This document shows positions 1-64,000 of a DNA stretch of 64,000 bases, piece after piece (positions within the stretch are counted from its first letter, which is position 1; each line of letters opens with the position of its first letter). The position numbers and the translations under genes are program-made. The notes below the pieces were generated by a model that was given only the letters and a program-made list of their open reading frames with translations, was not told the origin of the DNA and made no database searches. Source of the DNA: Tannerella forsythia (GTDB taxonomy: Bacteria > Bacteroidota > Bacteroidia > Bacteroidales > Tannerellaceae); the NCBI RefSeq assembly GCF_003860135.1, contig NZ_RQYN01000006.1, positions 1-64,000 of the forward strand. The letters are read 5' to 3'.

Positions 1-1
1 C

Positions 2-424
2 ACGTTTACGGTCAACGGCGATTACGAAGAGGTGCAGCTCACGGCCACCGTCGCCCCGTCGAATGCCACGGATAAGTCGCTGACGTGGACGAGCGACAAT
101 CCGCAGGTCGCCTCGGTCGATGCCACCGGATTAGTGACGATCCATAAGAAAGGCAAAGCCACCATCACCGCGACTGCCAACGACGGCAGCGGCCGGAGCG
201 ACGCGTGCGACTTCAACGTGATCATGACCGTGGCCAACGAAACGATCGACGGCCTGCGCATGTGGGCACACGGCGGAGCGCTGCACCTCACCCTGCCCAA
301 CGCCGCGACGGTACATATATATAATGTAAACGGCGCGATAGTAAACGACCACGTTCAGCCGTTAGCCGACGGCATGTATCTGGTGCGCGTAGGAGAAAGG
401 GTAAGGAAAATCCTTGTGAAGTGA
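2..424 (+). CDS. C-terminal part of a secreted T9SS surface protein with an Ig-like domain (5' end outside window)
   Basis: The frame is open from the first base, so the gene begins upstream of the window and only the last 140 codons are visible. Residues about 10-75 look like a bacterial Ig-like group 2 (Big_2) domain: an LTATVAPSNATDK stretch, then LTWTSDNPQVASVD and GKATITATA. The last ~75 residues resemble a type IX secretion sorting domain, with VHIYNVNG, GMYLVRVG and a basic end KILVK. In this phylum that tail directs export across the outer membrane and surface attachment. The function of the missing N-terminal part cannot be told. Family-level calls rest on motif reading only. Confidence 0.75.
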   Translation, partial: TFTVNGDYEEVQLTATVAPSNATDKSLTWTSDNPQVASVDATGLVTIHKKGKATITATANDGSGRSDACDFNVIMTVANETIDGLRMWAHGGALHLTLPNAATVHIYNVNGAIVNDHVQPLADGMYLVRVGERVRKILVK

Positions 425-1041
425 AAAGTGAAGAGTGAAAAGTGAAAAGTGAAGAGTGAAAAGTGAAAAATGTAGTCAAAGGTAGTCAATGTAGTCAAGA
501 GTAGTCAATGTAGGGGCGGGCCTTGTGTCCGCCCTTATTTTTTGTCATGTTGGTGATGTCCGAACGCGAATGACGCGAATGGGCGCAAATGAACGCGAAT
601 TTAATTGTCTGTTGTCAGTTCTCAATGGTTATACCGGGTACATGGTTCGGCGGGTACCACGGATTCCCCCCTTTGAAGGGGGCAAGGGGGATGTTCATAT
701 CCACACCATGGCGGGCAAACACCTCAACATTTCAACAACTAAACAACTAAACACCTCAACGCCCGAAGGGGGTTATAAGGGCTGAAAGCCCGATCTATTT
801 CAGCCCCATCCCGTCAGGGTGGGGGATCGACGCCCATTCCTTGTTTGAAGGGCTGAAAGCCTGACTTAATACCACAAGTTGCACAAGTTTATGACAAGTT
901 GCACAAGTTTTCATTTGCGTTCATTTGCGGTTATTCGCGTCATTTGCGTTCGGACATCGTAATTCGTCATTCGTAATTGTTGTAGCCAACACCTCAACAC
1001 CTCAACAATTCAACACCTCAACGCCCGCAGAGGCTCAACGC
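425..1041. repeat. Intergenic patch of dispersed low-complexity repeats, no gene seen
   Basis: This stretch holds short direct repeats rather than a gene: seven 7-bp AGTGAAA/AGTGAAG units (about 423-471), four GTAGTCAA units (474-512), ACGCGAAT/GCGAATG runs (558-600), AACAACTAAA and CTCAACA strings (722-762 and 988-1022), CACAAGTT repeats (882-911), and the 12-mer GGGCTGAAAGCC at 779 and 850. The same sub-elements recur near 18260-18660, partly in inverted orientation, so this is a dispersed intergenic repeat family. Short open frames across it consist only of repeat translations and are not called. Confidence 0.7.
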
Positions 1042-1097
1042 CCCGAAAAAGAAAGCTGCCCCTTCCGAGGAGTCGATGACTCCGTCGGGGGGGCAGC
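1042..1097 (-). terminator. Rho-independent terminator of groESL
   Basis: On the minus strand a long GC-rich hairpin (arms GGGCAGC/GCTGCCC plus GACTCC/GGAGTC) is followed by TTTCTTTTT. It lies 48 bases beyond the groEL stop codon, in the right orientation to end the groES-groEL transcript. Confidence 0.8.
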
Positions 1098-1144
1098 CCT
1101 TTTCTAATACCTATATTTAATTACTTTGCGATAGCGATCGGGAA

Positions 1145-2788
<1,644 letters not shown>

Positions 2789-2827
2789 TTATTAATCTTT
2801 TGATTCGTTAATATTTCGTTGGGTTGA

Positions 2828-3097
2828 TCAGATGATAGCCAAAACGTCGGACTGACGCATGATCAAGTATTTCTCTCCGTCGAGCTCGATTTCCGTACCG
2901 GCATATTTGCCATACAGCACACGGTCGCCCTGAGCCAACACCATCTCTTCGTCTTTCGTACCCTTACCGACCGCGATAATTTCGCCTTTCAACGGTTTTT
3001 CCTTGGCCGAGTCCGGGATAATGATTCCGCTCGCCGTCTTCTCTTCAGCTTCTGCCGGTTTAACCAGCACTCTGTCTGCTAATGGTTTAACATTCAT
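2828..3097 (-). CDS. groES: Co-chaperonin GroES (10 kDa)
   Basis: 89 residues, typical of bacterial GroES, which forms the heptameric lid of GroEL. It starts [14 protein letters not shown] and contains the mobile-loop region [18 protein letters not shown] (residues about 18-35) and the roof hairpin. It is the first gene of the groES-groEL operon. A sigma-54-like -24/-12 element with an upstream dyad lies 73-135 bases before the start, suggesting stress control by an enhancer-dependent activator instead of a HrcA/CIRCE element; no CIRCE repeat was seen. Confidence 0.97.
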
Positions 3098-3169
3098 GTT
3101 TTCTACGTTTTAATTGTTAATGCTATATTTATTTGTTTCTATTTTGTTTTGATCTGCTGCCCATGCGAA

Positions 3170-3232
3170 TGCGAATACCGTGCCAAATGCAATCTATCCC
3201 ACCAATCTGTCACGTTTGCCGACAATACGTCA
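3170..3232 (-). promoter_or_regulatory. Sigma-54-like promoter with upstream dyad for groES-groEL
   Basis: Read on the minus strand, positions 3185-3170 are TGGCACGGTATTCGCA. This matches the RpoN consensus TGGCAC-N5-TTGCA with one mismatch and the required GG-N10-GC spacing. A dyad, CGACAATACGTCA on the plus strand (3220-3232), lies 34 bases further upstream and agrees at 11 of 13 positions with the motif at 5454-5466 near the other sigma-54-like site. The predicted transcript start is about 60 bases before groES. Confidence 0.55.
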
Positions 3233-3324
3233 GAGATTCGACCCAAGGATATGACAAGATGTCTCACTCGGCACCTTTTTCGGCCATTCGTTCCGCCGAT
3301 GCTTCCGATCACTCTCCGGGACGC

Positions 3325-4695
3325 TTACCCGTGAGCGAGCAGCCGTTCAATCAGTTCGTCCCTACCGACGGATTCCTGTTCGCCGGACTGCATATTCTTG
3401 AGGTTGATCGTTCCTTCGGCCATTTCGTTTTCGCCGACGAGCGCCACGAACGGAATCTTTTTCGCATCGGCATAGCCCATTTGCTTCTTCATCTTCGCCG
3501 CTTCGGGATAAAGCTCGGCACGTATGCCGGCCGCACGCACCTGTGCCATAACCGGTAACAGATATGCGGCTTCTTTTTCGCCGAAATGGACGAACATGAC
3601 CTGCGTCGTTTGGAGCGAATCGGCCGGATAGAGGTCGAGCTGGTTGAGCACGTCGTAGATCCGGTCTGCTCCGAACGAGATGCCGACCCCCGACATACCG
3701 TCCATCCCGAATACGCCCGTCAGATTGTCATACCGGCCTCCGCCGGTGATGCTGCCGATCTCTACATCGAGCGCTTTCACCTCGAAGATGGTGCCGGTAT
3801 AATAATTCAGTCCGCGCGCCAGCGTCAGGTCGGTTTCGAGCGCAGCCGTAAGCGGCAGTTGCTCGATATGATCCAGAATGTATTCCGTTTCTTCAATCCC
3901 TTTCAGACCCGTCTCGGATCCGGCGAGCATCTCTTTCAGCACAGCCATCTTCTCGCGGTTATCGCCTTTCATCACGATAATGGGTTGCAACTTCGCAATC
4001 GCTTCTTCCGAGATGCCTTTTCTCCGCAATTCGTCGTTGACGCCGTCGAGGCCGATCTTATCGAGCTTATCCATCGCCACGGTAATGTCCGTGATTTTAT
4101 CCGCCTCGCGAATCATCTCGGCAATACCGGTCAGAATTTTACGGTTATTCATCTTGATAGACACCCGTATGCCGAAACGGCGGAACACTTCGTCCATGAT
4201 CTGGATCAATTCCACCTCGTTCAGCAACGAATCGGACCCGACCACATCGCCATCGCATTGATAGAACTCCCGATAGCGACCTTTCTGCGGCCGGTCGGCA
4301 CGCCATACGGGCTGTATCTGGTAGCGCTTGAACGGGAAGGAAATATCGTTGCGATGCTGCACGACAAAACGGGCGAAGGGCACGGTTAAATCATAACGCA
4401 ATCCTTTCTCACAGGCTTTCGCCGCAAACTTGAGCGCGTTTCGTTCACGCAGTTCATCGTCCGTAAAGCCCGACAAACAATCGCCCGAATTCAGAATTTT
4501 AAACAGCAGGCGGTCGCCTTCTTCGCCATACTTCCCCATCAAGGTGGAAAGATTCTCCATGGCGGGCGTTTCGATCTGCTGAAAGCCGTAGAGGTGATAA
4601 ACGTCGCGAATCGTATTGAAAATATAGTTGCGCTTGGCCATCTCTTCGGGCGAGAAGTCGCGCGTTCCTTTCGGAATAGAAGGTTTCTGTGCCAT
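3325..4695 (-). CDS. hisS: Histidine--tRNA ligase
   Basis: 456 residues, class II aminoacyl-tRNA synthetase that charges tRNA-His with histidine in the cytoplasm. Visible landmarks are the N-terminal [10 protein letters not shown], motif 1/2 region [11 protein letters not shown] and [20 protein letters not shown], and the histidine-specific loop [15 protein letters not shown] followed by GGGRYDNL. The C-terminal ~90 residues form the anticodon-binding domain. It begins 3 bases after the stop of the upstream zinc peptidase on the same strand, so the two are probably cotranscribed. Confidence 0.97.
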
Positions 4696-4698
4696 GCG

Positions 4699-5391
4699 TT
4701 AGTTTCGTCTTCCGCCTAAAAAGATCATGATGTAATACAAAAGGGTCGCCAGCGAGCCGAGTGCGGCAACGACATACGTATAGGCTGCCGAGCGCAAGGC
4801 GTCTTTGGCCATTCCGTCCGTCTGATAATTCGTGATACCGGCTGTTTTCAGCCATGCCAAAGCCCGACGGCTGGCATTGATTTCGACGGGCAGGGTGATG
4901 AAGCTAAACAGCGTCGTCACGGCAAACAGAAGAATGCCGATCAGCAGCAGTTGGGGAAAAGCTTTCAACATCAACATGCCTCCGAGCAGTACCCACTGCA
5001 CGATATTGGAAGAAAAACTGACGATAGGCACAAGCGCCGAGCGCATCTTAAGAGGACCGTAAGCCGTCGCGTGCTGTACGGCATGCCCGCATTCGTGCGC
5101 CGCTACGGCAGCGGCGGCAATGCTGTTGCTCGCGTAGACCGGTTCACTGAGGTTCACCGTCTTGTTCACCGGATTGTAATGATCCGTCAGCTGTCCGGCA
5201 ACCGAGATCACCCGCACATCCGTAATCCCGTTTTCACGCAGCATTTTCTCTGCCACATCGCGTCCCGTCATGCCGTTGGGCATCGGGATTTGAGAATACT
5301 TTTTAAACTTGCTCTGCATCCGGGCCGATACAATCCAGCTGATGACGGCGATGCCGATAAAGAGCACCCAATATAAAGAATACATAGTCAT
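4699..5391 (-). CDS. Membrane-bound neutral zinc metallopeptidase (YugP-like)
   Basis: 230 residues with the zinc-binding motif HECGHAVQH at about residue 99-107 and an N-terminal hydrophobic segment (MYSLYWVLFIGIAVISWIVS). There are two or three more hydrophobic segments after the active site (WVLLGGMLMLKAF, LLLIGILLFAVTTLFSF) and one at the C-terminus (YVVAALGSLATLLYYIMIF). This pattern fits the YugP-like Zn_peptidase_2 family of inner-membrane peptidases; the substrate is unknown. It heads a two-gene unit with hisS. A near-perfect sigma-54-like promoter lies 45 bases upstream, which points to an envelope- or protein-stress role (inference). Confidence 0.85.
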   Translation of the reverse strand: MTMYSLYWVLFIGIAVISWIVSARMQSKFKKYSQIPMPNGMTGRDVAEKMLRENGITDVRVISVAGQLTDHYNPVNKTVNLSEPVYASNSIAAAAVAAHECGHAVQHATAYGPLKMRSALVPIVSFSSNIVQWVLLGGMLMLKAFPQLLLIGILLFAVTTLFSFITLPVEINASRRALAWLKTAGITNYQTDGMAKDALRSAAYTYVVAALGSLATLLYYIMIFLGGRRN

Positions 5392-5435
5392 TGTTTCTAC
5401 TACTATTAAAGTTAATACTATATCATCGGCTCTGC

Positions 5436-5466
5436 TGCAAAAACAGTGCCAGCCGACAAAATGTCA
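5436..5466 (-). promoter_or_regulatory. Sigma-54-like promoter plus dyad for the zinc peptidase-hisS unit
   Basis: On the minus strand positions 5451-5436 read TGGCACTGTTTTTGCA, an exact match to TGGCAC-N5-TTGCA. Immediately upstream (5454-5466) is the imperfect dyad TGACATTTTGTCG, related to the one near groES. The predicted start lies ~35 bases before the peptidase ATG. Confidence 0.6.
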
Positions 5467-5495
5467 GTCATCTGCCGAAAACACATGCACGACGG

Positions 5496-6767
5496 TTATT
5501 CGGTATACCGGATAATCGTCTGCTCACGGTCAGGCCCTACGGATACGATCTTGATGGGAACGCCCAGCTCTTCTTCAAGGAAGGACAGATAGGCATTAAA
5601 CTCTTCCGGAAATTCGTCCTCGCTTTTCATCCTTGTCATATCGGTCTTCCATCCGGGAAGCTCCGTATAAATGGGAGTCGTCGATGTTTCCGTCACTTCA
5701 AAAGGGAAGCGCGTAACCTCTTTCCCGTCGATCCGATAGGCGACACATGCCTTGATCGTATCGAACGTATCCAGCACATCGCTCTTCATCATGATGAGCC
5801 GGCTAACGCCATTGATCATAATCGCATACCGCAACGCTACGAGATCGATCCATCCGCAACGACGTTTACGCCCGGTCACAGATCCGAATTCGCGTCCGCG
5901 CTGACACATTTCTTCGCCCGTTTCGTCTTTCAGCTCTGTCGGGAACGGACCGCTTCCGACACGCGTACAATAGGCCTTGAAAATACCGTACACTTCGCCG
6001 ATACTTCGCGGAGAGATGCCGAGCCCCGTACAACAACCGGCACAGACGGTATTCGATGACGTAACGAACGGATAAGAACCGAAGTCGATGTCGAGCATCG
6101 TGCCTTGCGCACCCTCGGCCAGTACCGACTTACCCTCGGTCAGGCATTCGTTGATCTCATGTTCGCTGTCGATCAGTTCGAACTGTTTCAGGTATTCGAG
6201 CGCTTCGAACCACGGTTTTTCCAGATCGGCCATATTGTATCCGTAGTTCATGGCACGCAGCATATTTTCGTGACGGCGTTTGGCTTCGGCGTATTTCTTT
6301 TCAAAATCGTGGAGAATATCCCCGACACGCAAGCCGTTGCGACTGATCTTATCCGTATAGGTCGGGCCGATGCCTTTGCCGGTCGTACCGATTTTACCGG
6401 TGCCTTTGGCTGCTTCATTGGCCTGATCGAGGATTCGATGCGTCGGCATGATCAGATGAGCTTTCTTCGAGATACGCAGCTGTTTACGAATATCGTATCC
6501 GCTGGCGGCTAACGATTCGGCTTCTTCTCTGAACAATAACGGGTCGAGCACGACGCCGTTTCCGACGATGTTGATTTTACCTCCCTGAAAAATCCCGGAC
6601 GGAATGGAACGCAGGATGTATTTCTTTCCTTCGAACTCGAGCGTATGTCCGGCGTTCGGGCCTCCCTGAAAACGGGCAACCACATCGTAGGATGGTGTCA
6701 ATACATCGACAACTTTTCCTTTGCCTTCGTCGCCCCATTGTAAACCTAAGAGAACATCTACTTTCAT
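5496..6767 (-). CDS. purA: Adenylosuccinate synthetase
   Basis: 423 residues, the usual length. It joins IMP and aspartate with GTP to give adenylosuccinate, the first committed AMP step. The GTP-binding start LLGLQWGDEGKGKVVD, the segment FQGGPNAGHTLEF with the catalytic His, GKGIGPTYTDK, the GAQGTMLDIDFGSYPFVTSS loop and the C-terminal SVGPDREQTI are all present. It lies 26 bases downstream of the Fur-family gene on the same strand, so readthrough from fur is likely. Nothing anomalous. Confidence 0.97.
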   Translation of the reverse strand: MKVDVLLGLQWGDEGKGKVVDVLTPSYDVVARFQGGPNAGHTLEFEGKKYILRSIPSGIFQGGKINIVGNGVVLDPLLFREEAESLAASGYDIRKQLRISKKAHLIMPTHRILDQANEAAKGTGKIGTTGKGIGPTYTDKISRNGLRVGDILHDFEKKYAEAKRRHENMLRAMNYGYNMADLEKPWFEALEYLKQFELIDSEHEINECLTEGKSVLAEGAQGTMLDIDFGSYPFVTSSNTVCAGCCTGLGISPRSIGEVYGIFKAYCTRVGSGPFPTELKDETGEEMCQRGREFGSVTGRKRRCGWIDLVALRYAIMINGVSRLIMMKSDVLDTFDTIKACVAYRIDGKEVTRFPFEVTETSTTPIYTELPGWKTDMTRMKSEDEFPEEFNAYLSFLEEELGVPIKIVSVGPDREQTIIRYTE

Positions 6768-6793
6768 CTTCTTGTATTATTTTTTTGTTTCGT

Positions 6794-7291
6794 TTATTTT
6801 TCGGTCTTCCGAGCAGCCGCCGACCGCTTGTTCCGGTGTGTCATCCGGAATTTGCACTTCGAACAGATGCCGTAGACGTAGAGCGAATGATACTCGTACG
6901 TGAACCGCGAAGTACGAAAGCGCTCTATCTCCCTCGAGAGACGCTCGTCTTTGACTTCCTTCACCGCTCCGCAGTAATTACATATCGCATGATGATGTGT
7001 TGCCGCCACCTCGTGCAACTCATACTGCACCAGTTGCGCGGTGAATTGATGACGGATCACGATATGCGCGTCCATGAGGGTCTCGATCGTGTTGTAGATG
7101 GAAGCCCTGCTGACATGAAAATGATCGTCGTCCAGTTGTTTGTGCAACATCTCGACGTCGAAATGTCCTTGAATCCGGCAGATATGATCCAAGATCATGA
7201 AACGCTCCGTTGTTTTACGCATCCCCTTCTCAATCAGATAGCGTGAAAACCGGGCCTTCATTTTCTCAAAGTCATACAGGTCTGGATTCAT
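6794..7291 (-). CDS. Fur-family metal- or peroxide-responsive transcriptional repressor
   Basis: 165 residues. The N-terminal winged helix (about 20-95) contains RKTTERFMILDHI and RASIYNTIETL. The dimerisation domain has the histidine-rich HHHAICNYCG and a second pair CSKC, the CxxC...CxxC structural zinc site typical of Fur/PerR proteins. Metal sensing (Fe for Fur, Fe or Mn for PerR) cannot be assigned by eye. The C-terminus is a basic tail (RNKRSAAARKTEK). It sits between dipeptidyl peptidase III (43 bases upstream) and purA (26 bases downstream) in one orientation, so the three may be cotranscribed. Confidence 0.9.
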   Translation of the reverse strand: MNPDLYDFEKMKARFSRYLIEKGMRKTTERFMILDHICRIQGHFDVEMLHKQLDDDHFHVSRASIYNTIETLMDAHIVIRHQFTAQLVQYELHEVAATHHHAICNYCGAVKEVKDERLSREIERFRTSRFTYEYHSLYVYGICSKCKFRMTHRNKRSAAARKTEK

Positions 7292-7334
7292 CTCTTTTTC
7301 TTATCTGTTCTTGACGTTAAATAATCCGTCGATT

Positions 7335-9395
7335 TTAATTGTATGTCGGAAGGAAAGAATATTCCTTGCTATACCGAAGCATCTGCTCTACATACCCTTC
7401 GGTATAGTCGAGTGTAATATCCGTCACTTCGCCCTGCGCGTTCTTCACTTCCTTCATGACCGGATTGACAAATCCTTTGTATGGAGCAAGGTTCAGACGC
7501 TGATAACGCTCCAGCACCTCTTCGTGAAGAGCCCGGTCTACTTTGACGCCATACGTTTCTACCAATTGCTTGCCGGCATTGAAATCTCCTTCGCTCTTGA
7601 TGCGTTGAAGCTCGCCCAAGAGCTCGCCGAAGAGCGTCCGCAACTTTTCGTAGTCGTTGATGGAAACGAACGTCTTACCGTCGCGATTCTCGAACGAAAC
7701 GACGTTGTCCGGTTTCCCTTTTTCGTAAGCCCAGCGGGCAATCAGCTGCCGGTTTCGCATGTGCGCCTCTTCGATGTCTTTGCCCGGCTCTATGCGAACG
7801 AGCTGAGTCATCAAACCATTCATGAGATATTTGTAATATTCCGCCTTGTAAGCTTCGGGATCGCTCAACAGGCCGAGTTCGAGCAGCTTCTTATCGGCCA
7901 GATAATACAGCGCGAAAATGTCGGCACGCGCCTCTTCGAGGGTCGAGCTGTAGGCTCCGAGCGCATTGGGGTCTGTACCTTCGAGCAGCTGTCCCGAGCC
8001 GTGCCCGAGGCATTCGTGCAGGTCGGTATGCAAATTGTCGGTGATAAAACCGTATTGCTCGATCCGTTCGCGTTCCGTATCGTTGATGACAAATTCCTCC
8101 TTAAACCCGTTTCCTTTCGCGGCTTTATCGTAAGCCTCCGTGATATTCTCGATCGTCACCGACTTGGAGCCGTAGTGCTTGCGGATCCAGTCCGCATTCG
8201 GCAAATTGATACCGATCGGCGTTGTCGGGTAACAGTCGCCGCCAAGCATCGCTACGGTGATAACTTTCGCTGTGACGCCTTTCACCTCTTCTTTCCTAAA
8301 ACGCTTGTCCATCGGTGAATGGTCTTCGAACCATTGCGCGTTTTCACTGATGATTTTTGTACGCTTCGTCGCCTCCCGATTAATGAAGTTCGTAATCGAC
8401 TCCCAGCTTGCTTTCATGCCCAGCGGATCGCCGTACGTCTCCGTAAAACCGTTGACAAAGTCTACTTCCGACGCAAGGTCTTTCACCCAGAGGATGGCAT
8501 AGGCGTCGAACGTTTTGAGGTCGCCCGTGCGGTAATATTCGATCAACTTCTCGATAACGGCTTTCTGCGCGTCATTCTCGGCAAAGGCAACGGCTTTTTG
8601 CAACTCGTCGACGATGCGTTCAATCGCTTGCGTATACAATCCGCCCACTTTCCAGACTTTTTCGACAAGCTCTCCGTTTACTTTGGCCAACCGGCTGTTG
8701 AGGCCGTAGGAGACAGGCGTGGTATCGTTCGGGAGACGCATGCGGGCATAGAACGTTTCGGCCTCTTTCTGCGTGATACCTCCCTCGTAGTAATGATTCG
8801 CCGAAGCCAGAAGGATATCGCCTTCACCGCTCTGTACGGTCCGTTTGGGCATCACCTTCGGATCGAAGATAACCGGCGTGATTTCCTCAAGCCATTGCTC
8901 GACACTCTGCCCCTCGCGAAGGGGTAGGCGGGCCACATCGACCTGACGAATACATTCGGCAAAAAACTCCGGTGTAAGACCTGTCGGTTCGAATTTATCT
9001 TCGGCATAATGATGGTGAATCCCATTAGCCAGCCATACACGTTTGAGGTATGTCTCCAGCGCCTTGAACTGCGCATCGTTCCGATCGCCTTTATATTCCT
9101 GATAAACGGCTTCGAGCGCACGACGAATAGCAAGGTTGTAACGGCAATTCTGGTCGAACAACATATCGCGCCCCATCAACGCGGCTTCCGAGAGATGATA
9201 AAGCAACTGTTTTTGTTGCAAAGTCAAGGCTTCGAATCCGGGGACTTCGTAGCGAAGTATTTCGATGTCGGCAAAACGATCGACCGTGTAGTCGATTTCC
9301 TGTTGTTTTGCAGCTTCATCATGAACAGTCTGCGATTTGTTGCCGCAGGCAGTAAACATTACGGTTGTCATAAGTGATAGAATTAACTTTTTCAT
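7335..9395 (-). CDS. Dipeptidyl peptidase III, lipoprotein (family M49)
   Basis: 686 residues from the chosen start. The zinc motif HECLGH, the Bacteroidetes variant of M49 HEXXGH, is followed about 40 residues later by EEARAD, which supplies the third zinc ligand. The enzyme removes dipeptides from peptide N-termini. An in-frame ATG nine codons upstream lies inside the promoter, so the start at 9395 was chosen; it opens with MKKLILSLMTTVMFTAC, a lipoprotein signal with Cys at residue 17. The protein should therefore sit in the periplasm or outer membrane, fitting a peptide-fermenting lifestyle (inference). Confidence 0.93.
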   Translation of the reverse strand: MKKLILSLMTTVMFTACGNKSQTVHDEAAKQQEIDYTVDRFADIEILRYEVPGFEALTLQQKQLLYHLSEAALMGRDMLFDQNCRYNLAIRRALEAVYQEYKGDRNDAQFKALETYLKRVWLANGIHHHYAEDKFEPTGLTPEFFAECIRQVDVARLPLREGQSVEQWLEEITPVIFDPKVMPKRTVQSGEGDILLASANHYYEGGITQKEAETFYARMRLPNDTTPVSYGLNSRLAKVNGELVEKVWKVGGLYTQAIERIVDELQKAVAFAENDAQKAVIEKLIEYYRTGDLKTFDAYAILWVKDLASEVDFVNGFTETYGDPLGMKASWESITNFINREATKRTKIISENAQWFEDHSPMDKRFRKEEVKGVTAKVITVAMLGGDCYPTTPIGINLPNADWIRKHYGSKSVTIENITEAYDKAAKGNGFKEEFVINDTERERIEQYGFITDNLHTDLHECLGHGSGQLLEGTDPNALGAYSSTLEEARADIFALYYLADKKLLELGLLSDPEAYKAEYYKYLMNGLMTQLVRIEPGKDIEEAHMRNRQLIARWAYEKGKPDNVVSFENRDGKTFVSINDYEKLRTLFGELLGELQRIKSEGDFNAGKQLVETYGVKVDRALHEEVLERYQRLNLAPYKGFVNPVMKEVKNAQGEVTDITLDYTEGYVEQMLRYSKEYSFLPTYN

Positions 9396-9419
9396 CGAGT
9401 CATTATTTTTCAAGACGTG

Positions 9420-9427
9420 CAAAGTTA
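9420..9427 (-). promoter_or_regulatory. Bacteroidetes -7 box (TAACTTTG) for dipeptidyl peptidase III
   Basis: TAACTTTG on the minus strand matches TAnnTTTG. It lies 24 bases before the ATG at 9395 and overlaps the alternative upstream ATG, which decides the start of the gene. Confidence 0.6.
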
Positions 9428-9551
9428 ATGATTAATTTGGAAACGTCCGTTTTTTCGTAACGACAAATCAGGGCTGACGCATTAAAATGACATTACTGCA
9501 ATGGCGTTGAGAAATAGAGGATATGGATATATGCTTATCTATGTATACCTT

Positions 9552-9780
9552 GCCGACGATGCACGAAAGTCTTCACGAAACTCGCCAAGCTTTCTGACGA
9601 CGGACGGAGGTTTCCGCGAAACTTGCCAAGCCTCTCGACAATACACGAAAGTCTTCGCGAAACTCGCTAAGCCTTTCGATGACGGACGGAAGTTACCGCG
9701 AAACTCGCCAGACCTCTCGACAACGCGCGGAGATTTCCACGAAACTCGCCAAGCTTTCCGACGACGGACGGAAGTATCCG
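9552..9780. repeat. 41-bp tandem repeat array, five copies plus a partial one
   Basis: Units start at 9576, 9617, 9658, 9699 and 9740, exactly 41 bp apart, each beginning with a form of CGAAACTCGCCAAGC. A partial copy precedes them from about 9552. The unit junctions carry the dyad GTTTC-CGC-GAAAC or close variants. A 41-bp period shifts the reading frame in each copy, so the array cannot encode a repeated peptide. The rest of the 9428-9973 gap shows no gene. Confidence 0.85.
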
Positions 9781-9973
9781 TACCTATCCTTCATGATCTT
9801 CATTCGTTACCATTCCGTATGATGATGAAAACCTATTCTTCCGCAGCCCCGGACTCGCAAACAAAAATATCTAAAAACAGCTACCGCGTTGTTACCGTAC
9901 ACCTCATCCCCCCTACCCCAACATCTGCTGTTGAAAAACATACGGTCTGTTTTCTTTTTCCAATAATTTGCCG

Positions 9974-9981
9974 TACCTTCG
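9974..9981 (+). promoter_or_regulatory. Probable -7 box (TACCTTCG) for the kinase-RapZ fusion gene
   Basis: TACCTTCG is one base off TAnnTTTG. It lies only nine bases before the ATG at 9991, so the transcript would be almost leaderless. Confidence 0.4.
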
Positions 9982-9990
9982 TGTCCCGTA

Positions 9991-11424
9991 ATGATAACAG
10001 ATGAATTAAAACGACTATATCGCCTGCAAACCGGCACGGAAGCCGGAGAGATGACAGAACTCCCGTCGTCGGGTTCGAACCGGCGTTATTTCCGGCTGGC
10101 AGGCAAATACTCCTTGATCGGAGTATGCGGCACGTCCGTCGAAGAAAATGCAGCTTTTATCTATATGGCGCATCATTTCAGGCAGCAGGGATTACCTGTC
10201 CCCGAAATCTATATTCATTCCGACGATAAGCGTTACTATCTGCAAGAAGACCTTGGCGACACGCTGCTTTTTCATGCCATCGAGAAAGGACGGCAAAGCA
10301 GTGTCTTCAGTCCGGAAGAACGAGCGCTACTGAAGAAGACGATCCGGATGCTGCCGGCGTTTCAGTACACTGGTGCGCAAGGCTTCGATTTCTCGCGATG
10401 CCACCCACAGCCCGAGTTCGACAGCCGACTGGTCATGTGGGACTTGAACTATTTCAAATACTGCTTTCTAAAAGCTACCGGTCTCGAATTTCAGGAGGCA
10501 CGACTCGAAGACGATTTTCAGCAGATGTGCCGGATGTTGCTACGCGACTCGGAAGAAACCTTTCTGTACCGCGATTTTCAGTCGCGCAATGTAATGATCA
10601 AGGACGGAGAGCCTTATTTTATCGATTTTCAGGGAGGGCGCAAAGGACCGGTCTATTACGACGTCGCATCGTTCCTCTGGCAGGCCAAGGCGCGGTATCC
10701 GAACGAGCTGCGGGAAGAACTGCTCAACGAATATATTCAGGCGCTCCGGAAATATACGGACGTGAATGAGGCGGCATTCCGTAACCGACTCAAACAATTT
10801 GTATTGTTCCGCACCCTACAAGTACTGGGAGCCTATGGGTTTCGTGGCTATTTCGAGAAGAAACCTTATTTCATCCAAAGCGTACCATATGCGTTAGAGA
10901 ATCTGCGCGAACTGCTGCACGAAGATTATCCGGAATATCCGTACCTCTGCTCCATTCTGAAACAACTGATCCAATTGAAACAGTTTTCGGAAGAACGCCG
11001 CAAACGCATGCTCGAAGTAAAGATCGTGAGCTTTGCCTACAAAAAAGGAATCCCGAACGATCCGAGCGGCAACGGCGGAGGCTTTATCTTCGATTGCCGG
11101 GCAATCAATAACCCCGGTAAGTACGAACGGTTCAATCATTTCACGGGTCTGGACGAGCCGGTCATCCGTTTTTTGGAGGATGACGGCGAAATCACCACTT
11201 TCCTCGGACACGTGTACTCGCTGGTCGATGCATCCGTCAAACGATACATAGACCGTGGGTTTACAAATTTGATGGTTTCTTTCGGATGTACGGGCGGACA
11301 GCATCGTTCCGTCTATTCAGCCCAACATCTGGCCGAACATTTGCATCAGAAGTACGATGTCAAAGTACGACTGATCCATCGTGAGCAAAACATCGAAGAG
11401 ATTTTTGAAGCCAAAGAGAAATGA
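9991..11424 (+). CDS. AmgK-like sugar kinase fused to a RapZ C-terminal domain
   Basis: 477 residues in two parts. Residues 1-335 are an aminoglycoside-phosphotransferase-fold kinase: SGSNRRYFRL nucleotide loop, catalytic RDFQSRN (Asp195, Asn200) and metal-binding IDFQGG (Asp212). This is the fold of AmgK, the anomeric MurNAc/GlcNAc kinase of peptidoglycan salvage. Residues ~342-467 match the C-terminal domain of RapZ (SFAYKKGIP, FDCRAINNP, TGLDEPV, GCTGGQHRSV), which in E. coli binds glucosamine-6-phosphate. The next gene overlaps by four bases (ATGA) and looks like MurU, the partner of AmgK. So the pair likely makes UDP-MurNAc from recovered sugar, with the RapZ part as a possible sensor (inference). 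Confidence 0.8.
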   Translation: MITDELKRLYRLQTGTEAGEMTELPSSGSNRRYFRLAGKYSLIGVCGTSVEENAAFIYMAHHFRQQGLPVPEIYIHSDDKRYYLQEDLGDTLLFHAIEKGRQSSVFSPEERALLKKTIRMLPAFQYTGAQGFDFSRCHPQPEFDSRLVMWDLNYFKYCFLKATGLEFQEARLEDDFQQMCRMLLRDSEETFLYRDFQSRNVMIKDGEPYFIDFQGGRKGPVYYDVASFLWQAKARYPNELREELLNEYIQALRKYTDVNEAAFRNRLKQFVLFRTLQVLGAYGFRGYFEKKPYFIQSVPYALENLRELLHEDYPEYPYLCSILKQLIQLKQFSEERRKRMLEVKIVSFAYKKGIPNDPSGNGGGFIFDCRAINNPGKYERFNHFTGLDEPVIRFLEDDGEITTFLGHVYSLVDASVKRYIDRGFTNLMVSFGCTGGQHRSVYSAQHLAEHLHQKYDVKVRLIHREQNIEEIFEAKEK

Positions 11425-12170
11425 AAGCTATGATTTTTGCCGCAGGACTCGGATCGCGCCTCAAACCGCTGACCGACGAGACTCCTAAAGCATTGCTGCC
11501 CGTCGGCGGGAAGCCCATGCTCGAACATATTATCCTGAAGCTGAAAGCTGCCGGATTCACCCATCTCGTCGTGAACATTCATCATCTCGGCGAACAGATC
11601 ATTGAATTCCTTGCTTCCAAAAATCATTTCGGACTTCATATCGACATCTCGGACGAGCGCGACTATCTGATGGATACCGGAGGGGGAATTAAACAGGCGC
11701 AATCGTTTCTGAAAGGCGACGAACCGTTTCTGGTGCATAATGTAGATATCTTCTCAAATATCGATCCGGGAGCGCTCTATCGTCATCATCTGACGTCGGA
11801 TGCGCTGGCCACGCTTGTGGTAAGTCACCGCCAGGCCGCACGAAGACTGCTCTTCGGACAGGAAAAAGACAATCGTCTCTACGGCTGGCGTAACCGCAAC
11901 ACAGGCGAAATACGCTCGCACTATCCGCAGTTCGACCCGTCGAAATACTTGGAATATGCTTTCGGAGGCATCCATGTGATCTCGCCAAGAATCTTCGACT
12001 TGATGGAAGAATGGACCGGCAAGTTCTCGATCATCAACTTCTATCTTTCGGTCTGTGCCAAAGCTCCGATCCGCCCTTATGTGCAGGACGACCTTCGGCT
12101 GATGGACATCGGCAAGCCCGAAGCGCTTGCCAACGCAGCAACATGGTTACGCGATAACGGTTTGTTATAG
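11421..12170 (+). CDS. MurU-like sugar-1-phosphate nucleotidyltransferase
   Basis: 249 residues. The start MKAMIFAAGLGSRLKPLTD followed by TPKALLPVGGKPM is the signature of NTP-transferases that couple NTP to sugar-1-phosphate; later VHNVDIFSNID holds the metal-binding Asp. Size and context fit MurU (MurNAc-1-phosphate uridylyltransferase). The start codon overlaps the stop of the kinase fusion by four bases, so translation is coupled. Substrate could also be another hexose-1-phosphate; the neighbour is the main argument for MurNAc. Confidence 0.75.
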   Translation: MKAMIFAAGLGSRLKPLTDETPKALLPVGGKPMLEHIILKLKAAGFTHLVVNIHHLGEQIIEFLASKNHFGLHIDISDERDYLMDTGGGIKQAQSFLKGDEPFLVHNVDIFSNIDPGALYRHHLTSDALATLVVSHRQAARRLLFGQEKDNRLYGWRNRNTGEIRSHYPQFDPSKYLEYAFGGIHVISPRIFDLMEEWTGKFSIINFYLSVCAKAPIRPYVQDDLRLMDIGKPEALANAATWLRDNGLL

Positions 12171-12333
12171 GCCGAGAAAACACCTTATTGCGGACAATAC
12201 GATTAAGTTTTTTTTCGTGTGGATCGTCTTTTGTATCGCATTAGAGAAAAAGGCTAACGAAACCGATTTTAACGGAATGCTTTTGAGGTAAGATTTCAGA
12301 AAATTCAACTGACTCTTTCAATTTGCACAAAAC

Positions 12334-12362
12334 TTGCCCAAAGCAATTATTAACTATTTTTG
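12334..12362 (+). promoter_or_regulatory. Bacteroidetes promoter (TTG-N18-TATTTTTG) upstream of a hairpin leader
   Basis: TTG at 12334-12336 and TATTTTTG at 12355-12362 are 18 bases apart, within one to two bases of the usual spacing. Transcription would start near 12369, about 160 bases before the methyltransferase ATG. The stretch 12171-12333 is AT-rich and shows no gene. Confidence 0.5.
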
Positions 12363-12368
12363 CATTGG

Positions 12369-12502
12369 CTCTCTTATTCCAAACATATAGCTTTGTATAA
12401 TTTTAAAGCAGAATATCTTGGATAAGGTATAACAATTATTGAACCGGCAAATAAAGCTTTTCAAGAAACAAAGACCGATTTTACTGCTCTTTGTTTCTTT
12501 TT
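12369..12502 (+). ncRNA. Possible small RNA or attenuated leader
   Basis: The interval runs from the predicted start of the 12334-12362 promoter to the end of a terminator-like hairpin at 12502, giving a ~134-base transcript. No open frame of note lies in it. It could be a stand-alone small RNA or a leader that is terminated before the methyltransferase gene. No known RNA family was recognised. Confidence 0.3.
12463..12502 (+). terminator. Hairpin terminator or attenuator before the methyltransferase gene
   Basis: An 11-bp perfect stem, AAGAAACAAAG pairing with CTTTGTTTCTT, with a 15-base loop and a short T run. It stands 26 bases before the methyltransferase ATG. It may end readthrough from the MurU-like gene or work as an attenuator. 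Confidence 0.5.
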
Positions 12503-12528
12503 AAAAGGTTTATAGCCTACTAAAAATC

Positions 12529-13161
12529 ATGAAATCAATCGCAAATGCTATCAGCAAAAAGAACAGAGATCGCAAATACAGGTATTTTAAAGAGAAGATC
12601 GGATTTACGTCCGACACAAAAGTGTTGGATGTAGGGTTTGCCAACCATGAATTCTCACCGATCGACAATTACTTGGAAAAGCATTATCCCTTTCGGGCGA
12701 ATATAACGGCGCTCGGTGTAGGAGGCAAAGACGAATTTACAAAAAACTATCCGGATGTCGAGGCCGTACTTTATGACGGAAAAGTTTTCCCTTTTGCGGA
12801 GAAAACTTTCGACATCGGGTGGAGTAACGCTGTTATCGAACATGTCGGGGGAAAAGACAGGCAACTTTTATTCCTGAAAGAATTACTGCGTACGTGTCGC
12901 ACGGTTTATTTCACGACACCGAACGTTTATTTTCCTGTCGAACTGCACACCCGGACGCTGTTTCTACACTGGCTACCCAAGACTTTTTTCGACCGGTATT
13001 TAAGGCGTATCGGGAAATCATGGGCGGCAGGAGACTACATGTACTTATTGTCGAAGAGACGAATCATGGATTTGTGTCGGGAATCCGGTGCTCAAAACGT
13101 CACCATCAAAGGCAACCGTCTTTTCGGATTTGTGATGGATTACAGTGTCATTATAACATAA
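12529..13161 (+). CDS. Class I SAM-dependent methyltransferase-like protein
   Basis: 210 residues. It has a SAM-fold beginning TKVLDVGFANHEFS (motif I, but with FAN instead of the usual GxG) and a later FDIGWSNAVIEHVGG that fits the post-motif region of the Methyltransf_11 type. The substrate cannot be told. The degenerate motif I leaves open weak or altered SAM binding. The first part of the gene and the upstream gap are clearly AT-richer than the neighbours (the line from 12541 is about 35% GC), which may mean acquisition from elsewhere. It is a single-gene unit behind the hairpin leader. Confidence 0.65.
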   Translation: MKSIANAISKKNRDRKYRYFKEKIGFTSDTKVLDVGFANHEFSPIDNYLEKHYPFRANITALGVGGKDEFTKNYPDVEAVLYDGKVFPFAEKTFDIGWSNAVIEHVGGKDRQLLFLKELLRTCRTVYFTTPNVYFPVELHTRTLFLHWLPKTFFDRYLRRIGKSWAAGDYMYLLSKRRIMDLCRESGAQNVTIKGNRLFGFVMDYSVIIT

Positions 13162-13177
13162 TTTGAAAGAGAAAAAT

Positions 13178-13185
13178 TATTTTTG
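13178..13185 (+). promoter_or_regulatory. Probable -7 box (TATTTTTG) for msrC
   Basis: TATTTTTG lies 38 bases before the msrC ATG. No well-placed TTG is visible upstream, so the call is weak. Confidence 0.4.
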
Positions 13186-13223
13186 CAGCTCGATTATGTA
13201 ACCGTTTATAAGACTATTTTACT

Positions 13224-13697
13224 ATGGCTGAAGAAATAATCATTCATCAGGGAGGGAAGTCGGAGAAGTATGAAACGTTACTTCCGCAGATGAAAAGCTT
13301 GCTCTCGGGAGAGTGTGACAGGGTGGCCAATATGGCCAATTTTGTGGCCGCTCTCCAAACGACGTTCGGCTTCTTCTGGGTTGGTTTTTATGTCGTCCGT
13401 GAAGAGGAGTTGGTATTGGCGCCTTTTCAGGGGCCGATAGCTTGCACGCGTATCCGTCACGGAAAAGGGGTATGTGGCACCGCCTGGAAAGAACGGCGCA
13501 CGCTGGTGGTCGACGATGTGGATGCTTTTCCCGGACACATCGCATGCAGTTCCGCCTCGAAATCGGAGATTGTTGTTCCGATGATACGCGACGGTGAAGT
13601 CGTGGCGGTGCTCGATATCGACAGCGACGAGTATGCGATGTTCGACAACGTCGACGTGGTCTGGCTGGAGAAGCTCGTGCAGGCTTTTCCGTGGTAA
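13224..13697 (+). CDS. msrC: Free methionine-R-sulfoxide reductase (GAF domain)
   Basis: 157 residues, a single GAF domain. Three cysteines, Cys74 (PIACTRI), Cys84 (GVCGTA) and Cys108 (HIACSS), are spaced 10 and 24 apart, exactly the spacing of the three catalytic cysteines of E. coli fRMsr (YebR/MsrC). The enzyme reduces free methionine-R-sulfoxide with thioredoxin as electron donor and so repairs oxidised methionine pools. The segment VPMIRDGEVVAVLDIDS is typical of the family. It stands alone between the methyltransferase and cca. Confidence 0.88.
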   Translation: MAEEIIIHQGGKSEKYETLLPQMKSLLSGECDRVANMANFVAALQTTFGFFWVGFYVVREEELVLAPFQGPIACTRIRHGKGVCGTAWKERRTLVVDDVDAFPGHIACSSASKSEIVVPMIRDGEVVAVLDIDSDEYAMFDNVDVVWLEKLVQAFPW

Positions 13698-13758
13698 TAT
13701 CGCTCGGCGAGTCGAAGAAGAAACATTCGGGACAGGAGCATAAAAAGAGAGAAGCGGT

Positions 13759-13789
13759 TTTGTTCTACAACCGACTTGCACTATCTTTG
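13759..13789 (+). promoter_or_regulatory. Bacteroidetes promoter (TTTG-N19-TATCTTTG) for the CCA-adding enzyme
   Basis: TTTG at 13759-13762 and TATCTTTG at 13782-13789 have the ideal 19-base gap. The ATG at 13812 follows 22 bases later, which rules out the in-frame ATG at 13776 as the start. Confidence 0.8.
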
Positions 13790-13811
13790 CACGCTCAAAA
13801 GCAACCGGATC

Positions 13812-15239
13812 ATGTTTTATTACGAAGCAGATATAGAGAGAGTCCTTTCCGGACAGCCCTTCCCGTTGATTTCGGAAACAGCCGACGAGCTGGGGCTGGA
13901 AACATACGTTATCGGGGGCTATGTGCGTGATATTTTCCTGCGCCGTCCGTCGAAAGACATCGACGTGGTGACGGTAGGGAGCGGCATCGAGCTGGCCAAG
14001 GCCGTTGCGAAACGGTTAGGCAGAAAAGCACATCTGTCGGTGTTTAAAAATTTCGGTACGGCGCAGGTGAAGCACGGAGAGCTGGAAGTGGAGTTCGTCG
14101 GAGCACGCAAAGAGTCGTACCGGCGAGACAGCCGCAAGCCGATTGTCGAAGACGGCACACTCGAAGATGATCAGAATCGCCGCGATTTTACGATCAACGC
14201 CTTGGCGTTGTGTCTGAACGGCGATCGCTACGGCGAGCTGGTCGATCCCTTCGGCGGATTAGATGATCTGGAAAACCTGCGCATCGTAACGCCTCTCGAC
14301 CCGGACACGACATTCAGCGACGACCCGCTGCGCATGATGCGTGCCGTGCGTTTTGCATCGCAACTCGGATTCTTTATCGATCCCGATACGTTCGACGCCA
14401 TCACGCGCAACAGGGAACGTATCGGTATCATCTCGAGAGAGCGTATCGCCGACGAGCTGAATAAGATCGTGCTGTCGCCCAAGCCTTCGATCGGGTTCGA
14501 ACTGCTCGACAAATGCGGATTGCTGGAACTGATCTTCCCCGAACTGTGTGCCCTCAAAGGCGTCGAAACGAAAGAAGGCATCGGGCATAAGGATAATTTC
14601 GCTCATACGCTGATGGTACTCGACCGGCTGAGTCGTACGACGAACGATCTGTGGCTGCGCTGGTCAGCCTTGCTGCACGACATTGCCAAGCCGGCTGTCA
14701 AACGTTTTGACAACCGTCTCGGCTGGACGTTCCACAACCATAATTTCATCGGCGAAAAAATGGTACCCGGCATCTTCCGGCGAATGAAACTGCCGATGAA
14801 CGAGAAGATGAAATACGTACAGAAACTTGTTTCGCTGCACATGCGCCCAATCAGTCTGGCAGACGATGAGGTGACCGACTCGGCCATCCGGCGATTACTC
14901 TTCGAGGCCGGCGATGATGTGGACGACCTGATGAAACTCTGCGAAGCGGATATCACGAGCAAGAACCCCGAAAAAGTGCGCCGTTTCCTGAATAATTTCC
15001 GTCTGGTGCGTGAAAAGATGGCGCAGATCGAGGAGAAAGACCGGGTACGGAACTTTCAGCCGCCCGTTTCGGGCGAGGAGATTATGGCGACGTTCGGCCT
15101 ACCGCCCTCGCAGCCTGTCGGAGTGCTCAAGGAAGCGATTAAAAACGCGATCCTCGACGGGGTCATCCCCAACGAGTACGAGGCCGCGGTACGTTTCATG
15201 CACGAGAAAGCTGCCAAGATGGGGCTTTCACGTGTTTAG
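13812..15239 (+). CDS. cca: CCA-adding enzyme / tRNA nucleotidyltransferase with HD domain
   Basis: 475 residues from the start fixed by the promoter. The N-terminal class II nucleotidyltransferase domain has [22 protein letters not shown] (G-G-x-VRD and the DxD metal pair). It continues with [11 protein letters not shown] and [17 protein letters not shown], which bind ATP/CTP and the tRNA. The C-terminal half carries an HD domain (LLHDIAKP, then HNHNFIGEK). It completes or repairs the 3' CCA end of tRNAs. A poly(A) polymerase cannot be excluded from sequence alone. The 3' end overlaps the convergent relA/spoT homologue by 12 bases. Confidence 0.9.
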
Positions 15240-17447
15240 CCGATCCACGTTCTTTACCCCTTTGACTGTCCGGATTTTCTTCGTCAGCATGTTCAGTGCC
15301 GAAGTATCTTTGACCATCACGGTGAAGTTGCCCTGAAACAGTCCGTCGACCGAATCGATCTGGAGCGAACGTAACGAAACACCGTCTTCCTTACCGATAA
15401 CCGACGTGATATTCGTCACGATCCCAATATCGTCGTTCCCGATAATCCGCAACGTAACCGCGTATCCGTCGGTTCCTTTGCCGCTCCAGCGCGCCTGAAT
15501 GACACGGTACCCGAACTTGCTGAACATCTCCTGCGCATTCGGACAGTTCGTGCGGTGAATTTTGATACCGCGTGTGGAGACGAATCCGAAGATCGGATCG
15601 CCGAAGATCGGATTACAGCATTTCGACAACTTGTATTCGATACCCGTCAGATCTTTGTCGATGACAAGTACATCCTGATGCGAAGAGATCGTTTCGGCCT
15701 CCGTCGTCGTGATGTACTCTTCCGCGCTTCGATTCTCCATGTGTTCGGCCGCTTCGCGCTCTTTCCGTCCGAAATCGAGGTAATCGTCGATGATTTTGTT
15801 CACGTCCGATTTCCCTTCGGCCAGATGGATGTAGAAGTCGGTCACCGTCTTGAAACCGCTCTTTTTGATATAACGCATCAGCAGGGCTTCTTCCACCTCG
15901 ATCTTCCGGTTCTTAAAACGTCGCTGCAACGATTCCTTCGCATATTCGACGGCCTTGGCCGATTCTTCGCGCAAAGCCTGTTTGATTTTCGAACGCGCTT
16001 TCGAGGTCGTCACGAACGAGAGCCAGTCACGCTTCGGTGTCTGGGTCTGAGAGGTGACGACTTCGACCGAGTCGCCGTTACGCAACAGGTGACGAATCGA
16101 CACGTTCTTGCCGTTCACTTTCCCTGACACGCACCGACTGCCCACCTTCGAATGAATGGCAAAAGCAAAATCGAGCACCGTGGCACCTTTTCCCAGTTTA
16201 ATAAGCTCGCCGGTGGGGGTGAACACGTAAATCTCGTCTTGATAAAGGTCCATCCGGAACTCCTTCATCATATCCATCGGGTTCGATGTCTGGGTCTCGA
16301 GCATCGCGCGGACATCGCTCAGAAACTCGTCTAACCCATGCTCTTCCTTGATTCCTTTGTACTTCCAGTGCGCGGCCAACCCGCGTTCGGCCACCTCGTC
16401 CATGCGGCGTGTCCGTATCTGCACTTCGACCCACCGGTTCTTCGGCCCGAGGACCGTGATATGCAAACTCTCGTAGCCGTTGCTCTTAGGAACGGAAATC
16501 CAGTCCTTCATCCGTTTGGGATTCGGCTGATACATATCGGTAATGATCGAGAACACCTGCCAACACTCCGAACGTTCTTTGTCGAGCGGCGAGTCGAGAA
16601 TGACACGGATGGCAAACAAATCGTAGATTCCTTCGAAATCGATGTTTTGTTTCCTCAGTTTATTATTGATCGAGTGGATGGACTTCGTGCGTCCTTTGAT
16701 GTCGAATTTCAGCCCCGACGCTTCGAGCTTCTCCTGTACGGGTCGGATGAATTCGGCAATATATTCGTCGCGCGAACGTTTCGTCTCGTTCAGCTTCGTT
16801 TTGATGTACTGATACTTTTTCGGATCGATGTATTTCAACGACAAATCCTCCAACTCGCTCTTGATGGTATAGAGACCGAGTCGATGCGCCAGCGGCGCGT
16901 AAAGATACGACACCTCCGTAGCCAATCGGATGCGATCCTTATCGTCCCTGATCTGCTTGCCCATACGCATCATGCAAAGACGGTCGGCAATCATGATCAG
17001 GATGACGCGCACGTCTTCGGCAAACGAGAAGAGCAGGTGATGAAAGTTCTCGGAGTTGACGGCCGTATTACGGGCATAGAGGTCGGAAGTCTTCAGCAGA
17101 CGGCGAATCATCAGCGCCACCTCATCGTCGAAGGTACGTTCTACCTCATCGAGCGTGACAGCCTCTTTCATGACCGGCCGATAAAGTAACAGAGCGATGA
17201 CGGACGTCCGTTTCAGTCCGATATCTCTCGTCGCGATCAGCGCCGTGTTGATATTGCGCAACAAACCGTTGATTCCGTTGCGGTCGCGTCCGTAACAGTC
17301 GAGTGCGACGACCCTTCTCATCAGGCTTTTCATCTTCGGCGCGTCCTCTTTTTGCAGGCAATACGACAAATGTGAAAACAACAGACGATAGGTCGTGAAA
17401 AACTCTTTCTTCTCTTCCGGCGTAAAAAAAGGCGTTGTCTTATCCAT
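15228..17447 (-). CDS. RelA/SpoT homologue, (p)ppGpp synthetase with a degenerate hydrolase domain
   Basis: 739 residues in the long-RSH order: HD region (about 35-190), synthetase (about 240-365), TGS (about 395-455, [15 protein letters not shown]) and a C-terminal ACT domain. The synthetase keeps [10 protein letters not shown], the RMKD motif at 312-315 and GYESLHITV. In the hydrolase region the HD dyad of the LLHD motif is replaced by Tyr89-Arg90 (ALLLYRP), and the first metal-binding His is not evident either, although IADRLCMMR survives. It should therefore make but not degrade (p)ppGpp, controlling the stringent response. The RxKD form of the charge motif is typical of bifunctional Rel/SpoT, not of RelA (ExDD), which is an unusual pairing. 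Confidence 0.92.
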
Positions 17448-17481
17448 AACGATGAGTCTGTAAATTCGTAAAAATAATGAT

Positions 17482-17516
17482 TCGGATCAGAATCCGATAT
17501 GGCCGGTGCGACCGGC
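17482..17516 (-). terminator. Double-hairpin terminator after the HAD phosphatase gene
   Basis: On the minus strand a GCCGGT/ACCGGC hairpin (17502-17516) is followed by a TCGGAT/ATCCGA hairpin (17482-17497) and then ATTATTTTTAC, 13 bases beyond the HAD stop codon. Confidence 0.5.
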
Positions 17517-17528
17517 AACGCGCTCCTC

Positions 17529-18188
17529 TCAGTCGAGCAGCGCAAGCATCTGTTCGTAAGTGAAGCCGCGGAAATCGGGAATCACGAGATCGCACAGCCC
17601 GGCGATAGCTTCGGCCGGGTTCGTCGTAGCCAGCCCGACCACTTTCATGCCCGCCCGGCGCCCCGACTCGATACCGTGAAACGAATCTTCAAAAACGATG
17701 CAGTTCTCCGGCACCGTACCGCACGTCTCGGCAGCCAGCAGATAAGCGTCGGGAGCGGGCTTGGAGCGGACAAACATCTCGGCCGTCAGGATATGCTCGA
17801 AAGTCTGCCGCAACTCCGGACGAGCCCGGTGAACATACGTCATCTTGGCATGGTTCGAACTCGTCACCACCGCCTTACGCACCCCGTTGAGTCGCAACGA
17901 TTCGAGAAGCGTCTCGATGCCCGGAATATAATCGTAGCGCATGGCGCTCTCGAACTCCGCCAAACGATCGAGAATCAATTGCTGCGCTTCGCGCTGATCC
18001 TTGAAATACTTCTCGAAGATCTGTATCAGCGTTTGCCCCTTGATAATGCTCCCGAAGTCGGGTATATCGGGTTGAAGTATCGGCGCCAGCTCTCCCCAGA
18101 AACGTGTATAATGCGTTTCGGTGTCGAAAATAACCCCATCCAGATCGAACAGGGCGGCTATCGGTTTCGTTTTGTCCATCTTGATCAC
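17529..18188 (-). CDS. HAD-superfamily phosphatase (beta-phosphoglucomutase-like)
   Basis: 219 residues. Motif I is FDLDGVIFDTE with the nucleophile Asp and the acid Asp two residues later. Motif II is VVTSSNHAK, motif III lies around Lys in RSKPAPDAY, and motif IV is CIVFEDSFHGIESG. A small alpha-helical cap sits between motifs I and II. The family includes beta-phosphoglucomutases and sugar-phosphate phosphatases, and the substrate is unknown. The reading frame also allows a start three codons later (MDKTKP). It follows its own promoter and precedes the relA/spoT homologue by 81 bases. Confidence 0.85.
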   Translation of the reverse strand: MIKMDKTKPIAALFDLDGVIFDTETHYTRFWGELAPILQPDIPDFGSIIKGQTLIQIFEKYFKDQREAQQLILDRLAEFESAMRYDYIPGIETLLESLRLNGVRKAVVTSSNHAKMTYVHRARPELRQTFEHILTAEMFVRSKPAPDAYLLAAETCGTVPENCIVFEDSFHGIESGRRAGMKVVGLATTNPAEAIAGLCDLVIPDFRGFTYEQMLALLD

Positions 18189-18210
18189 GTTTTCGCGTAA
18201 AATCCGAGTA

Positions 18211-18218
18211 CAAAGATA
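18211..18218 (-). promoter_or_regulatory. Bacteroidetes -7 box (TATCTTTG) for the HAD phosphatase gene
   Basis: A perfect TATCTTTG on the minus strand, 22 bases before the ATG at 18188. Confidence 0.65.
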
Positions 18219-18259
18219 TTATTTTTTATGGCTTTCCGGGTTTTTCCCCTATCTCTTTT

Positions 18260-18660
18260 CTACTCTGAAAAGGCCGACGAAGTGAAAAACGAAAAGTGAA
18301 AAACGAAAAGTGAAAAGTGATACCCTGCGGGCGGTGAGTTGTTGAAATGTTGAGTTGTTTATCCGAACGCAAATAACCGCGAATAACCGCGAATCAACGC
18401 AAATTAAACTTGTAAAACTTGTCATAAACTTGTGCAACTTGTGGTTAAATCTGAATGCTGAACGCTGATGGCTGAACGCTGTAACAGCCCCGCAGGGGCG
18501 TATTAATTCAGCCCAATGTGAAGCGTAGCGAAGCGTTGGGAAAAAAGACGATCTCCTCGGCAGAGGGCTGAAAGCCTGACATTAAATTAATTGTCAATGG
18601 TTAATTGTCATTCAGTGTTCAGTCCTTCGGGGGTTGAATTGTTGAGTTGTTGAGTTGTTT
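18260..18660. repeat. Second patch of the dispersed intergenic repeat family
   Basis: It contains AAAGTGAAAA units (18280-18320), GAGTTGTTGA strings (18340-18360 and 18640-18660), AACCGCGAATAACCGCGAAT (18372-18395), AAACTTGT repeats (18407-18440) and GGGCTGAAAGCC at 18565. These are the same building blocks as at 425-1041, several of them in the opposite orientation. No gene is seen. Confidence 0.65.
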
Positions 18661-18661
18661 A

Positions 18662-19087
18662 GTTTCCACCACGGAAAGCGAAGTTTCCGCCACGGAAAGC
18701 AAAGTTTCCGCCACGGAAAGCGAAGTTTCCACCACGGAAAGTAAAGTTTCCGCCACGGAAAGCGAAGTTTCCACCACGGAAAGCAAAGTTTCCGCCACGG
18801 AAAGCAAAGTTTCCACCACGGAAAGCAAAGTTTCCGTCACGGAAAGCGAAGTTTCCGCCACGGAAAGTAAAGTTTCCGTCACGGAAAGCGAAGTTTCCGC
18901 CACGGAGAGCGAGGTTTCCGCCACGGAAAGTAAAGTTTCCGCCACGGAAAGCGAGGTTTCCGCCACGGAAAGTAAAGTTTCCGCCACGGAAAGCGAGGTT
19001 TCCGCCACGGAGAGCAAGGTTTCCGTCGCAGAGAGCGAGGTTTCCGCCACGGAAAGCAAGGTTTCCGCCATAGAAAGCGAGGTTTCC
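18662..19087. repeat. 21-bp tandem array, 20 copies, each with a palindrome
   Basis: Twenty units run in perfect 21-bp register from 18662 to 19081, followed by a partial copy. Most contain the palindrome TTTCCG-CCA-CGGAAA; variants lose one pair (TTTCCACCACGGAAA). A 21-bp period keeps several reading frames open on both strands (plus-strand VSATESE-type heptads, minus-strand heptads of Ala-Glu-Thr and of Gly-Gly-Asn). No frame has a convincing ATG start or promoter, so a coding role is unlikely. Confidence 0.9.
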
Positions 19088-19351
19088 ACACCTCAGTGCT
19101 TTATATAGCGCCTTCCGACGGATGCAAAACCGGCAGAGCCGTATATTACCGGACACGGCGGATGAACCGCAAAGAACAGTCCGGAACAACGATAGCACCG
19201 GCCGACACTATCCTCAACGAGCAACTTCCGCTCCGTTACACCCGCTTACAAAAGCCTGTTTATTAACACATTTTCATCCTCTTTCAGACAGAACACGAAT
19301 ATAGAATCGGTCTAAAAGAGAGCGTTGGATGTCGTTTTTTTTCATTTATTC
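19088..19351. other. Gap without recognised features
   Basis: No gene, repeat or RNA was recognised between the 21-bp array and the riboswitch promoter. Confidence 0.5.
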
Positions 19352-19382
19352 TTGTCCGATCAGAAAATACTGATTTCCTTTG
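19352..19382 (+). promoter_or_regulatory. Promoter of the riboswitch-controlled butyrate operon
   Basis: TTG at 19352-19354 and TTCCTTTG at 19375-19382 (one mismatch to TAnnTTTG) are separated by 20 bases. Transcription would start near 19389, at the first base of the riboswitch. Confidence 0.5.
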
Positions 19383-19387
19383 CCCCC

Positions 19388-19583
19388 GTCACAGGTGATT
19401 CATCATCCGTTCATGGATGATGGGTTGAAAAGGGAATCCGGTGCGAGTCCGGAACTGTACCCTCAGCTGTAATTTCAGTAGAATGGTTTTGCATTCTTTT
19501 TTGATCACTGTAGCCGCATCAAGGCAACGGGAAGATCGCAAAACCTTGAAAAAGTCAGAAGACCTGCCTGGGCGACTTTTTTT
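19388..19583 (+). promoter_or_regulatory. Cobalamin (B12) riboswitch
   Basis: The conserved elements appear in order: P1 5' strand ACAGGTG (19391), GGGAATCCGGTGCGAGTCC with GGAACTGTACC (19432-19461), AGCTGTAA (19465), CACTG (19506), GGGAAGATC (19529) and GTCAGAAGACCTGCCT (19554-19569). A U8 tract follows at 19577, after GCCC/GGGC arms that extend P1, so ligand binding may itself create a terminator. Another hairpin (AAAAAGTC/GACTTTTT) would compete with P1, so the sign of control is not settled by reading. The next gene on the strand is abfD, 270 bases on. Confidence 0.92.
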
Positions 19584-19852
19584 CATTCTTGGGGAATAGG
19601 GAATGGAAAAGACTGCAACGTATTTAAATAGATGTAATTGATAGATCTATTGCGAGAAGACAGGTTCGTGGTGTGTACACGAGGTCTTCGAAGGGATGTG
19701 TAACGCAACAGACCTTGTTCTGTGTCGACGTAAAGAAGTGGCGCGTCGTTCCGGAATCGGTATGGGGGGCGAAGTATATCCTTTTTGTTCTTCTTCGCAA
19801 TGGAAACATTGGGCAAACCGGACATTTTTTTAACTTATAAAAAGAAATATAC
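19584..19852 (+). promoter_or_regulatory. Structured 5' leader between the B12 riboswitch and abfD
   Basis: The 269 bases hold at least two further hairpins: GAAGAC...TCGTG/CACGA...GTCTTC (19656-19689) and ACAGA/TCTGT around 19708-19726. A 45-codon frame (19696-19833) overlaps the second hairpin; it is Cys/Arg/Trp-rich, matches nothing recognised and is not called. A second control element or mRNA processing site is possible. Confidence 0.4.
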
Positions 19853-21313
19853 ATGAAGACAAGAGAAGAGTACGTGGAAAGCCTCAGGAAGCTGAATCTG
19901 AAGGTTTATTTTATGGGTGAACGGATTCATAATCCGGTCGATCATCCGGTAATCAGGCCGTCGCTCAACTCCATCGCCATGACGTATGAATTGGCCGAAA
20001 TGGAGGAATACAAGGATATTATGACGGCGACATCGAACCTGACCGGCAAAACGGTCAATCGGTTCTGCCATCTGCATCAAAGCCCCGAAGACTTGAAAAA
20101 CAAAGTAAAAATGCAACGCCTGCTCGGACAAAAGACAGCCAGTTGCTTCCAGCGATGCGTCGGAATGGACGCCTTCAATGCCATCTATTCAACGACCTAC
20201 GAGATGGATCAAGCCCTCGGCACGGAATACCACAAACGCTTTGTGGAATACATGAAATATGTACAGGATAACGACCTCGTCGTCGATGGAGCGATGACCG
20301 ACCCGAAAGGCGACCGGAGTCTCTCGCCATCGCAACAGGAAGACCCCGATCTATACGTTCATATCAACGAAGTAAGACCCGACGGCATCGTGGTGACGGG
20401 TGCCAAAGCCCACCAGACGGGAGCCGTAAACTCGCACGAGCATCTGATCATGCCGACGATCGCTATGAAAGAAGCCGACGCCGACTACGCCGTATCGTTT
20501 GCCATCGAAAGCGATGCCGAAGGAATCACGATGATCTACGGCCGCCAGTCGTGCGACACGCGCAAGATGGAAGAAGGCGCCGATATCGACCTCGGCAATC
20601 CGATGTTCGGAGGACACGAAGCGCTCGTCGTATTCGACCATGTATTCGTCCCGAACGAACGGGTATTCATGTGTAAGGAATATCAGTTTGCCGGTATGAT
20701 GGTCGAACGTTTCGCCGGGTATCACCGCCAGTCGTACGGAGGATGCAAGGTCGGTGTGGGCGATGTCCTGATCGGTGCGGCCGCCCTGGCTGCCGATTAT
20801 AACGGCGTACCCAAAGCCTCGCATATCAAAGATAAACTCATTGAGATGATTCACCTGAACGAGACGTTATATGCCTGTGGGATCGCTTGCTCGTCGGAAG
20901 GTGTAAAGATGCCGGCCGGGAATTATATGATCGACCTGCTGCTGGCCAATGTCTGCAAACAGAATGTAACCCGTTTCCCGTACGAAATCACCCGTCTGGC
21001 CGAAGATATTGCCGGAGGACTGATGGTCACCATGCCCTCGGAACGAGACTTGCACTCGAAAGAAACGGGCGATATCGTCCGCAAATATCTGGCCGGCGCA
21101 AAAGGAAAAGACACCACCAACCGGATGCGCATTCTGCGTCTGATCGAGAATTTAACTTTGGGGACAGCCGCCGTCGGCTATCGTACGGAGTCGCTGCACG
21201 GAGCCGGATCGCCGCAAGCGCAACGCATCATGATTGCGCGTCAAGGCGATTTGGAAGCCAAGAAGAAAATGGCGCGTACCATCGCCCGCATCGACGAATC
21301 ATTAGATCAATAA
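19853..21313 (+). CDS. abfD: 4-hydroxybutyryl-CoA dehydratase / vinylacetyl-CoA isomerase
   Basis: 486 residues. It dehydrates 4-hydroxybutyryl-CoA and isomerises the product to crotonyl-CoA by a ketyl-radical mechanism using FAD and a [4Fe-4S] cluster. The four cluster ligands known from the Clostridium aminobutyricum enzyme are present in register: Cys98 and Cys102 (TASCFQRCVG), His291 and Cys298 (YHRQSYGGCK). It is the first gene of the butyrate operon behind the B12 riboswitch and its leader. A NifU-like gene follows after four bases. The enzyme is oxygen-sensitive, so the organism is anaerobic (inference). Confidence 0.96.
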   Translation: MKTREEYVESLRKLNLKVYFMGERIHNPVDHPVIRPSLNSIAMTYELAEMEEYKDIMTATSNLTGKTVNRFCHLHQSPEDLKNKVKMQRLLGQKTASCFQRCVGMDAFNAIYSTTYEMDQALGTEYHKRFVEYMKYVQDNDLVVDGAMTDPKGDRSLSPSQQEDPDLYVHINEVRPDGIVVTGAKAHQTGAVNSHEHLIMPTIAMKEADADYAVSFAIESDAEGITMIYGRQSCDTRKMEEGADIDLGNPMFGGHEALVVFDHVFVPNERVFMCKEYQFAGMMVERFAGYHRQSYGGCKVGVGDVLIGAAALAADYNGVPKASHIKDKLIEMIHLNETLYACGIACSSEGVKMPAGNYMIDLLLANVCKQNVTRFPYEITRLAEDIAGGLMVTMPSERDLHSKETGDIVRKYLAGAKGKDTTNRMRILRLIENLTLGTAAVGYRTESLHGAGSPQAQRIMIARQGDLEAKKKMARTIARIDESLDQ

Positions 21314-21317
21314 GAAC

Positions 21318-21623
21318 GTGAAGGAAACGGAACGATTCATCGAAAAAGAGGCCGTCACTGCCGTGCTGCGCGAGAAGATCAGTCCTCTCCTGCGCAGTCA
21401 CGGAGGTGATTTGACCTTGACGGGGATCTCCCGGTCGGTCGTCAAAGTGTCTTTCACCGGAGCCTGCCAATATTGTCCTTCGGCCTGCGAAACGCTCGAA
21501 CACGTCGTGCAGAAAATCCTTCGCGAAACGCTGGGCGACGAAACGATCCGGGTGGAAACCGACTATGGCGTCAGTGAGGCACTGCTCGATGAAGCCAAAC
21601 GGATTCTTCGGAAAACCCATTAA
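21318..21623 (+). CDS. NifU C-terminal-like iron-sulfur scaffold protein
   Basis: 101 residues, a single NifU C-terminal domain: LLRSHGGDLTLTG, VKVSFTGAC and the cluster-binding CQYC with a further Cys (PSAC) after it. Such proteins assemble or carry Fe-S clusters. Its place four bases after abfD and 13 before the CoA-transferase gene suggests it loads the [4Fe-4S] cluster of AbfD (inference). A small NifU-type gene in a butyrate cluster next to AbfD is also known in P. gingivalis. The start codon is GTG at 21318. Confidence 0.85.
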   Translation: MKETERFIEKEAVTAVLREKISPLLRSHGGDLTLTGISRSVVKVSFTGACQYCPSACETLEHVVQKILRETLGDETIRVETDYGVSEALLDEAKRILRKTH

Positions 21624-21636
21624 TCGAATATAACAA

Positions 21637-22929
21637 ATGGAATGGAAAACAACCTATCGTAACAAAATCGTCTCGGCCGATGAAGCTGTCAGGCGTATCC
21701 GCGATAACGAATGGGTATCGTTGGGACATGCCGCCGGAGTACCGCAGCGATGTGTCGATGCCCTGATACGGAACTATAAATGGTTTAAAAACGTCAGCAT
21801 TTACCACATGCTCGTCTTGGGCGAAGCAAAATATACGGAACCCGGGATGGAAGAAGCTTTCCGCCATGTCGCCAGTTTTATCGGGGCGAATACGCGGGCT
21901 GCGATCAAAGAGAAGCGAGTCGATTTTCTTCCGGCTTTTCTCTCGGAAGTGCCCCGGATGATGCGTGAGCGACTGCTTCCTGTCGATGTCGCCATCGTAC
22001 AGCTCTCACCTCCCGACGAGGACGGGAATTGCAGCTTCGGCATATCGTCCGACTATTCGAAGCCATCGACCGAGCATGCGCGGTTAGTGATCGGCGAAAT
22101 CAACGAGCAGATGCCGTATATCGGAGGAGACAACCTGATTCATCTGTCGAAGCTCGACTATATCGTGGAGGCCGACTATCCGCTTTATACGATTGCGCCT
22201 CCTCGCATCACCGAAGTAGAAGAAGCCATCGGAAGAAACTGTGCCACGCTGATCGAGGACGGAGCAACGCTTCAGTTGGGTATCGGCGCGATTCCGGACG
22301 CCGTGCTTCTTTTCCTGAAAGACAAGAAAGATTTGGGCATTCATTCGGAAATGTTCTCGGACGGGGTGCTGGAGCTGGTCAAAAGCGGCGTAATCAACGG
22401 AAAAGCGAAAACGCTACATCCGAATAAGATGGTGGCAACATTCTTGATGGGAACGCAGGCGCTGTATGACTTTTTAAATCACAACCCGGACGTGGAGATG
22501 TATCCGTCCGATTATGTGAACGATCCTCGAGTGATCGCGCAGAACGACCGGATGATCAGTATTAATAGTTGTATCTCGGTCGATCTTGCCGGACAGGTGG
22601 CATCCGAAAGCATCGGCTTGCAACAAATCAGCGGCACGGGAGGTCAGGTCGACTATGTACGTGGCAGCAATTGGTCGAAAGGAGGAAAAAGCATCATGGC
22701 GATGCCTTCGACGGCGAAAAACGGCACAGCCTCCCGCATCGTAGCCACACTGACCGAGGGCACCACCGTCACGACCTCTCGCAACGACGTGGATTATGTC
22801 GTAACCGAGTACGGGATCGCCCGTCTGAAAGGCTTATCGCTCCGTGAGCGCGCCAAGGCGTTAATCAAGATTGCTCATCCCGATTTCAGGGAAGAATTGG
22901 AAGCATTTTATCAACAACGATTTCATTAA
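21637..22929 (+). CDS. abfT: 4-hydroxybutyrate CoA-transferase
   Basis: 430 residues, two-domain family I-type acetyl-CoA hydrolase/transferase. It moves CoA from acetyl-CoA (or butyryl-CoA) to 4-hydroxybutyrate. Seen: PQRCVDALI near the start, a GIGAIPDAVL loop, DLGIHSEMFSDG (with the catalytic Glu) and GTGGQVDYVRGS, then the C-terminal YGIARLKG. Its use of butyryl-CoA as donor would also release butyrate and close the pathway. It is cotranscribed with its neighbours (13 bases from the NifU-like gene, 31 to the next). Confidence 0.92.
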   Translation: MEWKTTYRNKIVSADEAVRRIRDNEWVSLGHAAGVPQRCVDALIRNYKWFKNVSIYHMLVLGEAKYTEPGMEEAFRHVASFIGANTRAAIKEKRVDFLPAFLSEVPRMMRERLLPVDVAIVQLSPPDEDGNCSFGISSDYSKPSTEHARLVIGEINEQMPYIGGDNLIHLSKLDYIVEADYPLYTIAPPRITEVEEAIGRNCATLIEDGATLQLGIGAIPDAVLLFLKDKKDLGIHSEMFSDGVLELVKSGVINGKAKTLHPNKMVATFLMGTQALYDFLNHNPDVEMYPSDYVNDPRVIAQNDRMISINSCISVDLAGQVASESIGLQQISGTGGQVDYVRGSNWSKGGKSIMAMPSTAKNGTASRIVATLTEGTTVTTSRNDVDYVVTEYGIARLKGLSLRERAKALIKIAHPDFREELEAFYQQRFH

Positions 22930-22960
22930 GTCCGATACGTATCATCCAAATATTACGAAT

Positions 22961-24076
22961 ATGCAACTATTCAAATTAAAAACAACGATTCACCGATTCG
23001 AAACGTTCGGTGATTTTGCGAAGGCATTTGCCCTCGGCGAGAATGATCTTGTTATTACCAACGAGTTTCTGTATGAACCGTACATGAAATCGTGTAATCT
23101 TCCCTGCCGATTTATCATGCAGGAGAAGTACGGCTTGGGAGAACCTTCGGACGAAATGATGAACCGTATGCTGAAAGAAGTAGCGAACCTGCCTTATACG
23201 CGCGTCATTGCCATCGGAGGCGGCACGGTGATCGACATCTCGAAGCTCTTCGTGCTGCAAGGCCTCAACGACATATCGGATGCGTTCGACCGTAAGATTC
23301 CGCTTATCAAAGAGAAACAACTGGTCATCGTTCCTACGACTTGCGGAACGGGCAGCGAAGTAACGAATCTCTCCATTGCCGAAATCAAAAGCCGTCATAC
23401 GAAAATGGGACTGGCCGACGATACGATTCTGGCCGACGACGCTGTTATCCTGCCGGAATTACTGAGAGGACTGCCGTTCAAGTTCTATGCGTGCAGTGCT
23501 ATTGACGCGTTGATACATGCCATCGAATCCTATGTTTCTCCCAAAGCGAACCCGTACACGCGGATTTTCAGCGAGGCCGCCTGGAACATCATCCTCGATG
23601 TGTTCCGGAAGATTGCAGCCAAAGGACAGGACTACCGTTTCGAGAAAATGGGCGAGATGATCATGGCCAGTAACTTCGCGGGGATCGCTTTCGGGAATGC
23701 CGGGGTAGGTGCCGTACATGCGCTCTCGTATCCGCTCGGAGGCACGTATCATGTGCCGCATGGCGAAGCGAATTACCAGTTCTTTACCGAAGTATTCAAA
23801 ACATATCAGGCAAAGAATCCGGAAGGAAGCATCGCGGAACTGAACCGAAAGATAGGGGAACAACTCAACTGTAGCCCGGGAGAAGTATTTCAGGAGTTAG
23901 ACAAGTTGCTGGGTTGTCTGATCGAGAAGCGGCCACTCCGGGAATACGGTATGAAACCCGAAGAAATAAAAGGCTTCGCCGAATCGGTCATGAAAACACA
24001 GCAACGTTTATTAGTCAATAATTACGTGGCACTCACACAAGACGAAATAGCAACCATTTATCAAACGTTATACTAA
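22961..24076 (+). CDS. 4hbD: NAD-dependent 4-hydroxybutyrate dehydrogenase
   Basis: 371 residues, iron-containing alcohol dehydrogenase family. It reduces succinate semialdehyde to 4-hydroxybutyrate. Seen: the nucleotide loop AIGGGTVIDISK, PTTCGTGSEVT, and the metal ligands in DALIHAIESYVS and HALSYPLGGTYHVPHGEAN. An in-frame ATG 30 codons upstream lies inside abfT, so the start at 22961 was taken, giving the length of the P. gingivalis enzyme. It sits between abfT and sucD. Confidence 0.93.
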   Translation: MQLFKLKTTIHRFETFGDFAKAFALGENDLVITNEFLYEPYMKSCNLPCRFIMQEKYGLGEPSDEMMNRMLKEVANLPYTRVIAIGGGTVIDISKLFVLQGLNDISDAFDRKIPLIKEKQLVIVPTTCGTGSEVTNLSIAEIKSRHTKMGLADDTILADDAVILPELLRGLPFKFYACSAIDALIHAIESYVSPKANPYTRIFSEAAWNIILDVFRKIAAKGQDYRFEKMGEMIMASNFAGIAFGNAGVGAVHALSYPLGGTYHVPHGEANYQFFTEVFKTYQAKNPEGSIAELNRKIGEQLNCSPGEVFQELDKLLGCLIEKRPLREYGMKPEEIKGFAESVMKTQQRLLVNNYVALTQDEIATIYQTLY

Positions 24077-24088
24077 ATCATCAACACT

Positions 24089-25447
24089 ATGGAAATTAAA
24101 GAAATGATTGCTCTCGCCCGTGCGGCACAGAAAGAGTATCAGGAAAGATTTAATCAGGACACGGTCGACGAAGTCGTAAAAGCAGCGACCAAAGTCGTGT
24201 ATGACCGCGCCGAATTATTGGCTCGGATGGCAATCGACGAAACGCAAATGGGTGTGTACGAACACAAGGTAGCCAAAAACAGAAACAAGGCGAAAGGCGT
24301 ATGGAGTAACCTGCAAGGCAAAAAATCGATGGGCGTCATGGAAATCGATGACCAAACAGGGCTGATCAAAATCGCCAAACCCGTAGGGGTCGTTGCGGCC
24401 ATCACGCCGATGACGAACCCGATTGTAACGCCGATGGCTAATATCGCTTTCGCGTTGAAGACGAAGAATGCCATCATCGTTGCGCCGCACCCGAAGGCAA
24501 AGGATTGCTCCGCCTACACCGTCAACAAAATAATCGAGACCTTGCGCAATTTCCATGTGCCTCAGGGACTGATCCAGATTATTGAAGAGCCGAGCATCGA
24601 AAAAACACAGGAACTGATGGCTTCCGTCGATGTAGTAGTGGCTACGGGAGGAATGCAGATGGTACATTCGGCCTATTCGTCGGGAAAACCGTCGTTCGGC
24701 GTAGGGGCCGGCAACGTACAGGTGATCTTGGACCGTTACATCGATTATGATGAAGCGGCCGACAAGATTATCACGGGGCGTGCTTTCGATAACGGTATCA
24801 TCTGTTCGGGCGAGCAGAGCTTCATCTATCATGCGAAAGATAAACAAGAAGTTTTTGAATCTTTCGTAAAGCACGGTGCATATTTCGTACCCGAAGAAGA
24901 CCGTGAGAAAGTAGTGAATGCCATCTTTAACGACGGCGCCATTTGTCGTGACATTGTTGGGCAGAGTGTCGAAATGATCAGCCGCAAAGCAGGCATCTCC
25001 GTCCCCGAAGGAACAAGGGTGCTAGTCGTGCAGGCTCACGGAGTCGGCAAGGCGGATATGATATGTAAAGAAAAGATGTGTCCCGTCATGGCCTGCTTCC
25101 CTTACAACTATTTTGAAGAAGCCATTGATATTGCCAAAACAAACCTGAACCTCGAAGGTAGTGGTCATACGGCAGGTATCCATTCGAACGATCAGGCCAA
25201 TATTATCAAAGCCGGAATGGAAATCTCCGTCTCGCGCCTGATTGTCAATGCGCCTTGCTCCATCACAGCCGGCGGGTCGATTCAGAATGGATTGTCCGTG
25301 ACTACCACGCTCGGATGCGGAAGCTGGGGAAATAACTCCATCTCGGAAAACTTTACGTACAAACATTTGCTCAATATCACGCGCGTGGCACAAGTCTCAC
25401 CGCATATTCAGGTACCGACCGACGATGAAATCTGGGCGATGAAATAA
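24089..25447 (+). CDS. sucD: CoA-acylating succinate-semialdehyde dehydrogenase
   Basis: 452 residues, aldehyde dehydrogenase fold of the CoA-dependent AdhE/SucD type. It reduces succinyl-CoA to succinate semialdehyde with NAD(P)H and is the entry step of the pathway here. The catalytic Cys is Cys239 in NGIICSGEQS; the nucleotide-binding region ITPMTNPIVTPMANIAFALK (residues ~105-124) and VGAGNVQ are also seen. It lies 12 bases after 4hbD and 23 before bcd. Confidence 0.94.
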   Translation: MEIKEMIALARAAQKEYQERFNQDTVDEVVKAATKVVYDRAELLARMAIDETQMGVYEHKVAKNRNKAKGVWSNLQGKKSMGVMEIDDQTGLIKIAKPVGVVAAITPMTNPIVTPMANIAFALKTKNAIIVAPHPKAKDCSAYTVNKIIETLRNFHVPQGLIQIIEEPSIEKTQELMASVDVVVATGGMQMVHSAYSSGKPSFGVGAGNVQVILDRYIDYDEAADKIITGRAFDNGIICSGEQSFIYHAKDKQEVFESFVKHGAYFVPEEDREKVVNAIFNDGAICRDIVGQSVEMISRKAGISVPEGTRVLVVQAHGVGKADMICKEKMCPVMACFPYNYFEEAIDIAKTNLNLEGSGHTAGIHSNDQANIIKAGMEISVSRLIVNAPCSITAGGSIQNGLSVTTTLGCGSWGNNSISENFTYKHLLNITRVAQVSPHIQVPTDDEIWAMK

Positions 25448-25470
25448 AATCAACAGATCAAGATAAATGT

Positions 25471-26619
25471 ATGGATTTTAATCAGACACGTGAGGAGGCC
25501 TTGTTCCTCCAGATGATTCGCGCCTTTGCCGAGAAAGAGGTGAAACCGCTGGCTGCCGAAATAGATGAGCAGGAGCGTTTCCCGATAGAAACCGTGCGTA
25601 AGATGGGGAAGATCGGGCTGATGGGCATTCCTTTTCCGGTGGAGTACGGCGGAGCGGGAGCCACGAATCAGATGTATTCCATGGCGGTCGAAGAACTGTC
25701 GAAAGTATGTGCTACTACGGGAGTTGTACTATCGGCGCATACGTCGCTGTGCACCGCCCCAATCTACGAGCACGGAACCGAAGAGCAGAAGAAAAAGTAT
25801 CTGCCCAAACTCTGCTCGGGCGAGTGGATCGGCGCCTTCGGGCTAACCGAGCCGAATGCCGGAACGGATGCAGCCGCGCAGCAAACCTTCGCCGAGGAGG
25901 AAGACGATCACTACATCCTTAACGGGAATAAAATATTTATCACCAATGCCGAGTATGCCCATGTATATGTCATCTTCGCCATGACCGATAAAAGTCTTGG
26001 CACGAAAGGTATCACGGCTTTCATCGTAGAAAAGGGTATGCCCGGGTTCAGCATTGGAAAGAAGGAATTGAAAATGGGGATTCGGGGGTCGGCCACATGC
26101 GAACTGATCTTTGAGCATTGCATCGTTCCGAAGGAGAATATGCTCGGTACCGTAGGCAACGGTTTTAAGATTGCGATGAAGACACTCGACGGAGGACGTA
26201 TTGGGATTGCTTCGCAAGCACTGGGCATTGCGCAGGGCGCCATGGACGAAACGGTAAAATACGTGACCGAAAGAAAGCAGTTCGGTAAGTCCATCGGTCA
26301 GTTTCAGAACACGCAGTTCCAGCTCGCCGATTTAGCGACGCGCATCGAAGCGGCTCGCCTGCTGGTACGAAAGGCCTCGTGGAAAAAAGATCAAAAGATG
26401 AATTATACAATGGACTCGGCCATGGCCAAGCTGTATTGTGCCGAGGTAGCGATGGATATGACCATCAAGGCCGTCCAGTATCATGGCGGATATGGTTATA
26501 CCCGCGAATATCCGGTAGAACGGATGATGCGTGACGCGAAGATTACCGAGATTTACGAAGGCACATCCGAAGTACAGCGACTTGTGATTGCCTCCAACCT
26601 GTTAAAAAAGAAAAAATAG
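25471..26619 (+). CDS. bcd: Butyryl-CoA dehydrogenase
   Basis: 382 residues, FAD-dependent acyl-CoA dehydrogenase that in fermenters runs as crotonyl-CoA reductase. Seen: AFGLTEPNAGTDA (FAD/substrate loop), the ITNAEYAHVYVIFA region, GRIGIASQALGIAQGA, YHGGYGYTREYPVERMMRD and the catalytic Glu of IYEGTSEVQR near residue 368. etfB starts four bases later, etfA after that. The Bcd-EtfAB set can bifurcate electrons, reducing ferredoxin together with crotonyl-CoA; whether this one does is inference. Confidence 0.94.
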   Translation: MDFNQTREEALFLQMIRAFAEKEVKPLAAEIDEQERFPIETVRKMGKIGLMGIPFPVEYGGAGATNQMYSMAVEELSKVCATTGVVLSAHTSLCTAPIYEHGTEEQKKKYLPKLCSGEWIGAFGLTEPNAGTDAAAQQTFAEEEDDHYILNGNKIFITNAEYAHVYVIFAMTDKSLGTKGITAFIVEKGMPGFSIGKKELKMGIRGSATCELIFEHCIVPKENMLGTVGNGFKIAMKTLDGGRIGIASQALGIAQGAMDETVKYVTERKQFGKSIGQFQNTQFQLADLATRIEAARLLVRKASWKKDQKMNYTMDSAMAKLYCAEVAMDMTIKAVQYHGGYGYTREYPVERMMRDAKITEIYEGTSEVQRLVIASNLLKKKK

Positions 26620-26623
26620 TACT

Positions 26624-27406
26624 ATGAATATCGTTGTTTGTATCAAACAAGTTCCGGATACGACGGAAATCAAGCTCGACCCTGTGAAAGGAACGCTTAT
26701 CCGCGACGGGGTGCCGAGCATCATGAACCCGGACGACAAGTGCGGACTGGAACAGGCCTTGCTCCTGAAAGACAAGTTCGGGGCACATGTTACGGTCCTT
26801 ACGATGGGACCACCGCAGGCCGAAGCGATTCTTCGCGAGGCATACGCCATGGGCGCAGACCGTGCCATCCTGCTTAGCGACCGAAAATTCGGCGGTGCCG
26901 ATACGTGGGCGACATCCTACACGTTGGCTGCCGCTCTGCGAAACATCCCTTTCGATGTCATCTTCTCCGGAAGGCAGGCGATTGACGGCGACACGGCTCA
27001 GGTAGGCCCCCAGATTGCCGAGCATCTCGGATTGCCGCAGGTTACCTATGTAGAACACGTGGAATATGACGGAAACGAGACGTTCACCGTCACCAAAAGC
27101 ACGGAAGAAGGGTACGAGATACTCGAAGTCGGACAGCCTTGCCTGTTCACCGTTATTTCGGCAGCCGAGCCGCCGCGCTATATGAATGTACGACTCATCA
27201 TGACGGCCTACGAGCGGGAAATTGAAGTGTGGGGCTTCGATCACATCCGTGTGGACGCAGAACAGATCGGCCTCAAAGGCTCCCCGACGAGGGTGGCCAA
27301 ATCGTTCACCAAGGGAGCGAAGGCGATGGGAGCGCTGCATGAAGTATCTCCCGAAGAAGGCGCACAGATTATTTTTGAGAAGTTGCAGGAAAAATTCATC
27401 ATCTAA
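26624..27406 (+). CDS. etfB: Electron transfer flavoprotein, beta subunit
   Basis: 260 residues. It starts MNIVVCIKQVPDTTEIKLD and shows NPDDKCGLEQAL, the ADRAILLSDRKFGGADTWAT stretch (residues ~84-103) and GRQAIDGDTAQVGP, which are standard EtfB marks. With EtfA it passes electrons from NADH to Bcd. It is four bases behind bcd and 21 before etfA, the same order as in clostridial butyrate operons. Confidence 0.95.
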   Translation: MNIVVCIKQVPDTTEIKLDPVKGTLIRDGVPSIMNPDDKCGLEQALLLKDKFGAHVTVLTMGPPQAEAILREAYAMGADRAILLSDRKFGGADTWATSYTLAAALRNIPFDVIFSGRQAIDGDTAQVGPQIAEHLGLPQVTYVEHVEYDGNETFTVTKSTEEGYEILEVGQPCLFTVISAAEPPRYMNVRLIMTAYEREIEVWGFDHIRVDAEQIGLKGSPTRVAKSFTKGAKAMGALHEVSPEEGAQIIFEKLQEKFII

Positions 27407-27427
27407 CCCCGCTATTGTGATTACATC

Positions 27428-28435
27428 ATGAACAAGGAAGAATATAAAGGAATCTTCGTCTTTGCCGAACAACGGGAAGGCGAAATCAAGAACGTTGCTT
27501 TTGAACTGATCGGAAAAGCACGCGAGTTGGCCGAGGCTGTGGGCGAAGACGTCACGGCGCTGTTGCTCGGCGATCAAGTATCCCCCTTGGCACAGAGCCT
27601 GATCGAGGCGGGTGCCGACAGGGTGCTGATCATCGACTCGCCCGAACTGAAAGATTATCTGACGGAGCCTTACACGCAAGCCGTTACCCACCTGATCCGG
27701 ACCTACAAGCCGGAAGTCCTGCTTATCGGAGCATCGACGATCGGGCGCGATTTGGGGCCGCGTGTCTCGGCACGAGTAAGGACCGGGCTTACGGCCGACT
27801 GTACGGCGCTGGCCGTTTCGGACGACCGTGACCTGCTGATGACACGCCCTGCGTTCGGCGGAAATCTGATGGCGACGATTGTCTGCAAGGAGCATCGTCC
27901 GCAGATATCGACCGTTCGTCCCGGAGTGATGCGTCGCCGGCCGGCCGACAAGAGCCGCACAGGAGAGATCGTAAACGTAGACATGCAGTTTGATACCTCG
28001 GCGTTCAAGGTGCGTTTGGTCAGAAAAGAAAAGAAACCAAAGAGTCTGATAGATATTACCGAAGCGAAAATCTTGGTATCCGGCGGGCGGGGCGTAGGCA
28101 GCAAGGATGGTTTTTCATTGCTCGAAGGGCTGGCTTCGTGCATTCGCGCGGAGGTTTCCTCGTCACGCGCGATGGTCGATGCCGGCTTGATCGATCATGA
28201 AAGACAGGTCGGACAGACGGGCAAAACCGTTCGCCCCGACGTGTATTTCGCCTGCGGCATATCGGGTGCCATCCAGCATCTGGCAGGTATGGAAGAATCG
28301 GACTACATCATTGCCATCAACAAAGACAAGTTCGCGCCGATCTTCCACGTGGCCGACCTCGGTATCGTGGCCGACCTGACAAAGGTCGTGCCGTTACTTA
28401 CCCAGAAGCTGCAAAAGGCTCAGATGAAAACGTAA
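27428..28435 (+). CDS. etfA: Electron transfer flavoprotein, alpha subunit
   Basis: 335 residues. The C-terminal FAD-binding domain is clear: [45 protein letters not shown] and IIAINKD. It is the last gene of the butyrate operon; a strong hairpin follows 29 bases after the stop and the next gene is convergent. Confidence 0.95.
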
Positions 28436-28464
28436 AAACCGTAGACTTCTTTATTTATTTGGGT

Positions 28465-28521
28465 TTTGCCCCGGGACGGCACACGAACTTACAGGTTCGT
28501 ATCTGCTGCTTCCGGGGCAAA
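28465..28521 (+). terminator. Branched hairpin terminator between etfA and the thioesterase
   Basis: A 10-bp outer stem TTTGCCCCGG/CCGGGGCAAA encloses a 6-bp inner hairpin ACGAAC/GTTCGT. Only a short T run follows on either strand, so it may end both convergent transcripts. Confidence 0.6.
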
Positions 28522-28527
28522 TACTTT

Positions 28528-29004
28528 TCAAGAGTTCGGCGGCAAGGCGACCGAGACCATTTGTGCTTTAACGGTGACCACGTCGGCTGCTGTAAGCCAC
28601 AGTTCCATGCGGACCTTCCGGGCGGTGACTTCGAGGATGCGGGCGTGGAGTTCAAGCGTCATCCCCATGGGAGTAGGCTTCACGTAATCGACCTGAAGAG
28701 AGGCCGTCACATAACGGAGTGCGGGTTGACTGCCCATCGCTCGTCCGTGAAAGCGGTAACCGGCTGCCGCCGCCGTACCGTTGCCGTGACAATCGAGGAT
28801 GGCGGCAATGAGTCCTCCGTACACATATCCCGGATAACCGCCCGTATGGTACGGCTGAGGGGTGTAGAAAGCGATGGTCTCATCGTCCGCATCGTCGTTC
28901 CAATAACTTTTGATATGCAGTCCGTGGGGATTCTCCGCGCCGCAGCCGAAACAGTGCCCGAAGGCTTCGGGGTAATAATCTTGAAATGCTTTGGGGTTTG
29001 TCAT
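28528..29004 (-). CDS. PaaI-type hotdog-fold acyl-CoA thioesterase
   Basis: 158 residues, one hotdog domain. Seen: [14 protein letters not shown] near the N-terminus, then [24 protein letters not shown], where [16 protein letters not shown] loops carry the thioesterase active site. These enzymes cleave acyl-CoA thioesters. It faces the end of the butyrate operon, so hydrolysis of a butyrate-pathway intermediate is possible, but it is on the opposite strand and could equally serve lipid turnover. Substrate is unknown. Confidence 0.75.
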
Positions 29005-29070
29005 GATAAGTCCTACAATAGAATACGTGTTGATACGTATGATTTACGGCCGAAAGATACAAAAATATTC

Positions 29071-29078
29071 TATCTTTG
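29071..29078 (+). promoter_or_regulatory. Bacteroidetes -7 box (TATCTTTG) for lptB
   Basis: A perfect TATCTTTG 23 bases before the ATG at 29102. It excludes the longer in-frame extension, which would start upstream of the promoter. Confidence 0.65.
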
Positions 29079-29101
29079 CAGCGGGTAAAAAAACAGAACC
29101 G

Positions 29102-29851
29102 ATGGATGAACAACAAATGATGCTCCGCACCGAAGATTTGGTGAAGAAATATCGCACGCGCACGGTCGTGAATCACGTATCGATCAACGTCAAGCAGGGG
29201 GAAATCGTCGGGTTGCTCGGCCCCAACGGGGCAGGTAAAACGACGACATTCTATATGAGCGTGGGGCTGGTGACACCGAATCAGGGAAAAATCTTTCTGA
29301 ATGATACGGAGATCACCGGTTATCCCGTCTACAAGCGAGCTCGTCTGGGTATCGGTTATCTGGCTCAGGAGGCTTCGATCTTTCGCAAGATGACGGTCGA
29401 AGACAATATCCGTTCCGTACTCGAGATGACCGACAAGCCGAAAGAGTATCAACGGGAGAAGATGGAAAGCCTGATCGAGGAGTTCGGTCTTCAGAAGGTA
29501 CGCAAAAATCTGGGCGACCGCCTGTCGGGAGGAGAGCGCCGTCGGGCGGAGATTGCCCGCTGCCTGGCCATCGACCCGAAATTTATCATGCTCGACGAGC
29601 CGTTTGCCGGTGTAGACCCTATCGCCGTACAGGACATTCAGACCATCGTCGCCCGACTCAGGCATAAGAACATCGGAATCCTCATCACCGACCACAACGT
29701 GCACGAAACGTTAAGCATCACCGACCGCGCCTACCTGCTGTTCGAAGGAAAGGTACTCTTTCAAGGCACGGCCGAAGAGTTGGCGGCCAACGAGATTGTG
29801 CGCGAGAAGTATCTGGGACGAGACTTTGAGTTACGCAAGAAAAACCTCTGA
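29102..29851 (+). CDS. lptB: LPS export ABC transporter ATP-binding protein LptB
   Basis: 249 residues. ABC ATPase with Walker [13 protein letters not shown], the family mark [11 protein letters not shown], the Q-loop [16 protein letters not shown], signature [14 protein letters not shown], Walker [14 protein letters not shown] and the H-loop TDHNVHETL. LptB2FG extracts lipopolysaccharide from the inner membrane and drives it through the Lpt bridge. It stands alone here. A start five codons later (MMLRTEDLV) is also possible. Confidence 0.93.
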
Positions 29852-29890
29852 TATTCTTTCGTGCTTTATAACACATAAGTCATATTTCCG

Positions 29891-29898
29891 TATCTTTG
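29891..29898 (+). promoter_or_regulatory. Bacteroidetes -7 box (TATCTTTG) for purD
   Basis: A perfect TATCTTTG 132 bases before the purD ATG, implying a leader of about 125 bases. Confidence 0.65.
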
Positions 29899-29939
29899 CG
29901 GGAAATATCGGAGGTGTGTACGAAGCCGCCGCGAAAATC

Positions 29940-29992
29940 AGGCTGTTGAGACAGCCTTCCGATGGCTTTGCACAAGGGAAGAAAGCATCGGA
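29940..29992 (+). promoter_or_regulatory. Two adjacent hairpins in the purD leader
   Basis: Hairpin 1 is AGGCTGT-TGAG-ACAGCCT (29940-29957), seven perfect pairs with a tetraloop. Hairpin 2 has TCCGATG/CATCGGA arms (29958-29964 and 29986-29992), extended inward by CTTT/AAAG after a one-base bulge. They lie in the 125-base leader. No known purine riboswitch core was recognised. Confidence 0.45.
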
Positions 29993-30029
29993 GTTAAGAG
30001 AATGAATAAACGAATAAACACGAAGAACG

Positions 30030-31304
30030 ATGAATATATTACTTTTAGGTTCGGGAGGACGTGAGCACGCGCTGGCATGGAAAATGGCGCAAAGCCCGAA
30101 AGTCGGTCAGCTTTACATTGCCCCGGGTAATGCGGGGACGGCTACTGTGGGAACAAACGTAGACTTGCAGACGAATGATTTTGCAGGCATCAAAACGTTT
30201 GTATTGGCGAATCACGTCGACATGGTCGTCGTAGGGCCGGAAGATCCGCTGGTGGCAGGGATTTATGACTATTTCCGCGACGATGACGCGCTGACTCGCA
30301 TCCCGGTCATTGGCCCGAGTCGTGAGGGAGCGCAGCTGGAAGGCAGCAAAGACTTCGCCAAGGCCTTTATGATGCGACATGATATTCCTACCGCACGCTA
30401 CCGCAGCTTTACCGCCGACGATCTGGCAGCCGGCGAGGCTTTTCTCGAAACACTCTCGCCTCCTTACGTGCTGAAAGCCGACGGGCTGGCAGCCGGCAAG
30501 GGCGTGCTGATCATCGATTCGCTCGACGAGGCACGGAAAGAATTGCGCGAGATGTTGCAGGGCATGTTCGGTGAGGCGAGCCGTACGGTTGTCATCGAGG
30601 AGTTTCTCGACGGGATCGAATGCTCGGTGTTTGTATTGACCGATGGCCACAATTACAAAATCCTTCCCGTGGCGAAAGATTATAAACGAATCGGCGAAGG
30701 AAATACCGGCTTGAACACCGGCGGTATGGGAGCCGTATCGCCCGTTCCCTTCGCCGATGCCGCTTTTATGCAAAAGGTGGAGGAGCGCATCATCCGCCCT
30801 ACGGTCGACGGGCTGCGCGCCGAAGGCATCGACTACAAAGGGTTTATCTTTCTCGGACTGATTAACGTCAAAGGCGATCCGATGGTGATCGAATACAACT
30901 GTCGTATGGGCGATCCTGAAACGGAAGTGGTGATGCTGCGTATCAAAAGCGATCTGGTCGAGCTCCTCGAAGGAGTAGCGCAAGGCACGCTGGCCACATG
31001 CGAGCTGACGCAAGATGAACGTGCTGCCGTTACCGTAATGCTCGTCAGCGGGGGATATCCCGAAGCCTATGAGAAAGGCAAAGTCATCACCGGACTCGAT
31101 AGAATCGATACTCCCGACCGTATCTTGTTTCATGCCGGGACGGCCCGGAAAGACGGAACCGTCGTTACGTCGGGCGGACGCGTCCTTGCCGTCAGTTCTT
31201 ATGGGACAACGAAAGAAGAGGCGTTGGAGAAATCGTTTGCCGGAGCAGAGGCCATCGATTTCGAAAAAAAATACTATCGGCACGATATCGGGTTCGATCT
31301 GTAA
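30030..31304 (+). CDS. purD: Phosphoribosylamine--glycine ligase (GARS)
   Basis: 424 residues, ATP-grasp enzyme of step two of purine synthesis (phosphoribosylamine + glycine to GAR). Seen: [43 protein letters not shown], the family signature [10 protein letters not shown] and the metal-site [12 protein letters not shown]. It begins a possible operon with the two membrane-protein genes that follow (12-base gap, then overlap). Confidence 0.97.
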
Positions 31305-31316
31305 GTATCACCGGAT

Positions 31317-32333
31317 ATGGGACGAGAATCAGAAGCCTTGCGGCGTAAAAAACGGATCCATCTGTCGAGCCTGCCCAACCTTATTCTTACCGTACTGGTT
31401 TGTCTGGTATGTTGGACGGTAGGCTATCAATACTCGGCCGGATATCCGGTCGCTTGCGATGCGAGCGCCTCGCCCGTGTGGGAAGCCGTCTGTTCGATAC
31501 TGCCCGGAAAACGTTTCACCTACCTGATCGGATGCTCTTTGATTTGTTTGCTTGCCTTTATTATACAACGCATCAATTTTTCCTCTGTGATTGTTCGAGG
31601 AAAAACGCTGTTGCCATTCCTCTTTTTCCTGCTCTTTGTCAGTACGAATCCGGACATCTTTCCCCTTCGTCCCGCTTCACTGGCACTTTTCTTCCTGTTG
31701 GGAGCGCTCTTCGAGCTTTTTCGCTCATACCAAACTCCCGAACGGACAGGACGTATCTTCAACATGTCCGTTTATTTAAGTCTGGGCAGCCTCATCTGGC
31801 CGCATCTGCTCTGGATGGTACCGCTTTTCTGGTTTGGGATGTACCGTCTCCATTCCTTGACGTTTCAAAACCTGCTCACCTCCCTCCTGGGCATCCTTAC
31901 CACGTTCGGCTTTGTGCTTGTCTGGTGTCTTTGGAAACATGATTATACCTTCTTCACCATACTAAAAGAACAATTGACGGCGGTCAACCCCGTCTTTCTC
32001 CGTGACCCGCTACGGATCGAATGGCTCAGTTCGATATGTGTCGTCTGCCTCACCATCATCACGTATATCTATATCTTACTGCATGAGTTCGAGCATACCA
32101 TACGTACGCGGCAACACCTTTCTTTTCTGATTGTCTTCGCGTTCTATTCGCTGGTACCGCTCGGCCTTTACGAAGGCTACTCGGCCGATTTCCTCTGCCT
32201 CTTCTACGTCCCCTCATCCATGTTGATTGCCTATTTCTTCTCCGACCGGCGTAATCTGCTGACGTATTTGTTCTATATCCTGATCGTCATCTTTCTCGTG
32301 CTCCTGCTGCTCGTTCGTTTATGGACTTTCTGA
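31317..32333 (+). CDS. Polytopic membrane protein of unknown function
   Basis: 338 residues with about nine hydrophobic segments, the first near residues 20-38 (LILTVLVCLVCWTVGY) and the last at the C-terminus (FYILIVIFLVLLLLVRLW). A basic N-terminal stretch (LRRKKRIH) suggests a cytoplasmic N-terminus. No catalytic motif was recognised and the family is not known to me. It starts 12 bases after purD and its 3' end overlaps the DedA-like gene by 13 bases, so the three are probably cotranscribed. Confidence 0.7.
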   Translation: MGRESEALRRKKRIHLSSLPNLILTVLVCLVCWTVGYQYSAGYPVACDASASPVWEAVCSILPGKRFTYLIGCSLICLLAFIIQRINFSSVIVRGKTLLPFLFFLLFVSTNPDIFPLRPASLALFFLLGALFELFRSYQTPERTGRIFNMSVYLSLGSLIWPHLLWMVPLFWFGMYRLHSLTFQNLLTSLLGILTTFGFVLVWCLWKHDYTFFTILKEQLTAVNPVFLRDPLRIEWLSSICVVCLTIITYIYILLHEFEHTIRTRQHLSFLIVFAFYSLVPLGLYEGYSADFLCLFYVPSSMLIAYFFSDRRNLLTYLFYILIVIFLVLLLLVRLWTF

Positions 32334-32770
32334 TCGATTACGGATACATCGGCGTCTTCATTGCCTCTTTCCTCGCGGCAACTATCCTCCCCTTCAGCTC
32401 CGAGGTCGTGCTCACGGGAGTGCTGCTGGGCGGCGCATCGTATCTGCCCTGTATGATCGCGGCGACGATGGGTAATTTTCTCGGCGGAATGACCTGCTAT
32501 TGGATCGGGAAAGTCGGGAAGGTGGAATGGATCAAGAAATACCTTCGGCTCAATATCGACAAGTTGCTGAAAGTACAGCAGTGGATCAGTGGGAAAGGCT
32601 CGTGGACGGCTTTTTTCGTATTCGTACCCGGTATTGGCGATTTTATTGCCGTGGCGCTGGGCTTTCTTCGCGCCAACGTCTGGTGGGTTGCTTTCTGGAT
32701 GCTGCTTGGCAAAGCCATCCGCTATTGGGTATGGATGGAGCTCGTATATAAAGTCCAGGGAGCTGTCTGA
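32321..32770 (+). CDS. Small DedA/VTT-domain membrane protein (YqaA-like)
   Basis: 149 residues. It has the DedA/SNARE-associated pattern: an N-terminal DYGYIGVFIASFLAATILPF with the glycine- and proline-rich re-entrant region, GNFLGGMTCYWIGKVG, and FVPGIGDFIAVALGFLR, then a terminal hydrophobic helix. DedA proteins act as lipid scramblases or in membrane homeostasis. This short YqaA-type form is typical of the phylum. It overlaps the upstream gene by 13 bases. Confidence 0.82.
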   Translation: MDFLIDYGYIGVFIASFLAATILPFSSEVVLTGVLLGGASYLPCMIAATMGNFLGGMTCYWIGKVGKVEWIKKYLRLNIDKLLKVQQWISGKGSWTAFFVFVPGIGDFIAVALGFLRANVWWVAFWMLLGKAIRYWVWMELVYKVQGAV

Positions 32771-32810
32771 ATTTCCGCTTTCTTTGGACTGAAAAAACAC
32801 GTTTCTCGAA

Positions 32811-33290
32811 AAAATACCACACGGAGACAATCGAACACATCCTCACAGGCAAAAAATCAACAATGAAATGAACCTCACCACTCCGGAGGTCGACAAAATG
32901 CAATACGGAAACAATCGGGAAGTCATCGGAACAGCCTCCTTGCGACAAGTTGTCAGCGACCTGCTTGTGGGAGTTGGTAAAATGTCGCACGGAGAGGGCT
33001 GCAAAATGGCGCAAACTGTCTCCGTGCGACAAGTTGTCAGAAAATTCTTTACAGAGTCGGCAAAATTTAAAACGAAGGCAGAGAAAAAGTTGTGTTGATT
33101 GCTTCCATGCGACAATTTATCGCAATCTTACTCGTCGAAGCTCATAAAATGTGATACGGAGACAACGGAAAAGTCTTGTTGACTGGTTTTGTATGACAAG
33201 TTATCAGGCGTTTCTTTATTCAAGTCGAGAAAATATCGCACGGAATAAAGTCCGTAACTTACGATACGGATAAAACGTAGAACCCCTATC
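32811..33290. repeat. 84-bp periodic array, about six degenerate copies
   Basis: Element A (AAAATGTCGCACGGAGA and variants) recurs at 32811, 32895, 32979, 33062, 33146 and 33230. Element B (GCGACAAGTTGTCAG and variants), whose core GACAA-G-TTGTC is a dyad, recurs at 32944, 33028, 33111 and 33195. All spacings are 83-84 bp. The array begins 40 bases after the DedA-like stop and has no gene in it. From 33291 to 33405 nothing further is seen. Confidence 0.8.
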
Positions 33291-33405
33291 GTCAATGAAT
33301 GAGTTTGATGGCAAAAGATCATTTCAAAGAGCCTTTTCAAACAAGAAGATGAATTGAAAAATACATATTATCCGATAATTCACGCATTTTATTCAAAAAC
33401 AGCAT

Positions 33406-33413
33406 TATTTTTG
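33406..33413 (+). promoter_or_regulatory. Probable -7 box (TATTTTTG) for the small protein-hydrolase unit
   Basis: TATTTTTG lies 28 bases before the ATG at 33442, a normal distance, and more than 200 bases before the hydrolase, which supports the small gene as the first cistron. Confidence 0.5.
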
Positions 33414-33441
33414 CAAAGCGAATCGAAAAGAAGAACAAATC

Positions 33442-33630
33442 ATGTTGCCTGTTTTCTGTCCGGGCTGCTGGGCGCCTCTCAACGTAAAAGCCTTGCCGAA
33501 CGATGTTGCATTATGGAATATCGTGAAAGTCGTCGGTGCAAGCCGGGACGGAGAATGGATTGCCGGCTTTATGGTCGGGCTGATTGATTCGGAAATTGTA
33601 TCTAAAACGTTAATACACTTTTTACGATGA
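33442..33630 (+). CDS. 62-residue hypothetical protein with a CPGC motif
   Basis: 62 residues, beginning MLPVFCPGCWAPLNVKAL and rich in hydrophobic residues later (WIAGFMVGLIDSE). The CPGC pair could bind metal or form a disulfide. It is kept because a promoter lies 28 bases upstream and its stop overlaps the start of the hydrolase as ATGA, the usual sign of coupled translation. No family was recognised. It could alternatively be a leader peptide. Confidence 0.5.
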   Translation: MLPVFCPGCWAPLNVKALPNDVALWNIVKVVGASRDGEWIAGFMVGLIDSEIVSKTLIHFLR

Positions 33631-35015
33631 AAAAGATGATATTATGCCTGGTAGCGATGCTCATGACGGGCACGCTCCCGGCACAAGAGATTACCGGATC
33701 ATGGAGCGGAAGGATCTCCGTGAGTGGTATCAAACTGCGCCTCGTGTTTCACATTCAGCAAAGCGAGCAGGGACTTTCTGCCACGCTCGACAGTCCCGAT
33801 CAGGGAGCGAAAGGCATTCCGTGCGATACGGTTACATTCAATCCTTTTGCACTTCGTATCGTTATGCGAAGCCTGGGAGCTTCTTATGATGCGGTATTGG
33901 CAAACGATACGCTGAAAGGCACCTTCTCACAGATGGGGATGAAGATGCCGCTTGATATGGTTCGTAACGATACGTCGGGAGTTGTGTCCAAGCGTCCGCA
34001 AGAGCCTCGTCCGCCATTTCCGTATCATACCGAAGAGGTCACGTTCGTTAACCCGACCGACAACATCACGCTGGCCGGCACGTTAACGCTTCCTGCGAAG
34101 GAAGGGAAGTATCCCGTTGTCGTCCTGATCTCGGGCAGCGGCCCCCAGAACCGTGACGAAGAGTTGATGGGACATAAACCCTTTCTGGTGATAGCCGATT
34201 ACCTGACCCGAAACGGTATCGGAGTGCTGCGGTATGACGACCGCGGCACGGCACAGTCCGGCGGCCGTTTCTCTACGGCTACCTCGCCCGATTTTTCCAA
34301 CGATGCCGAAGCGGCCGTCGAATACTTGAGAACCCGCCATGAGGTAGATTCTCTCCGGATAGGGTTGATCGGCCACAGCGAAGGAGGCGTCATCGCTCCG
34401 ATGGTCGCGGCGAGGAACAAACGCGTGTCGTTTATCGTGATGCTTGCCGGGGTAGGTGTTCCCGGCCATGAATTAGTGAAAACACAGGTCGAGGATATGG
34501 CTAAAGCGTCGGGTGTACCGGACAGCGCACGTAAGATAGGCAATGACCTTATGGCAAGGCTATGTGACTTGATTCTTACATGCAGCGATCAGGAGCATCT
34601 GTCAGACAGTCTGACAGCCTGTCTGAAGCAATCCGTGCAAACCGTTCTGCCGGGCTCTTCCCCGGAAAGGCAGGATTTGTATATCCAATCCCAAGTAAAA
34701 CAGATGCTCTCTCCGTGGATGCAATACTTTCTGCGCTATGATCCTGCCCCGACGCTCCGAAAAGTAACCTGTCCCGTGCTGGCACTCAATGGCACGAAAG
34801 ATACGCAAGTTGCCGCGCAATCCAATTTATCGGCTATCCGGAAAGCGTTGGAAGAGGGAGGAAATACCGATGTCACCGTCCGCGAACTCCCGGGGTTGAA
34901 TCATCTTTTCCAAGAGTGTACGACCGGAGCCCTCAACGAATATGCTACAATCGAACAAACGTTTTCCCCTTCGGCACTCGAAATCATCGTCGCATGGATC
35001 AAGGAACGGAGGTGA
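33627..35015 (+). CDS. Secreted alpha/beta hydrolase (serine peptidase/esterase-like)
   Basis: 462 residues with a signal peptide (MKKMILCLVAMLMTGTLPAQ). Residues ~21-125 form a small beta-rich domain. The catalytic alpha/beta hydrolase starts around 135, with oxyanion-type SGSGPQNRDE, nucleophile Ser251 in GHSEGG, Asp in LNGTKDTQV and His in LPGLNHLFQE. The combination is common in Bacteroidetes periplasmic hydrolases related to the serine aminopeptidase S33/S9 group. Substrate is unknown. Start overlaps the small upstream gene by four bases. Confidence 0.8.
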   Translation: MKKMILCLVAMLMTGTLPAQEITGSWSGRISVSGIKLRLVFHIQQSEQGLSATLDSPDQGAKGIPCDTVTFNPFALRIVMRSLGASYDAVLANDTLKGTFSQMGMKMPLDMVRNDTSGVVSKRPQEPRPPFPYHTEEVTFVNPTDNITLAGTLTLPAKEGKYPVVVLISGSGPQNRDEELMGHKPFLVIADYLTRNGIGVLRYDDRGTAQSGGRFSTATSPDFSNDAEAAVEYLRTRHEVDSLRIGLIGHSEGGVIAPMVAARNKRVSFIVMLAGVGVPGHELVKTQVEDMAKASGVPDSARKIGNDLMARLCDLILTCSDQEHLSDSLTACLKQSVQTVLPGSSPERQDLYIQSQVKQMLSPWMQYFLRYDPAPTLRKVTCPVLALNGTKDTQVAAQSNLSAIRKALEEGGNTDVTVRELPGLNHLFQECTTGALNEYATIEQTFSPSALEIIVAWIKERR

Positions 35016-35084
35016 AATAAGTCGGCAACAAAGGCTTCTTCCACCATAACGATTCATCTCACACAATACTTTCATCATGCTCTC

Positions 35085-35978
35085 TTACCGCAACAGGAAA
35101 TCGGTGACGGAGCTCATAACTTCGGCTGTCTGTTCATCGTTTTTAAACAATCCGAAATGACATCCGAGGTTTGTCAGACTCGACATTTCAAGGAATGGAA
35201 TCATTTTACGGGCCTGTTTGATGATCTCTTCGCCCGGAAATAAACTGTCGGATTGATCGGCTATCAGGCCAACGGGTGCGCGAAACTTATGCAAATCTTT
35301 CTTCCGAAGCTCTTTCCAATCTCCTTTAGCAATCTTCGCGTGCAGTAAGAACATTTTAGCCATCTCCATCAGGTCATCATGTTCGAACGAAAGCATCGGT
35401 GTCATGCTTTTTCTCAACCATTCTTCCGTTAGTTGCTTCTCCTCTTTATCCGCCATACGCATCAACTTCTCAATTTTTGAGGATGTACCTTTTGCAATGC
35501 CGGCAGGCTGAACAAGGAGAAGCCGACGAACGCATAGCAAGGCCTCCTGACAAAGTTGCAACGCAATATTGGCTCCAAAGGAGTAACCTAATACGGTACA
35601 TTCCCGAAGCCCCAACCTGTCGATGACTTGAAAAGCCCACTGTCCGTATTCGCCTTTCGATGCATGAAGCTGCTGCTCCGCACTAAATCCTATCCCTCCG
35701 GGCACATCCGGCACGACAAGCCGTATCTTGTCTAAGTCGACACCTTCAATAAAAGGACGCATCGACAATGGGTTCGTGATCCACGTTCCTCCGAAACACA
35801 AGACGGGCATACCGGACGGAGAGCCGTAGTACATTACGTGCGTATCGCCGAAATTTGTTTCCACCATCTGTTCCCAAAAGGGAACTTCCAATGCCAGCAA
35901 ATGTTTACGATATAAATTGTGAAGTAATCGTCTGCCTTCAGCAGATTTATACGTTTCCGTGTTATTTTCTTTCCTCAT
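35085..35978 (-). CDS. Cytoplasmic alpha/beta hydrolase
   Basis: 297 residues without a signal peptide. Nucleophile Ser133 in GYSFGANIAL, Asp in GLIADQSDS and His in LGCHFGLF form the expected triad; a FGGTWITNP loop near residue 62 is the likely oxyanion site. An ~60-residue helical cap lies between core strands. Substrate unknown. It converges with the secreted hydrolase gene and is followed on its 5' side by the terminator of the beta-helix gene. Confidence 0.75.
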   Translation of the reverse strand: MRKENNTETYKSAEGRRLLHNLYRKHLLALEVPFWEQMVETNFGDTHVMYYGSPSGMPVLCFGGTWITNPLSMRPFIEGVDLDKIRLVVPDVPGGIGFSAEQQLHASKGEYGQWAFQVIDRLGLRECTVLGYSFGANIALQLCQEALLCVRRLLLVQPAGIAKGTSSKIEKLMRMADKEEKQLTEEWLRKSMTPMLSFEHDDLMEMAKMFLLHAKIAKGDWKELRKKDLHKFRAPVGLIADQSDSLFPGEEIIKQARKMIPFLEMSSLTNLGCHFGLFKNDEQTAEVMSSVTDFLLR

Positions 35979-35993
35979 TTAGTCTAAAACAAA

Positions 35994-36039
35994 CTGTGTC
36001 ACGGAAAAGACATTGATCTCCCGTCTTTCCGTGACACAG
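35994..36039 (-). terminator. Terminator of the beta-helix surface protein gene
   Basis: A ~17-bp stem (CTGTGTCACGGAAA with TTTCCGTGACACAG at its base), then TTTGTTTTAG on the minus strand, 19 bases beyond the stop codon. Confidence 0.85.
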
Positions 36040-36057
36040 CATCTTTATTTCTGAATC

Positions 36058-39000
36058 TTATTTAACAACAACTTTCTGTACCATTTGATCGATCTTAACG
36101 ATATATAGTCCTCTCGGAAGCGGAAGCATCATCTCGCCCGCCGAAAGTTGCTGACGGTAAGAGAGTGTACCCATTACGGTATAGATCTGTACCATGACCG
36201 GCCGATCCGTCCGAATATGTACACCGTCTTTGCTGGCCCATACAGCCGCATATTCTTGGATCAACTGGTTCGCCGTAGGCTTGACACCGGAGAATTGGAC
36301 GTTCAGAGGTTCCGTTACATAGCGGAACACGACGGTCATGCTACCGTCAGGGTTCTTTGTCTTCTTCATCCCGCCTTCTTTATCCTGCCATTTGGAACCT
36401 GTTGTGATCTCCAGTTCTTCGAGCGTATATCCTTCGTCAGGAGTAATCTTTATCGTAAAATCTTGTTTTGAGATTACCGAATACATTCCTTTCGGAGGAT
36501 TCGTCTTCGCATGCTTACATTCACTCACGATGACGCTATGAGGCAATTGGATAGGAGGCATATTGCTCGGAATAAATTCGTAGGCTCCTATATCTACACG
36601 ACTGTCATCGATTCGTTCAACTCCTGCCAGATCTTTCACTAGACGGGCACTAATCACAGGAGGATTCCATCCGGCATTACAAGCAGAGCTTCGTGAATCC
36701 GCAAGCCGATAATTTCCAGCAACCATGATTCCCTCCTTATTAAATCCCGGTTTAACAAAATATGGTCTCTGGTAGACATTGCTTCCTGCATTGGTACCTA
36801 TCAGGTTCCATGCGTTGGGAATATCCGCTCCTTCGATTAGACAGAAGCGGTATTCGGTACCAACACCCATATTCACAATATTAGGCAACATCTGCTCTGC
36901 CGTCGTACGATTGTCATAAATAATTGTGTTTAAAGATCTCACTCCGGATGTTTGAGCGTTATATATACCGGCTCCGGATTCTGTAGCATGATTCCCGGAG
37001 ATGGTTACATTCAGTAATTCCGTTTTTCCGCCTTCGTTATAGAGCCCGCCCCCCCGACGAGCTCTGTTACCACTGATCTCGGTATTCATAAATAACGGGC
37101 TTCCTGTTGCACATGTTCCGCGCGACAAGGTATATACGCCGCCACCTTCGTGTGTCGCCGCATTGCCACGGATGATACAATTGACAATCGTCGGCGATCC
37201 GTTGTCGTTAAAGATACCCGCACCTTGCTTAGCCATACCTCCGGTGATGATGAAACCGTCCCAGCGCGCACCACGACTGACTCCGCAGCCTCCTTCGGGA
37301 TAAGAGCGGTTTCCATTGATCCGGATAACAGCAGAGTCTTTTCCTTGTAAGGTCGTCGGATGATCCACAAAGTTACGCTCCTCAATCGCCGACTCTGTAC
37401 CACCGAAGCCTCCGTAGACTTCCACACTGTCATAAGCCATCACATACGATCCGCCGGTGGGCGTGTAGACACCTTCGGCCACCCATATCCGGTCACCCTT
37501 GCCGGCGGCTGCCAGAGCCGTATCGAGGTTCAGGAAGGCATCTTTCCACGAAAGGCCGGTCTGTAGTCCGGAGGTTGATCGTTTATTCACGAAGAAGTCG
37601 ATTGTTTTTCCTTGTACGGCGATCGTTCTTTTCGCAATCATTTCGCACCGCATCGTGTCGCCCGCAGCATAGCTGACGCCTTTTTCGGAGACTTTCAGTT
37701 CAATCTGTTTTTGGCCGATGGTTGTCCATGTTACACTCGGAGTGACATCCGTTGATGAGGCCGGTGTTCCTTCTGCGAATGTCCATGTATATCCGGAGAT
37801 GGACGATGAAGCATCTTTGACGGCAAAAGTCTGCGGCACATTGATCTTAGCGGGTTTGCCCAAAGGAGTACGGAGAATCGTAATCATATCCGGGTCGTAA
37901 CATCCCAAGATAAGTTTTTGTGCTGTAGGAGTTGTAGGAAGTCCTGAGACAACAGCTTTTATCGGATGTGTGAATTTGTCGGCATAAGAAGACGCGTCGG
38001 CCAGCGTATAGGTCGTTCCGTCTATGGTTGCGGTGCCCGGTACGACGACGATTCGTCCGTAAGGAGCGTCATGCTGCGGGTCCGTACTGACTTTAAATTT
38101 CCGTTCGGGTTCACTGATGAGTGTAATAAACTTATTGCGCAATGGATCGCCGTTAGGAGCAGGATTTAAGGAATCTTTCTCCAAAAACATCTCATCCTTT
38201 ATATGCGCCGTACCGCTGAGATTAAACACCGAGGCCGGTCCGCCGTTCTTGTCGGCCGCCATGAATATGCCGTTACCCACAGCTGCTTTGTTGTTATGTA
38301 TCGCTGCGCGTCCGAGGATGTTTACGATCGGAGCATTTGTTGCATGTGATCCGATATAGATTCCTCCCCCCTTGTTTAAGGCTTGATTTTCGCTGATTTC
38401 TCCACCGGTCATATAAAGCACAGCCTGATTATTTAAACCAATACCGGCAGCTGTCGGAGCCTTATTGTAAGCAATTCGTCCGCCATATATACGGATGGTG
38501 TCGGTCAGACCGGAAGCATGTATTCCGCCACTGCCTCTTTCTGCTGTATTATAACTGACTTCTCCGCCTTTGAGGTGTAGGGTTGCGTGCGATGCCATGG
38601 CAATACCTCCCTGTGTCGTTTTCGCTGCGTTATGATTAATACGTCCGCCATTCATGTACAGATATCCTTGAGCCGTCGATGTTCCTGAGAGGGCGACACC
38701 TCCACCAAACGTTCCGGACTCATTATGGTGGATAGAGGCATTATTGTTCATATAAATCCATCCTCCCCGATTGGCAACTCCTCCAGCCGCTTTTCTTGAT
38801 TTATTGTTGTATATGGCAGCATTGTTGTTCATAAGAAGTTTAGAGCTTGCACCTCCACTTGCGCTATTACTGAATAAACTGATTCCGCCTCCGAGCACGA
38901 ACGCTTCGTTATCATGTATGGCCGAGTTCCCGTTCATTTCAATCGTTGCGTTGGTATAGCCCAAAAAACCGCCACCATTGTTTGCGGCACAGTGATGAAT

Positions 39001-39822
39001 AGATGCACTCCCATTCATGATCAGTTTCCTTTCTCGTTGTGTGATGCCTCCTCCTCCATTTGTACAGTAACATCCGTAGATGGAAGCATTGTCGTTCATC
39101 ACTACTTCTGATCCATGCCCACTGAAGATGCCTCCGGCGTCATTGTCTCTTGATTTCGACATACATCCTGCGATGGTCGAATTGCCATTCATTATGACGA
39201 TAGAGTTGGGTCTGATGCTACAAATACCACCTGCGACCGTTCCTGAAAGCGGACCGGATGTATAATAAGAGCATAACCGGATCATAGAGCCGTTGTTGAG
39301 AGTTAACTTTCCGGAGTTTCGTATACCGGCACAATCGCCCGAACCGGTGTTGTGGTTGTTTTGTAATACCGTACCTTCGTTTAGTGTCAGTGTCGCACCC
39401 TCATTCACAAGGATAAGTGGTTTTTCTGCAATAAGTCCGCTATTTATACGGGTTGTATCTGCATGTACCGTTAGTTCCTGATTATCCCAGATGGCTCCTC
39501 CGTCCAGTACAATGTTCTCCATGATAAGGGTGGCATTGTTTTGTACGATAACCAGATGCGTCAGGAGTGCTGCGCTGCGTTTGAGCGTAAAGTTCCCTCC
39601 CGCGCTTTTCAACACGATGTGCTGGCCGCTGTTTACGGTTACAGCCGTCGTCATACTGTGGTTCGTCGTGGCTTCGATCGTAGTGGGGATTCCCGTTGTG
39701 GGGACGGCAGCCACGGCCGCGCTCAGTGTCGGGTAGTCCGTCGTTCCGATGCGGAACTGTGCCTGTGCGGTGTAAACTATCCCTAAGCAGAGAGTAAGAA
39801 TCCCAAGTAATTTTGTTTTCAT
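36058..39822 (-). CDS. Large beta-helix surface protein with T9SS sorting domain
   Basis: 1254 residues. A signal peptide (MKTKLLGILTLCLGIVYTAQA) is followed by a right-handed beta-helix of many short repeats such as NNNASIHHN and MNGNSAIHDNEA, each with GGG turns, to about residue 530. A PKD-like module (SGYTWTFAEGTPAS) follows around 660-720. A second beta-helix begins at KDAFLNLDTALAAAGKGD with VYGGFGGTE and GNRARRGGGLYNEGG. The end, GLYIVKIDQMVQKVVVK, is a T9SS tail. Such proteins are surface adhesins or polysaccharide lyase-like scaffolds; no catalytic site was recognised. It has its own promoter and terminator. Confidence 0.88.
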   Translation of the reverse strand: MKTKLLGILTLCLGIVYTAQAQFRIGTTDYPTLSAAVAAVPTTGIPTTIEATTNHSMTTAVTVNSGQHIVLKSAGGNFTLKRSAALLTHLVIVQNNATLIMENIVLDGGAIWDNQELTVHADTTRINSGLIAEKPLILVNEGATLTLNEGTVLQNNHNTGSGDCAGIRNSGKLTLNNGSMIRLCSYYTSGPLSGTVAGGICSIRPNSIVIMNGNSTIAGCMSKSRDNDAGGIFSGHGSEVVMNDNASIYGCYCTNGGGGITQRERKLIMNGSASIHHCAANNGGGFLGYTNATIEMNGNSAIHDNEAFVLGGGISLFSNSASGGASSKLLMNNNAAIYNNKSRKAAGGVANRGGWIYMNNNASIHHNESGTFGGGVALSGTSTAQGYLYMNGGRINHNAAKTTQGGIAMASHATLHLKGGEVSYNTAERGSGGIHASGLTDTIRIYGGRIAYNKAPTAAGIGLNNQAVLYMTGGEISENQALNKGGGIYIGSHATNAPIVNILGRAAIHNNKAAVGNGIFMAADKNGGPASVFNLSGTAHIKDEMFLEKDSLNPAPNGDPLRNKFITLISEPERKFKVSTDPQHDAPYGRIVVVPGTATIDGTTYTLADASSYADKFTHPIKAVVSGLPTTPTAQKLILGCYDPDMITILRTPLGKPAKINVPQTFAVKDASSSISGYTWTFAEGTPASSTDVTPSVTWTTIGQKQIELKVSEKGVSYAAGDTMRCEMIAKRTIAVQGKTIDFFVNKRSTSGLQTGLSWKDAFLNLDTALAAAGKGDRIWVAEGVYTPTGGSYVMAYDSVEVYGGFGGTESAIEERNFVDHPTTLQGKDSAVIRINGNRSYPEGGCGVSRGARWDGFIITGGMAKQGAGIFNDNGSPTIVNCIIRGNAATHEGGGVYTLSRGTCATGSPLFMNTEISGNRARRGGGLYNEGGKTELLNVTISGNHATESGAGIYNAQTSGVRSLNTIIYDNRTTAEQMLPNIVNMGVGTEYRFCLIEGADIPNAWNLIGTNAGSNVYQRPYFVKPGFNKEGIMVAGNYRLADSRSSACNAGWNPPVISARLVKDLAGVERIDDSRVDIGAYEFIPSNMPPIQLPHSVIVSECKHAKTNPPKGMYSVISKQDFTIKITPDEGYTLEELEITTGSKWQDKEGGMKKTKNPDGSMTVVFRYVTEPLNVQFSGVKPTANQLIQEYAAVWASKDGVHIRTDRPVMVQIYTVMGTLSYRQQLSAGEMMLPLPRGLYIVKIDQMVQKVVVK

Positions 39823-39881
39823 GTCTTTATCATCTGAAGAATTTAACTGATTTGCAAACTGAAAGCATTAAAGCTTCACGA

Positions 39882-39889
39882 CAAAATTA
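39882..39889 (-). promoter_or_regulatory. Bacteroidetes -7 box (TAATTTTG) for the beta-helix gene
   Basis: TAATTTTG on the minus strand 60 bases before the ATG. Confidence 0.45.
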
Positions 39890-40384
39890 GAAGTAAATAA
39901 TGAGAGAAAAAAATATTCTTCAAAAAAAATAGTATACGTTCAATATTATTCTACACACTTTGCTCGCATGATCTAACATGCAAGGCATAAATCTGTTGTA
40001 AAAATATGGAGGGAGCACACTATTATCATTATCGGAAAGCCATATTAGGTCTGAATGACTTCAAAAGCCTTTTTGGGAGGTCAATCTCGGTAAATACAGT
40101 TTATACTCATTCGTAGAGTTATTCAATGCGATAATCGCAAACTTTAGAGCTAATTAAGATTTTTCTTGCTTATTGGAATAAGGAAACGATGTATACGGAT
40201 ATGTTGTTATTGAGCTTCTCTTATCCGGTTAAAAGTGTTAATCCGAACAAAAGCAATCGTAATTTTATTGTCTATAAAAATTCATTTTGAACGGAAGCCG
40301 AATTGCTTGTTTTTTTTTACTTTTACAGCGAAAAAAGCTGAATATGATATTTTGAAGAAAATCACTTGATAAAAAAAGATTCTT
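39890..40384. other. AT-rich gap without recognised features
   Basis: About 495 bases between two divergent genes. It is clearly AT-rich and must hold the promoter of the phospholipase D-like gene, but no standard -7 box is convincing and no repeat or RNA is seen. Confidence 0.5.
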
Positions 40385-42040
40385 ATGAGAGCACAAAGAA
40401 AAAAAGGAGGGCTGAAGGTACATGCCGTATCCGGAAGCCATGTGGTTTTGCTGGGCATTCATTTGCCCGAAGAGGAGTGCGAGGGGTTGCTCGGCTTTTC
40501 GGTTTTGCGGGAAGACCATACCGAGGGGGAGAGGTATTATCTGAAAGCGTCGAAAGTTTTTGAGGAGACCGACCCGAAGCTCAAACCCGGCACGCAGTAT
40601 TCCACGCACAAGTTTCCCATTCAGAGTTTCCAGTGGGCCGACTATTCGGCCAAGCCGGGATATGCCTACACCTACGAGGTATCTGCCCTGAAGGGGACGC
40701 CGGCCGATTTAACGGTCTATGCCACCGTGCGGGTGCCGGTCCGTACGGAGAAAGAGGAGGGCGCGGGGCACAATGTCTTTTTCAACAGAGGGTCGGCCGC
40801 CTCGCAGGAATATGTGCGGCGGTTCGGCGATGTGTCGCCGAAGGATGTGCCGGACAACCGGGCGTTCGAATGGCTCTCGCGCGGGGCCTACGAAGCGCTG
40901 GTGGGTTTTGTGGAGTCGTGCGGGCCGGAGCACAGCCTGCGGATTGCGGCCTACGAGTTTCATTACCGGCCTTTTCTCGAAGTGATCGGGAAAGCGATGG
41001 AGCGGGGAGTGGACGTGCGGATTGTTTACGACGGGCGGAAGGAGTATCCGCGCCTGATCAACGAAGCGGCCATCCGCGAAACGGGGCTTGCCTCCTGTTG
41101 CACGCCCCGCCTCAACGGCAAATCCTACATCTCGCACAATAAATTTATCCTGAAGCTCGAAAGAGGCCGTCCGGTGTCGGTATGGACGGGCGGGATGAAT
41201 TTTTCGGAAGGAGGCATTTTCGGACATTCCAACGTGGCGCATGTCGTCAACAATCCCGCCATTGCCGAGCGGTACGCACGCTATTGGGAGGCGTTGCGAA
41301 GCGACCTCGAGAACGGGCCGATGAAGAAACGGGTGGAAGAGATCACGCCGGCGTTCGCTTTGCCGCTCCGGGAGGAGGAAACGGCGGTCTTCAGCCCGCG
41401 CACCGGCCTGGAGGTGCTGGAGAATTATGCCGGTATGGCACGGTCGGCCAGGCATGCGTTGTTTATGACGTTCGCTTTCGGGATGAACGAAGAGTTCAGG
41501 AAGGTGTATGAAACCGCACGCACCTCATTGCGCTATGCACTTATGGAGAAAGCGTGCATGGCCGGGAAAGACAGGGAGAAATTCGAAAGAGAGAAGAAGA
41601 AGATCGAAGCGATCCGGCGCAAGAAAGAGAATGTGTTCGCCATCGGCAATACGATCCGTACGAATCGTTTCGACGGATGGCTCCGGGAGCGGCTCACGGG
41701 ATTGAACTCCAACGTGAAATACATCCACAACAAGTTCATGCTCATCGATCCGCTGGGCAGGAATCCCATCGTAGTTACCGGTTCGGCCAATTTCAGCGTC
41801 GCCTCCACGAAGAACAACGACGAGAATATGGTGATCGTCCGCGGCAACCGGAGAGTGGCCGACATCTATCTGGGCGAATACATGAGGCTGTTCAGCCACT
41901 ACTCGTTCCGCGAATCGCTGCAATGGCGCGACCCCCTCGAAAAACCGAAGTACCTGAGAACCGACGACTGGTGGAAAGACTATTTCCGGGACAATGCACG
42001 GGGAGCACGGAGAAAATATTTCGCTCAGGTCAGCGAATAA
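40385..42040 (+). CDS. Phospholipase D-like protein with two HKD motifs
   Basis: 551 residues. Two PLD-type halves are seen: SHNKFILKLE with GGMNFSEGG at about residues 255-280, and the canonical IHNKFMLID with GSANFSVAS at about 445-470. In the first half the Asp of HxKx4D is not in place, so the site may be asymmetric. PLD-fold enzymes cleave phosphodiesters (lipids or nucleic acid). No signal peptide. The gene is markedly GC-richer (about 60-63% in the lines counted at 40801 and 41281) than its neighbours (about 40% in ruvC at 42841), a sign of transfer. A start codon is clear at 40385, preceded by AT-rich DNA. Confidence 0.82.
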   Translation: MRAQRKKGGLKVHAVSGSHVVLLGIHLPEEECEGLLGFSVLREDHTEGERYYLKASKVFEETDPKLKPGTQYSTHKFPIQSFQWADYSAKPGYAYTYEVSALKGTPADLTVYATVRVPVRTEKEEGAGHNVFFNRGSAASQEYVRRFGDVSPKDVPDNRAFEWLSRGAYEALVGFVESCGPEHSLRIAAYEFHYRPFLEVIGKAMERGVDVRIVYDGRKEYPRLINEAAIRETGLASCCTPRLNGKSYISHNKFILKLERGRPVSVWTGGMNFSEGGIFGHSNVAHVVNNPAIAERYARYWEALRSDLENGPMKKRVEEITPAFALPLREEETAVFSPRTGLEVLENYAGMARSARHALFMTFAFGMNEEFRKVYETARTSLRYALMEKACMAGKDREKFEREKKKIEAIRRKKENVFAIGNTIRTNRFDGWLRERLTGLNSNVKYIHNKFMLIDPLGRNPIVVTGSANFSVASTKNNDENMVIVRGNRRVADIYLGEYMRLFSHYSFRESLQWRDPLEKPKYLRTDDWWKDYFRDNARGARRKYFAQVSE

Positions 42041-42168
42041 AAAAGGCGGTGTGTCATAACGGGCGAACTGCTGCGTTGCTTACTGAATGTGAGCTCGGTC
42101 ACACACCTTAGTATGCACTCTCGCTCTTATCCTTAGCCCTCCAATTTCACCTTTCTTACACACCTAAA

Positions 42169-42205
42169 AAGGGTGTGCCCAAACCTTATGTTTTGACACA
42201 CCCTT
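42169..42205 (-). terminator. Terminator of tRNA-Ala
   Basis: AAGGGTGTG/CACACCCTT stem whose minus-strand 3' side runs into TTTTT, 10 bases beyond the tRNA. An unrelated GGTGTGT/ACACACC pair lies further left at 42051-42108. Confidence 0.65.
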
Positions 42206-42214
42206 CAAAAGAGG

Positions 42215-42288
42215 TGGAGTATAGCGGACTCGAACCGCTCACCTCGACACTGCCAGTGTCGCGCTCTAGCCAGATGAGCTAATACCCC
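42215..42288 (-). tRNA. tRNA-Ala (anticodon GGC)
   Basis: A complete cloverleaf on the minus strand: acceptor GGGGTAT/ATACTCC, D-arm GCTC-ATCTGGCTA-GAGC, anticodon arm CGACA-CTGGCAG-TGTCG with anticodon GGC, and T-arm AGCGG-TTCGAGT-CCGCT. The acceptor contains G3:U70, the identity element of tRNA-Ala, and A73. The CCA end is not encoded, consistent with the cca gene at 13812. Confidence 0.97.
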
Positions 42289-42304
42289 TCGAATTATTTC
42301 GCGG

Positions 42305-42312
42305 CAAAGGTA
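42305..42312 (-). promoter_or_regulatory. -7 box (TACCTTTG) for tRNA-Ala
   Basis: A perfect TACCTTTG on the minus strand 16 bases before the tRNA. Confidence 0.65.
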
Positions 42313-42334
42313 ACGTTTTTTTCAACAATAGCGC

Positions 42335-42342
42335 TACCTTTG
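42335..42342 (+). promoter_or_regulatory. -7 box (TACCTTTG) for the DUF4286-ruvC unit
   Basis: TACCTTTG 18 bases before the ATG at 42361. It overlaps an upstream in-frame start, which is thereby excluded. Confidence 0.65.
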
Positions 42343-42360
42343 ACGGGAAATTTACGGACT

Positions 42361-42675
42361 ATGCTTGTTTTTTATACGACATTTCATCTCTCGCACAAGA
42401 AATATGAGGAGGGACTTGCTTATTTACGGACGGTTTACATTCCGGCGGCAACGCGCAGCGGGCAACTCCAATCGCCGCGTTTGCAGCGAGTCGTTCATGA
42501 GGTGGAAGGTGCAGAAGGAGTCAGTGTGTCGGTGCAGTTCAGAGTAAGCGATGAGAAGACGTTACAAGCCTGGATGTGTGACGAGGGGGCAGCGCTACAT
42601 CAGGAGCTTATCGCCCGATTCGGACATGAGATGGCGGGGTTCTCGACTGTGCTCGAAGAACTTGATTTGATATGA
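42361..42675 (+). CDS. DUF4286-like small protein
   Basis: 104 residues, resembling the DUF4286 group, compact alpha/beta proteins of unknown function: [30 protein letters not shown] and a terminal [16 protein letters not shown]. The stop overlaps the start of ruvC as ATGA, so the two are translated together; a link to Holliday-junction processing is only positional. Short beta strands near the start alternate with the helix [10 protein letters not shown]. Confidence 0.7.
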
Positions 42676-43253
42676 AAAGAGAGGGGACGACGGCTTTAGA
42701 ACGGATTATTCTCGGTATTGATCCGGGCACGATCGTGATGGGGTATGGCGTACTTTCCATCAACGGACGAAAAGCATCTCTCGAAACGATGGGCGTGTTG
42801 AAATTGGACCGTTATGAAGATCACTATGTACGTCTTCGCCGCATTTATGAACGTGTTATTTCGCTGATCGATCAATATCATCCTGATGAGATGGCAATTG
42901 AAGCGCCTTTCTTCGGCAAGAATATACAAAGTATGTTGAAGCTGGGACGTGCACAGGGTGCTGCCATTGCCGCAGCGTTAAATCGTGATGTGCCGATATT
43001 CGAGTATGCGCCGCTGAAAATCAAGATGGCCATCACCGGTAACGGACAAGCAGCGAAAGAACAGGTGGCCGGAATGTTACAGCATATCCTCCGTATTCCC
43101 GACGAGCACATGCTTCCGCAACTCGACGCGACGGATGGGCTGGCCGCGGCTTATTGTCACTATTTACAAACCAACCGGCCCATGCCCGAAAAAGCATACA
43201 CCGGTTGGAAAGATTTCATTGCTAAAAATCCCGGCAAAGTGCGGGGGAAATAA
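42672..43253 (+). CDS. ruvC: Holliday junction resolvase RuvC
   Basis: 193 residues. It cuts four-way junctions as a dimer in the RuvABC complex. Seen: [14 protein letters not shown] with catalytic Asp17, [10 protein letters not shown] with the catalytic Glu, [14 protein letters not shown], and the C-terminal acidic pair in [13 protein letters not shown]. The start overlaps the upstream gene by four bases. Length is slightly above the usual ~175-190 because of a C-terminal extension. Confidence 0.95.
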
Positions 43254-43293
43254 GCGGCTGCTTCCTTTCCTCCGCAATCACCGGATGTGAATG

Positions 43294-44628
43294 TTATACT
43301 ACGCCTTGTGCCATCATCGCGCGGGCTACTTTCATAAACCCTGCAATGTTCGCCCCTTTCACATAGTTGATATATTTGCCTTCGCGACCGTGGAGCACGC
43401 ACTGTTCGTGGATGCTGCTCATGATCTGATGCAGTTTCTCGTCTACTTCCGATGCCGGCCAAGAGATATGCATGGCATTCTGCGTCATTTCCAGTCCCGA
43501 TGTAGCCACACCGCCTGCATTCACCGCTTTACCCGGAGCAAACAGACGGTTGTTATGTACAAACAAGTCGACTGCTTCGGCCGTACAACCCATGTTCGAG
43601 ATCTCGGCCACGCAAAGCGTATCGTTGTCGATCAATGCACGCGCGTCTTCAGCCCCTAATTCGTTCTGTGTAGCACACGGCAATGCGATATCAACCTTTT
43701 GTTCCCACGGACGTTTGCCTGCGAAGAACGTCGCTTCCTTAAATTCGTCGGCATAAGGAGCAACGATGTCATTTCCGGAAGCACGTAACTCAAGCATATA
43801 ATCGATTTTTTTGCCGGAGATCCCTGTCGGATCGTAAATGTAACCGTCAGGACCGGAGATCGTCACAACTTTTGCACCCAGTTCGGTTGCTTTGGTGGCA
43901 GCACCCCAAGCTACGTTTCCGAAGCCGGAAATCGCAACTGTCTTGCCTTGAATATCGTGTCCGTGCTCACGCAACATTTGATGTACGAAATAAAGTCCGC
44001 CGAAACCGGTTGCTTCGGGACGTAGGATCGATCCTCCGAATTCCATGCCTTTTCCGGTCATCGTTCCCGTATTTTCACGAGCTAATTTTTTGTACATACC
44101 ATAGAGGTAGCCTACTTCACGTGCTCCTACACCGATATCACCCGCCGGAACATCCGTGTCCGGACCGATATTGCGCCAGAGCTCCAGCATGAACGACTGA
44201 CAGAAGCGCATTACTTCGGCATCGCTACGTCCGCGGAATGCAAAATCTGCTCCTCCCTTTCCGCCTCCCATGGGCAGTGTGGTCAAAGCATTTTTGAAAG
44301 TCTGCTCGAAGCCAAGGAATTTCAGGATCGAGAGGTTTACCGACGGATGAAAACGCAGTCCGCCTTTATACGGGCCAATCGCATTATTAAATTGTACGCG
44401 GTAACCGAGGTTGACATGTACTTCGCCCTGATCGTCGACCCAGGGCACACGGAATGTAAAAATACGGTCGGGTTCTACTAACCGTTCGATGATTTTTGCT
44501 TTTTCAAATTCCGGATGTTGGTTGTAAACATCTTCAATCGAAATAAGCACTTCTTTGACAGCCTGCAAGTATTCCTTCTCTCCGGGATGCTTGGCTTCCA
44601 ATGATAATAAGATTTCTTCGGTCTTCAT
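43294..44628 (-). CDS. gdhA: Glutamate dehydrogenase (NADP-type, hexameric)
   Basis: 444 residues, small hexameric GDH. It interconverts glutamate with 2-oxoglutarate and ammonia. Seen: GPYKGGLRFHPSVN, the catalytic Lys region LPMGGGKGGADF, DIGVGAREVGYLYGMYKK, and the dinucleotide loop AISGFGNVAWGAA. It is a single-gene unit with its own promoter, ending convergent to ruvC (41 bases between stops). The role may be either assimilation or amino-acid fermentation. Confidence 0.96.
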   Translation of the reverse strand: MKTEEILLSLEAKHPGEKEYLQAVKEVLISIEDVYNQHPEFEKAKIIERLVEPDRIFTFRVPWVDDQGEVHVNLGYRVQFNNAIGPYKGGLRFHPSVNLSILKFLGFEQTFKNALTTLPMGGGKGGADFAFRGRSDAEVMRFCQSFMLELWRNIGPDTDVPAGDIGVGAREVGYLYGMYKKLARENTGTMTGKGMEFGGSILRPEATGFGGLYFVHQMLREHGHDIQGKTVAISGFGNVAWGAATKATELGAKVVTISGPDGYIYDPTGISGKKIDYMLELRASGNDIVAPYADEFKEATFFAGKRPWEQKVDIALPCATQNELGAEDARALIDNDTLCVAEISNMGCTAEAVDLFVHNNRLFAPGKAVNAGGVATSGLEMTQNAMHISWPASEVDEKLHQIMSSIHEQCVLHGREGKYINYVKGANIAGFMKVARAMMAQGVV

Positions 44629-44651
44629 GTTTTTTTATTTTTAAAAGTCCA

Positions 44652-44659
44652 CAAATGTA
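44652..44659 (-). promoter_or_regulatory. -7 box (TACATTTG) for gdhA
   Basis: TACATTTG on the minus strand 23 bases before the gdhA ATG. Confidence 0.6.
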
Positions 44660-44692
44660 AGGAGTTTTTACGGTATACCAAATATTTTTCTT

Positions 44693-44700
44693 TAATTTTG
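44693..44700 (+). promoter_or_regulatory. -7 box (TAATTTTG) for the receiver/ATP-grasp gene
   Basis: TAATTTTG 37 bases before the ATG at 44738. The two divergent -7 boxes (this one and that of gdhA) are only 33 bases apart, so their promoters overlap. Confidence 0.5.
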
Positions 44701-44737
44701 GCGGGCTGTCCCGCAACAGGTCGGGAAACCCAATTGT

Positions 44738-47713
44738 ATGAGTAAAATAAAGGACTTTCAAAAAGTTGCATTCAAAGATGTTTCGTTTGCAAACCTGATG
44801 AATAAGCGTATATATAATGTATTGCTGATTGCAACGGAATACGATACGTTTATGCTCGAAGATGACGGGCGAGTAGACGAGCAGATTTTTAATGAATACA
44901 TGTCGCTGAGCCTGCGTTATCCGCCGCGATTTACACAAGTTTCGACCGAAGAAGAGGCTTTGCGGGAGCTGGCCAATCGGACATTCGAACTGATCATTTT
45001 CATGCCGAATATGATGGAGGCCGATATCTTCGGAGCGCCGAAAGAAATTAAGCAACAGTTTCCATCCATCCCGATTGTGGTCTTAACGCCTTTCTCGAAA
45101 GAAGTAACAAGGCGTGTGGCGAATGAAGACTTAAGCGTCATCGATTACGTCTTTAGCTGGCTGGGCAATTCGGATCTGCTTTTGGCCATCATCAAACTGA
45201 TTGAAGACAATATGAACGCGCCGGACGATACTGCCAGTGTGGGGGTACAGATCATTCTGCTGGTCGAGGACTCGATACGCTTCTATTCTTCGGCGCTGCC
45301 GCATCTTTACAAATTCGTGCTGGAACAAAGTCAGGAATTTGCCAAGGAGGCACTCAATGACCATCAGCGGACGCTCCGGATGCGTGGGCGGCCGAAAATC
45401 AAGCTGGCACGCACATACGAAGAAGCAGTACATATTTATGACCAGTATCGCGAACATATTCTCGGTATCGTCTCCGACATGAGCTTTAACCGTGAAGGAA
45501 AAAAAGATGCGCTGGCAGGGTACCGTTTCGGGCAATATGTGCGCGAAACAGGGCCGGTAACGCCGATTATCATGGAATCGTCCGAATCGAGCAATCGCGA
45601 ATACGCCCGGAAGCTGGGGGCTTCATTTATCGATAAGAACTCCAAGAGCTATCCGCAGGATTTGCGTGAAAAGATTACGAGACGCTTCGGCTTTGGCGAT
45701 TTTGTCATTCTGGAACCTGAAACGAAAGAGGAGATCATGCGTATCAAAGACCTGAAAGGATTACAGCATCAGATCTTTAATATTCCGGAACATTCGCTCC
45801 GGTATCATCTTTCGCGCAATCATTTTTCTCGTTTCTTCTATTCGCGCGCGATGTTCCCACCGGCTGAACTGCTGAAACATATTGATGTGAACATGTGCAC
45901 GGACTTGAACGACGCCCGTCAACTTATTTTCGATGTCATCGTGCAGTATCGGCAGATGAAGAACTCCGGTGTCGTGGCTGTTTATCAAAAAGAACGGTTT
46001 GACGAGTACAGCAACTTTGCGCGCATCGGTGAAGGATCACTGGGAGGTAAAGGGCGCGGACTGGCTTTTATTGGCGCGATGATCAAACGCTATCCGATGT
46101 TGGATCAAGAAAATTTTCCGGTCAACATCCCTAAAACGGTCGTACTCTGCACCGATATTTTCGATGAGTTTATGGAGACCAACCGTCTATATCCGCTGGC
46201 ATTAAGTGATATCAGCAACGAGGAAATCCTCAGCCGTTTCTTGGAAGCGGAACTTCCGCAGCGATTGGTAGACGATCTGATGGCTTTTTTCGAAGTGGTG
46301 AAGCGTCCGATTGCGGTGCGCTCGTCAAGTCTGCTCGAAGATGCCCATTACCAGCCGTTCGCCGGTGTCTATTCGACGTATATGGTGCCTAATATGGACG
46401 ATAAGAACGAGATGCTTCGGGCGGTGAGCGATGCGGTCAAAGGAGTTTATGCGTCTGTGTTTTATCGTGACAGTAAGGCTTATATGACAGCCACCAGCAA
46501 CCTGATCGATCAGGAAAAAATGGCCGTCGTGCTTCAGGAAGTCGTTGGCGTACGGTTTAACGACCGTCTCTATCCGTTGATTAGCGGAGTGGCACGCTCG
46601 CTGAACTTTTACCCCATCGGCAAGGAGAAGGCCGAAGACGGTATTGCCAACATTGCTTTGGGATTGGGCAAATACATCGTCGACGGTGGCGTTACGTTGC
46701 GCTTTTCGCCTCGTCATCCTCGCAATATCTTGCAGATGAGCACGACCGAATTTGCCTTGAAGGAGACGCAGACGCGTTTTCTGGCATTGGATATGAAGAA
46801 TATGCCAACCCGTTTTTCGGTCGACGACTCGTTTAATTTGATGCGTCTGGGAGTTAAAGATGCCGATGAGGACGGGGCATTGAGGTTTATCACCTCGACT
46901 TACGAGCCTCATGATCATATTATCCGTGATGGCTATTACCCCGGCGGACGGAAAATCCTGTCGTTTGCGAATATTCTGCAACATGACATGTTCCCGCTGG
47001 CTAAAACGCTTGATACCCTGCTCCAGATTGGTCAGAAAGAAATGGGACGTCCGGTCGAGATTGAATTCGCAGTCAATATTCATCCGCAGAAACGTGATCG
47101 TGCGTCGTTTTATCTGCTGCAAATCCGCCCGATTGTCGATCAAAAAGAAATGATTGACGAAGACCTGAAGCGCGTAGCACCCGAAGATACGATTCTCTGG
47201 TCATCCAACTCACTGGGACACGGTATCTCGAACGATGTGCAAGATGTGTTATATGTCAAGACGGCATCATTCGATTCGGCCCGGACACAAACGATTGCAG
47301 CACAAATCGAGGCGATCAATCGCGAATTCTCCGAGAGAGGATGCTATTATGTCTTGGTCGGTCCCGGTCGGTGGGGTAGTCATGACCCGTGGCTCGGTAT
47401 TCCGGTGAAATGGCCTCATATCAGTCATGCGCGGGTGATCGTAGAGTGCAGTTTGGATCATTACCGGATTGATCCGAGTCAGGGAACACATTTCTTTCAG
47501 AATCTGACATCGTGCGGCGCAGGCTATTTTACGATTCATCCCTCGTTTGGCGGAGGGACGTTCGACGAAGCGTTTCTGAATGCGCAACCGGCTGTACGCG
47601 AGACAGAGTATCTGCGGCTTGTACATTTCGAGCATCCGATAACGATCAAAATAGACGGTCGCCAAGGGCTGGGCGTCGTGATGAAACCGACTTGCACGGA
47701 GGAAGGAGCTTAA
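44738..47713 (+). CDS. Double receiver domain fused to a PPDK/PEP-synthase ATP-grasp domain
   Basis: 991 residues. Residues ~27-158 look like a receiver domain that has lost the phospho-Asp (FMPNM in its place). Residues ~170-325 look like an intact one with a large insertion: acidic pair Glu177-Asp178 (LLVEDS), phospho-acceptor candidate Asp247 (IVSDMS), Ser281 and Lys300. From ~425 on there is a pyruvate-phosphate-dikinase N-terminal ATP-grasp domain (GSLGGKGRGLAF, RSSSLLEDA, LQIRPIVDQKE). The phosphohistidine domain and the PEP/pyruvate barrel are missing. So it cannot be a normal PEP synthase; annotation as such would be misleading. It may be a response-regulated phosphotransferase (inference). 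Next gene is convergent. Confidence 0.75.
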   Translation: MSKIKDFQKVAFKDVSFANLMNKRIYNVLLIATEYDTFMLEDDGRVDEQIFNEYMSLSLRYPPRFTQVSTEEEALRELANRTFELIIFMPNMMEADIFGAPKEIKQQFPSIPIVVLTPFSKEVTRRVANEDLSVIDYVFSWLGNSDLLLAIIKLIEDNMNAPDDTASVGVQIILLVEDSIRFYSSALPHLYKFVLEQSQEFAKEALNDHQRTLRMRGRPKIKLARTYEEAVHIYDQYREHILGIVSDMSFNREGKKDALAGYRFGQYVRETGPVTPIIMESSESSNREYARKLGASFIDKNSKSYPQDLREKITRRFGFGDFVILEPETKEEIMRIKDLKGLQHQIFNIPEHSLRYHLSRNHFSRFFYSRAMFPPAELLKHIDVNMCTDLNDARQLIFDVIVQYRQMKNSGVVAVYQKERFDEYSNFARIGEGSLGGKGRGLAFIGAMIKRYPMLDQENFPVNIPKTVVLCTDIFDEFMETNRLYPLALSDISNEEILSRFLEAELPQRLVDDLMAFFEVVKRPIAVRSSSLLEDAHYQPFAGVYSTYMVPNMDDKNEMLRAVSDAVKGVYASVFYRDSKAYMTATSNLIDQEKMAVVLQEVVGVRFNDRLYPLISGVARSLNFYPIGKEKAEDGIANIALGLGKYIVDGGVTLRFSPRHPRNILQMSTTEFALKETQTRFLALDMKNMPTRFSVDDSFNLMRLGVKDADEDGALRFITSTYEPHDHIIRDGYYPGGRKILSFANILQHDMFPLAKTLDTLLQIGQKEMGRPVEIEFAVNIHPQKRDRASFYLLQIRPIVDQKEMIDEDLKRVAPEDTILWSSNSLGHGISNDVQDVLYVKTASFDSARTQTIAAQIEAINREFSERGCYYVLVGPGRWGSHDPWLGIPVKWPHISHARVIVECSLDHYRIDPSQGTHFFQNLTSCGAGYFTIHPSFGGGTFDEAFLNAQPAVRETEYLRLVHFEHPITIKIDGRQGLGVVMKPTCTEEGA

Positions 47714-47720
47714 AAGCATC

Positions 47721-47773
47721 ATGGAGTGAATCTTCCTGCCGTCTCAGTCAGGGGGCGAGAAGACTCACTCCAT
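47721..47773. terminator. Bidirectional terminator between the receiver/ATP-grasp gene and a sulfatase
   Basis: A 15-bp stem ATGGAGTGAATCTTC with GAAGACTCACTCCAT (one wobble pair), followed by TTTT on the plus strand. The stem includes the last codons of the sulfatase. Confidence 0.7.
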
Positions 47774-49264
47774 TTTAAACTTCTTTATTTCCGGCTCACG
47801 ATGTGCTTCATTCATTTTCTGGTAAAGCACTTTGACAATGCGCGAATTTTTGTCGGCGATATTGTTTTGTTCGCACGGGTCTTTGCTTAAATCGTAAACT
47901 TCCATGCCGCGGTTTCCCTTCTTGATGTCACCGATGTACCCTTTCCATTTTCCCATCCGAATAGCTTTGCACCCTTCGTTTTCAGGGAACTCCCAATACA
48001 GGTAATCGTGCTTTTTCTGCTTCTTACCTAATAAAGCAGGCAGAAAACTTATACCGTCTGTTTCAGAGAGCTTTTCACCTGCTATCTCGGCTAACGTAGG
48101 CATCACATCCCAAAAGGCGGAAATATGATCGGAGATTGTCCCGGCTTTGATTTTTCCTTGCCACATCGCAATCATCGGCACACGGATACCGCCTTCTCTC
48201 AATGACGTTTTCCCCCATCCCTGTTCGCTTTTAAACGGATGTGCGCTGTCGAACCAAGGCGAATCGGTTCCTCCGTTGAAGGATGGGCCGTTATCGCTGG
48301 TAAATATGATGAGCGTGTTTTCATAAATTTCTTGTCGTTTCAGTTCGGTAATTAATTCGCCGATTTGCTCGTCGAGATAACTGATCATTGCGGCATACGT
48401 AGCTCTCGGATAACGCGCCGGAAAGTAACCGGACTTGCCTGAATAAGGTTCTTCGTCTCCGATTTTTTTTACATAGTAATCAATCCATTTGCGGGGTGCT
48501 TGCAGCGGTACGTGAGGTATAGGAGTTGTCCACATCAAGAAAAACGGCTGCTTTTTATTTTCGTCTATGAAAGAGCATATTTCCTTCCACATTAAATCGG
48601 GAGCATATTCTTGTTGGGTATATTTATCGTAATTGGATTCGAGCATCGGATCGGTTCCTTCATCGAGCAGCGTATGAGGCGATAAGAGTTTATTCTGTAG
48701 ATATTCGCGAAGCTCGTTTCGATAAAGGAACGGAGGGTAATATGTATGCGCCTGACGTTGACAATTATACCCATAGAAAAAATCAAATCCCATTTTATTG
48801 GGCGTACCTTCGGATCCGGGATATCCCAAGCCCCATTTGCCGACCATAGCTGTCATGTATCCCGCTTTTTTCAGCAGCTTGGGGAGGGTAACAGTCCCTG
48901 TCGGTAGCGGACGCTGGCCTTCGAGCGTAGAGTCGGCGAGCATCGCCTCGTGACTCCAGACGTCGCCTCGTTCACCCATTTCATCGTTTCCTCTGATGTA
49001 GGCGTGTCCGCTGTGTTTTCCTGTCAGGAGTACGCATCGCGAAGGAGCCGAAACCGGTGAGCCGGAGTAATGTTGCGTAAAACGAAGGCCGTCGCGTGCC
49101 AATTGGTCGATATGAGGTGTTTCAATTTTTGTTTGTCCATAGCAACCTAAATCGCCATATCCCAGATCATCGGCGAGGATATAGATGATGTTCGGCTTTT
49201 GTTGAGCCTGAAGAGCACCGCAAGCGGCGAAGCTCATTGTCCATATTTTCAGTTTTGTTTGCAT
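47765..49264 (-). CDS. Periplasmic serine-type sulfatase (S1 family)
   Basis: 499 residues from MQTKLKIW, which begins a signal peptide (SFAACGALQAQ). A longer frame (23 codons more) runs from inside a non-coding stretch and was not used. Seen: the metal site ILADDLGYGD, the catalytic SAPSRCVLLTG with Ser72 (S-x-P-x-R), KWGLGYPG and TSDNGPSF. Ser, not Cys, is converted to formylglycine, so an anaerobic maturase (anSME) must act. It removes sulfate from glycans. The substrate is unknown; neighbours suggest host sulfated glycan such as mucin (inference). Confidence 0.92.
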   Translation of the reverse strand: MQTKLKIWTMSFAACGALQAQQKPNIIYILADDLGYGDLGCYGQTKIETPHIDQLARDGLRFTQHYSGSPVSAPSRCVLLTGKHSGHAYIRGNDEMGERGDVWSHEAMLADSTLEGQRPLPTGTVTLPKLLKKAGYMTAMVGKWGLGYPGSEGTPNKMGFDFFYGYNCQRQAHTYYPPFLYRNELREYLQNKLLSPHTLLDEGTDPMLESNYDKYTQQEYAPDLMWKEICSFIDENKKQPFFLMWTTPIPHVPLQAPRKWIDYYVKKIGDEEPYSGKSGYFPARYPRATYAAMISYLDEQIGELITELKRQEIYENTLIIFTSDNGPSFNGGTDSPWFDSAHPFKSEQGWGKTSLREGGIRVPMIAMWQGKIKAGTISDHISAFWDVMPTLAEIAGEKLSETDGISFLPALLGKKQKKHDYLYWEFPENEGCKAIRMGKWKGYIGDIKKGNRGMEVYDLSKDPCEQNNIADKNSRIVKVLYQKMNEAHREPEIKKFKME

Positions 49265-49354
49265 GTGAAATAAATTTGTATTCAAATATCGCGGATTTTC
49301 TTGAATTTGCTCCGGAAACCGAGTCTCCGGCATTCAAAACAGCATATTTTACCC

Positions 49355-49538
49355 GTTGTTGTACAACAATGACCTTAAAACAGCAGTTTTGCCCCCGTTG
49401 TTGCACAACAACGACCCTTAAACAGCAGTTTTTGCCCTGTTGTTGTACAACAATGACCCTTAAACAGCAGTTTTTGCCCCGTTGTTGTACAACAACGCCC
49501 CTTAAACAGCAGTTTTAACCCTGTTGTTGTACAACAAC
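49355..49538. repeat. 42-bp tandem array with a 16-bp palindrome, five copies
   Basis: Units start at 49355, 49397, 49439, 49481 and 49523, exactly 42 bp apart; the last is partial. Each starts with the palindrome GTTGTTGTACAACAAC or a one- to two-base variant, followed by AAACAGCAGTTTT. It lies 90 bases upstream of the sulfatase start, a good position for a regulatory array. No gene is seen in 49265-49640. Confidence 0.9.
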
Positions 49539-49642
49539 GGCACTTTTTACCGCCCTCTCGGTTGTGTGGTCTCTCGTTCCGTAACTCGTAAATTCCGTAT
49601 CCGAGAGACTGAAATATAATCGAGCGGCAAAGAAATAAGAAT

Positions 49643-49674
49643 AAAAAAATGAGACTGTCGCAAAGACAGCCTCA
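49643..49674 (-). terminator. Terminator after the broken SusD gene
   Basis: TGAGGCTGTC/GACAGTCTCA stem (one wobble), then TTTTTTT on the minus strand, 19 bases beyond the stop codon. Confidence 0.8.
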
Positions 49675-49692
49675 CCTTCTTGCAATGACCGA

Positions 49693-50214
49693 CTACTCCC
49701 AGCCGGGATTATTAGGCGCTAACGCGGGATTTAACACGATCTCATCGGTAGGCACTTGATATAAGTAATATTTGTCTAACCATCCTTTACCTTCTTTCAG
49801 CGGGTCTGCCCAAAGATAGATATACCCTTCCGTCTTCGATTTGGTAGGCAGATGGGTGTTTTCGTCCCAGAGCGACTCTTTCACCCGTGATTGCTCGATC
49901 CACATCCCCAATTGTTGTTTGTTGACGAACCAAGGCGCGACTTTCCAGCGACGAATATCGTCGAATCCGAATCCTTCGCCCATCAGCTCAATGATTCGTT
50001 CTCTTCGTATCTCCCAAAGAACCGGATTCACGTTCGGATCTCTTTTGGGGTCGAAGTTCGCATCAATCTCGGCGACGTTCATACCGGCCACACCGGCTCT
50101 TTTGCGAAGCTTGTTGATCGTCTTGTCCGCAATCGCCTGATCAAACTGCCCTTGTTCCCATTTGCATTCGGCATAATTCAAGAGTACTTCTTCTATTGTA
50201 TCTTTCTCTTTCAT
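49693..50214 (-). pseudogene. C-terminal remnant of a RagB/SusD outer-membrane lipoprotein
   Basis: Only 173 codons remain, against ~500-600 in intact SusD proteins. The preserved part matches the C-terminus of the SusD_RagB type: EEVLLNYAECKWEQGQFDQA, INKLRKRAGV, RRERIIELMGEGFGFDDIRRW and the closing NPALAPNNPGWE. There is no signal peptide or N-terminal half, and a stop codon lies six codons before the first Met. It belongs to a different SusD subtype from the intact neighbour, so it is the leftover of a second glycan-uptake pair, not a duplication of the adjacent one. Confidence 0.85.
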
Positions 50215-50570
50215 GGCTCCTAGAAACGGTCAGAGAAACAATGCCAAATGTATCGACACAAAGACTTGTTAAACGAACCTGATCCATTGCAAATAAGATG
50301 CAATATTAGTTATTTTAAACGAGTGTTACAAATAGAGAGACTGATCATCTCTGATTTTACTTCAAGGAGTTTGCCATTCGTCCTGAGGTTTCTGATTCGT
50401 AAAAATAGAAGAAAAACAGGAGCGCATCGGGCATCGCCATGAATGATTAACAGCTAACCTCGATCATGTTTAAGTGTTTTTTACTCTCTGCAACGCTTCA
50501 CACAAATAGCAATTGTTAGGTCTTCTACTACTTCCTCAAAACAGATCGTTCACAATCACTCCCCGTCACG
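50215..50570. other. Gap upstream of the SusD remnant
   Basis: No N-terminal SusD sequence, gene or repeat is recognisable here, so the deletion of the remnant gene is complete in this window. Confidence 0.5.
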
Positions 50571-50612
50571 AAAAAAGAAAAGAGAGCCGCCTCGTTTTGG
50601 GGCCGCTCTCTT
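50571..50612 (-). terminator. Terminator of the susC-susD unit
   Basis: AAGAGAGC/GCTCTCTT stem followed on the minus strand by TTCTTTTTTCG, 24 bases past the SusD stop. Confidence 0.75.
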
Positions 50613-50636
50613 ATTTCCGACACTTCCAAAAAGCTT

Positions 50637-52289
50637 TTAGAAGTTTCCTGCAGGGGTATCCCACCAAAGACGCGTAGCGATATTGTCTTTGCCGCCACGT
50701 GCTTCGAGGATTTTTACACCCGAGTCATATCCCGGTCTGTTAAAGCTTTTCTCGCTCTGGCAGAACGGCAGACGACGGATACCGAGTGTTGTCAGCTCAG
50801 GGAACGCGCTTTTGTTCGCAATGATCGGGAAGAGCTTCGGATAGCCTGTACGACGATATTCGCTCCATGCGTTCAATCCTTCAGGGAATCCGGCGATCCA
50901 CTTCTGCGTGATAATCTGTTGCAGCTTCTGTTCGTTGGTTCCGTTGGCCATAAATTTCACGGGAACGTCGTTCATTCCTTTAATGTTCAAGGCTGGGTTA
51001 TGCGGATCTACGTAGTCGGCAGCCAGTGTGGTGCCTTCAACGTAGGTTTCATAATCGGCCGAAACCTTATAGTCTTCGAACGAAACACGGATTCCTTCCT
51101 TGTAGAAGTTTTCGGCCGTTCCCTTCATGGCCCATCCGCGCAGTGCGCCTTCGGCACGAAGGAAATACGACTCGGCACGCTTCATAATCGGTAGCGGATA
51201 GTCGGTCGACATCGGGTTGGTTCCGTCTGTGCTAACCATCGGGATCGAGTACATCTTATATTCACCGGCCGACGGAACTTCGAAACCGTTGCGAACGCCG
51301 TAGATCTTGCCGATCGAGTTCGTTTCCTTGCCGTCCTTGTCTTTGATATCTCCCTTATTCATCCATCCTACGGGCAAGGCCATTTTAACCAGACGAGGGT
51401 CATTGTAGCCCTTCAAGATCGACTCGAACGAAGCGCCAATGCTACAGTCGTTATAATCGCGGCAGATTACCATCAGCGGGTTACGTGTATTCTCGTCTTT
51501 TACTTCGATATTGACTTTCTCCAACACACCATAGGGGTTAGCTACGGCTGCTTCGGCTTCTTTCTTTGCCAGATCGGGCGCAACTTTTACGACGCGCATA
51601 GCCAGACGCAGACGCAACGTATTGGCAAACTGCAACCAGGTAGTGTGGCTCTTGCCGCACATCAGGTCGAAGTTCAAACGGGCAGCCACATCGCCATTTT
51701 TCTGAACAAATGCGGTCAAGCGTTGTGTCGCATCGGCCAGATCTTCGAAAAACGATTTGTAGATAGCCTCTTCCGAATCGTATTCGATAAAGATTCCTCC
51801 TTTTACGGCTTTCGAATATGGCATTGGGCCATACGTGTCGACGGCTTTCGACATACCGGCCACTTTCAGGATCTTGGCGATGGCTACGTAATCATCGGCC
51901 GTCTGTGTTTCCAGCAAATTCACACACGGTTTCATCACGTGCAGGAAATAATCTCTGAATCCCTGATTGTTCCAGCCTTCCACCATAACGTACTGGCTGT
52001 TGTTATTATTCGCAGCGAACGGAGTCGGGATAGCCAGATAGCCGGAATACAAGTCGGCATTGAGGTTTTGGATCAGCTGATATTCCCAGTTTCCGTTTGT
52101 TTGATTGTAATAGATGGAACGCTGCGCTTCCTGCATGAAGGAGCCGACTTGCTGAGCCTGCGAAGAGGTCAGTCCGGTCGGGTCTGTATTGAGTTCTTCA
52201 AAATTGTTGGTACATGCCGTTGTGCCGAGTACCATGATGGCGGCTGCCAGCAGACCGTTCTTCAGATTGAATTTATTGATTGTTTTCAT
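50637..52289 (-). CDS. SusD-like surface glycan-binding lipoprotein
   Basis: 550 residues. The N-terminus MKTINKFNLKNGLLAAAIMVLGTTAC is a lipoprotein signal with the Cys near residue 26; NNFEELNTDPTG follows, typical of the SusD-like_2 subgroup. The rest shows the helical TPR-like SusD pattern (KILKVAGMSKAVDTYGPMPYS, LRLRLAMRVVK, and IITQKWIAGFPEGLNAWSEYRRTGYP). It caps the SusC channel and hands it a glycan or peptide. susC is 18 bases upstream on the same strand, so they are cotranscribed. Confidence 0.93.
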   Translation of the reverse strand: MKTINKFNLKNGLLAAAIMVLGTTACTNNFEELNTDPTGLTSSQAQQVGSFMQEAQRSIYYNQTNGNWEYQLIQNLNADLYSGYLAIPTPFAANNNNSQYVMVEGWNNQGFRDYFLHVMKPCVNLLETQTADDYVAIAKILKVAGMSKAVDTYGPMPYSKAVKGGIFIEYDSEEAIYKSFFEDLADATQRLTAFVQKNGDVAARLNFDLMCGKSHTTWLQFANTLRLRLAMRVVKVAPDLAKKEAEAAVANPYGVLEKVNIEVKDENTRNPLMVICRDYNDCSIGASFESILKGYNDPRLVKMALPVGWMNKGDIKDKDGKETNSIGKIYGVRNGFEVPSAGEYKMYSIPMVSTDGTNPMSTDYPLPIMKRAESYFLRAEGALRGWAMKGTAENFYKEGIRVSFEDYKVSADYETYVEGTTLAADYVDPHNPALNIKGMNDVPVKFMANGTNEQKLQQIITQKWIAGFPEGLNAWSEYRRTGYPKLFPIIANKSAFPELTTLGIRRLPFCQSEKSFNRPGYDSGVKILEARGGKDNIATRLWWDTPAGNF

Positions 52290-52307
52290 ATATACGATTG
52301 CTTTATG

Positions 52308-55300
52308 TTAGAATGTTGCTTTCAAGTTAATACCAAAACTGCGTGTAGCGGGCAGCGCGAAGTAGTTCGATCCGGAGTAACCGTTTGACGTAGACATCGA
52401 CACTTCGGGATCGGACGGCGCGTCTTTGTAAAGGAAGAACAAGTTACGCCCGATCAAGCTTACGCCAAGGTCTTTGCCGGCACCCAGCAGATTGCGGAAA
52501 GCGTAACCGATCGACAACTCGCGCAGGCGGAAGTTCGTAGCAGAATAAACGTAGTAAGCTCCGCCTTTCTCTCTTTGTCCGATGGAACGATAGAATGCTC
52601 CGGCGTCGACTTTCGTGCCGTTACCGAGGTCTACTCCTCCGTTGTCGCGTGCGTCGGCCGAGTTCTGCGATACACCGTATGCGTCGAGCGTAGCTTGCGT
52701 CAGGTCTACAAAGTTTCCGCCGATGCGTCCGTCGATGAGGAAGTAGAGTTGAAGGTCTTTATAGTTGAATGAGTTGCTCCATCCCAGATTCCACTTCGGA
52801 TTCACGTTGCCGACGAACTCTTTATCTTTCGAAACAAGAGGAACACCGTTTTCATCTACTTTAATCACGCCATTTTCATCGCGTACGACGGTTTTCGAAT
52901 ACAGGTCACCGTACGATCCGCCTTCTACGAGACGCATGTCATAGCCTCTCAAGCTTCCGAGCCATACGTGAGTCAGACGGTTTTCTTTCGCTACGTCTTG
53001 ACGGTCGTCCAGCTTCTTAATAACGTTGTCGTTGTATGAGAGGTTGAATGAAGTTTTCCATGAGAGATCAGCTGTAATGGGTTGTCTCCAGCTCATGGTT
53101 GTTTCGAAACCGGTGTTCTGGATGTCGCCGGCATTAAAATAGTAGTTGCTGTATCCGGTCGCGGACGAAGCTTCCATACTGAAGTATTGGTTCGTATTGT
53201 TCGTCTTGTAGTAGGTGAAATCCATCTCGAAGCGATTATCGAACATCGAGAGATCGAACCCGAACTCCATCGATTTCAGTTTCTCAGGCTTCATTTCGGT
53301 AAAAGGAACGCTTGTGTTGAAATCGACCGAACCGTTACGGAACTTATGCGTCGGATTGGTGATATATGCAGGCATGTCGTTACCTACTACAGAATACGAA
53401 GCGCGTGCCTTCAACAGATTAAATGCTTCGGGCAGAGTCGTCATTTCGTTGATCAATGCCGTCAATCCGAACGACGGATAGAAGTACGATACGTTCGGTG
53501 TGTACGAAAGGGTCGATGACCAGTCGTTACGTCCCGTCACGTCAAGATAAAGCATGTCTTTGTATCCGATCTGTGCCGTACCGAACACACTGTTGAGACG
53601 TTTCTGCGTTTTCCAACGTTTGTTCTCCGATCCGTTCTTCGATCCGTTTGCGATCTGGAAGTAGTTCGGGATGTAGATGTCGCCGCCACCGGCTGCGATG
53701 ATTCCCGTTTCTTTGAGGTCTGTAAAGCTCGTTCCGACCGAAGCTGTCACACTCCACGCATCGAAAGTTTTGTTGAAGTTGGCCATCAAGTCGCCGTAGA
53801 ACTGGCGGCTGTCGTCGCGTTCCTGACGGTATTCGCCGTTTACGTTGTGCAATGTGGTCGAAGTAGAAGCGTAAATCTTCCGTTCATAAAGATCGGCAAT
53901 GCGGTCGTAGTTCAAACGTCCCTGAACGTTCAGGTAGTCCGTAATGTTGTAGCGGATGCTTGCCGAAGCCATCATACGGTCGCGTTTCTCGGTATGCGGA
54001 TTGCGGTGCAGCACCCAATACGGGTTGGCGCTGAAATCCTGATTTACCTCGCGATACCATTGTTGAACGGGATAACCCTTCACATCGTCGTACTTTTCAA
54101 ATTCGTTTTTGTATTGACGGAAGTCACCGTTAGCCGGGAACGTATAGAGTCCGGTCAAAGGGTTGCGATATTGTCCCGGCTCGTGACGGTTCCGGCCTTT
54201 CTGGATGATGTAATTCAGCGAGGCATTAACCGTTACTTTGTTGTCAAACAACTTGAATGTTTCTTTAGCCATCATGTTGTGGCGGGTAAACGTATTAGTC
54301 GGCATGATACCGCTTGCCGACGTGTTGGCATACGAAATGTAGCTTTGGGTCTTTTCCGATCCTCCGCTGATGGATATGGAGTTGATCGTGGTCATTCCCG
54401 TGCGGAAGAACTCATCGAGGCGGTTCGCTCCTTTGGCTTCGCCGCTGATTTTCTCGCCCCAGCTGTCTTGCGCCAGCGCGCCCGAACCGGATACGGCAGC
54501 TCCATACGTGCTTTGCAGCTTCGGAGCGTCTAAGGTTGTTTCGAACGTCGTATTGCTCGATACGTCTACACGCATGCTTCCTACCGATCCTTTCTTGGTG
54601 GTAATCATCACCACGCCGTTGGCCGCCATACTTCCGTACAGAGCCGCAGCCGAAGCACCTTTTAAGACGTTGATGCTCGCGATGTCGTCGGGGTTAAGGT
54701 TCGACAGAGCGTCTCCTCCATCACGTCCGCCATACTCGCCTTCCATCTGTGTCGTTGTCGAGTTGGCCATCGGAATTCCGTCGATTACGATCAGCGGCTG
54801 GTTGTTTCCCTGCGCCGATTTGTTTCCGCGGATCAACAGTTTCGACGATCCGCCCGCACCGGTAGAGTTCGGAGTGATGACCAAACCTGCCGTTTTACCC
54901 TGCAAGCTGTTGATCAGATTCGTCTCCTTAGCACGGGTCAATTCGCCGCCGCCTACTTGCTGCGTCGCGTAAGTCAAGCTCTTCGCTTTACGCTCGAGAC
55001 CCATGGCCGTAACCACCACTTCGTTAATTTTGATGGACGAAGAAGCCAGCGACACATTGATCACCGTACGTTCTCCTACTGTTTCTTCATGAGTTTCAAG
55101 ACCCACATAAGCGAACTGTAGCACATCGTTCGCATTCACATCAATAGTATAATGACCGTCCAGGTCTGTAATGACACCGTTCGTCGTTCCTTTCACCACA
55201 ACGGTTGCTCCGATCAACGGCTCGTTCGTATCGGCTTCTTTCACGACGCCGCTCACTTTCTTTTGTGCCAGCAGCACGTTTGTGCACAAAAAGAACAGCA

Positions 55301-55325
55301 CAAACATAAATAGATGTTTATTCAT
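52308..55325 (-). CDS. SusC/RagA TonB-linked outer-membrane transporter
   Basis: 1005 residues. A signal peptide (MNKHLFMFVLFFLCTNVLLAQ) leads into a carboxypeptidase-regulatory-like domain (GVVKEADTNEPLIGATVVV, residues ~25-105). Then comes the plug with the SusC marks INEVVVTAMGLERKAKS and LLIRGNKSAQGNNQPLIVIDGIPM. A 22-strand type barrel ends in the aromatic signal TRSFGINLKATF. With SusD it imports oligomers powered by TonB. A promoter lies 48 bases upstream. The flanking sulfatases point to a sulfated glycan; glycoside hydrolases and a sensor are absent from the window. Confidence 0.95.
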   Translation of the reverse strand: MNKHLFMFVLFFLCTNVLLAQKKVSGVVKEADTNEPLIGATVVVKGTTNGVITDLDGHYTIDVNANDVLQFAYVGLETHEETVGERTVINVSLASSSIKINEVVVTAMGLERKAKSLTYATQQVGGGELTRAKETNLINSLQGKTAGLVITPNSTGAGGSSKLLIRGNKSAQGNNQPLIVIDGIPMANSTTTQMEGEYGGRDGGDALSNLNPDDIASINVLKGASAAALYGSMAANGVVMITTKKGSVGSMRVDVSSNTTFETTLDAPKLQSTYGAAVSGSGALAQDSWGEKISGEAKGANRLDEFFRTGMTTINSISISGGSEKTQSYISYANTSASGIMPTNTFTRHNMMAKETFKLFDNKVTVNASLNYIIQKGRNRHEPGQYRNPLTGLYTFPANGDFRQYKNEFEKYDDVKGYPVQQWYREVNQDFSANPYWVLHRNPHTEKRDRMMASASIRYNITDYLNVQGRLNYDRIADLYERKIYASTSTTLHNVNGEYRQERDDSRQFYGDLMANFNKTFDAWSVTASVGTSFTDLKETGIIAAGGGDIYIPNYFQIANGSKNGSENKRWKTQKRLNSVFGTAQIGYKDMLYLDVTGRNDWSSTLSYTPNVSYFYPSFGLTALINEMTTLPEAFNLLKARASYSVVGNDMPAYITNPTHKFRNGSVDFNTSVPFTEMKPEKLKSMEFGFDLSMFDNRFEMDFTYYKTNNTNQYFSMEASSATGYSNYYFNAGDIQNTGFETTMSWRQPITADLSWKTSFNLSYNDNVIKKLDDRQDVAKENRLTHVWLGSLRGYDMRLVEGGSYGDLYSKTVVRDENGVIKVDENGVPLVSKDKEFVGNVNPKWNLGWSNSFNYKDLQLYFLIDGRIGGNFVDLTQATLDAYGVSQNSADARDNGGVDLGNGTKVDAGAFYRSIGQREKGGAYYVYSATNFRLRELSIGYAFRNLLGAGKDLGVSLIGRNLFFLYKDAPSDPEVSMSTSNGYSGSNYFALPATRSFGINLKATF

Positions 55326-55372
55326 ACGATCTTTTGATTAATTTTAATTATGTACTTATTTTAAAAACCGCG

Positions 55373-55380
55373 CAAAGATA
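55373..55380 (-). promoter_or_regulatory. -7 box (TATCTTTG) for susC-susD
   Basis: A perfect TATCTTTG on the minus strand 48 bases before the SusC ATG. Confidence 0.65.
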
Positions 55381-55699
55381 GATTCATTTTTCAATCTTAT
55401 GTCATTTTGTCTTGCCTTTAACAATTCGCTTAAGGCGTTCGGAATAGAATTTTTATAACAAAGTGTCATTTTGTCATTGAGGATTTAAAAAAAGTATCAG
55501 GCCGAAAGCCATCCGCCCTTTCTCATAGCAATCTGAAAGCACTTCGAAAGTCGTTTCCGGTTCTGCTTGATGTTTATCCCGGTTTTCAATTGCGGTATAA
55601 AGTTTTAGATCGTCAAAACACTTATTTTTCAGCATTGACGATCTTTGCTCCAGCCTGCCCCAAACTTGCGCGAGCATCTTATCCGCTTATAAATACGCA

Positions 55700-56170
55700 A
55701 AGCATGCGTTTGGGAGAGCTTTCATTACTTGTTAGCACTCAAAGTAGACGACATTAGAGGTCATCACAATTGCGCGGACTGAAAGTAGACGCTTTTAAGA
55801 GCTTTCATCACTTGTTTACTATTAAAATTATTGAATTTAGGAACTTTCATCACTGCGTGAACTCAAAGAAGATGATTTTAATAGCTTTCATTGCTTGACA
55901 ACCATTAAAAGCAATGATTTTTGGAACTTTCAAGACTGCACAAGCTAAATGAAGATGATTTTAATAACTCGCACCCTTTGTTAGCCCCTAAAATCAACGA
56001 ATTTGATAATACGCTTATTGGTTAGCACTCAAAAGCAGTGATTTTGGTAACTTACACTCCCTGTCAGCCCAAAAAGCGAATGATTTTAATAACTCATACC
56101 ACTTGTCAGCCTTAAAAATAAATGATTTTAAAAACCCACAGCATTTGTCAGCCCTAAAAACAAACAATTT
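55700..56170. repeat. Degenerate 42-bp periodic array, about eleven copies
   Basis: A TTTCATCACTTGT-like element recurs near 55722, 55761, 55805, 55847, 55888, 55930, 55970, 56011, 56052, 56094 and 56136, 39-44 and mostly 41-42 bp apart. Between them lie CAAAAGCAGTGATTTTG-type dyads. Copies have diverged far more than in the other arrays. It sits between the sulfatase and susC genes. From 55381 to 55699 no confident gene is seen (a 67-codon minus-strand frame at 55474-55677 was rejected). Confidence 0.75.
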
Positions 56171-56312
56171 TAGCCGCTTGCTCATTCATCGATTCACTAA
56201 TTTTCGCATTTCAGGCAATTCACTCCCGTTTTTATCCCAATTACACGATACAAGGTCGGATCCGCACTATATGTATGGCCTCTTTTTAATGGTCAAAATC
56301 GATCATTAATGG

Positions 56313-57854
56313 TTATTTCTCTTCATCGGGCCAGGGACACGGTTTACCTGTGGCCTTGAACAAAGGACGTTGGGCATCGACACTGCGTAGATAGGTGCCG
56401 AGCTTTTCGGATAAGGCGGTGACACGTTGCGGACAGGAGGCGGACAATTCCTGCGCTTCACCGATGTCTTCGGAAATGTTAAACAGTTCTTTCTTGCCGG
56501 TCTCGTAGTAATAAATGAGTTTCCAGTCTCCCTCGCGAATGGTACATGAAGGGCCGACTCCCGGCCCGCTGCCGTCCCACAGGTTCGGGCAGTTCCAGAA
56601 GAGCGCGCGGCCGTCCGAAGGATTCTTGCCTTTGCCGGTGAGGAGGGGGACGAAGCTTCGTCCGTCGATGGGTTGTGCGATTTCATCGTTCTTTATTCCG
56701 GCCATTTCGAGGATGGAAGGAAAGAAATCTTCGATGATGACGTAATCATTGCAACGGGTTTGAGGCTTCACCTGCCCGGGCCATGCAACGATCATGGGTT
56801 CGCGTATCCCGCCTTCGTAAGCCGAGCCTTTTCCGCTTTTGAGGGGAGCGTTGTGGGTATGCAGCGTGCCGCCTCGCCATTTCGCTCCGCAACTGAACCC
56901 TCCGTTATCGCTCATAAAGAGGATGATGGTCCGGTCGGCCTCGCCATTCGCTTCGAGCCAGTCCATCAGATCGCCGAGGCTCTTGTCCATCCCTTCGATC
57001 AGGGCGGCATAGGCTGCCTCTCTGGGGTCTAACCCCTTGTCGAGATATTTGGCATAGAAACGCATGTCTTTATCGACGGGGATATGAATGGCGTAGTGTG
57101 CCATATACAGGAAGAACGGCTGTCCGTATCGCTTCGCCTTATCGAGGGCGCGGATGGCTTCGAGCGTAAGCGCCTCGGTGGCGAAGATGTCTTTGCCGTG
57201 ATATTTTTCGAGTCCCGGGATGGCAAAGAGCGATTGTGCGCCGCCATCGATGCGATTGCCGAAGTTCTGTTCGCCGAGGTAGCTGGCCAGCCCTCCGGCC
57301 GCGTGGCCGGCAATGTTGATCTCAAAGCCGAAATGCGCGGGGTTTTCGCCCGGCGTATCGATGGCGCCGAAGTGTGCCTTTCCGCAGTGGATGGTATGGT
57401 ATCCGTGCTCTTTGAGCAACTGCACGAACGAAGTCGCGCAGTAGGTCTGTTCGATGCCCGGCACCTGACAGATCCCGTTCACATTCCATTGCGGAAATTC
57501 GAGGACATCGCTTGAAGCATCGGTCGATTGGTTACGATGAAGCGTCCAGTTCGTCACCCGGTGTCGTGCCGCGTTGGCTCCGGTGAGCAGGCTACATCGC
57601 GTGGGCGAACTGATGGCCGAAGCATACGCCTGCGTGAACACCATGCCCTGCCGTGCGAGGCGTTCCATATTCGGCGTTTCGTACGTATCGTTGAACGGCG
57701 TACGCTGTGTCCAGAAAGGCAAAGAAGTATCCTGCCAGCCCATATCGTCGACCATAAAGAGTATGATATTCGGACGACGGACGGTATCTTGTGTTTCCGC
57801 GCCCTGCGCAACAACCGGAAGCAGAGCGAGCGGGATAAGGCGTGTTGTTTTCAT
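56313..57854 (-). CDS. Periplasmic serine-type sulfatase (S1 family), second copy
   Basis: 513 residues from MKTTRLIP, which opens a signal peptide (LALLPVVAQGAE). A start three codons earlier is only 12 bases from the -7 box and is less likely. Seen: FMVDDMGWQD metal site, catalytic ISSPTRCSLLTG with Ser82, HCGKAHFG, and MSDNGGFSCG. It is not a close copy of the 47765 sulfatase. Serine type needs anSME activation. It lies upstream of the susC-susD pair on the same strand, but a 990-base gap with repeats and separate promoters shows it is its own transcription unit. Confidence 0.92.
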   Translation of the reverse strand: MKTTRLIPLALLPVVAQGAETQDTVRRPNIILFMVDDMGWQDTSLPFWTQRTPFNDTYETPNMERLARQGMVFTQAYASAISSPTRCSLLTGANAARHRVTNWTLHRNQSTDASSDVLEFPQWNVNGICQVPGIEQTYCATSFVQLLKEHGYHTIHCGKAHFGAIDTPGENPAHFGFEINIAGHAAGGLASYLGEQNFGNRIDGGAQSLFAIPGLEKYHGKDIFATEALTLEAIRALDKAKRYGQPFFLYMAHYAIHIPVDKDMRFYAKYLDKGLDPREAAYAALIEGMDKSLGDLMDWLEANGEADRTIILFMSDNGGFSCGAKWRGGTLHTHNAPLKSGKGSAYEGGIREPMIVAWPGQVKPQTRCNDYVIIEDFFPSILEMAGIKNDEIAQPIDGRSFVPLLTGKGKNPSDGRALFWNCPNLWDGSGPGVGPSCTIREGDWKLIYYYETGKKELFNISEDIGEAQELSASCPQRVTALSEKLGTYLRSVDAQRPLFKATGKPCPWPDEEK

Positions 57855-57874
57855 TGTTGTCATGCGTATACGGG

Positions 57875-57882
57875 CAAAGGTA
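57875..57882 (-). promoter_or_regulatory. -7 box (TACCTTTG) for the sulfatase
   Basis: A perfect TACCTTTG on the minus strand 20 bases before the ATG at 57854; it favours that start. Confidence 0.6.
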
Positions 57883-57904
57883 GCGACATCTGTCGGTTTT
57901 TCGT

Positions 57905-57912
57905 TATCTTTG
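57905..57912 (+). promoter_or_regulatory. -7 box (TATCTTTG) for the rhodanese gene
   Basis: A perfect TATCTTTG 20 bases before the ATG at 57933; divergent from the sulfatase promoter. Confidence 0.65.
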
Positions 57913-57932
57913 CCGCCCTAATTTTTTGGATT

Positions 57933-58322
57933 ATGACGAAATTTATCGCAGTAATATCATTGTTTGTGGCGCTTTGCTGTGCGAAACCAACCGGCGGCGG
58001 AAATCTTACATCGTATTCGGTCGCAGAGTTCGATGCTTTACTAAAAAGCAACAAATCGATTCAGTTGGTAGACGTTCGTCGCCCGGACGAGTTTAAGGCC
58101 GGACACATCGAAGGAGCGATCCTGATCGATGTCACGGAAAAAGACTTTCTGGCGAAGGCCGATTCGCTGCTCGACAAGTCGCGCCCCGTGGCCGTCTATT
58201 GCCGGAGCGGCAGGCGTAGCCGAAGAGCGGCCGCGATGTTAGTTGAAAAAGGCTATACGGTTCATAATTTGAACGAAGGCTATCATGAATGGCGTCTTTA
58301 TCAGGAGGGGAAAAAACCATGA
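57933..58322 (+). CDS. Rhodanese-like lipoprotein
   Basis: 129 residues. The N-terminus MTKFIAVISLFVALCCAKP is a lipoprotein signal with the lipid-bearing Cys near residue 16-17. A single rhodanese domain follows: VDVRRPDEFKAGHIEGAI and the active loop CRSGRRSRRAA with the catalytic Cys. Such periplasmic domains carry sulfur or bind thiols; the substrate is unknown. The start was placed after the promoter, so a longer upstream extension running through the divergent sulfatase was discarded. The terminator stem overlaps its stop codon. Confidence 0.88.
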   Translation: MTKFIAVISLFVALCCAKPTGGGNLTSYSVAEFDALLKSNKSIQLVDVRRPDEFKAGHIEGAILIDVTEKDFLAKADSLLDKSRPVAVYCRSGRRSRRAAAMLVEKGYTVHNLNEGYHEWRLYQEGKKP

Positions 58323-58345
58323 GGATTTCCCCTCCTCTTTTTTTT
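58303..58345 (+). terminator. Terminator of the rhodanese gene
   Basis: AGGAGGGGAAA/TTTCCCCTCCT, 11 bp, then C and eight T. The left arm lies within the last codons of the gene. Confidence 0.9.
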
Positions 58346-58350
58346 CGGTC

Positions 58351-59361
58351 TTAGCCGATCGTCCCGGCCTTGAGCAAGTATTCGGCAATCTGTACGGCAT
58401 TCAGGGCCGCTCCCTTTTTGATCTGGTCGCTGACCGCCCAAAACGTTAATCCGTTCGGATGAGCAAGGTCTTTGCGGATACGGCCTACGTAGACAGGGTC
58501 TTTCCCGGCTACGAAGAGCGGCATCGGATAATCTTTCTTGGCCGGATCGTCCTGTAAGACGATTCCTTCGGCACGGGCAAACGCTTCTTTTGCCTCTTCG
58601 ACCGAGACAGGACGCTCCGTTTCTACCCAGATCGCTTCGCTGTGCGCACGCATCACCGGAACACGTATGCACGTCGCGCTCACCTCGATGTCGGAATGCA
58701 TGATTTTGCGGGTCTCGCTGTACATCTTCATCTCTTCCTTCGTATAACCGTTGTCGGTAAATACGTCGATCTGAGGAATCAGATTATACGCAAGTTGATA
58801 AGCGAATTTTTCGACCGTCGGCTCTTCGCCTTTGAGAAGCTGCGCGTACTGCTTCACCAGCTCGTCCATCGCGGCTGCGCCGGCGCCGCTGGCAGCCTGA
58901 TACGTGGCTACATGCACCCGTTTGATATGCGAGAGTTTTTCAATGACGTTCAACGCTACGACCATCTGGATCGTCGAACAGTTGGGATTCGCGATGATTC
59001 CTTTCGGACGTGTCAGCGCGTCCTCCGGATTGATTTCGGGCACGACCAAAGGCACGTCGGCATCCATCCGGAAAGCGCTTGAATTGTCGATCATCACCGT
59101 GCCGTGTTTCGTGATCGTTCCGGCATATTCGACGGAAGTACCGCCTCCGGCCGAAGTAAAAGCCACATCGATGCCTTTGAAATCGTCATTGTGTTTCAGT
59201 TCTTTGACGATATATGGTTTTCCTCGAAACGTGTATTCACGTCCCGCGCTACGCGACGAACCGAACAGTACCAGCTCATCCATCGGAAAACTTCTCTCTT
59301 CGAGCACACGAAGGAACTCCTGTCCTACCGCACCGCTTACTCCAACAATTGCTACTTTCAT
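58351..59361 (-). CDS. asd: Aspartate-semialdehyde dehydrogenase
   Basis: 336 residues. It reduces aspartyl phosphate to the semialdehyde for lysine/diaminopimelate, threonine and methionine synthesis. Seen: [18 protein letters not shown] nucleotide loop, [13 protein letters not shown], the catalytic Cys of [10 protein letters not shown], and [15 protein letters not shown]. An upstream in-frame extension of 92 codons lies across the promoter and was rejected; the start is at MKVAIVG. Single gene, ending six bases from the rhodanese terminator. Confidence 0.96.
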
Positions 59362-59438
59362 CTTTTTCGTTTTAAAGAATATGGAATGTTTGATATTTTT
59401 CGTTGTATATTTGTAACAGAAATCTTCAAATACGGCTG

Positions 59439-59446
59439 CAAAGATA
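59439..59446 (-). promoter_or_regulatory. -7 box (TATCTTTG) for asd
   Basis: A perfect TATCTTTG on the minus strand 78 bases before the asd ATG, giving a leader of about 70 bases. Confidence 0.65.
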
Positions 59447-59524
59447 GAAAAAACAAATACGGCAGACGGTATCTGCCGTATATTTTTCATGCGTTGCAGG
59501 CCGAGAAACAAGGAGGGAAGTACA

Positions 59525-61486
59525 ATGAAACACATGATGCTACTCGTTTGCTTGATGCTTATGCCGGTCTTCTTGCGGGCACAAACGTCCGATCCGTCGA
59601 AACCCGGCGATGTGCTACTGAACGAAGTAATGGCCAATCCGAAAGGACTGACGGCATTGCCGGAAACAGAATATATCGAAATCTACAATGCTTCGGGCAA
59701 AAGCCTTTCGTTGAAAGGGTGGGGTTTCATTTACGATAAGACAACGATTGCTCTGCCCGATATTACGCTGCCTGCCGGCGGATATGCCGTGCTTTATCGC
59801 GAAGGGCGAGAGATTGTGATTCCTACCGAGGCGCTGAAGTTAGGCTTAAAAAAGTTCCCTGCGAATCTGGCCAATGGCGGTAAGCATATCGCCTTAAAAA
59901 ACTCGGAGGGGCATCTTATTCATGCCTACGACTACCCGAAAGCCGTAGCCGGGAAATCGCACGAACGCGGAGCAGATAATACGTGGCATCTCTGTACCGA
60001 TCCGCGCGGAGGTACGCCCGGCATGGTGAATTCGTCGCCTACCTCACCACCCGGCCCGACGCCCCCTCCTGAACCTCCGACACCACCCCAACCTCCGGTT
60101 CAGCCCGATCCGTCGAAACCCGGCGATGTGCTGCTGAACGAAGTGATGGCCAATCCGAAAGGACTGACGGCATTGCCGGAAACGGAATATATCGAAATCT
60201 ACAATGCTTCGGGCAAAAGCCTTTCGTTGAAAGGATGGGTTTTCATTTACGATAAGACGACGATTGCTCTGCCCGATATTACGCTGCCTGCCGGCGGATA
60301 TGCCGTGCTTTATCGCGAAGGGCAAGAGATTGTGATTCCTACTGAGGCGCTGAAGTTAGGCTTAAAAAAGTTCCCTGCGAATCTGGCCAATGGCGGTAAG
60401 CATATCGCTTTGAAAAACTCGGAGGGGCATCTTATTCATGCCTACGACTACCCGAAAGCCGTAGCCGGGAAATCGCACGAACGAGGCTCGGATAATACGT
60501 GGCATCTCTGTACCGATCCGCGCGGAGGTACGCCCGGCATGGTGAATTCGTCGCCTACCTCGCCACCCGAACCGACGCCTCCTCCGGAACCTCCGACACC
60601 ACCTCAACCTCCGGTCCCTCCGGTTCAGCCCGAGCCTCCGACACCTGAAGAGCCGATCAAAATCGAGCCCGGTGAAATCGTCGTGAATGAGATTTTACCC
60701 AATCCATTCGCCGGCGGAAGCGAATTTATCGAACTCTACAATCGTTCGGGACGGACATTGCCGGTAAACGGCCTTGCCCTTGCGATCCGAAAGGCGAACG
60801 GTGAAATCGGTACGCAGTACCCTCTGACATCGGTCAAAGACTCTCTTGCGGCCGACGGATATCTCGTCGTCACCTCAAACCGTAGCGGAGTGACCGACTT
60901 TTATACGATTCCTTTTCCTGAGCGGATCCATGAACTCAAATTGCCCATCCTGCATAACAATGAAGCGACGATCGTTCTGTTGCGAAAAGCCGACTCTCTC
61001 GTCATCGATAAGGTGGCTTACTCGTCGAAGTGGCATGATGCGGCCATCAGACACATGAAAGGCGTTTCGCTGGAGCGCATCCGTCCCGACGGAGCGTCGG
61101 AAGAGGCATCGAATTGGGCTTCGGCGGCTTCGGAAGCAGGTTACGCGACACCCGGATACAGAAACTCGCAGTTCAGGGATACGCAGACTGACTACTCGCT
61201 TGCCATCGAACCGCCGGAATATCTCCATGCTGCCGACCGTTACGTTATATCTTACCGAACAGACAAAACAGGTTATCGTTGCCGGGTCGAGGTATATACA
61301 CCCAACGGGAAGAGAGTCGCGGAAATAGTGAACAACCAACTGCTAACGCCTAACGGCAAAATCTCGTGGGATGGCACAGGAACAGACGGAAGCCGCCTGT
61401 CGCCCGGCGTGTATATCTTCTTTGCCGAGCTTTACCACTCCGACGGCAACCGCCGACGGGTCAAAAAAGCGTTTCTGGTTCACTGA
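59525..61486 (+). CDS. Surface protein with duplicated lamin-tail domains and a T9SS tail
   Basis: 653 residues. A signal peptide ([19 protein letters not shown]) is followed by two nearly identical 172-residue blocks. Each has a lamin-tail domain ([53 protein letters not shown]) and a Pro-rich linker with repeated [12 protein letters not shown] third, diverged LTD ([28 protein letters not shown]) follows, then a T9SS-type tail with a FlgD-like [22 protein letters not shown] and a basic end [11 protein letters not shown]. LTDs bind extracellular partners or DNA in other bacteria; this role is open. Convergent overlap of seven bases with dusB. Confidence 0.9.
59591..60622. repeat. Near-identical 516-bp tandem duplication inside the lamin-tail gene
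   Basis: Block 1 starts at 59591 and block 2 at 60107, exactly 516 bp apart (172 codons). They differ at only scattered, mostly silent bases, so the duplication is recent or kept alike by conversion. Confidence 0.9.
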
Positions 61487-62484
61487 CCCGCCATGGGTTG
61501 TTTATCGCGGATGATTTCTTCCACTCCGTCCATGATTTCGAACAGCTCCGACACGGTTTCGGCACGCAACATGGCGACCCGTGTCGGTTTGAAATCGGGA
61601 ATGCCTTTGAACAGAGGGGTTACAGCCAGATGACGACGGATATGGAGGATGCCGCGTCGTTCGTCAAGTCGTTCCACGCTTTGCCGAACCTGTCTTTTCA
61701 GGATATCGAGATACCATGCGAACGATTCGGGGCGAAGCAGCTCGCCTGCCTGTAAAAAGTGTTTTACTTCGCGGAAAATCCACGGCCGTCCGATGCTCGC
61801 GCGTCCGATCATCACGCCGTCTACCCCGTAGCGCTCAAACGCTTCCTTGCAACGCTCGGCCGACGTAATGTCGCCGTTGCCGATAATCGGGATATGCATG
61901 CGCGGATTCTCTTTTACGGCGCCGATAAGCGTCCAGTCCGCTTCGCCAGTGTACATCTGCGCTCGTGTGCGTCCGTGAATCGTGAGGGCTACGATGCCAC
62001 AGTCCTGTAGTTGCTCGGCCAGTTCGACGATGATGCGATGATCGGCATCCCAGCCGAGACGCGTCTTCACCGTTACCGGAATGTTTACGGCTTTCACTAC
62101 GGCACGCGTAATTTCAAGCATCAGCGGAATGTTGCGCAACATGCCCGCGCCGGCACCCTTATTGGCCACTTTCTTTACCGGGCAACCGAAATTGATGTCG
62201 AGAACATCGGGACGTGCGGCCTCACAAATCCGTGCGGCTTCGACCATGGGCATCACTTCGCGGCCGTAGATTTGTATTGCCACGGGGCGCTCTTCGTCCG
62301 AGACTCTAAGTTTCTCTTCCGTCTTGCTGACCTGACGGATCAGCGCATCGCTCGATACAAATTCGGTATAGACCATATCCGCCCCGAATTGCTTACACAT
62401 CAGACGAAACGAAATATCCGTCACATCTTCCATCGGTGCCAGCATGACCGGCCGTTCTCCCAAATCTATCGTTCCGATTTTCAT
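61480..62484 (-). CDS. dusB: tRNA-dihydrouridine synthase (DusB-like)
   Basis: 334 residues, FMN-dependent TIM barrel that reduces uridines in the tRNA D-loop. Seen: MLAPMEDVTDISFR, AIQIYGR, the catalytic Cys in DINFGCPVKKVANKGAGAGM, VKTRLGWD, TIHGRTRAQMYTGEADW and IGNGDITSAE. This pattern fits the DusB branch. It overlaps the convergent lamin-tail gene by seven bases. The promoter is not evident. Confidence 0.92.
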   Translation of the reverse strand: MKIGTIDLGERPVMLAPMEDVTDISFRLMCKQFGADMVYTEFVSSDALIRQVSKTEEKLRVSDEERPVAIQIYGREVMPMVEAARICEAARPDVLDINFGCPVKKVANKGAGAGMLRNIPLMLEITRAVVKAVNIPVTVKTRLGWDADHRIIVELAEQLQDCGIVALTIHGRTRAQMYTGEADWTLIGAVKENPRMHIPIIGNGDITSAERCKEAFERYGVDGVMIGRASIGRPWIFREVKHFLQAGELLRPESFAWYLDILKRQVRQSVERLDERRGILHIRRHLAVTPLFKGIPDFKPTRVAMLRAETVSELFEIMDGVEEIIRDKQPMAGQ

Positions 62485-62601
62485 CTTTTTCTCTCTTAAA
62501 CGGTTGTAAAAGTAATGATTTTAATGCCTCCCGACAAAAACAACGTGCGTCGCAGAACGTATTTCCAAACTACGGGCATCAAAATCAATGCTCCAAACGA
62601 A

Positions 62602-63336
62602 TCAAATTTCTTCCAAAGCGTAATATTGATAATCCCGCATCAAGGTACGGAGGAACGGCTCGTCCGGGATCGTAGTTTCGATCTTCAGAAAACTGCGAGC
62701 CTGTATCGCTAATTGATGAATGCGTAGCGAGCGTTTGTTTGTCCTGTCAGATAAGGTTTCAGCAATCAGGTTCATCTGTTCGAGCGACAGATTTTCGGCT
62801 TGCGGAAAGACCGGATGATAGTCTTCCGTCAAATGGCGCAGCTCGTGAAAGATCAACTGGATGCCCCGAAAATCTTTTTCCTTGATCACGAGGGTCCCAC
62901 CGGCAAGATCGCCGAAGCGCTGGTTGTTACGTGTCAGGATGATCGGGATCAGGCCGATAAACGACATGTGCAGATCGACAAGAAGCAGCAGCCAGCGCAG
63001 CAGGTAGGCGGAGAAAGAAGGCGTACTTCCGTCTTTCATCACGACACGTATGTTTGCCAGCTTTTTACCGGGCGATTGCCCTCGGTTAAATACTTCACAA
63101 AGGAGCGAATAACACACGGCGGGCAGATAGCAGACGATTATCGCAAGCGACAGAACGATGTCCAGCTCTTTTATTTCCGTGAAATTGGTATAAAGACTGA
63201 ACAAGAAAGAGATGACGAAGATGTAAGCGAACAGCAGAAGGGAGTCGATGGTTCGTGCCAGTATCCTGCTTCCGATGCTGGCGGGTTCCTGATCAATCTG
63301 TACGTACGAGTTCGTGATAATGCTTGAGTGTGCCAT
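62602..63336 (-). CDS. RDD-family membrane protein
   Basis: 244 residues. The RDD mark (RTIDSLLLFAYIF, with Arg and Asp) sits at residues ~28-40, followed by four hydrophobic segments up to about residue 130. A soluble C-terminal ~100 residues follows (FRGIQLIFHELRHLTEDYHP). RDD proteins include Na+/H+ antiporter-like members, but most are uncharacterised. It is 30 bases downstream of the EamA-like gene on the same strand. Confidence 0.8.
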   Translation of the reverse strand: MAHSSIITNSYVQIDQEPASIGSRILARTIDSLLLFAYIFVISFLFSLYTNFTEIKELDIVLSLAIIVCYLPAVCYSLLCEVFNRGQSPGKKLANIRVVMKDGSTPSFSAYLLRWLLLLVDLHMSFIGLIPIILTRNNQRFGDLAGGTLVIKEKDFRGIQLIFHELRHLTEDYHPVFPQAENLSLEQMNLIAETLSDRTNKRSLRIHQLAIQARSFLKIETTIPDEPFLRTLMRDYQYYALEEI

Positions 63337-63366
63337 TCGGTCGATGCTTCTTTGCTTGTTTTTCTC

Positions 63367-63720
63367 TTACCTTGTCAATAATACAACGCCGCCCATAATC
63401 AGGAGCACTCCGATCCACCGTGTGAGCGGAACGGTTTCGTGAAAAAAGAAGATCGCAGCCAGCGTACCGAAGATATAGCTGATACTGATCAGCGGGTAGG
63501 CTAATGACAAGGGGTAATGTTTTAGGATATAAAACCAGATGAACGAAGCGGCCACCATTGACAAACCCGAAGCGAGAAGCTGCCAACTGAGCATGGCCTG
63601 ACGGAAAAATTTCCACGTCCACGAAAAAGCCCCGATGTCGGCCATGGCGAATTTCAGGAAGATTTGTCCTGCCACCAGAAACAAGCACTGCACGGTCGAG
63701 CAGCAAAGTAATTTCAGCAT
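63367..63720 (-). CDS. Small EamA/SMR-type membrane protein (flippase-like)
   Basis: 117 residues with four hydrophobic segments and the LKHYPLSLAYPLISISYIFG stretch (residues ~66-85) that typifies small multidrug-resistance and ArnE/ArnF-type undecaprenyl-phosphate-sugar flippases. It would work as a dimer. Seven bases of overlap with the ketosynthase-like gene upstream imply a shared operon with it, so an envelope lipid or pigment cargo is possible (inference). Confidence 0.75.
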   Translation of the reverse strand: MLKLLCCSTVQCLFLVAGQIFLKFAMADIGAFSWTWKFFRQAMLSWQLLASGLSMVAASFIWFYILKHYPLSLAYPLISISYIFGTLAAIFFFHETVPLTRWIGVLLIMGGVVLLTR

Positions 63721-64000
63721 GATGACAAGAGAATGAAGGAGTGCGACTTATTTTTATAATGATTGTAGACGAGGATGCGTCTGACGTCGCGCAGGGGTTC
63801 CGTCTTTGCGCAAAGCAGGTGTGACGGTACTTCTTGGCGATGCAGGCAAGTGGCAGCGACATATACGCCTAATGCCGACGAAGTAAACGATTCGCCGAAG
63901 AGGTGTTTATATTGCATCATCGGACAATGTTCGAAAAGACGTGCCCTTCCCTCATGATACACCGTATCGTTTTGTTGGTGTGTATTGACACCTGTCAATA
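63714..64000 (-). CDS. C-terminal end of a beta-ketoacyl-synthase-like protein (cut by window)
   Basis: The frame stays open to the right edge, so only ~95 codons are visible. GVNTHQQND, followed later by KHLFGESFTSSALGVYVAA and RRILVYNHYKNKSHSF, is the ketosynthase C-terminal pattern (VNxHGTGTxxND and KxxxGHxxGAxG). The second catalytic His is replaced by Glu (FGES), so this may be a chain-length factor-like or non-condensing member, as in aryl-polyene/dialkylresorcinol gene sets. Family assignment is tentative because so little is visible. Confidence 0.55.
   Translation of the reverse strand, partial: LTGVNTHQQNDTVYHEGRARLFEHCPMMQYKHLFGESFTSSALGVYVAATCLHRQEVPSHLLCAKTEPLRDVRRILVYNHYKNKSHSFILLSSC

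Follow-up and report, generated by a model that had tools for sequence, protein, structure and literature searches.

A cobalamin riboswitch at the head of a predicted succinate-to-butyrate operon in Tannerella forsythia: a probable B12 switch between butyrate and propionate

Why should a vitamin B12 riboswitch stand at the head of an operon whose enzymes have no use for the vitamin? The question is raised by a window of 64,000 nucleotides from Tannerella forsythia (contig NZ_RQYN01000006.1, positions 1 to 64,000), in which such an element is followed by genes assigned to butyrate formation; all features described below lie on the forward (+) strand. Butyrate from these bacteria harms gum tissue, yet it nourishes the gut lining, and the route from succinate to propionate needs the B12-dependent methylmalonyl-CoA mutase.

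The Rfam cobalamin model (RF00174, cmscan) matched positions 19376-19585 over its full length (model positions 1-189 of 189) with 85 bits and an E-value of 1.6e-19, well above the gathering score of 31.5 bits; an earlier note on this DNA had placed the same element at 19388-19583, with ends that now prove slightly short. The same note had given the riboswitch a promoter of its own, and a Bacteroidetes-type promoter, TTG-N20-TTCCTTTG (-33 and -7 elements), is indeed found by pattern match at 19352-19382, with a single mismatch to the consensus. Homologous loci agree with this placement, since a TAYCTTTG -7 box at the riboswitch start was also detected in P. macacae, P. gulae, Sanguibacteroides, and COT-184, and TANNTTTG lies close to the riboswitch start in 19 of 21 further abfD loci. 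Within the aptamer, the B12 box AGTCAGAAGACCTGCC, read from the sequence at 19553-19568, is nearly invariant across the aligned loci.

The L5-L13 kissing loop is the carrier of cobalamin-riboswitch switching, and both partners can be recognized in this element. L5, a C-rich loop (TACCCT) extracted from the aptamer at 19458-19463, pairs with the loop GGGGAATA (19591-19598) of a 14-pair P13 hairpin at 19577-19612, a loop that falls outside the aptamer core; in Tannerella the pairing contains one G-U. A first hairpin test was passed by 77% of shuffles, and stricter tests were adopted. All 12 abfD riboswitches tested then showed complementarity between L5 and L13, against a mean of 4.95 and a maximum of 9 among shuffles, and the variants CCCU/AGGG, CCCU/GGGG, UCCC/GGGA, CUCU/AGAG, CGCG/CGCG, and CCCCC/GGGGG reveal compensatory changes. 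The aligned sequences thus indicate that the platform of abfD riboswitches is preserved by compensatory change. Moreover, in the genome from which the window was taken, the B12 uptake genes and nrdDG carry the same combination of promoter, aptamer, and P13 platform upstream.

Downstream, eight colinear genes occupy 19853-28435 with gaps of 4-31 nt: abfD, encoding a 4-hydroxybutyryl-CoA dehydratase of the HpaB family (19853-21313, 486 aa; PF11794, PF03241), 79-99% identical to its operon homologues; a NifU-domain protein, a probable Fe-S cluster helper (21318-21623; PF01106); a cat2-like 4-hydroxybutyrate CoA-transferase of the acetyl-CoA hydrolase/transferase family (21637-22929; PF02550, PF13336); a 4-hydroxybutyrate dehydrogenase of the iron-containing ADH type (22961-24076; PF00465, PF25137); a sucD-like CoA-dependent succinate-semialdehyde dehydrogenase (24089-25447; PF00171), which in NCBIfam comes closest to acylating aldehyde dehydrogenases, though below cut-off; a bcd-like butyryl-CoA dehydrogenase (25471-26619; acyl-CoA dehydrogenase domains); and the beta and alpha subunits of an electron transfer flavoprotein, etfB (26624-27406; PF01012) and etfA (27428-28435; PF01012, PF00766). 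These enzyme names derive from domain families and gene order, and none reaches an NCBIfam equivalog cut-off. The dehydratase, the CoA-transferase, 4-hydroxybutyrate dehydrogenase, and CoA-dependent succinate-semialdehyde dehydrogenase are clustered as in the succinate (4-hydroxybutyrate) route, so that, by pathway assignment, the operon is predicted to convert succinyl-CoA to butyryl-CoA; in fact, Tannerella has been listed with the succinate route as its only butyrate route (PMC9403272). The colinearity of an eight-gene set for this conversion, as first described, therefore stands, but only seven of the eight products are enzymes or electron-transfer proteins, the eighth being the NifU-like protein, probably an accessory that would serve the Fe-S cluster of AbfD. 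Furthermore, the statement that no enzyme of the set uses B12 was borne out, as the domain families of all eight genes include no B12-binding one; the B12-binding domains of this genome are encoded on other contigs.

Between the aptamer and the abfD start codon lies a leader of 267 nt (19586-19852), in agreement with the roughly 270 bases noted before; in homologues its length is about 210-745 nt. The earlier note had named a promoter driving abfD independently between 19583 and 19853 as evidence against riboswitch control, and a scan for promoters of the Bacteroidetes type found no second one in this interval. No intrinsic terminator was found close to the switch on the coding strand, or after the platform, the leader folds no better than its shuffles (z -1.1), and its longest stop-free stretch reaches only some 60-70 codons. 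A candidate anti-aptamer hairpin (AGGUCUUC near 19683, complementary to the B12 box) was rejected, 11% of the shuffles of the window leader being as good and other genomes showing no clear excess over shuffles either.

The arrangement is not restricted to Tannerella but is shared by many of its relatives from mouth and gut. A search over homologous abfD loci, as the earlier note had advised, identified a riboswitch preceding abfD in 25 genomes, most Porphyromonas included, which belong to at least four Bacteroidales families; throughout these families abfD is the next gene, in the same order. When 393 Bacteroidales genomes were sampled evenly, six of the seven evaluable close abfD loci carried the riboswitch. 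At loci that lack it (six abfD loci, and four in Porphyromonas), searches at E-values up to 1 detected no remnant.

A B12-dependent counterpart is encoded as well. The genome search that had been proposed for methylmalonyl-CoA mutase recovered both subunits, mutA and mutB, and the mutase is encoded in all 25 genomes with an abfD riboswitch. Among Bacteroidales with abfD and without the riboswitch, 4 of 19 lack the mutase (Fisher p = 0.029 overall, uncorrected for relatedness); within Porphyromonas, riboswitch and mutase co-occur with p = 0.035, also uncorrected for relatedness, and in one of the two mutase-free Porphyromonas the abfD frame is broken as well. This co-occurrence is suggestive only. 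Moreover, fifteen Bacteroidales have abfD and the mutase in the absence of a riboswitch, so riboswitch control is not obligatory. By pathway assignment, the operon and the mutase catalyze different reactions leading to different products; they share succinyl-CoA as substrate only and are not isozymes. In the window genome mutAB showed no riboswitch control, and switching would therefore affect the butyrate side only. The same genome places the B12-independent nrdDG under a cobalamin riboswitch, where it coexists with the B12-dependent nrdJ.

In this context, we consider it probable that the riboswitch works, and that, with B12 in ample supply, it shuts down the succinate-to-butyrate operon, diverting succinyl-CoA to propionate. 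On binding of B12, L5 would pair with L13 and the level of operon mRNA would drop; since roughly 240 nt separate the platform from the start codon, action via transcription or RNA stability is more likely than masking of the start codon. The mutase, loaded with B12, would then convert succinyl-CoA toward propionate, and the fermentation would shift from butyrate to propionate. In the absence of B12 the mutase would be idle and the operon on, and succinyl-CoA would be reduced to butyryl-CoA by a B12-free route that preserves an outlet for electrons and carbon. Such a logic would match that of metE and nrdDG, with a whole fermentation route and another end product in place of an isozyme. Repression as the sign of control is suggested by analogy with B. 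thetaiotaomicron and other Bacteroidales; in B. thetaiotaomicron, mRNA controlled by a B12 riboswitch drops about 70-fold at 37 nM cyanocobalamin (PMC6143338).

A less likely reading, though one to be taken seriously, accepts repression and gives it another purpose: the riboswitch would save the cell the expense of Fe-S and flavin enzymes, or keep redox in balance, while other B12-dependent steps run, and the end-product ratio would barely move, the mutase being cofactor-limited anyway. X. ruminicola forms propionate only with cobalamin although its propionate genes have no riboswitch (PMC11575231), so that cofactor supply alone can set propionate; the fifteen Bacteroidales that retain abfD and mutase without the element point the same way. 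Against it, succinyl-CoA is contested by both routes, the element always stands first in the abfD operon, and every genome in which abfD has the riboswitch also encodes the mutase. As to riboswitch placement in X. ruminicola, all four of its riboswitches lie away from propionate genes (PMC11575231), an observation that counts against the fermentation switch proposed here.

It is very improbable that B12 turns the operon on through the riboswitch. Sequence does not reveal the sign of control, no terminator was found past the platform in the long leader, and Listeria has been cited for B12-dependent activation through a cobalamin riboswitch, via an antisense RNA (PMC11575231); nevertheless, promoter, aptamer, and P13 platform are those found at the B12 uptake genes and nrdDG, the B12 riboswitches of Bacteroides act by repression (PMC6143338), and induction of a B12-free pathway by B12 would make little physiological sense. 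That the riboswitch is a neighbor or relic without control of abfD, its true target lost or abfD self-promoted, is scarcely credible, for despite the long 267-nt gap and promoter scans that miss some promoter types, the order with abfD as the next gene recurs across at least four families, the switch is maintained, as L5-L13 covariation shows, and in the leader no Bacteroidetes promoter was found and no stop-free stretch exceeds some 60-70 codons.

A wider claim, which we hold with slightly better than even confidence, is that the corrinoids available in the gum pocket or gut determine, through this riboswitch, whether Tannerella, Porphyromonas, and related Bacteroidales of at least four families release butyrate or propionate, a vitamin exchanged among microbes acting as a fermentation switch. 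If true, the acid given off by these bacteria would be under the control of an imported vitamin, and B12 riboswitches would extend from single isozymes to the choice of a fermentation end product. More speculatively, the increase of the Tannerella riboswitch transcript seen in periodontitis (PMC7160235) could reflect a local B12 shortage.

The link had been thought undescribed for butyrate genes. This holds for the interpretation as a switch but not for the co-location in Tannerella, since one sentence of a 2020 study (PMC7160235) reports a cobalamin riboswitch upstream of 4-hydroxybutyryl-CoA dehydratase, with transcripts raised in periodontitis; the same association was labeled there as adenosylcobalamin biosynthesis, and no operon, conservation, mechanism, or switch was proposed. 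This target may also have been mentioned still earlier, in the comparative papers of 2003 on B12 elements or in the 2014 paper on Bacteroides B12 transporters. Among known systems, the B12-uptake riboswitches of Bacteroidales (btuB/btuG loci, B. thetaiotaomicron) agree with the present one in aptamer, promoter position, P13 hairpin, and L5-L13 kissing loop, as observed in the uptake loci of the window genome and related genomes, whereas the abfD element precedes a fermentation operon rather than B12 uptake or synthesis genes, with a leader of about 270 nt. Cobalamin riboswitches of metE and nrdDG likewise govern a B12-free alternative beside an encoded B12-dependent enzyme, with repression assumed for abfD; here, however, a multi-gene pathway leading to a different end product takes the place of the isofunctional enzyme. 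Finally, the succinate route of Porphyromonas gingivalis (abfD operon; P2 in PMC9403272) shares the order abfD, NifU-like, CoA-transferase, 4-hydroxybutyrate dehydrogenase, and sucD, as compared in P. gulae, whereas the Tannerella operon also holds bcd-etfBA, and to this known route the present reading would add control by B12.

The AbfD protein encoded in the window is 99% identical to that of T. forsythia ATCC 43037, and, judging from sequence, the source genome is a Tannerella close to T. forsythia. Upstream of abfD, the cobalamin riboswitch with its own promoter described in the earlier note was recovered as a full-length match to the Rfam model (19376-19585, forward strand; 85 bits, E 1.6e-19), preceded by a Bacteroidetes-type promoter pattern, TTG-N20-TTCCTTTG, at 19352-19382. 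A pattern scan for this promoter type (spacings 18-22, at most one mismatch) detected no second one between 19583 and 19853, and the leader from riboswitch end to abfD measures 267 nt. Just upstream of the promoter, a 21-bp unit is repeated in about 20 tandem copies (18661-19087), with several frames open on both strands; contig 156 of the same genome encodes a protein with similar repeats.

Downstream of the leader, eight genes separated by gaps of 4-31 nt encode, by Pfam, an HpaB-family dehydratase (AbfD), a NifU domain protein (21318-21623), an acetyl-CoA hydrolase/transferase, an iron alcohol dehydrogenase, an acylating aldehyde dehydrogenase, an acyl-CoA dehydrogenase, EtfB and EtfA. These families and their order assign the operon to the succinate (4-hydroxybutyrate) route to butyryl-CoA, in agreement with the colinear set from succinyl-CoA read earlier; this route has been described for Porphyromonas, with Tannerella listed as sharing it (PMC9403272). 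Since none of the operon proteins reached NCBIfam equivalog cut-offs, the function of each enzyme is assigned from its protein family and synteny. Every riboswitch-bearing operon checked contained the NifU-like gene; several operons without the riboswitch (L024-L028, L147) lacked it.

In abfD riboswitches, a hairpin lies approximately 10-25 nt past the B12 box, its loop (L13) complementary to the C-rich aptamer loop L5; in the window, L5 occupies 19458-19463 and the hairpin (P13) 19577-19612. Barrick and Breaker describe a pseudoknot of this kind as the element through which AdoCbl riboswitches usually exert control (PMC2258182). Complementarity was found in 12/12 abfD riboswitches tested, against a mean of 4.95 and a maximum of 9 (of 12) for shuffled downstream sequences. 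Furthermore, L5/L13 show paired changes (CCCU/AGGG, CCCU/GGGG, UCCC/GGGA, CUCU/AGAG, CGCG/CGCG, and CCCCC/GGGGG), and the same platform accompanies the genome's remaining riboswitches or the corresponding ones in T. forsythia, which points to selection on switching, beyond aptamer shape alone.

Regarding the sign of control, a B12-riboswitch transcript of B. thetaiotaomicron was about 70-fold lower at 37 nM cyanocobalamin (PMC6143338), and since the architecture is the same, B12 likely represses the abfD operon. Because some 240 nt separate the end of the platform from abfD, and leaders at homologous loci span about 210-745 nt, action by covering the abfD start codon is unlikely, and the riboswitch would more likely act on transcription or RNA stability; a search of the coding strand near the switch revealed no terminator.

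When a single genome of each species was scanned, the riboswitch preceded abfD in T. forsythia and one further Tannerella, in P. macacae and P. gulae, and in Sanguibacteroides and strain COT-184. Of 393 evenly drawn Bacteroidales genomes, 8 carried a close AbfD (at least 80% identity), and 6 of the 7 loci with the upstream region present had the riboswitch, spanning four families. AbfD occurred in 20/26 genomes of the Porphyromonas-type genus, with the riboswitch at 15 of 19 evaluable loci, and all four AbfD loci of the Sanguibacteroides family carried it. The promoter -7 box adjoins the riboswitch start in nearly every case checked, and riboswitch-less loci still keep the core operon order. 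AbfD trees, with deep branches partly unresolved, fit an early riboswitch gain followed by several losses.

Local variants were also observed. On contig136 of T. forsythia ATCC 43037, the promoter-riboswitch segment (~350 bp, 98% identical) occurs in two copies 4.4 kb apart (L012, 88-297 and 4526-4735), the stretch between them holding two ORFs that resemble lipoprotein genes and one that resembles a transposase gene; the upstream copy would place a lipoprotein gene under B12 control. This duplication is absent in the window. At another locus, L126, two cobalamin riboswitches lie back to back and point in opposite directions (3233-3436 and 3796-3981), one facing abfD and the other the opposite gene, the second having a CGCG/CGCG-type kissing loop.

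The B12-dependent competitor for succinyl-CoA, the methylmalonyl-CoA mutase of the propionate route, on whose presence the proposed propionate-butyrate switch depended, was found: mutA and mutB are adjacent on contig 154, and none of the six cobalamin riboswitches located in the genome, that of abfD included, lies at mutAB. Both mutase subunits were present in 25/25 genomes with an abfD riboswitch; of the 19 Bacteroidales whose abfD lacks a riboswitch, 15 had the mutase and 4 did not, and no Porphyromonas tested was free of the mutase apart from two of these four. Since the genomes are related, this co-occurrence (Fisher p 0.029 overall, 0.035 within Porphyromonas) is suggestive only. In one Porphyromonas lacking both mutAB and the riboswitch (L173), abfD is broken over two frames.

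The remaining riboswitches precede TonB-dependent receptors (one of them directly downstream of a gene for a CbiK-like chelatase), a BtuB-like receptor operon, a BtuF/BtuC-type ABC transporter, and nrdDG. The latter encodes a ribonucleotide reductase that needs no B12, and its B12-dependent counterpart, nrdJ, lies elsewhere in the genome; thus, by gene content, the rule that B12 represses a B12-free alternative already fits a second operon. In P. gulae (L101) and P. macacae (L088), long leaders of about 450-510 nt follow cobalamin riboswitches and lead to genes for a membrane protein with multiple passes, AspT/YidE-like by eye, and for a protein that by eye is similar to a radical-SAM family, targets that B12 uptake does not explain.

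The view that such control was not described for butyrate genes stands in part: no paper linking the abfD riboswitch to butyrate control was found, older B12-element papers being outside the search scope, and butyrate is absent from the main text of the 2013 riboswitch regulon survey. The co-location itself had been reported for Tannerella: one sentence on transcripts raised in periodontitis places such a riboswitch in front of 4-hydroxybutyryl-CoA dehydratase and labels it adenosylcobalamin biosynthesis (PMC7160235). In brief, B12 riboswitches on B12-free alternatives are already known, whereas what is new here is the target, a fermentation route that leads to another end product.

Follow-up and report, generated by a model that had tools for sequence, protein, structure and literature searches.

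PEP synthase (PEPS) and PPDK join an ATP-grasp domain (PF01326) to a His domain (PF00391) and a PEP/pyruvate-binding barrel. Rifampin phosphotransferase (RPH) adds to its ATP-grasp a canonical His domain and a domain that binds rifampin, and HpeI, a split ATP-grasp subunit, relies on a separate subunit for its part in the catabolism of aromatic compounds. Tandem-receiver regulators of the PleD type contain two receivers, one of them degenerate, and a GGDEF output, and GlnE/GlnD form the control system of glutamine synthetase. Glutamate dehydrogenase (GDH) is one of the main routes by which gut and oral Bacteroidota assimilate ammonia, and the control of its activity is a long-standing question: Baggio & Morrison (1996) reported GDH activity in B. 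thetaiotaomicron to be dependent on one or more trans-acting genes downstream of gdhA. No later identification of such a gene was found in the literature searched.

The window, which is the whole 64,000-nucleotide stretch of Tannerella forsythia DNA that was analysed, carries a 2,976-bp gene whose intact reading frame encodes a protein of 991 residues, next to a divergent GDH gene (Table 1). Truncation or decay to a pseudogene was excluded, as the frame is open and the ends are conserved in many genomes. The nearest named match, from T. forsythia ATCC 43037, is 96% identical over the whole protein and 95% identical over the 245-residue C-terminal part, and homologues are carried by 30 of 41 relatives. 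A Pfam scan assigned residues 434–809 to PPDK_N (E = 1e-46) and matched Response_reg weakly in two stretches, under the curated cut-off. The AF2 model (73 sequences, mean pLDDT 82.5) is composed of two (β/α)5 receivers, a helical linker, the ATP-grasp domain and a further C-terminal domain; in Foldseek searches the top matches were RPH and PPDK for the ATP-grasp part and tandem-receiver PleD structures for the N-terminus. Plasmid records beyond the Bacteroidota gave partial ATP-grasp matches only, and literature searches on this domain architecture returned nothing relevant.

Table 1 Features of the GDH-linked locus, in window coordinates
Feature	Coordinates	Strand	Residues	Basis or remark
gdhA, NADP-type glutamate dehydrogenase, divergent neighbour	43294..44628	-		Pfam ELFV_dehydrog
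Intergenic region separating the divergent gene pair	44629..44737	.		109 bp
Whole protein: REC1 (dead), REC2 (intact), linker, ATP-grasp (PPDK_N), conserved C-terminal domain	44738..47713	+	991 aa	
Pseudo-receiver REC1	44816..45238	+	27–167	AF2 fold; residues in 130 homologues
Intact receiver REC2	45251..45685	+	172–316	AF2 fold; E177, D178, D247, S281, K300
ATP-grasp, PPDK_N type	46016..47152	+	about 427–805	Pfam E = 1e-46; PPDK/PEPS alignment; conservation
C-terminal domain	47171..47692	+	about 812–985	No Pfam family; invariant residues
Codon of invariant His918	47489..47491	+	918	Candidate phosphate acceptor (putative role)

Residue conservation was scored across 130 full-length homologues with 34.7–100% identity. 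REC1 and REC2 both adopt the receiver fold, and the residues of a response regulator (acidic pair, phospho-Asp, Thr/Ser and Lys) are complete in REC2 and missing from REC1. At position 32 of REC1, where the acidic pair is expected, the homologues have Ala, Ser, Cys or Thr; no Asp stands at the end of β3, and the end of β5 is mostly Ser, Cys, Ile or Val, not Lys. The domain has an invariant W141 and a conserved YD.F.LE.DGR..E motif. In REC2, E177, D247, S281 and K300 are present in 130 of 130 homologues and D178 in 128. An earlier note, made by reading the DNA alone, had described a first receiver devoid of phospho-Asp and a second retaining exactly these five residues; checked in the 130 homologues, that residue reading proved correct, and the structure prediction it had proposed as a check contains both folds, with PleD matches. 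The tandem arrangement with one degenerate member resembles PleD-type regulators (fold matches at E about 1e-6), whose output is GGDEF, whereas here it is an ATP-grasp domain. In two homologous loci (L027 and L030), the N-terminus has one or several copies of a sensor-like repeat, R.KEL..IN....I..A.S.EE.L..I...LP..WQYP..T..RI.Y, fused ahead of the receivers.

The ATP-grasp domain has an intact ATP site. Residues K438, R528, E774, E776, Q795 and R797 line up with ATP-site residues of PEPS and PPDK, namely K22, R92, D321, E323, Q335 and R337 in PPDK numbering. The first five are found in all 130 homologues, and R797 is Arg in 125 and Lys in 5, so that the ATP-binding residues, whose loss the note had named as evidence against its reading, are kept. 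The protein shares with PEPS and PPDK matching ATP-site residues and the succession of an ATP-grasp and a mixed α/β domain, but it has no PEP/pyruvate-binding barrel, the chain stopping after the 180-residue C-terminal domain, and no PF00391 His domain detectable by sequence; it also differs in its two leading receivers and its linkage to GDH. RPH, the best Foldseek match of the full model (5hv1, E = 1.7e-11), likewise has an ATP-grasp but no receivers. HpeI (9goj, E = 6.7e-9) is comparable as a stand-alone PPDK_N-type ATP-grasp, but lacks receivers and a C-terminal domain of this kind.

The C-terminal domain contains nine invariant residues: R878, W879, D883, E903, S914, H918, F919, F920 and Y930. 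Its signature, G877-R-W-G, D883, E903, S914-x-G-x-H918-F-F and Y930, is almost unchanged at 27–30% identity, and H918 is present in 130 of 130 full-length members and in all variants. Modelled alone, the domain has a confident fold (pLDDT 88, pTM 0.87). Pfam returned neither PF00391 nor any other family up to E = 10, and when its profile was set against those of 29 His domains from the phylum, hhalign gave probabilities below 1%, no better than reversed controls; an ordinary PF00391 domain was rejected on these sequence comparisons. Searches of PDB sequences with the C-terminal profile gave chance matches only. A fold search against 350,542 PDB chains gave PPDK (1kbl) as the best match, a weak one (probability 0.57, E = 0.089, TM 0.35). 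In our own comparison, the order of strands and helices resembles that of the PPDK His domain, with His918 at or just ahead of the start of a helix, in the loop that the model predicts with the lowest confidence. A remote homology to the His domain is only hinted at by these modelled folds. Because the His-domain profile comparison was negative, Pfam was blank and prediction of the loop around it was poor, His918 is treated as a candidate acceptor only. The view that nothing but the ATP-grasp remained of the dikinase thus stood as regards the barrel and a PF00391 domain recognizable by sequence, and gave way as regards the further conserved domain.

The ATP-grasp and C-terminal domains form a core common to three architectures in the Bacteroidota: the two-receiver form of about 990 residues, the core alone (about 580 residues) and a form of about 1060 residues with a different N-terminus. 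Since this pair is the stable core of a family of its own, the protein is not the truncated PEP synthase it had been taken for, and generic annotations as 'PEP/pyruvate-binding protein' conceal a distinct signalling family. Relatives of the 1060-residue form lie in GDH-IIa clusters (L182:305-3487, L183:5646-8837 and L189:3346-6525). The L182 copy, the one scanned of this form, has a C-terminal nucleotidyltransferase (NTP_transf_2/MntA-like) domain, possibly a second GDH-modifying activity that would recall GlnE by analogy. In G031:C24 and G038:C47 (L021 and L022), gdh comes after a tandem pair of paralogues on the same strand, one of them with 37–38% identity to the window protein, and in L193–L195 a single cluster holds the family gene twice and a GDH gene two or three times.

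The neighbouring gdhA is the sole GDH gene of this 99.98%-complete Tannerella genome, and the region between the two genes presumably harbours the promoters of both. The window's own gene order DUF4286, ruvC, gdhA, family gene recurs in an annotated P. distasonis record. There the family gene is annotated 'PEP/pyruvate-binding domain-containing protein', and 3.5 kb further lies another GDH. In 22 of 28 loci that are the best matches of an even sample of the Bacteroidota, a GDH lies within 600 bp of the family gene. The corresponding figure is 26 of 59 for non-identical close relatives, and when flanks of 3.4 kb were required a GDH fell inside them in 27 of 50; about half of the close Bacteroidales relatives have no GDH within a few kilobases. 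Random placement would give about 0.2% adjacency and P of about 1e-54, a value that ignores shared descent and is hence too small. No GDH was seen at 30 loci of canonical PEP-utilizers proteins, the flanks of which are short. The genes are variously divergent, convergent or on the same strand with GDH upstream or downstream, which indicates that the linkage survives rearrangement. It also follows subtype across three GDH subfamilies: receiver-bearing forms pair with GDH-I or IIb, and the receiver-less core and 1060-residue forms with GDH-IIa. Despite shared descent, the changed arrangements and the subtype pairing argue for function. Support for the link with GDH is good, but what adjacent genes show is functional coupling and not a physical target.

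Two loci (L194 and L195) contain a cluster in the order gdh, family protein, PAS/HisKA_3 histidine kinase, LuxR-type regulator, gdh, second copy of the family protein and third GDH; the kinase and regulator domains were confirmed in L194 and assigned in L195 by position and sequence start. These genes are suggestive of phosphorylation of REC2 by a histidine kinase.

The locus also bears on the observations made in B. thetaiotaomicron. A 3-kb segment downstream of gdhA reportedly restored GDH activity in E. coli when supplied in trans, with gdhA transcription unchanged; the reported size of about 3 kb compares with 2,976 bp here. In B. graminisolvens and B. pyogenes, whose gdhA orthologues are 91–94% identical to a provisional B. 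thetaiotaomicron GdhA query sequence, the family gene lies directly downstream of gdhA, convergent and 84–298 bp away. A 97% relative has the order gdh2, family gene, catalase-like gene (assigned by eye), gdhA, and in other Bacteroides at least 5 kb of other genes lie between gdhA and the family gene. The trans-acting gene or genes reported in 1996 resemble the family gene in location, next to or near gdhA, and in the effect on GDH activity. Read from these relatives of B. thetaiotaomicron, the family gene is a strong candidate for the 1996 gene. This identification is plausible and not proven, since in the nearest relatives other genes can separate it from gdhA. With a specific candidate gene, the control of GDH activity in Bacteroides becomes directly testable.

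The recurrent position beside a GDH gene, together with the receivers and an ATP-using module, indicates that the protein is probably a GDH regulator that had escaped identification. The full scheme we favour, with about even confidence, is that of a dedicated, signal-controlled regulator of the neighbouring GDH, in which the signal would run from a kinase through REC2, the ATP-grasp and the C-terminal domain to GDH. A histidine kinase would phosphorylate D247 of REC2; the REC1–REC2 pair, with REC1 probably a dimerization or relay module, would switch the ATP-grasp; and this would pass phosphate from ATP to the C-terminal domain, most likely onto His918 or alternatively onto another residue of that domain. 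The C-terminal domain could then deliver the phosphate to GDH or gate GDH by binding. GDH activity would be set after translation, presumably by activation. From the sequence data we infer GDH as the target, the phosphoryl route, His918 as the acceptor and the activating sign, and the residues predicted to be key are D247, R528 and H918. As a dedicated, signal-responsive modifier of a nitrogen-assimilation enzyme, such a protein would be analogous to GlnE/GlnD, a parallel extended by the nucleotidyltransferase domain of the 1060-residue variant, but it is unrelated to them in sequence and differs in chemistry and target. More tentatively, and a little short of even confidence, GDHs throughout the Bacteroidota may be switched covalently or allosterically by dedicated ATP-grasp phosphotransferases with a new acceptor domain (GRWG...SxGxHFF), wired to two-component signalling and with a partner subtype for each GDH subfamily.

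Several other explanations were weighed against this scheme. GDH might be gated allosterically by a non-catalytic regulator, with the ATP-grasp sensing ATP/AMP (energy charge), REC2 sensing the kinase and no phosphate being transferred. The GDH linkage, the lack of any His domain recognized by Pfam or profile comparison and a pseudo-receiver suggestive of protein–protein roles would suit this reading, yet every residue of the ATP site used for phosphoryl transfer in PPDK and PEPS is kept, and a separate domain with an invariant set of His, Ser, Asp, Arg and Glu exceeds what ATP sensing needs; we regard it as unlikely. Slightly less likely still is a role in metabolism, in which the protein would be an enzyme, a dikinase resembling PEP synthase, whose substrate is some small metabolite from the glutamate/2-oxoglutarate node and whose acceptor or catalytic part is the C-terminal domain. 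An ATP-grasp of the PEPS/RPH type and the existence of split PEPS-like enzymes such as HpeI, itself a fold match, speak for it, and the GDH linkage is compatible with substrate sharing; but the protein is without a PEP/pyruvate-type barrel or recognizable substrate domain, two receivers would be unusual on an enzyme of primary metabolism, and pairing with three GDH subfamilies points at GDH itself.

The earlier note had proposed a two-component-controlled phosphotransferase acting on an unknown partner in trans. Two-component control is plausible, given REC2, the ATP site and the PAS–HisKA_3 kinase of the gdh cluster, and for the partner the neighbour-encoded GDH is now a strong candidate. That the phosphate passes instead to a separate phosphohistidine protein is very improbable, even though REC2 and the ATP-grasp are intact and phenylphosphate synthase and HpeH/HpeI offer two-subunit precedents: the search for a stand-alone PEP-utilizers protein that the note had suggested found none above cut-off in the 99.98%-complete genome, where only the full-length PPDK carries PF00391, and the protein itself already supplies, in cis, a conserved C-terminal domain that includes an invariant His. 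The 17-bit match of PF00391 on C163 falls within a large protein of unrelated kind. Members of the family that are not beside a GDH gene would fit a merely incidental linkage, or one reflecting shared transcriptional control only, with the protein serving another pathway. This, too, has little probability, as the linkage holds across arrangements, subtypes and classes, at the P value given above with its neglect of shared descent, and canonical PEP-utilizers loci, on their short flanks, show no GDH.

Elsewhere in the window, a fragment at 49693-50214 (minus strand) matches SusD_RagB over its last half alone (profile positions 163–297 of 297); it is what is left of a truncated SusD, next to a SusC/SusD pair that is intact (50637-55325). 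A 551-residue protein with PLD-like domains in two stretches is encoded at 40385-42040 (plus strand). The 1254-residue protein encoded at 36058-39822 (minus strand) is repetitive, of the 'NNG(G)GI' type, matches PKD and DUF6383 no more than weakly, and is probably a surface protein.
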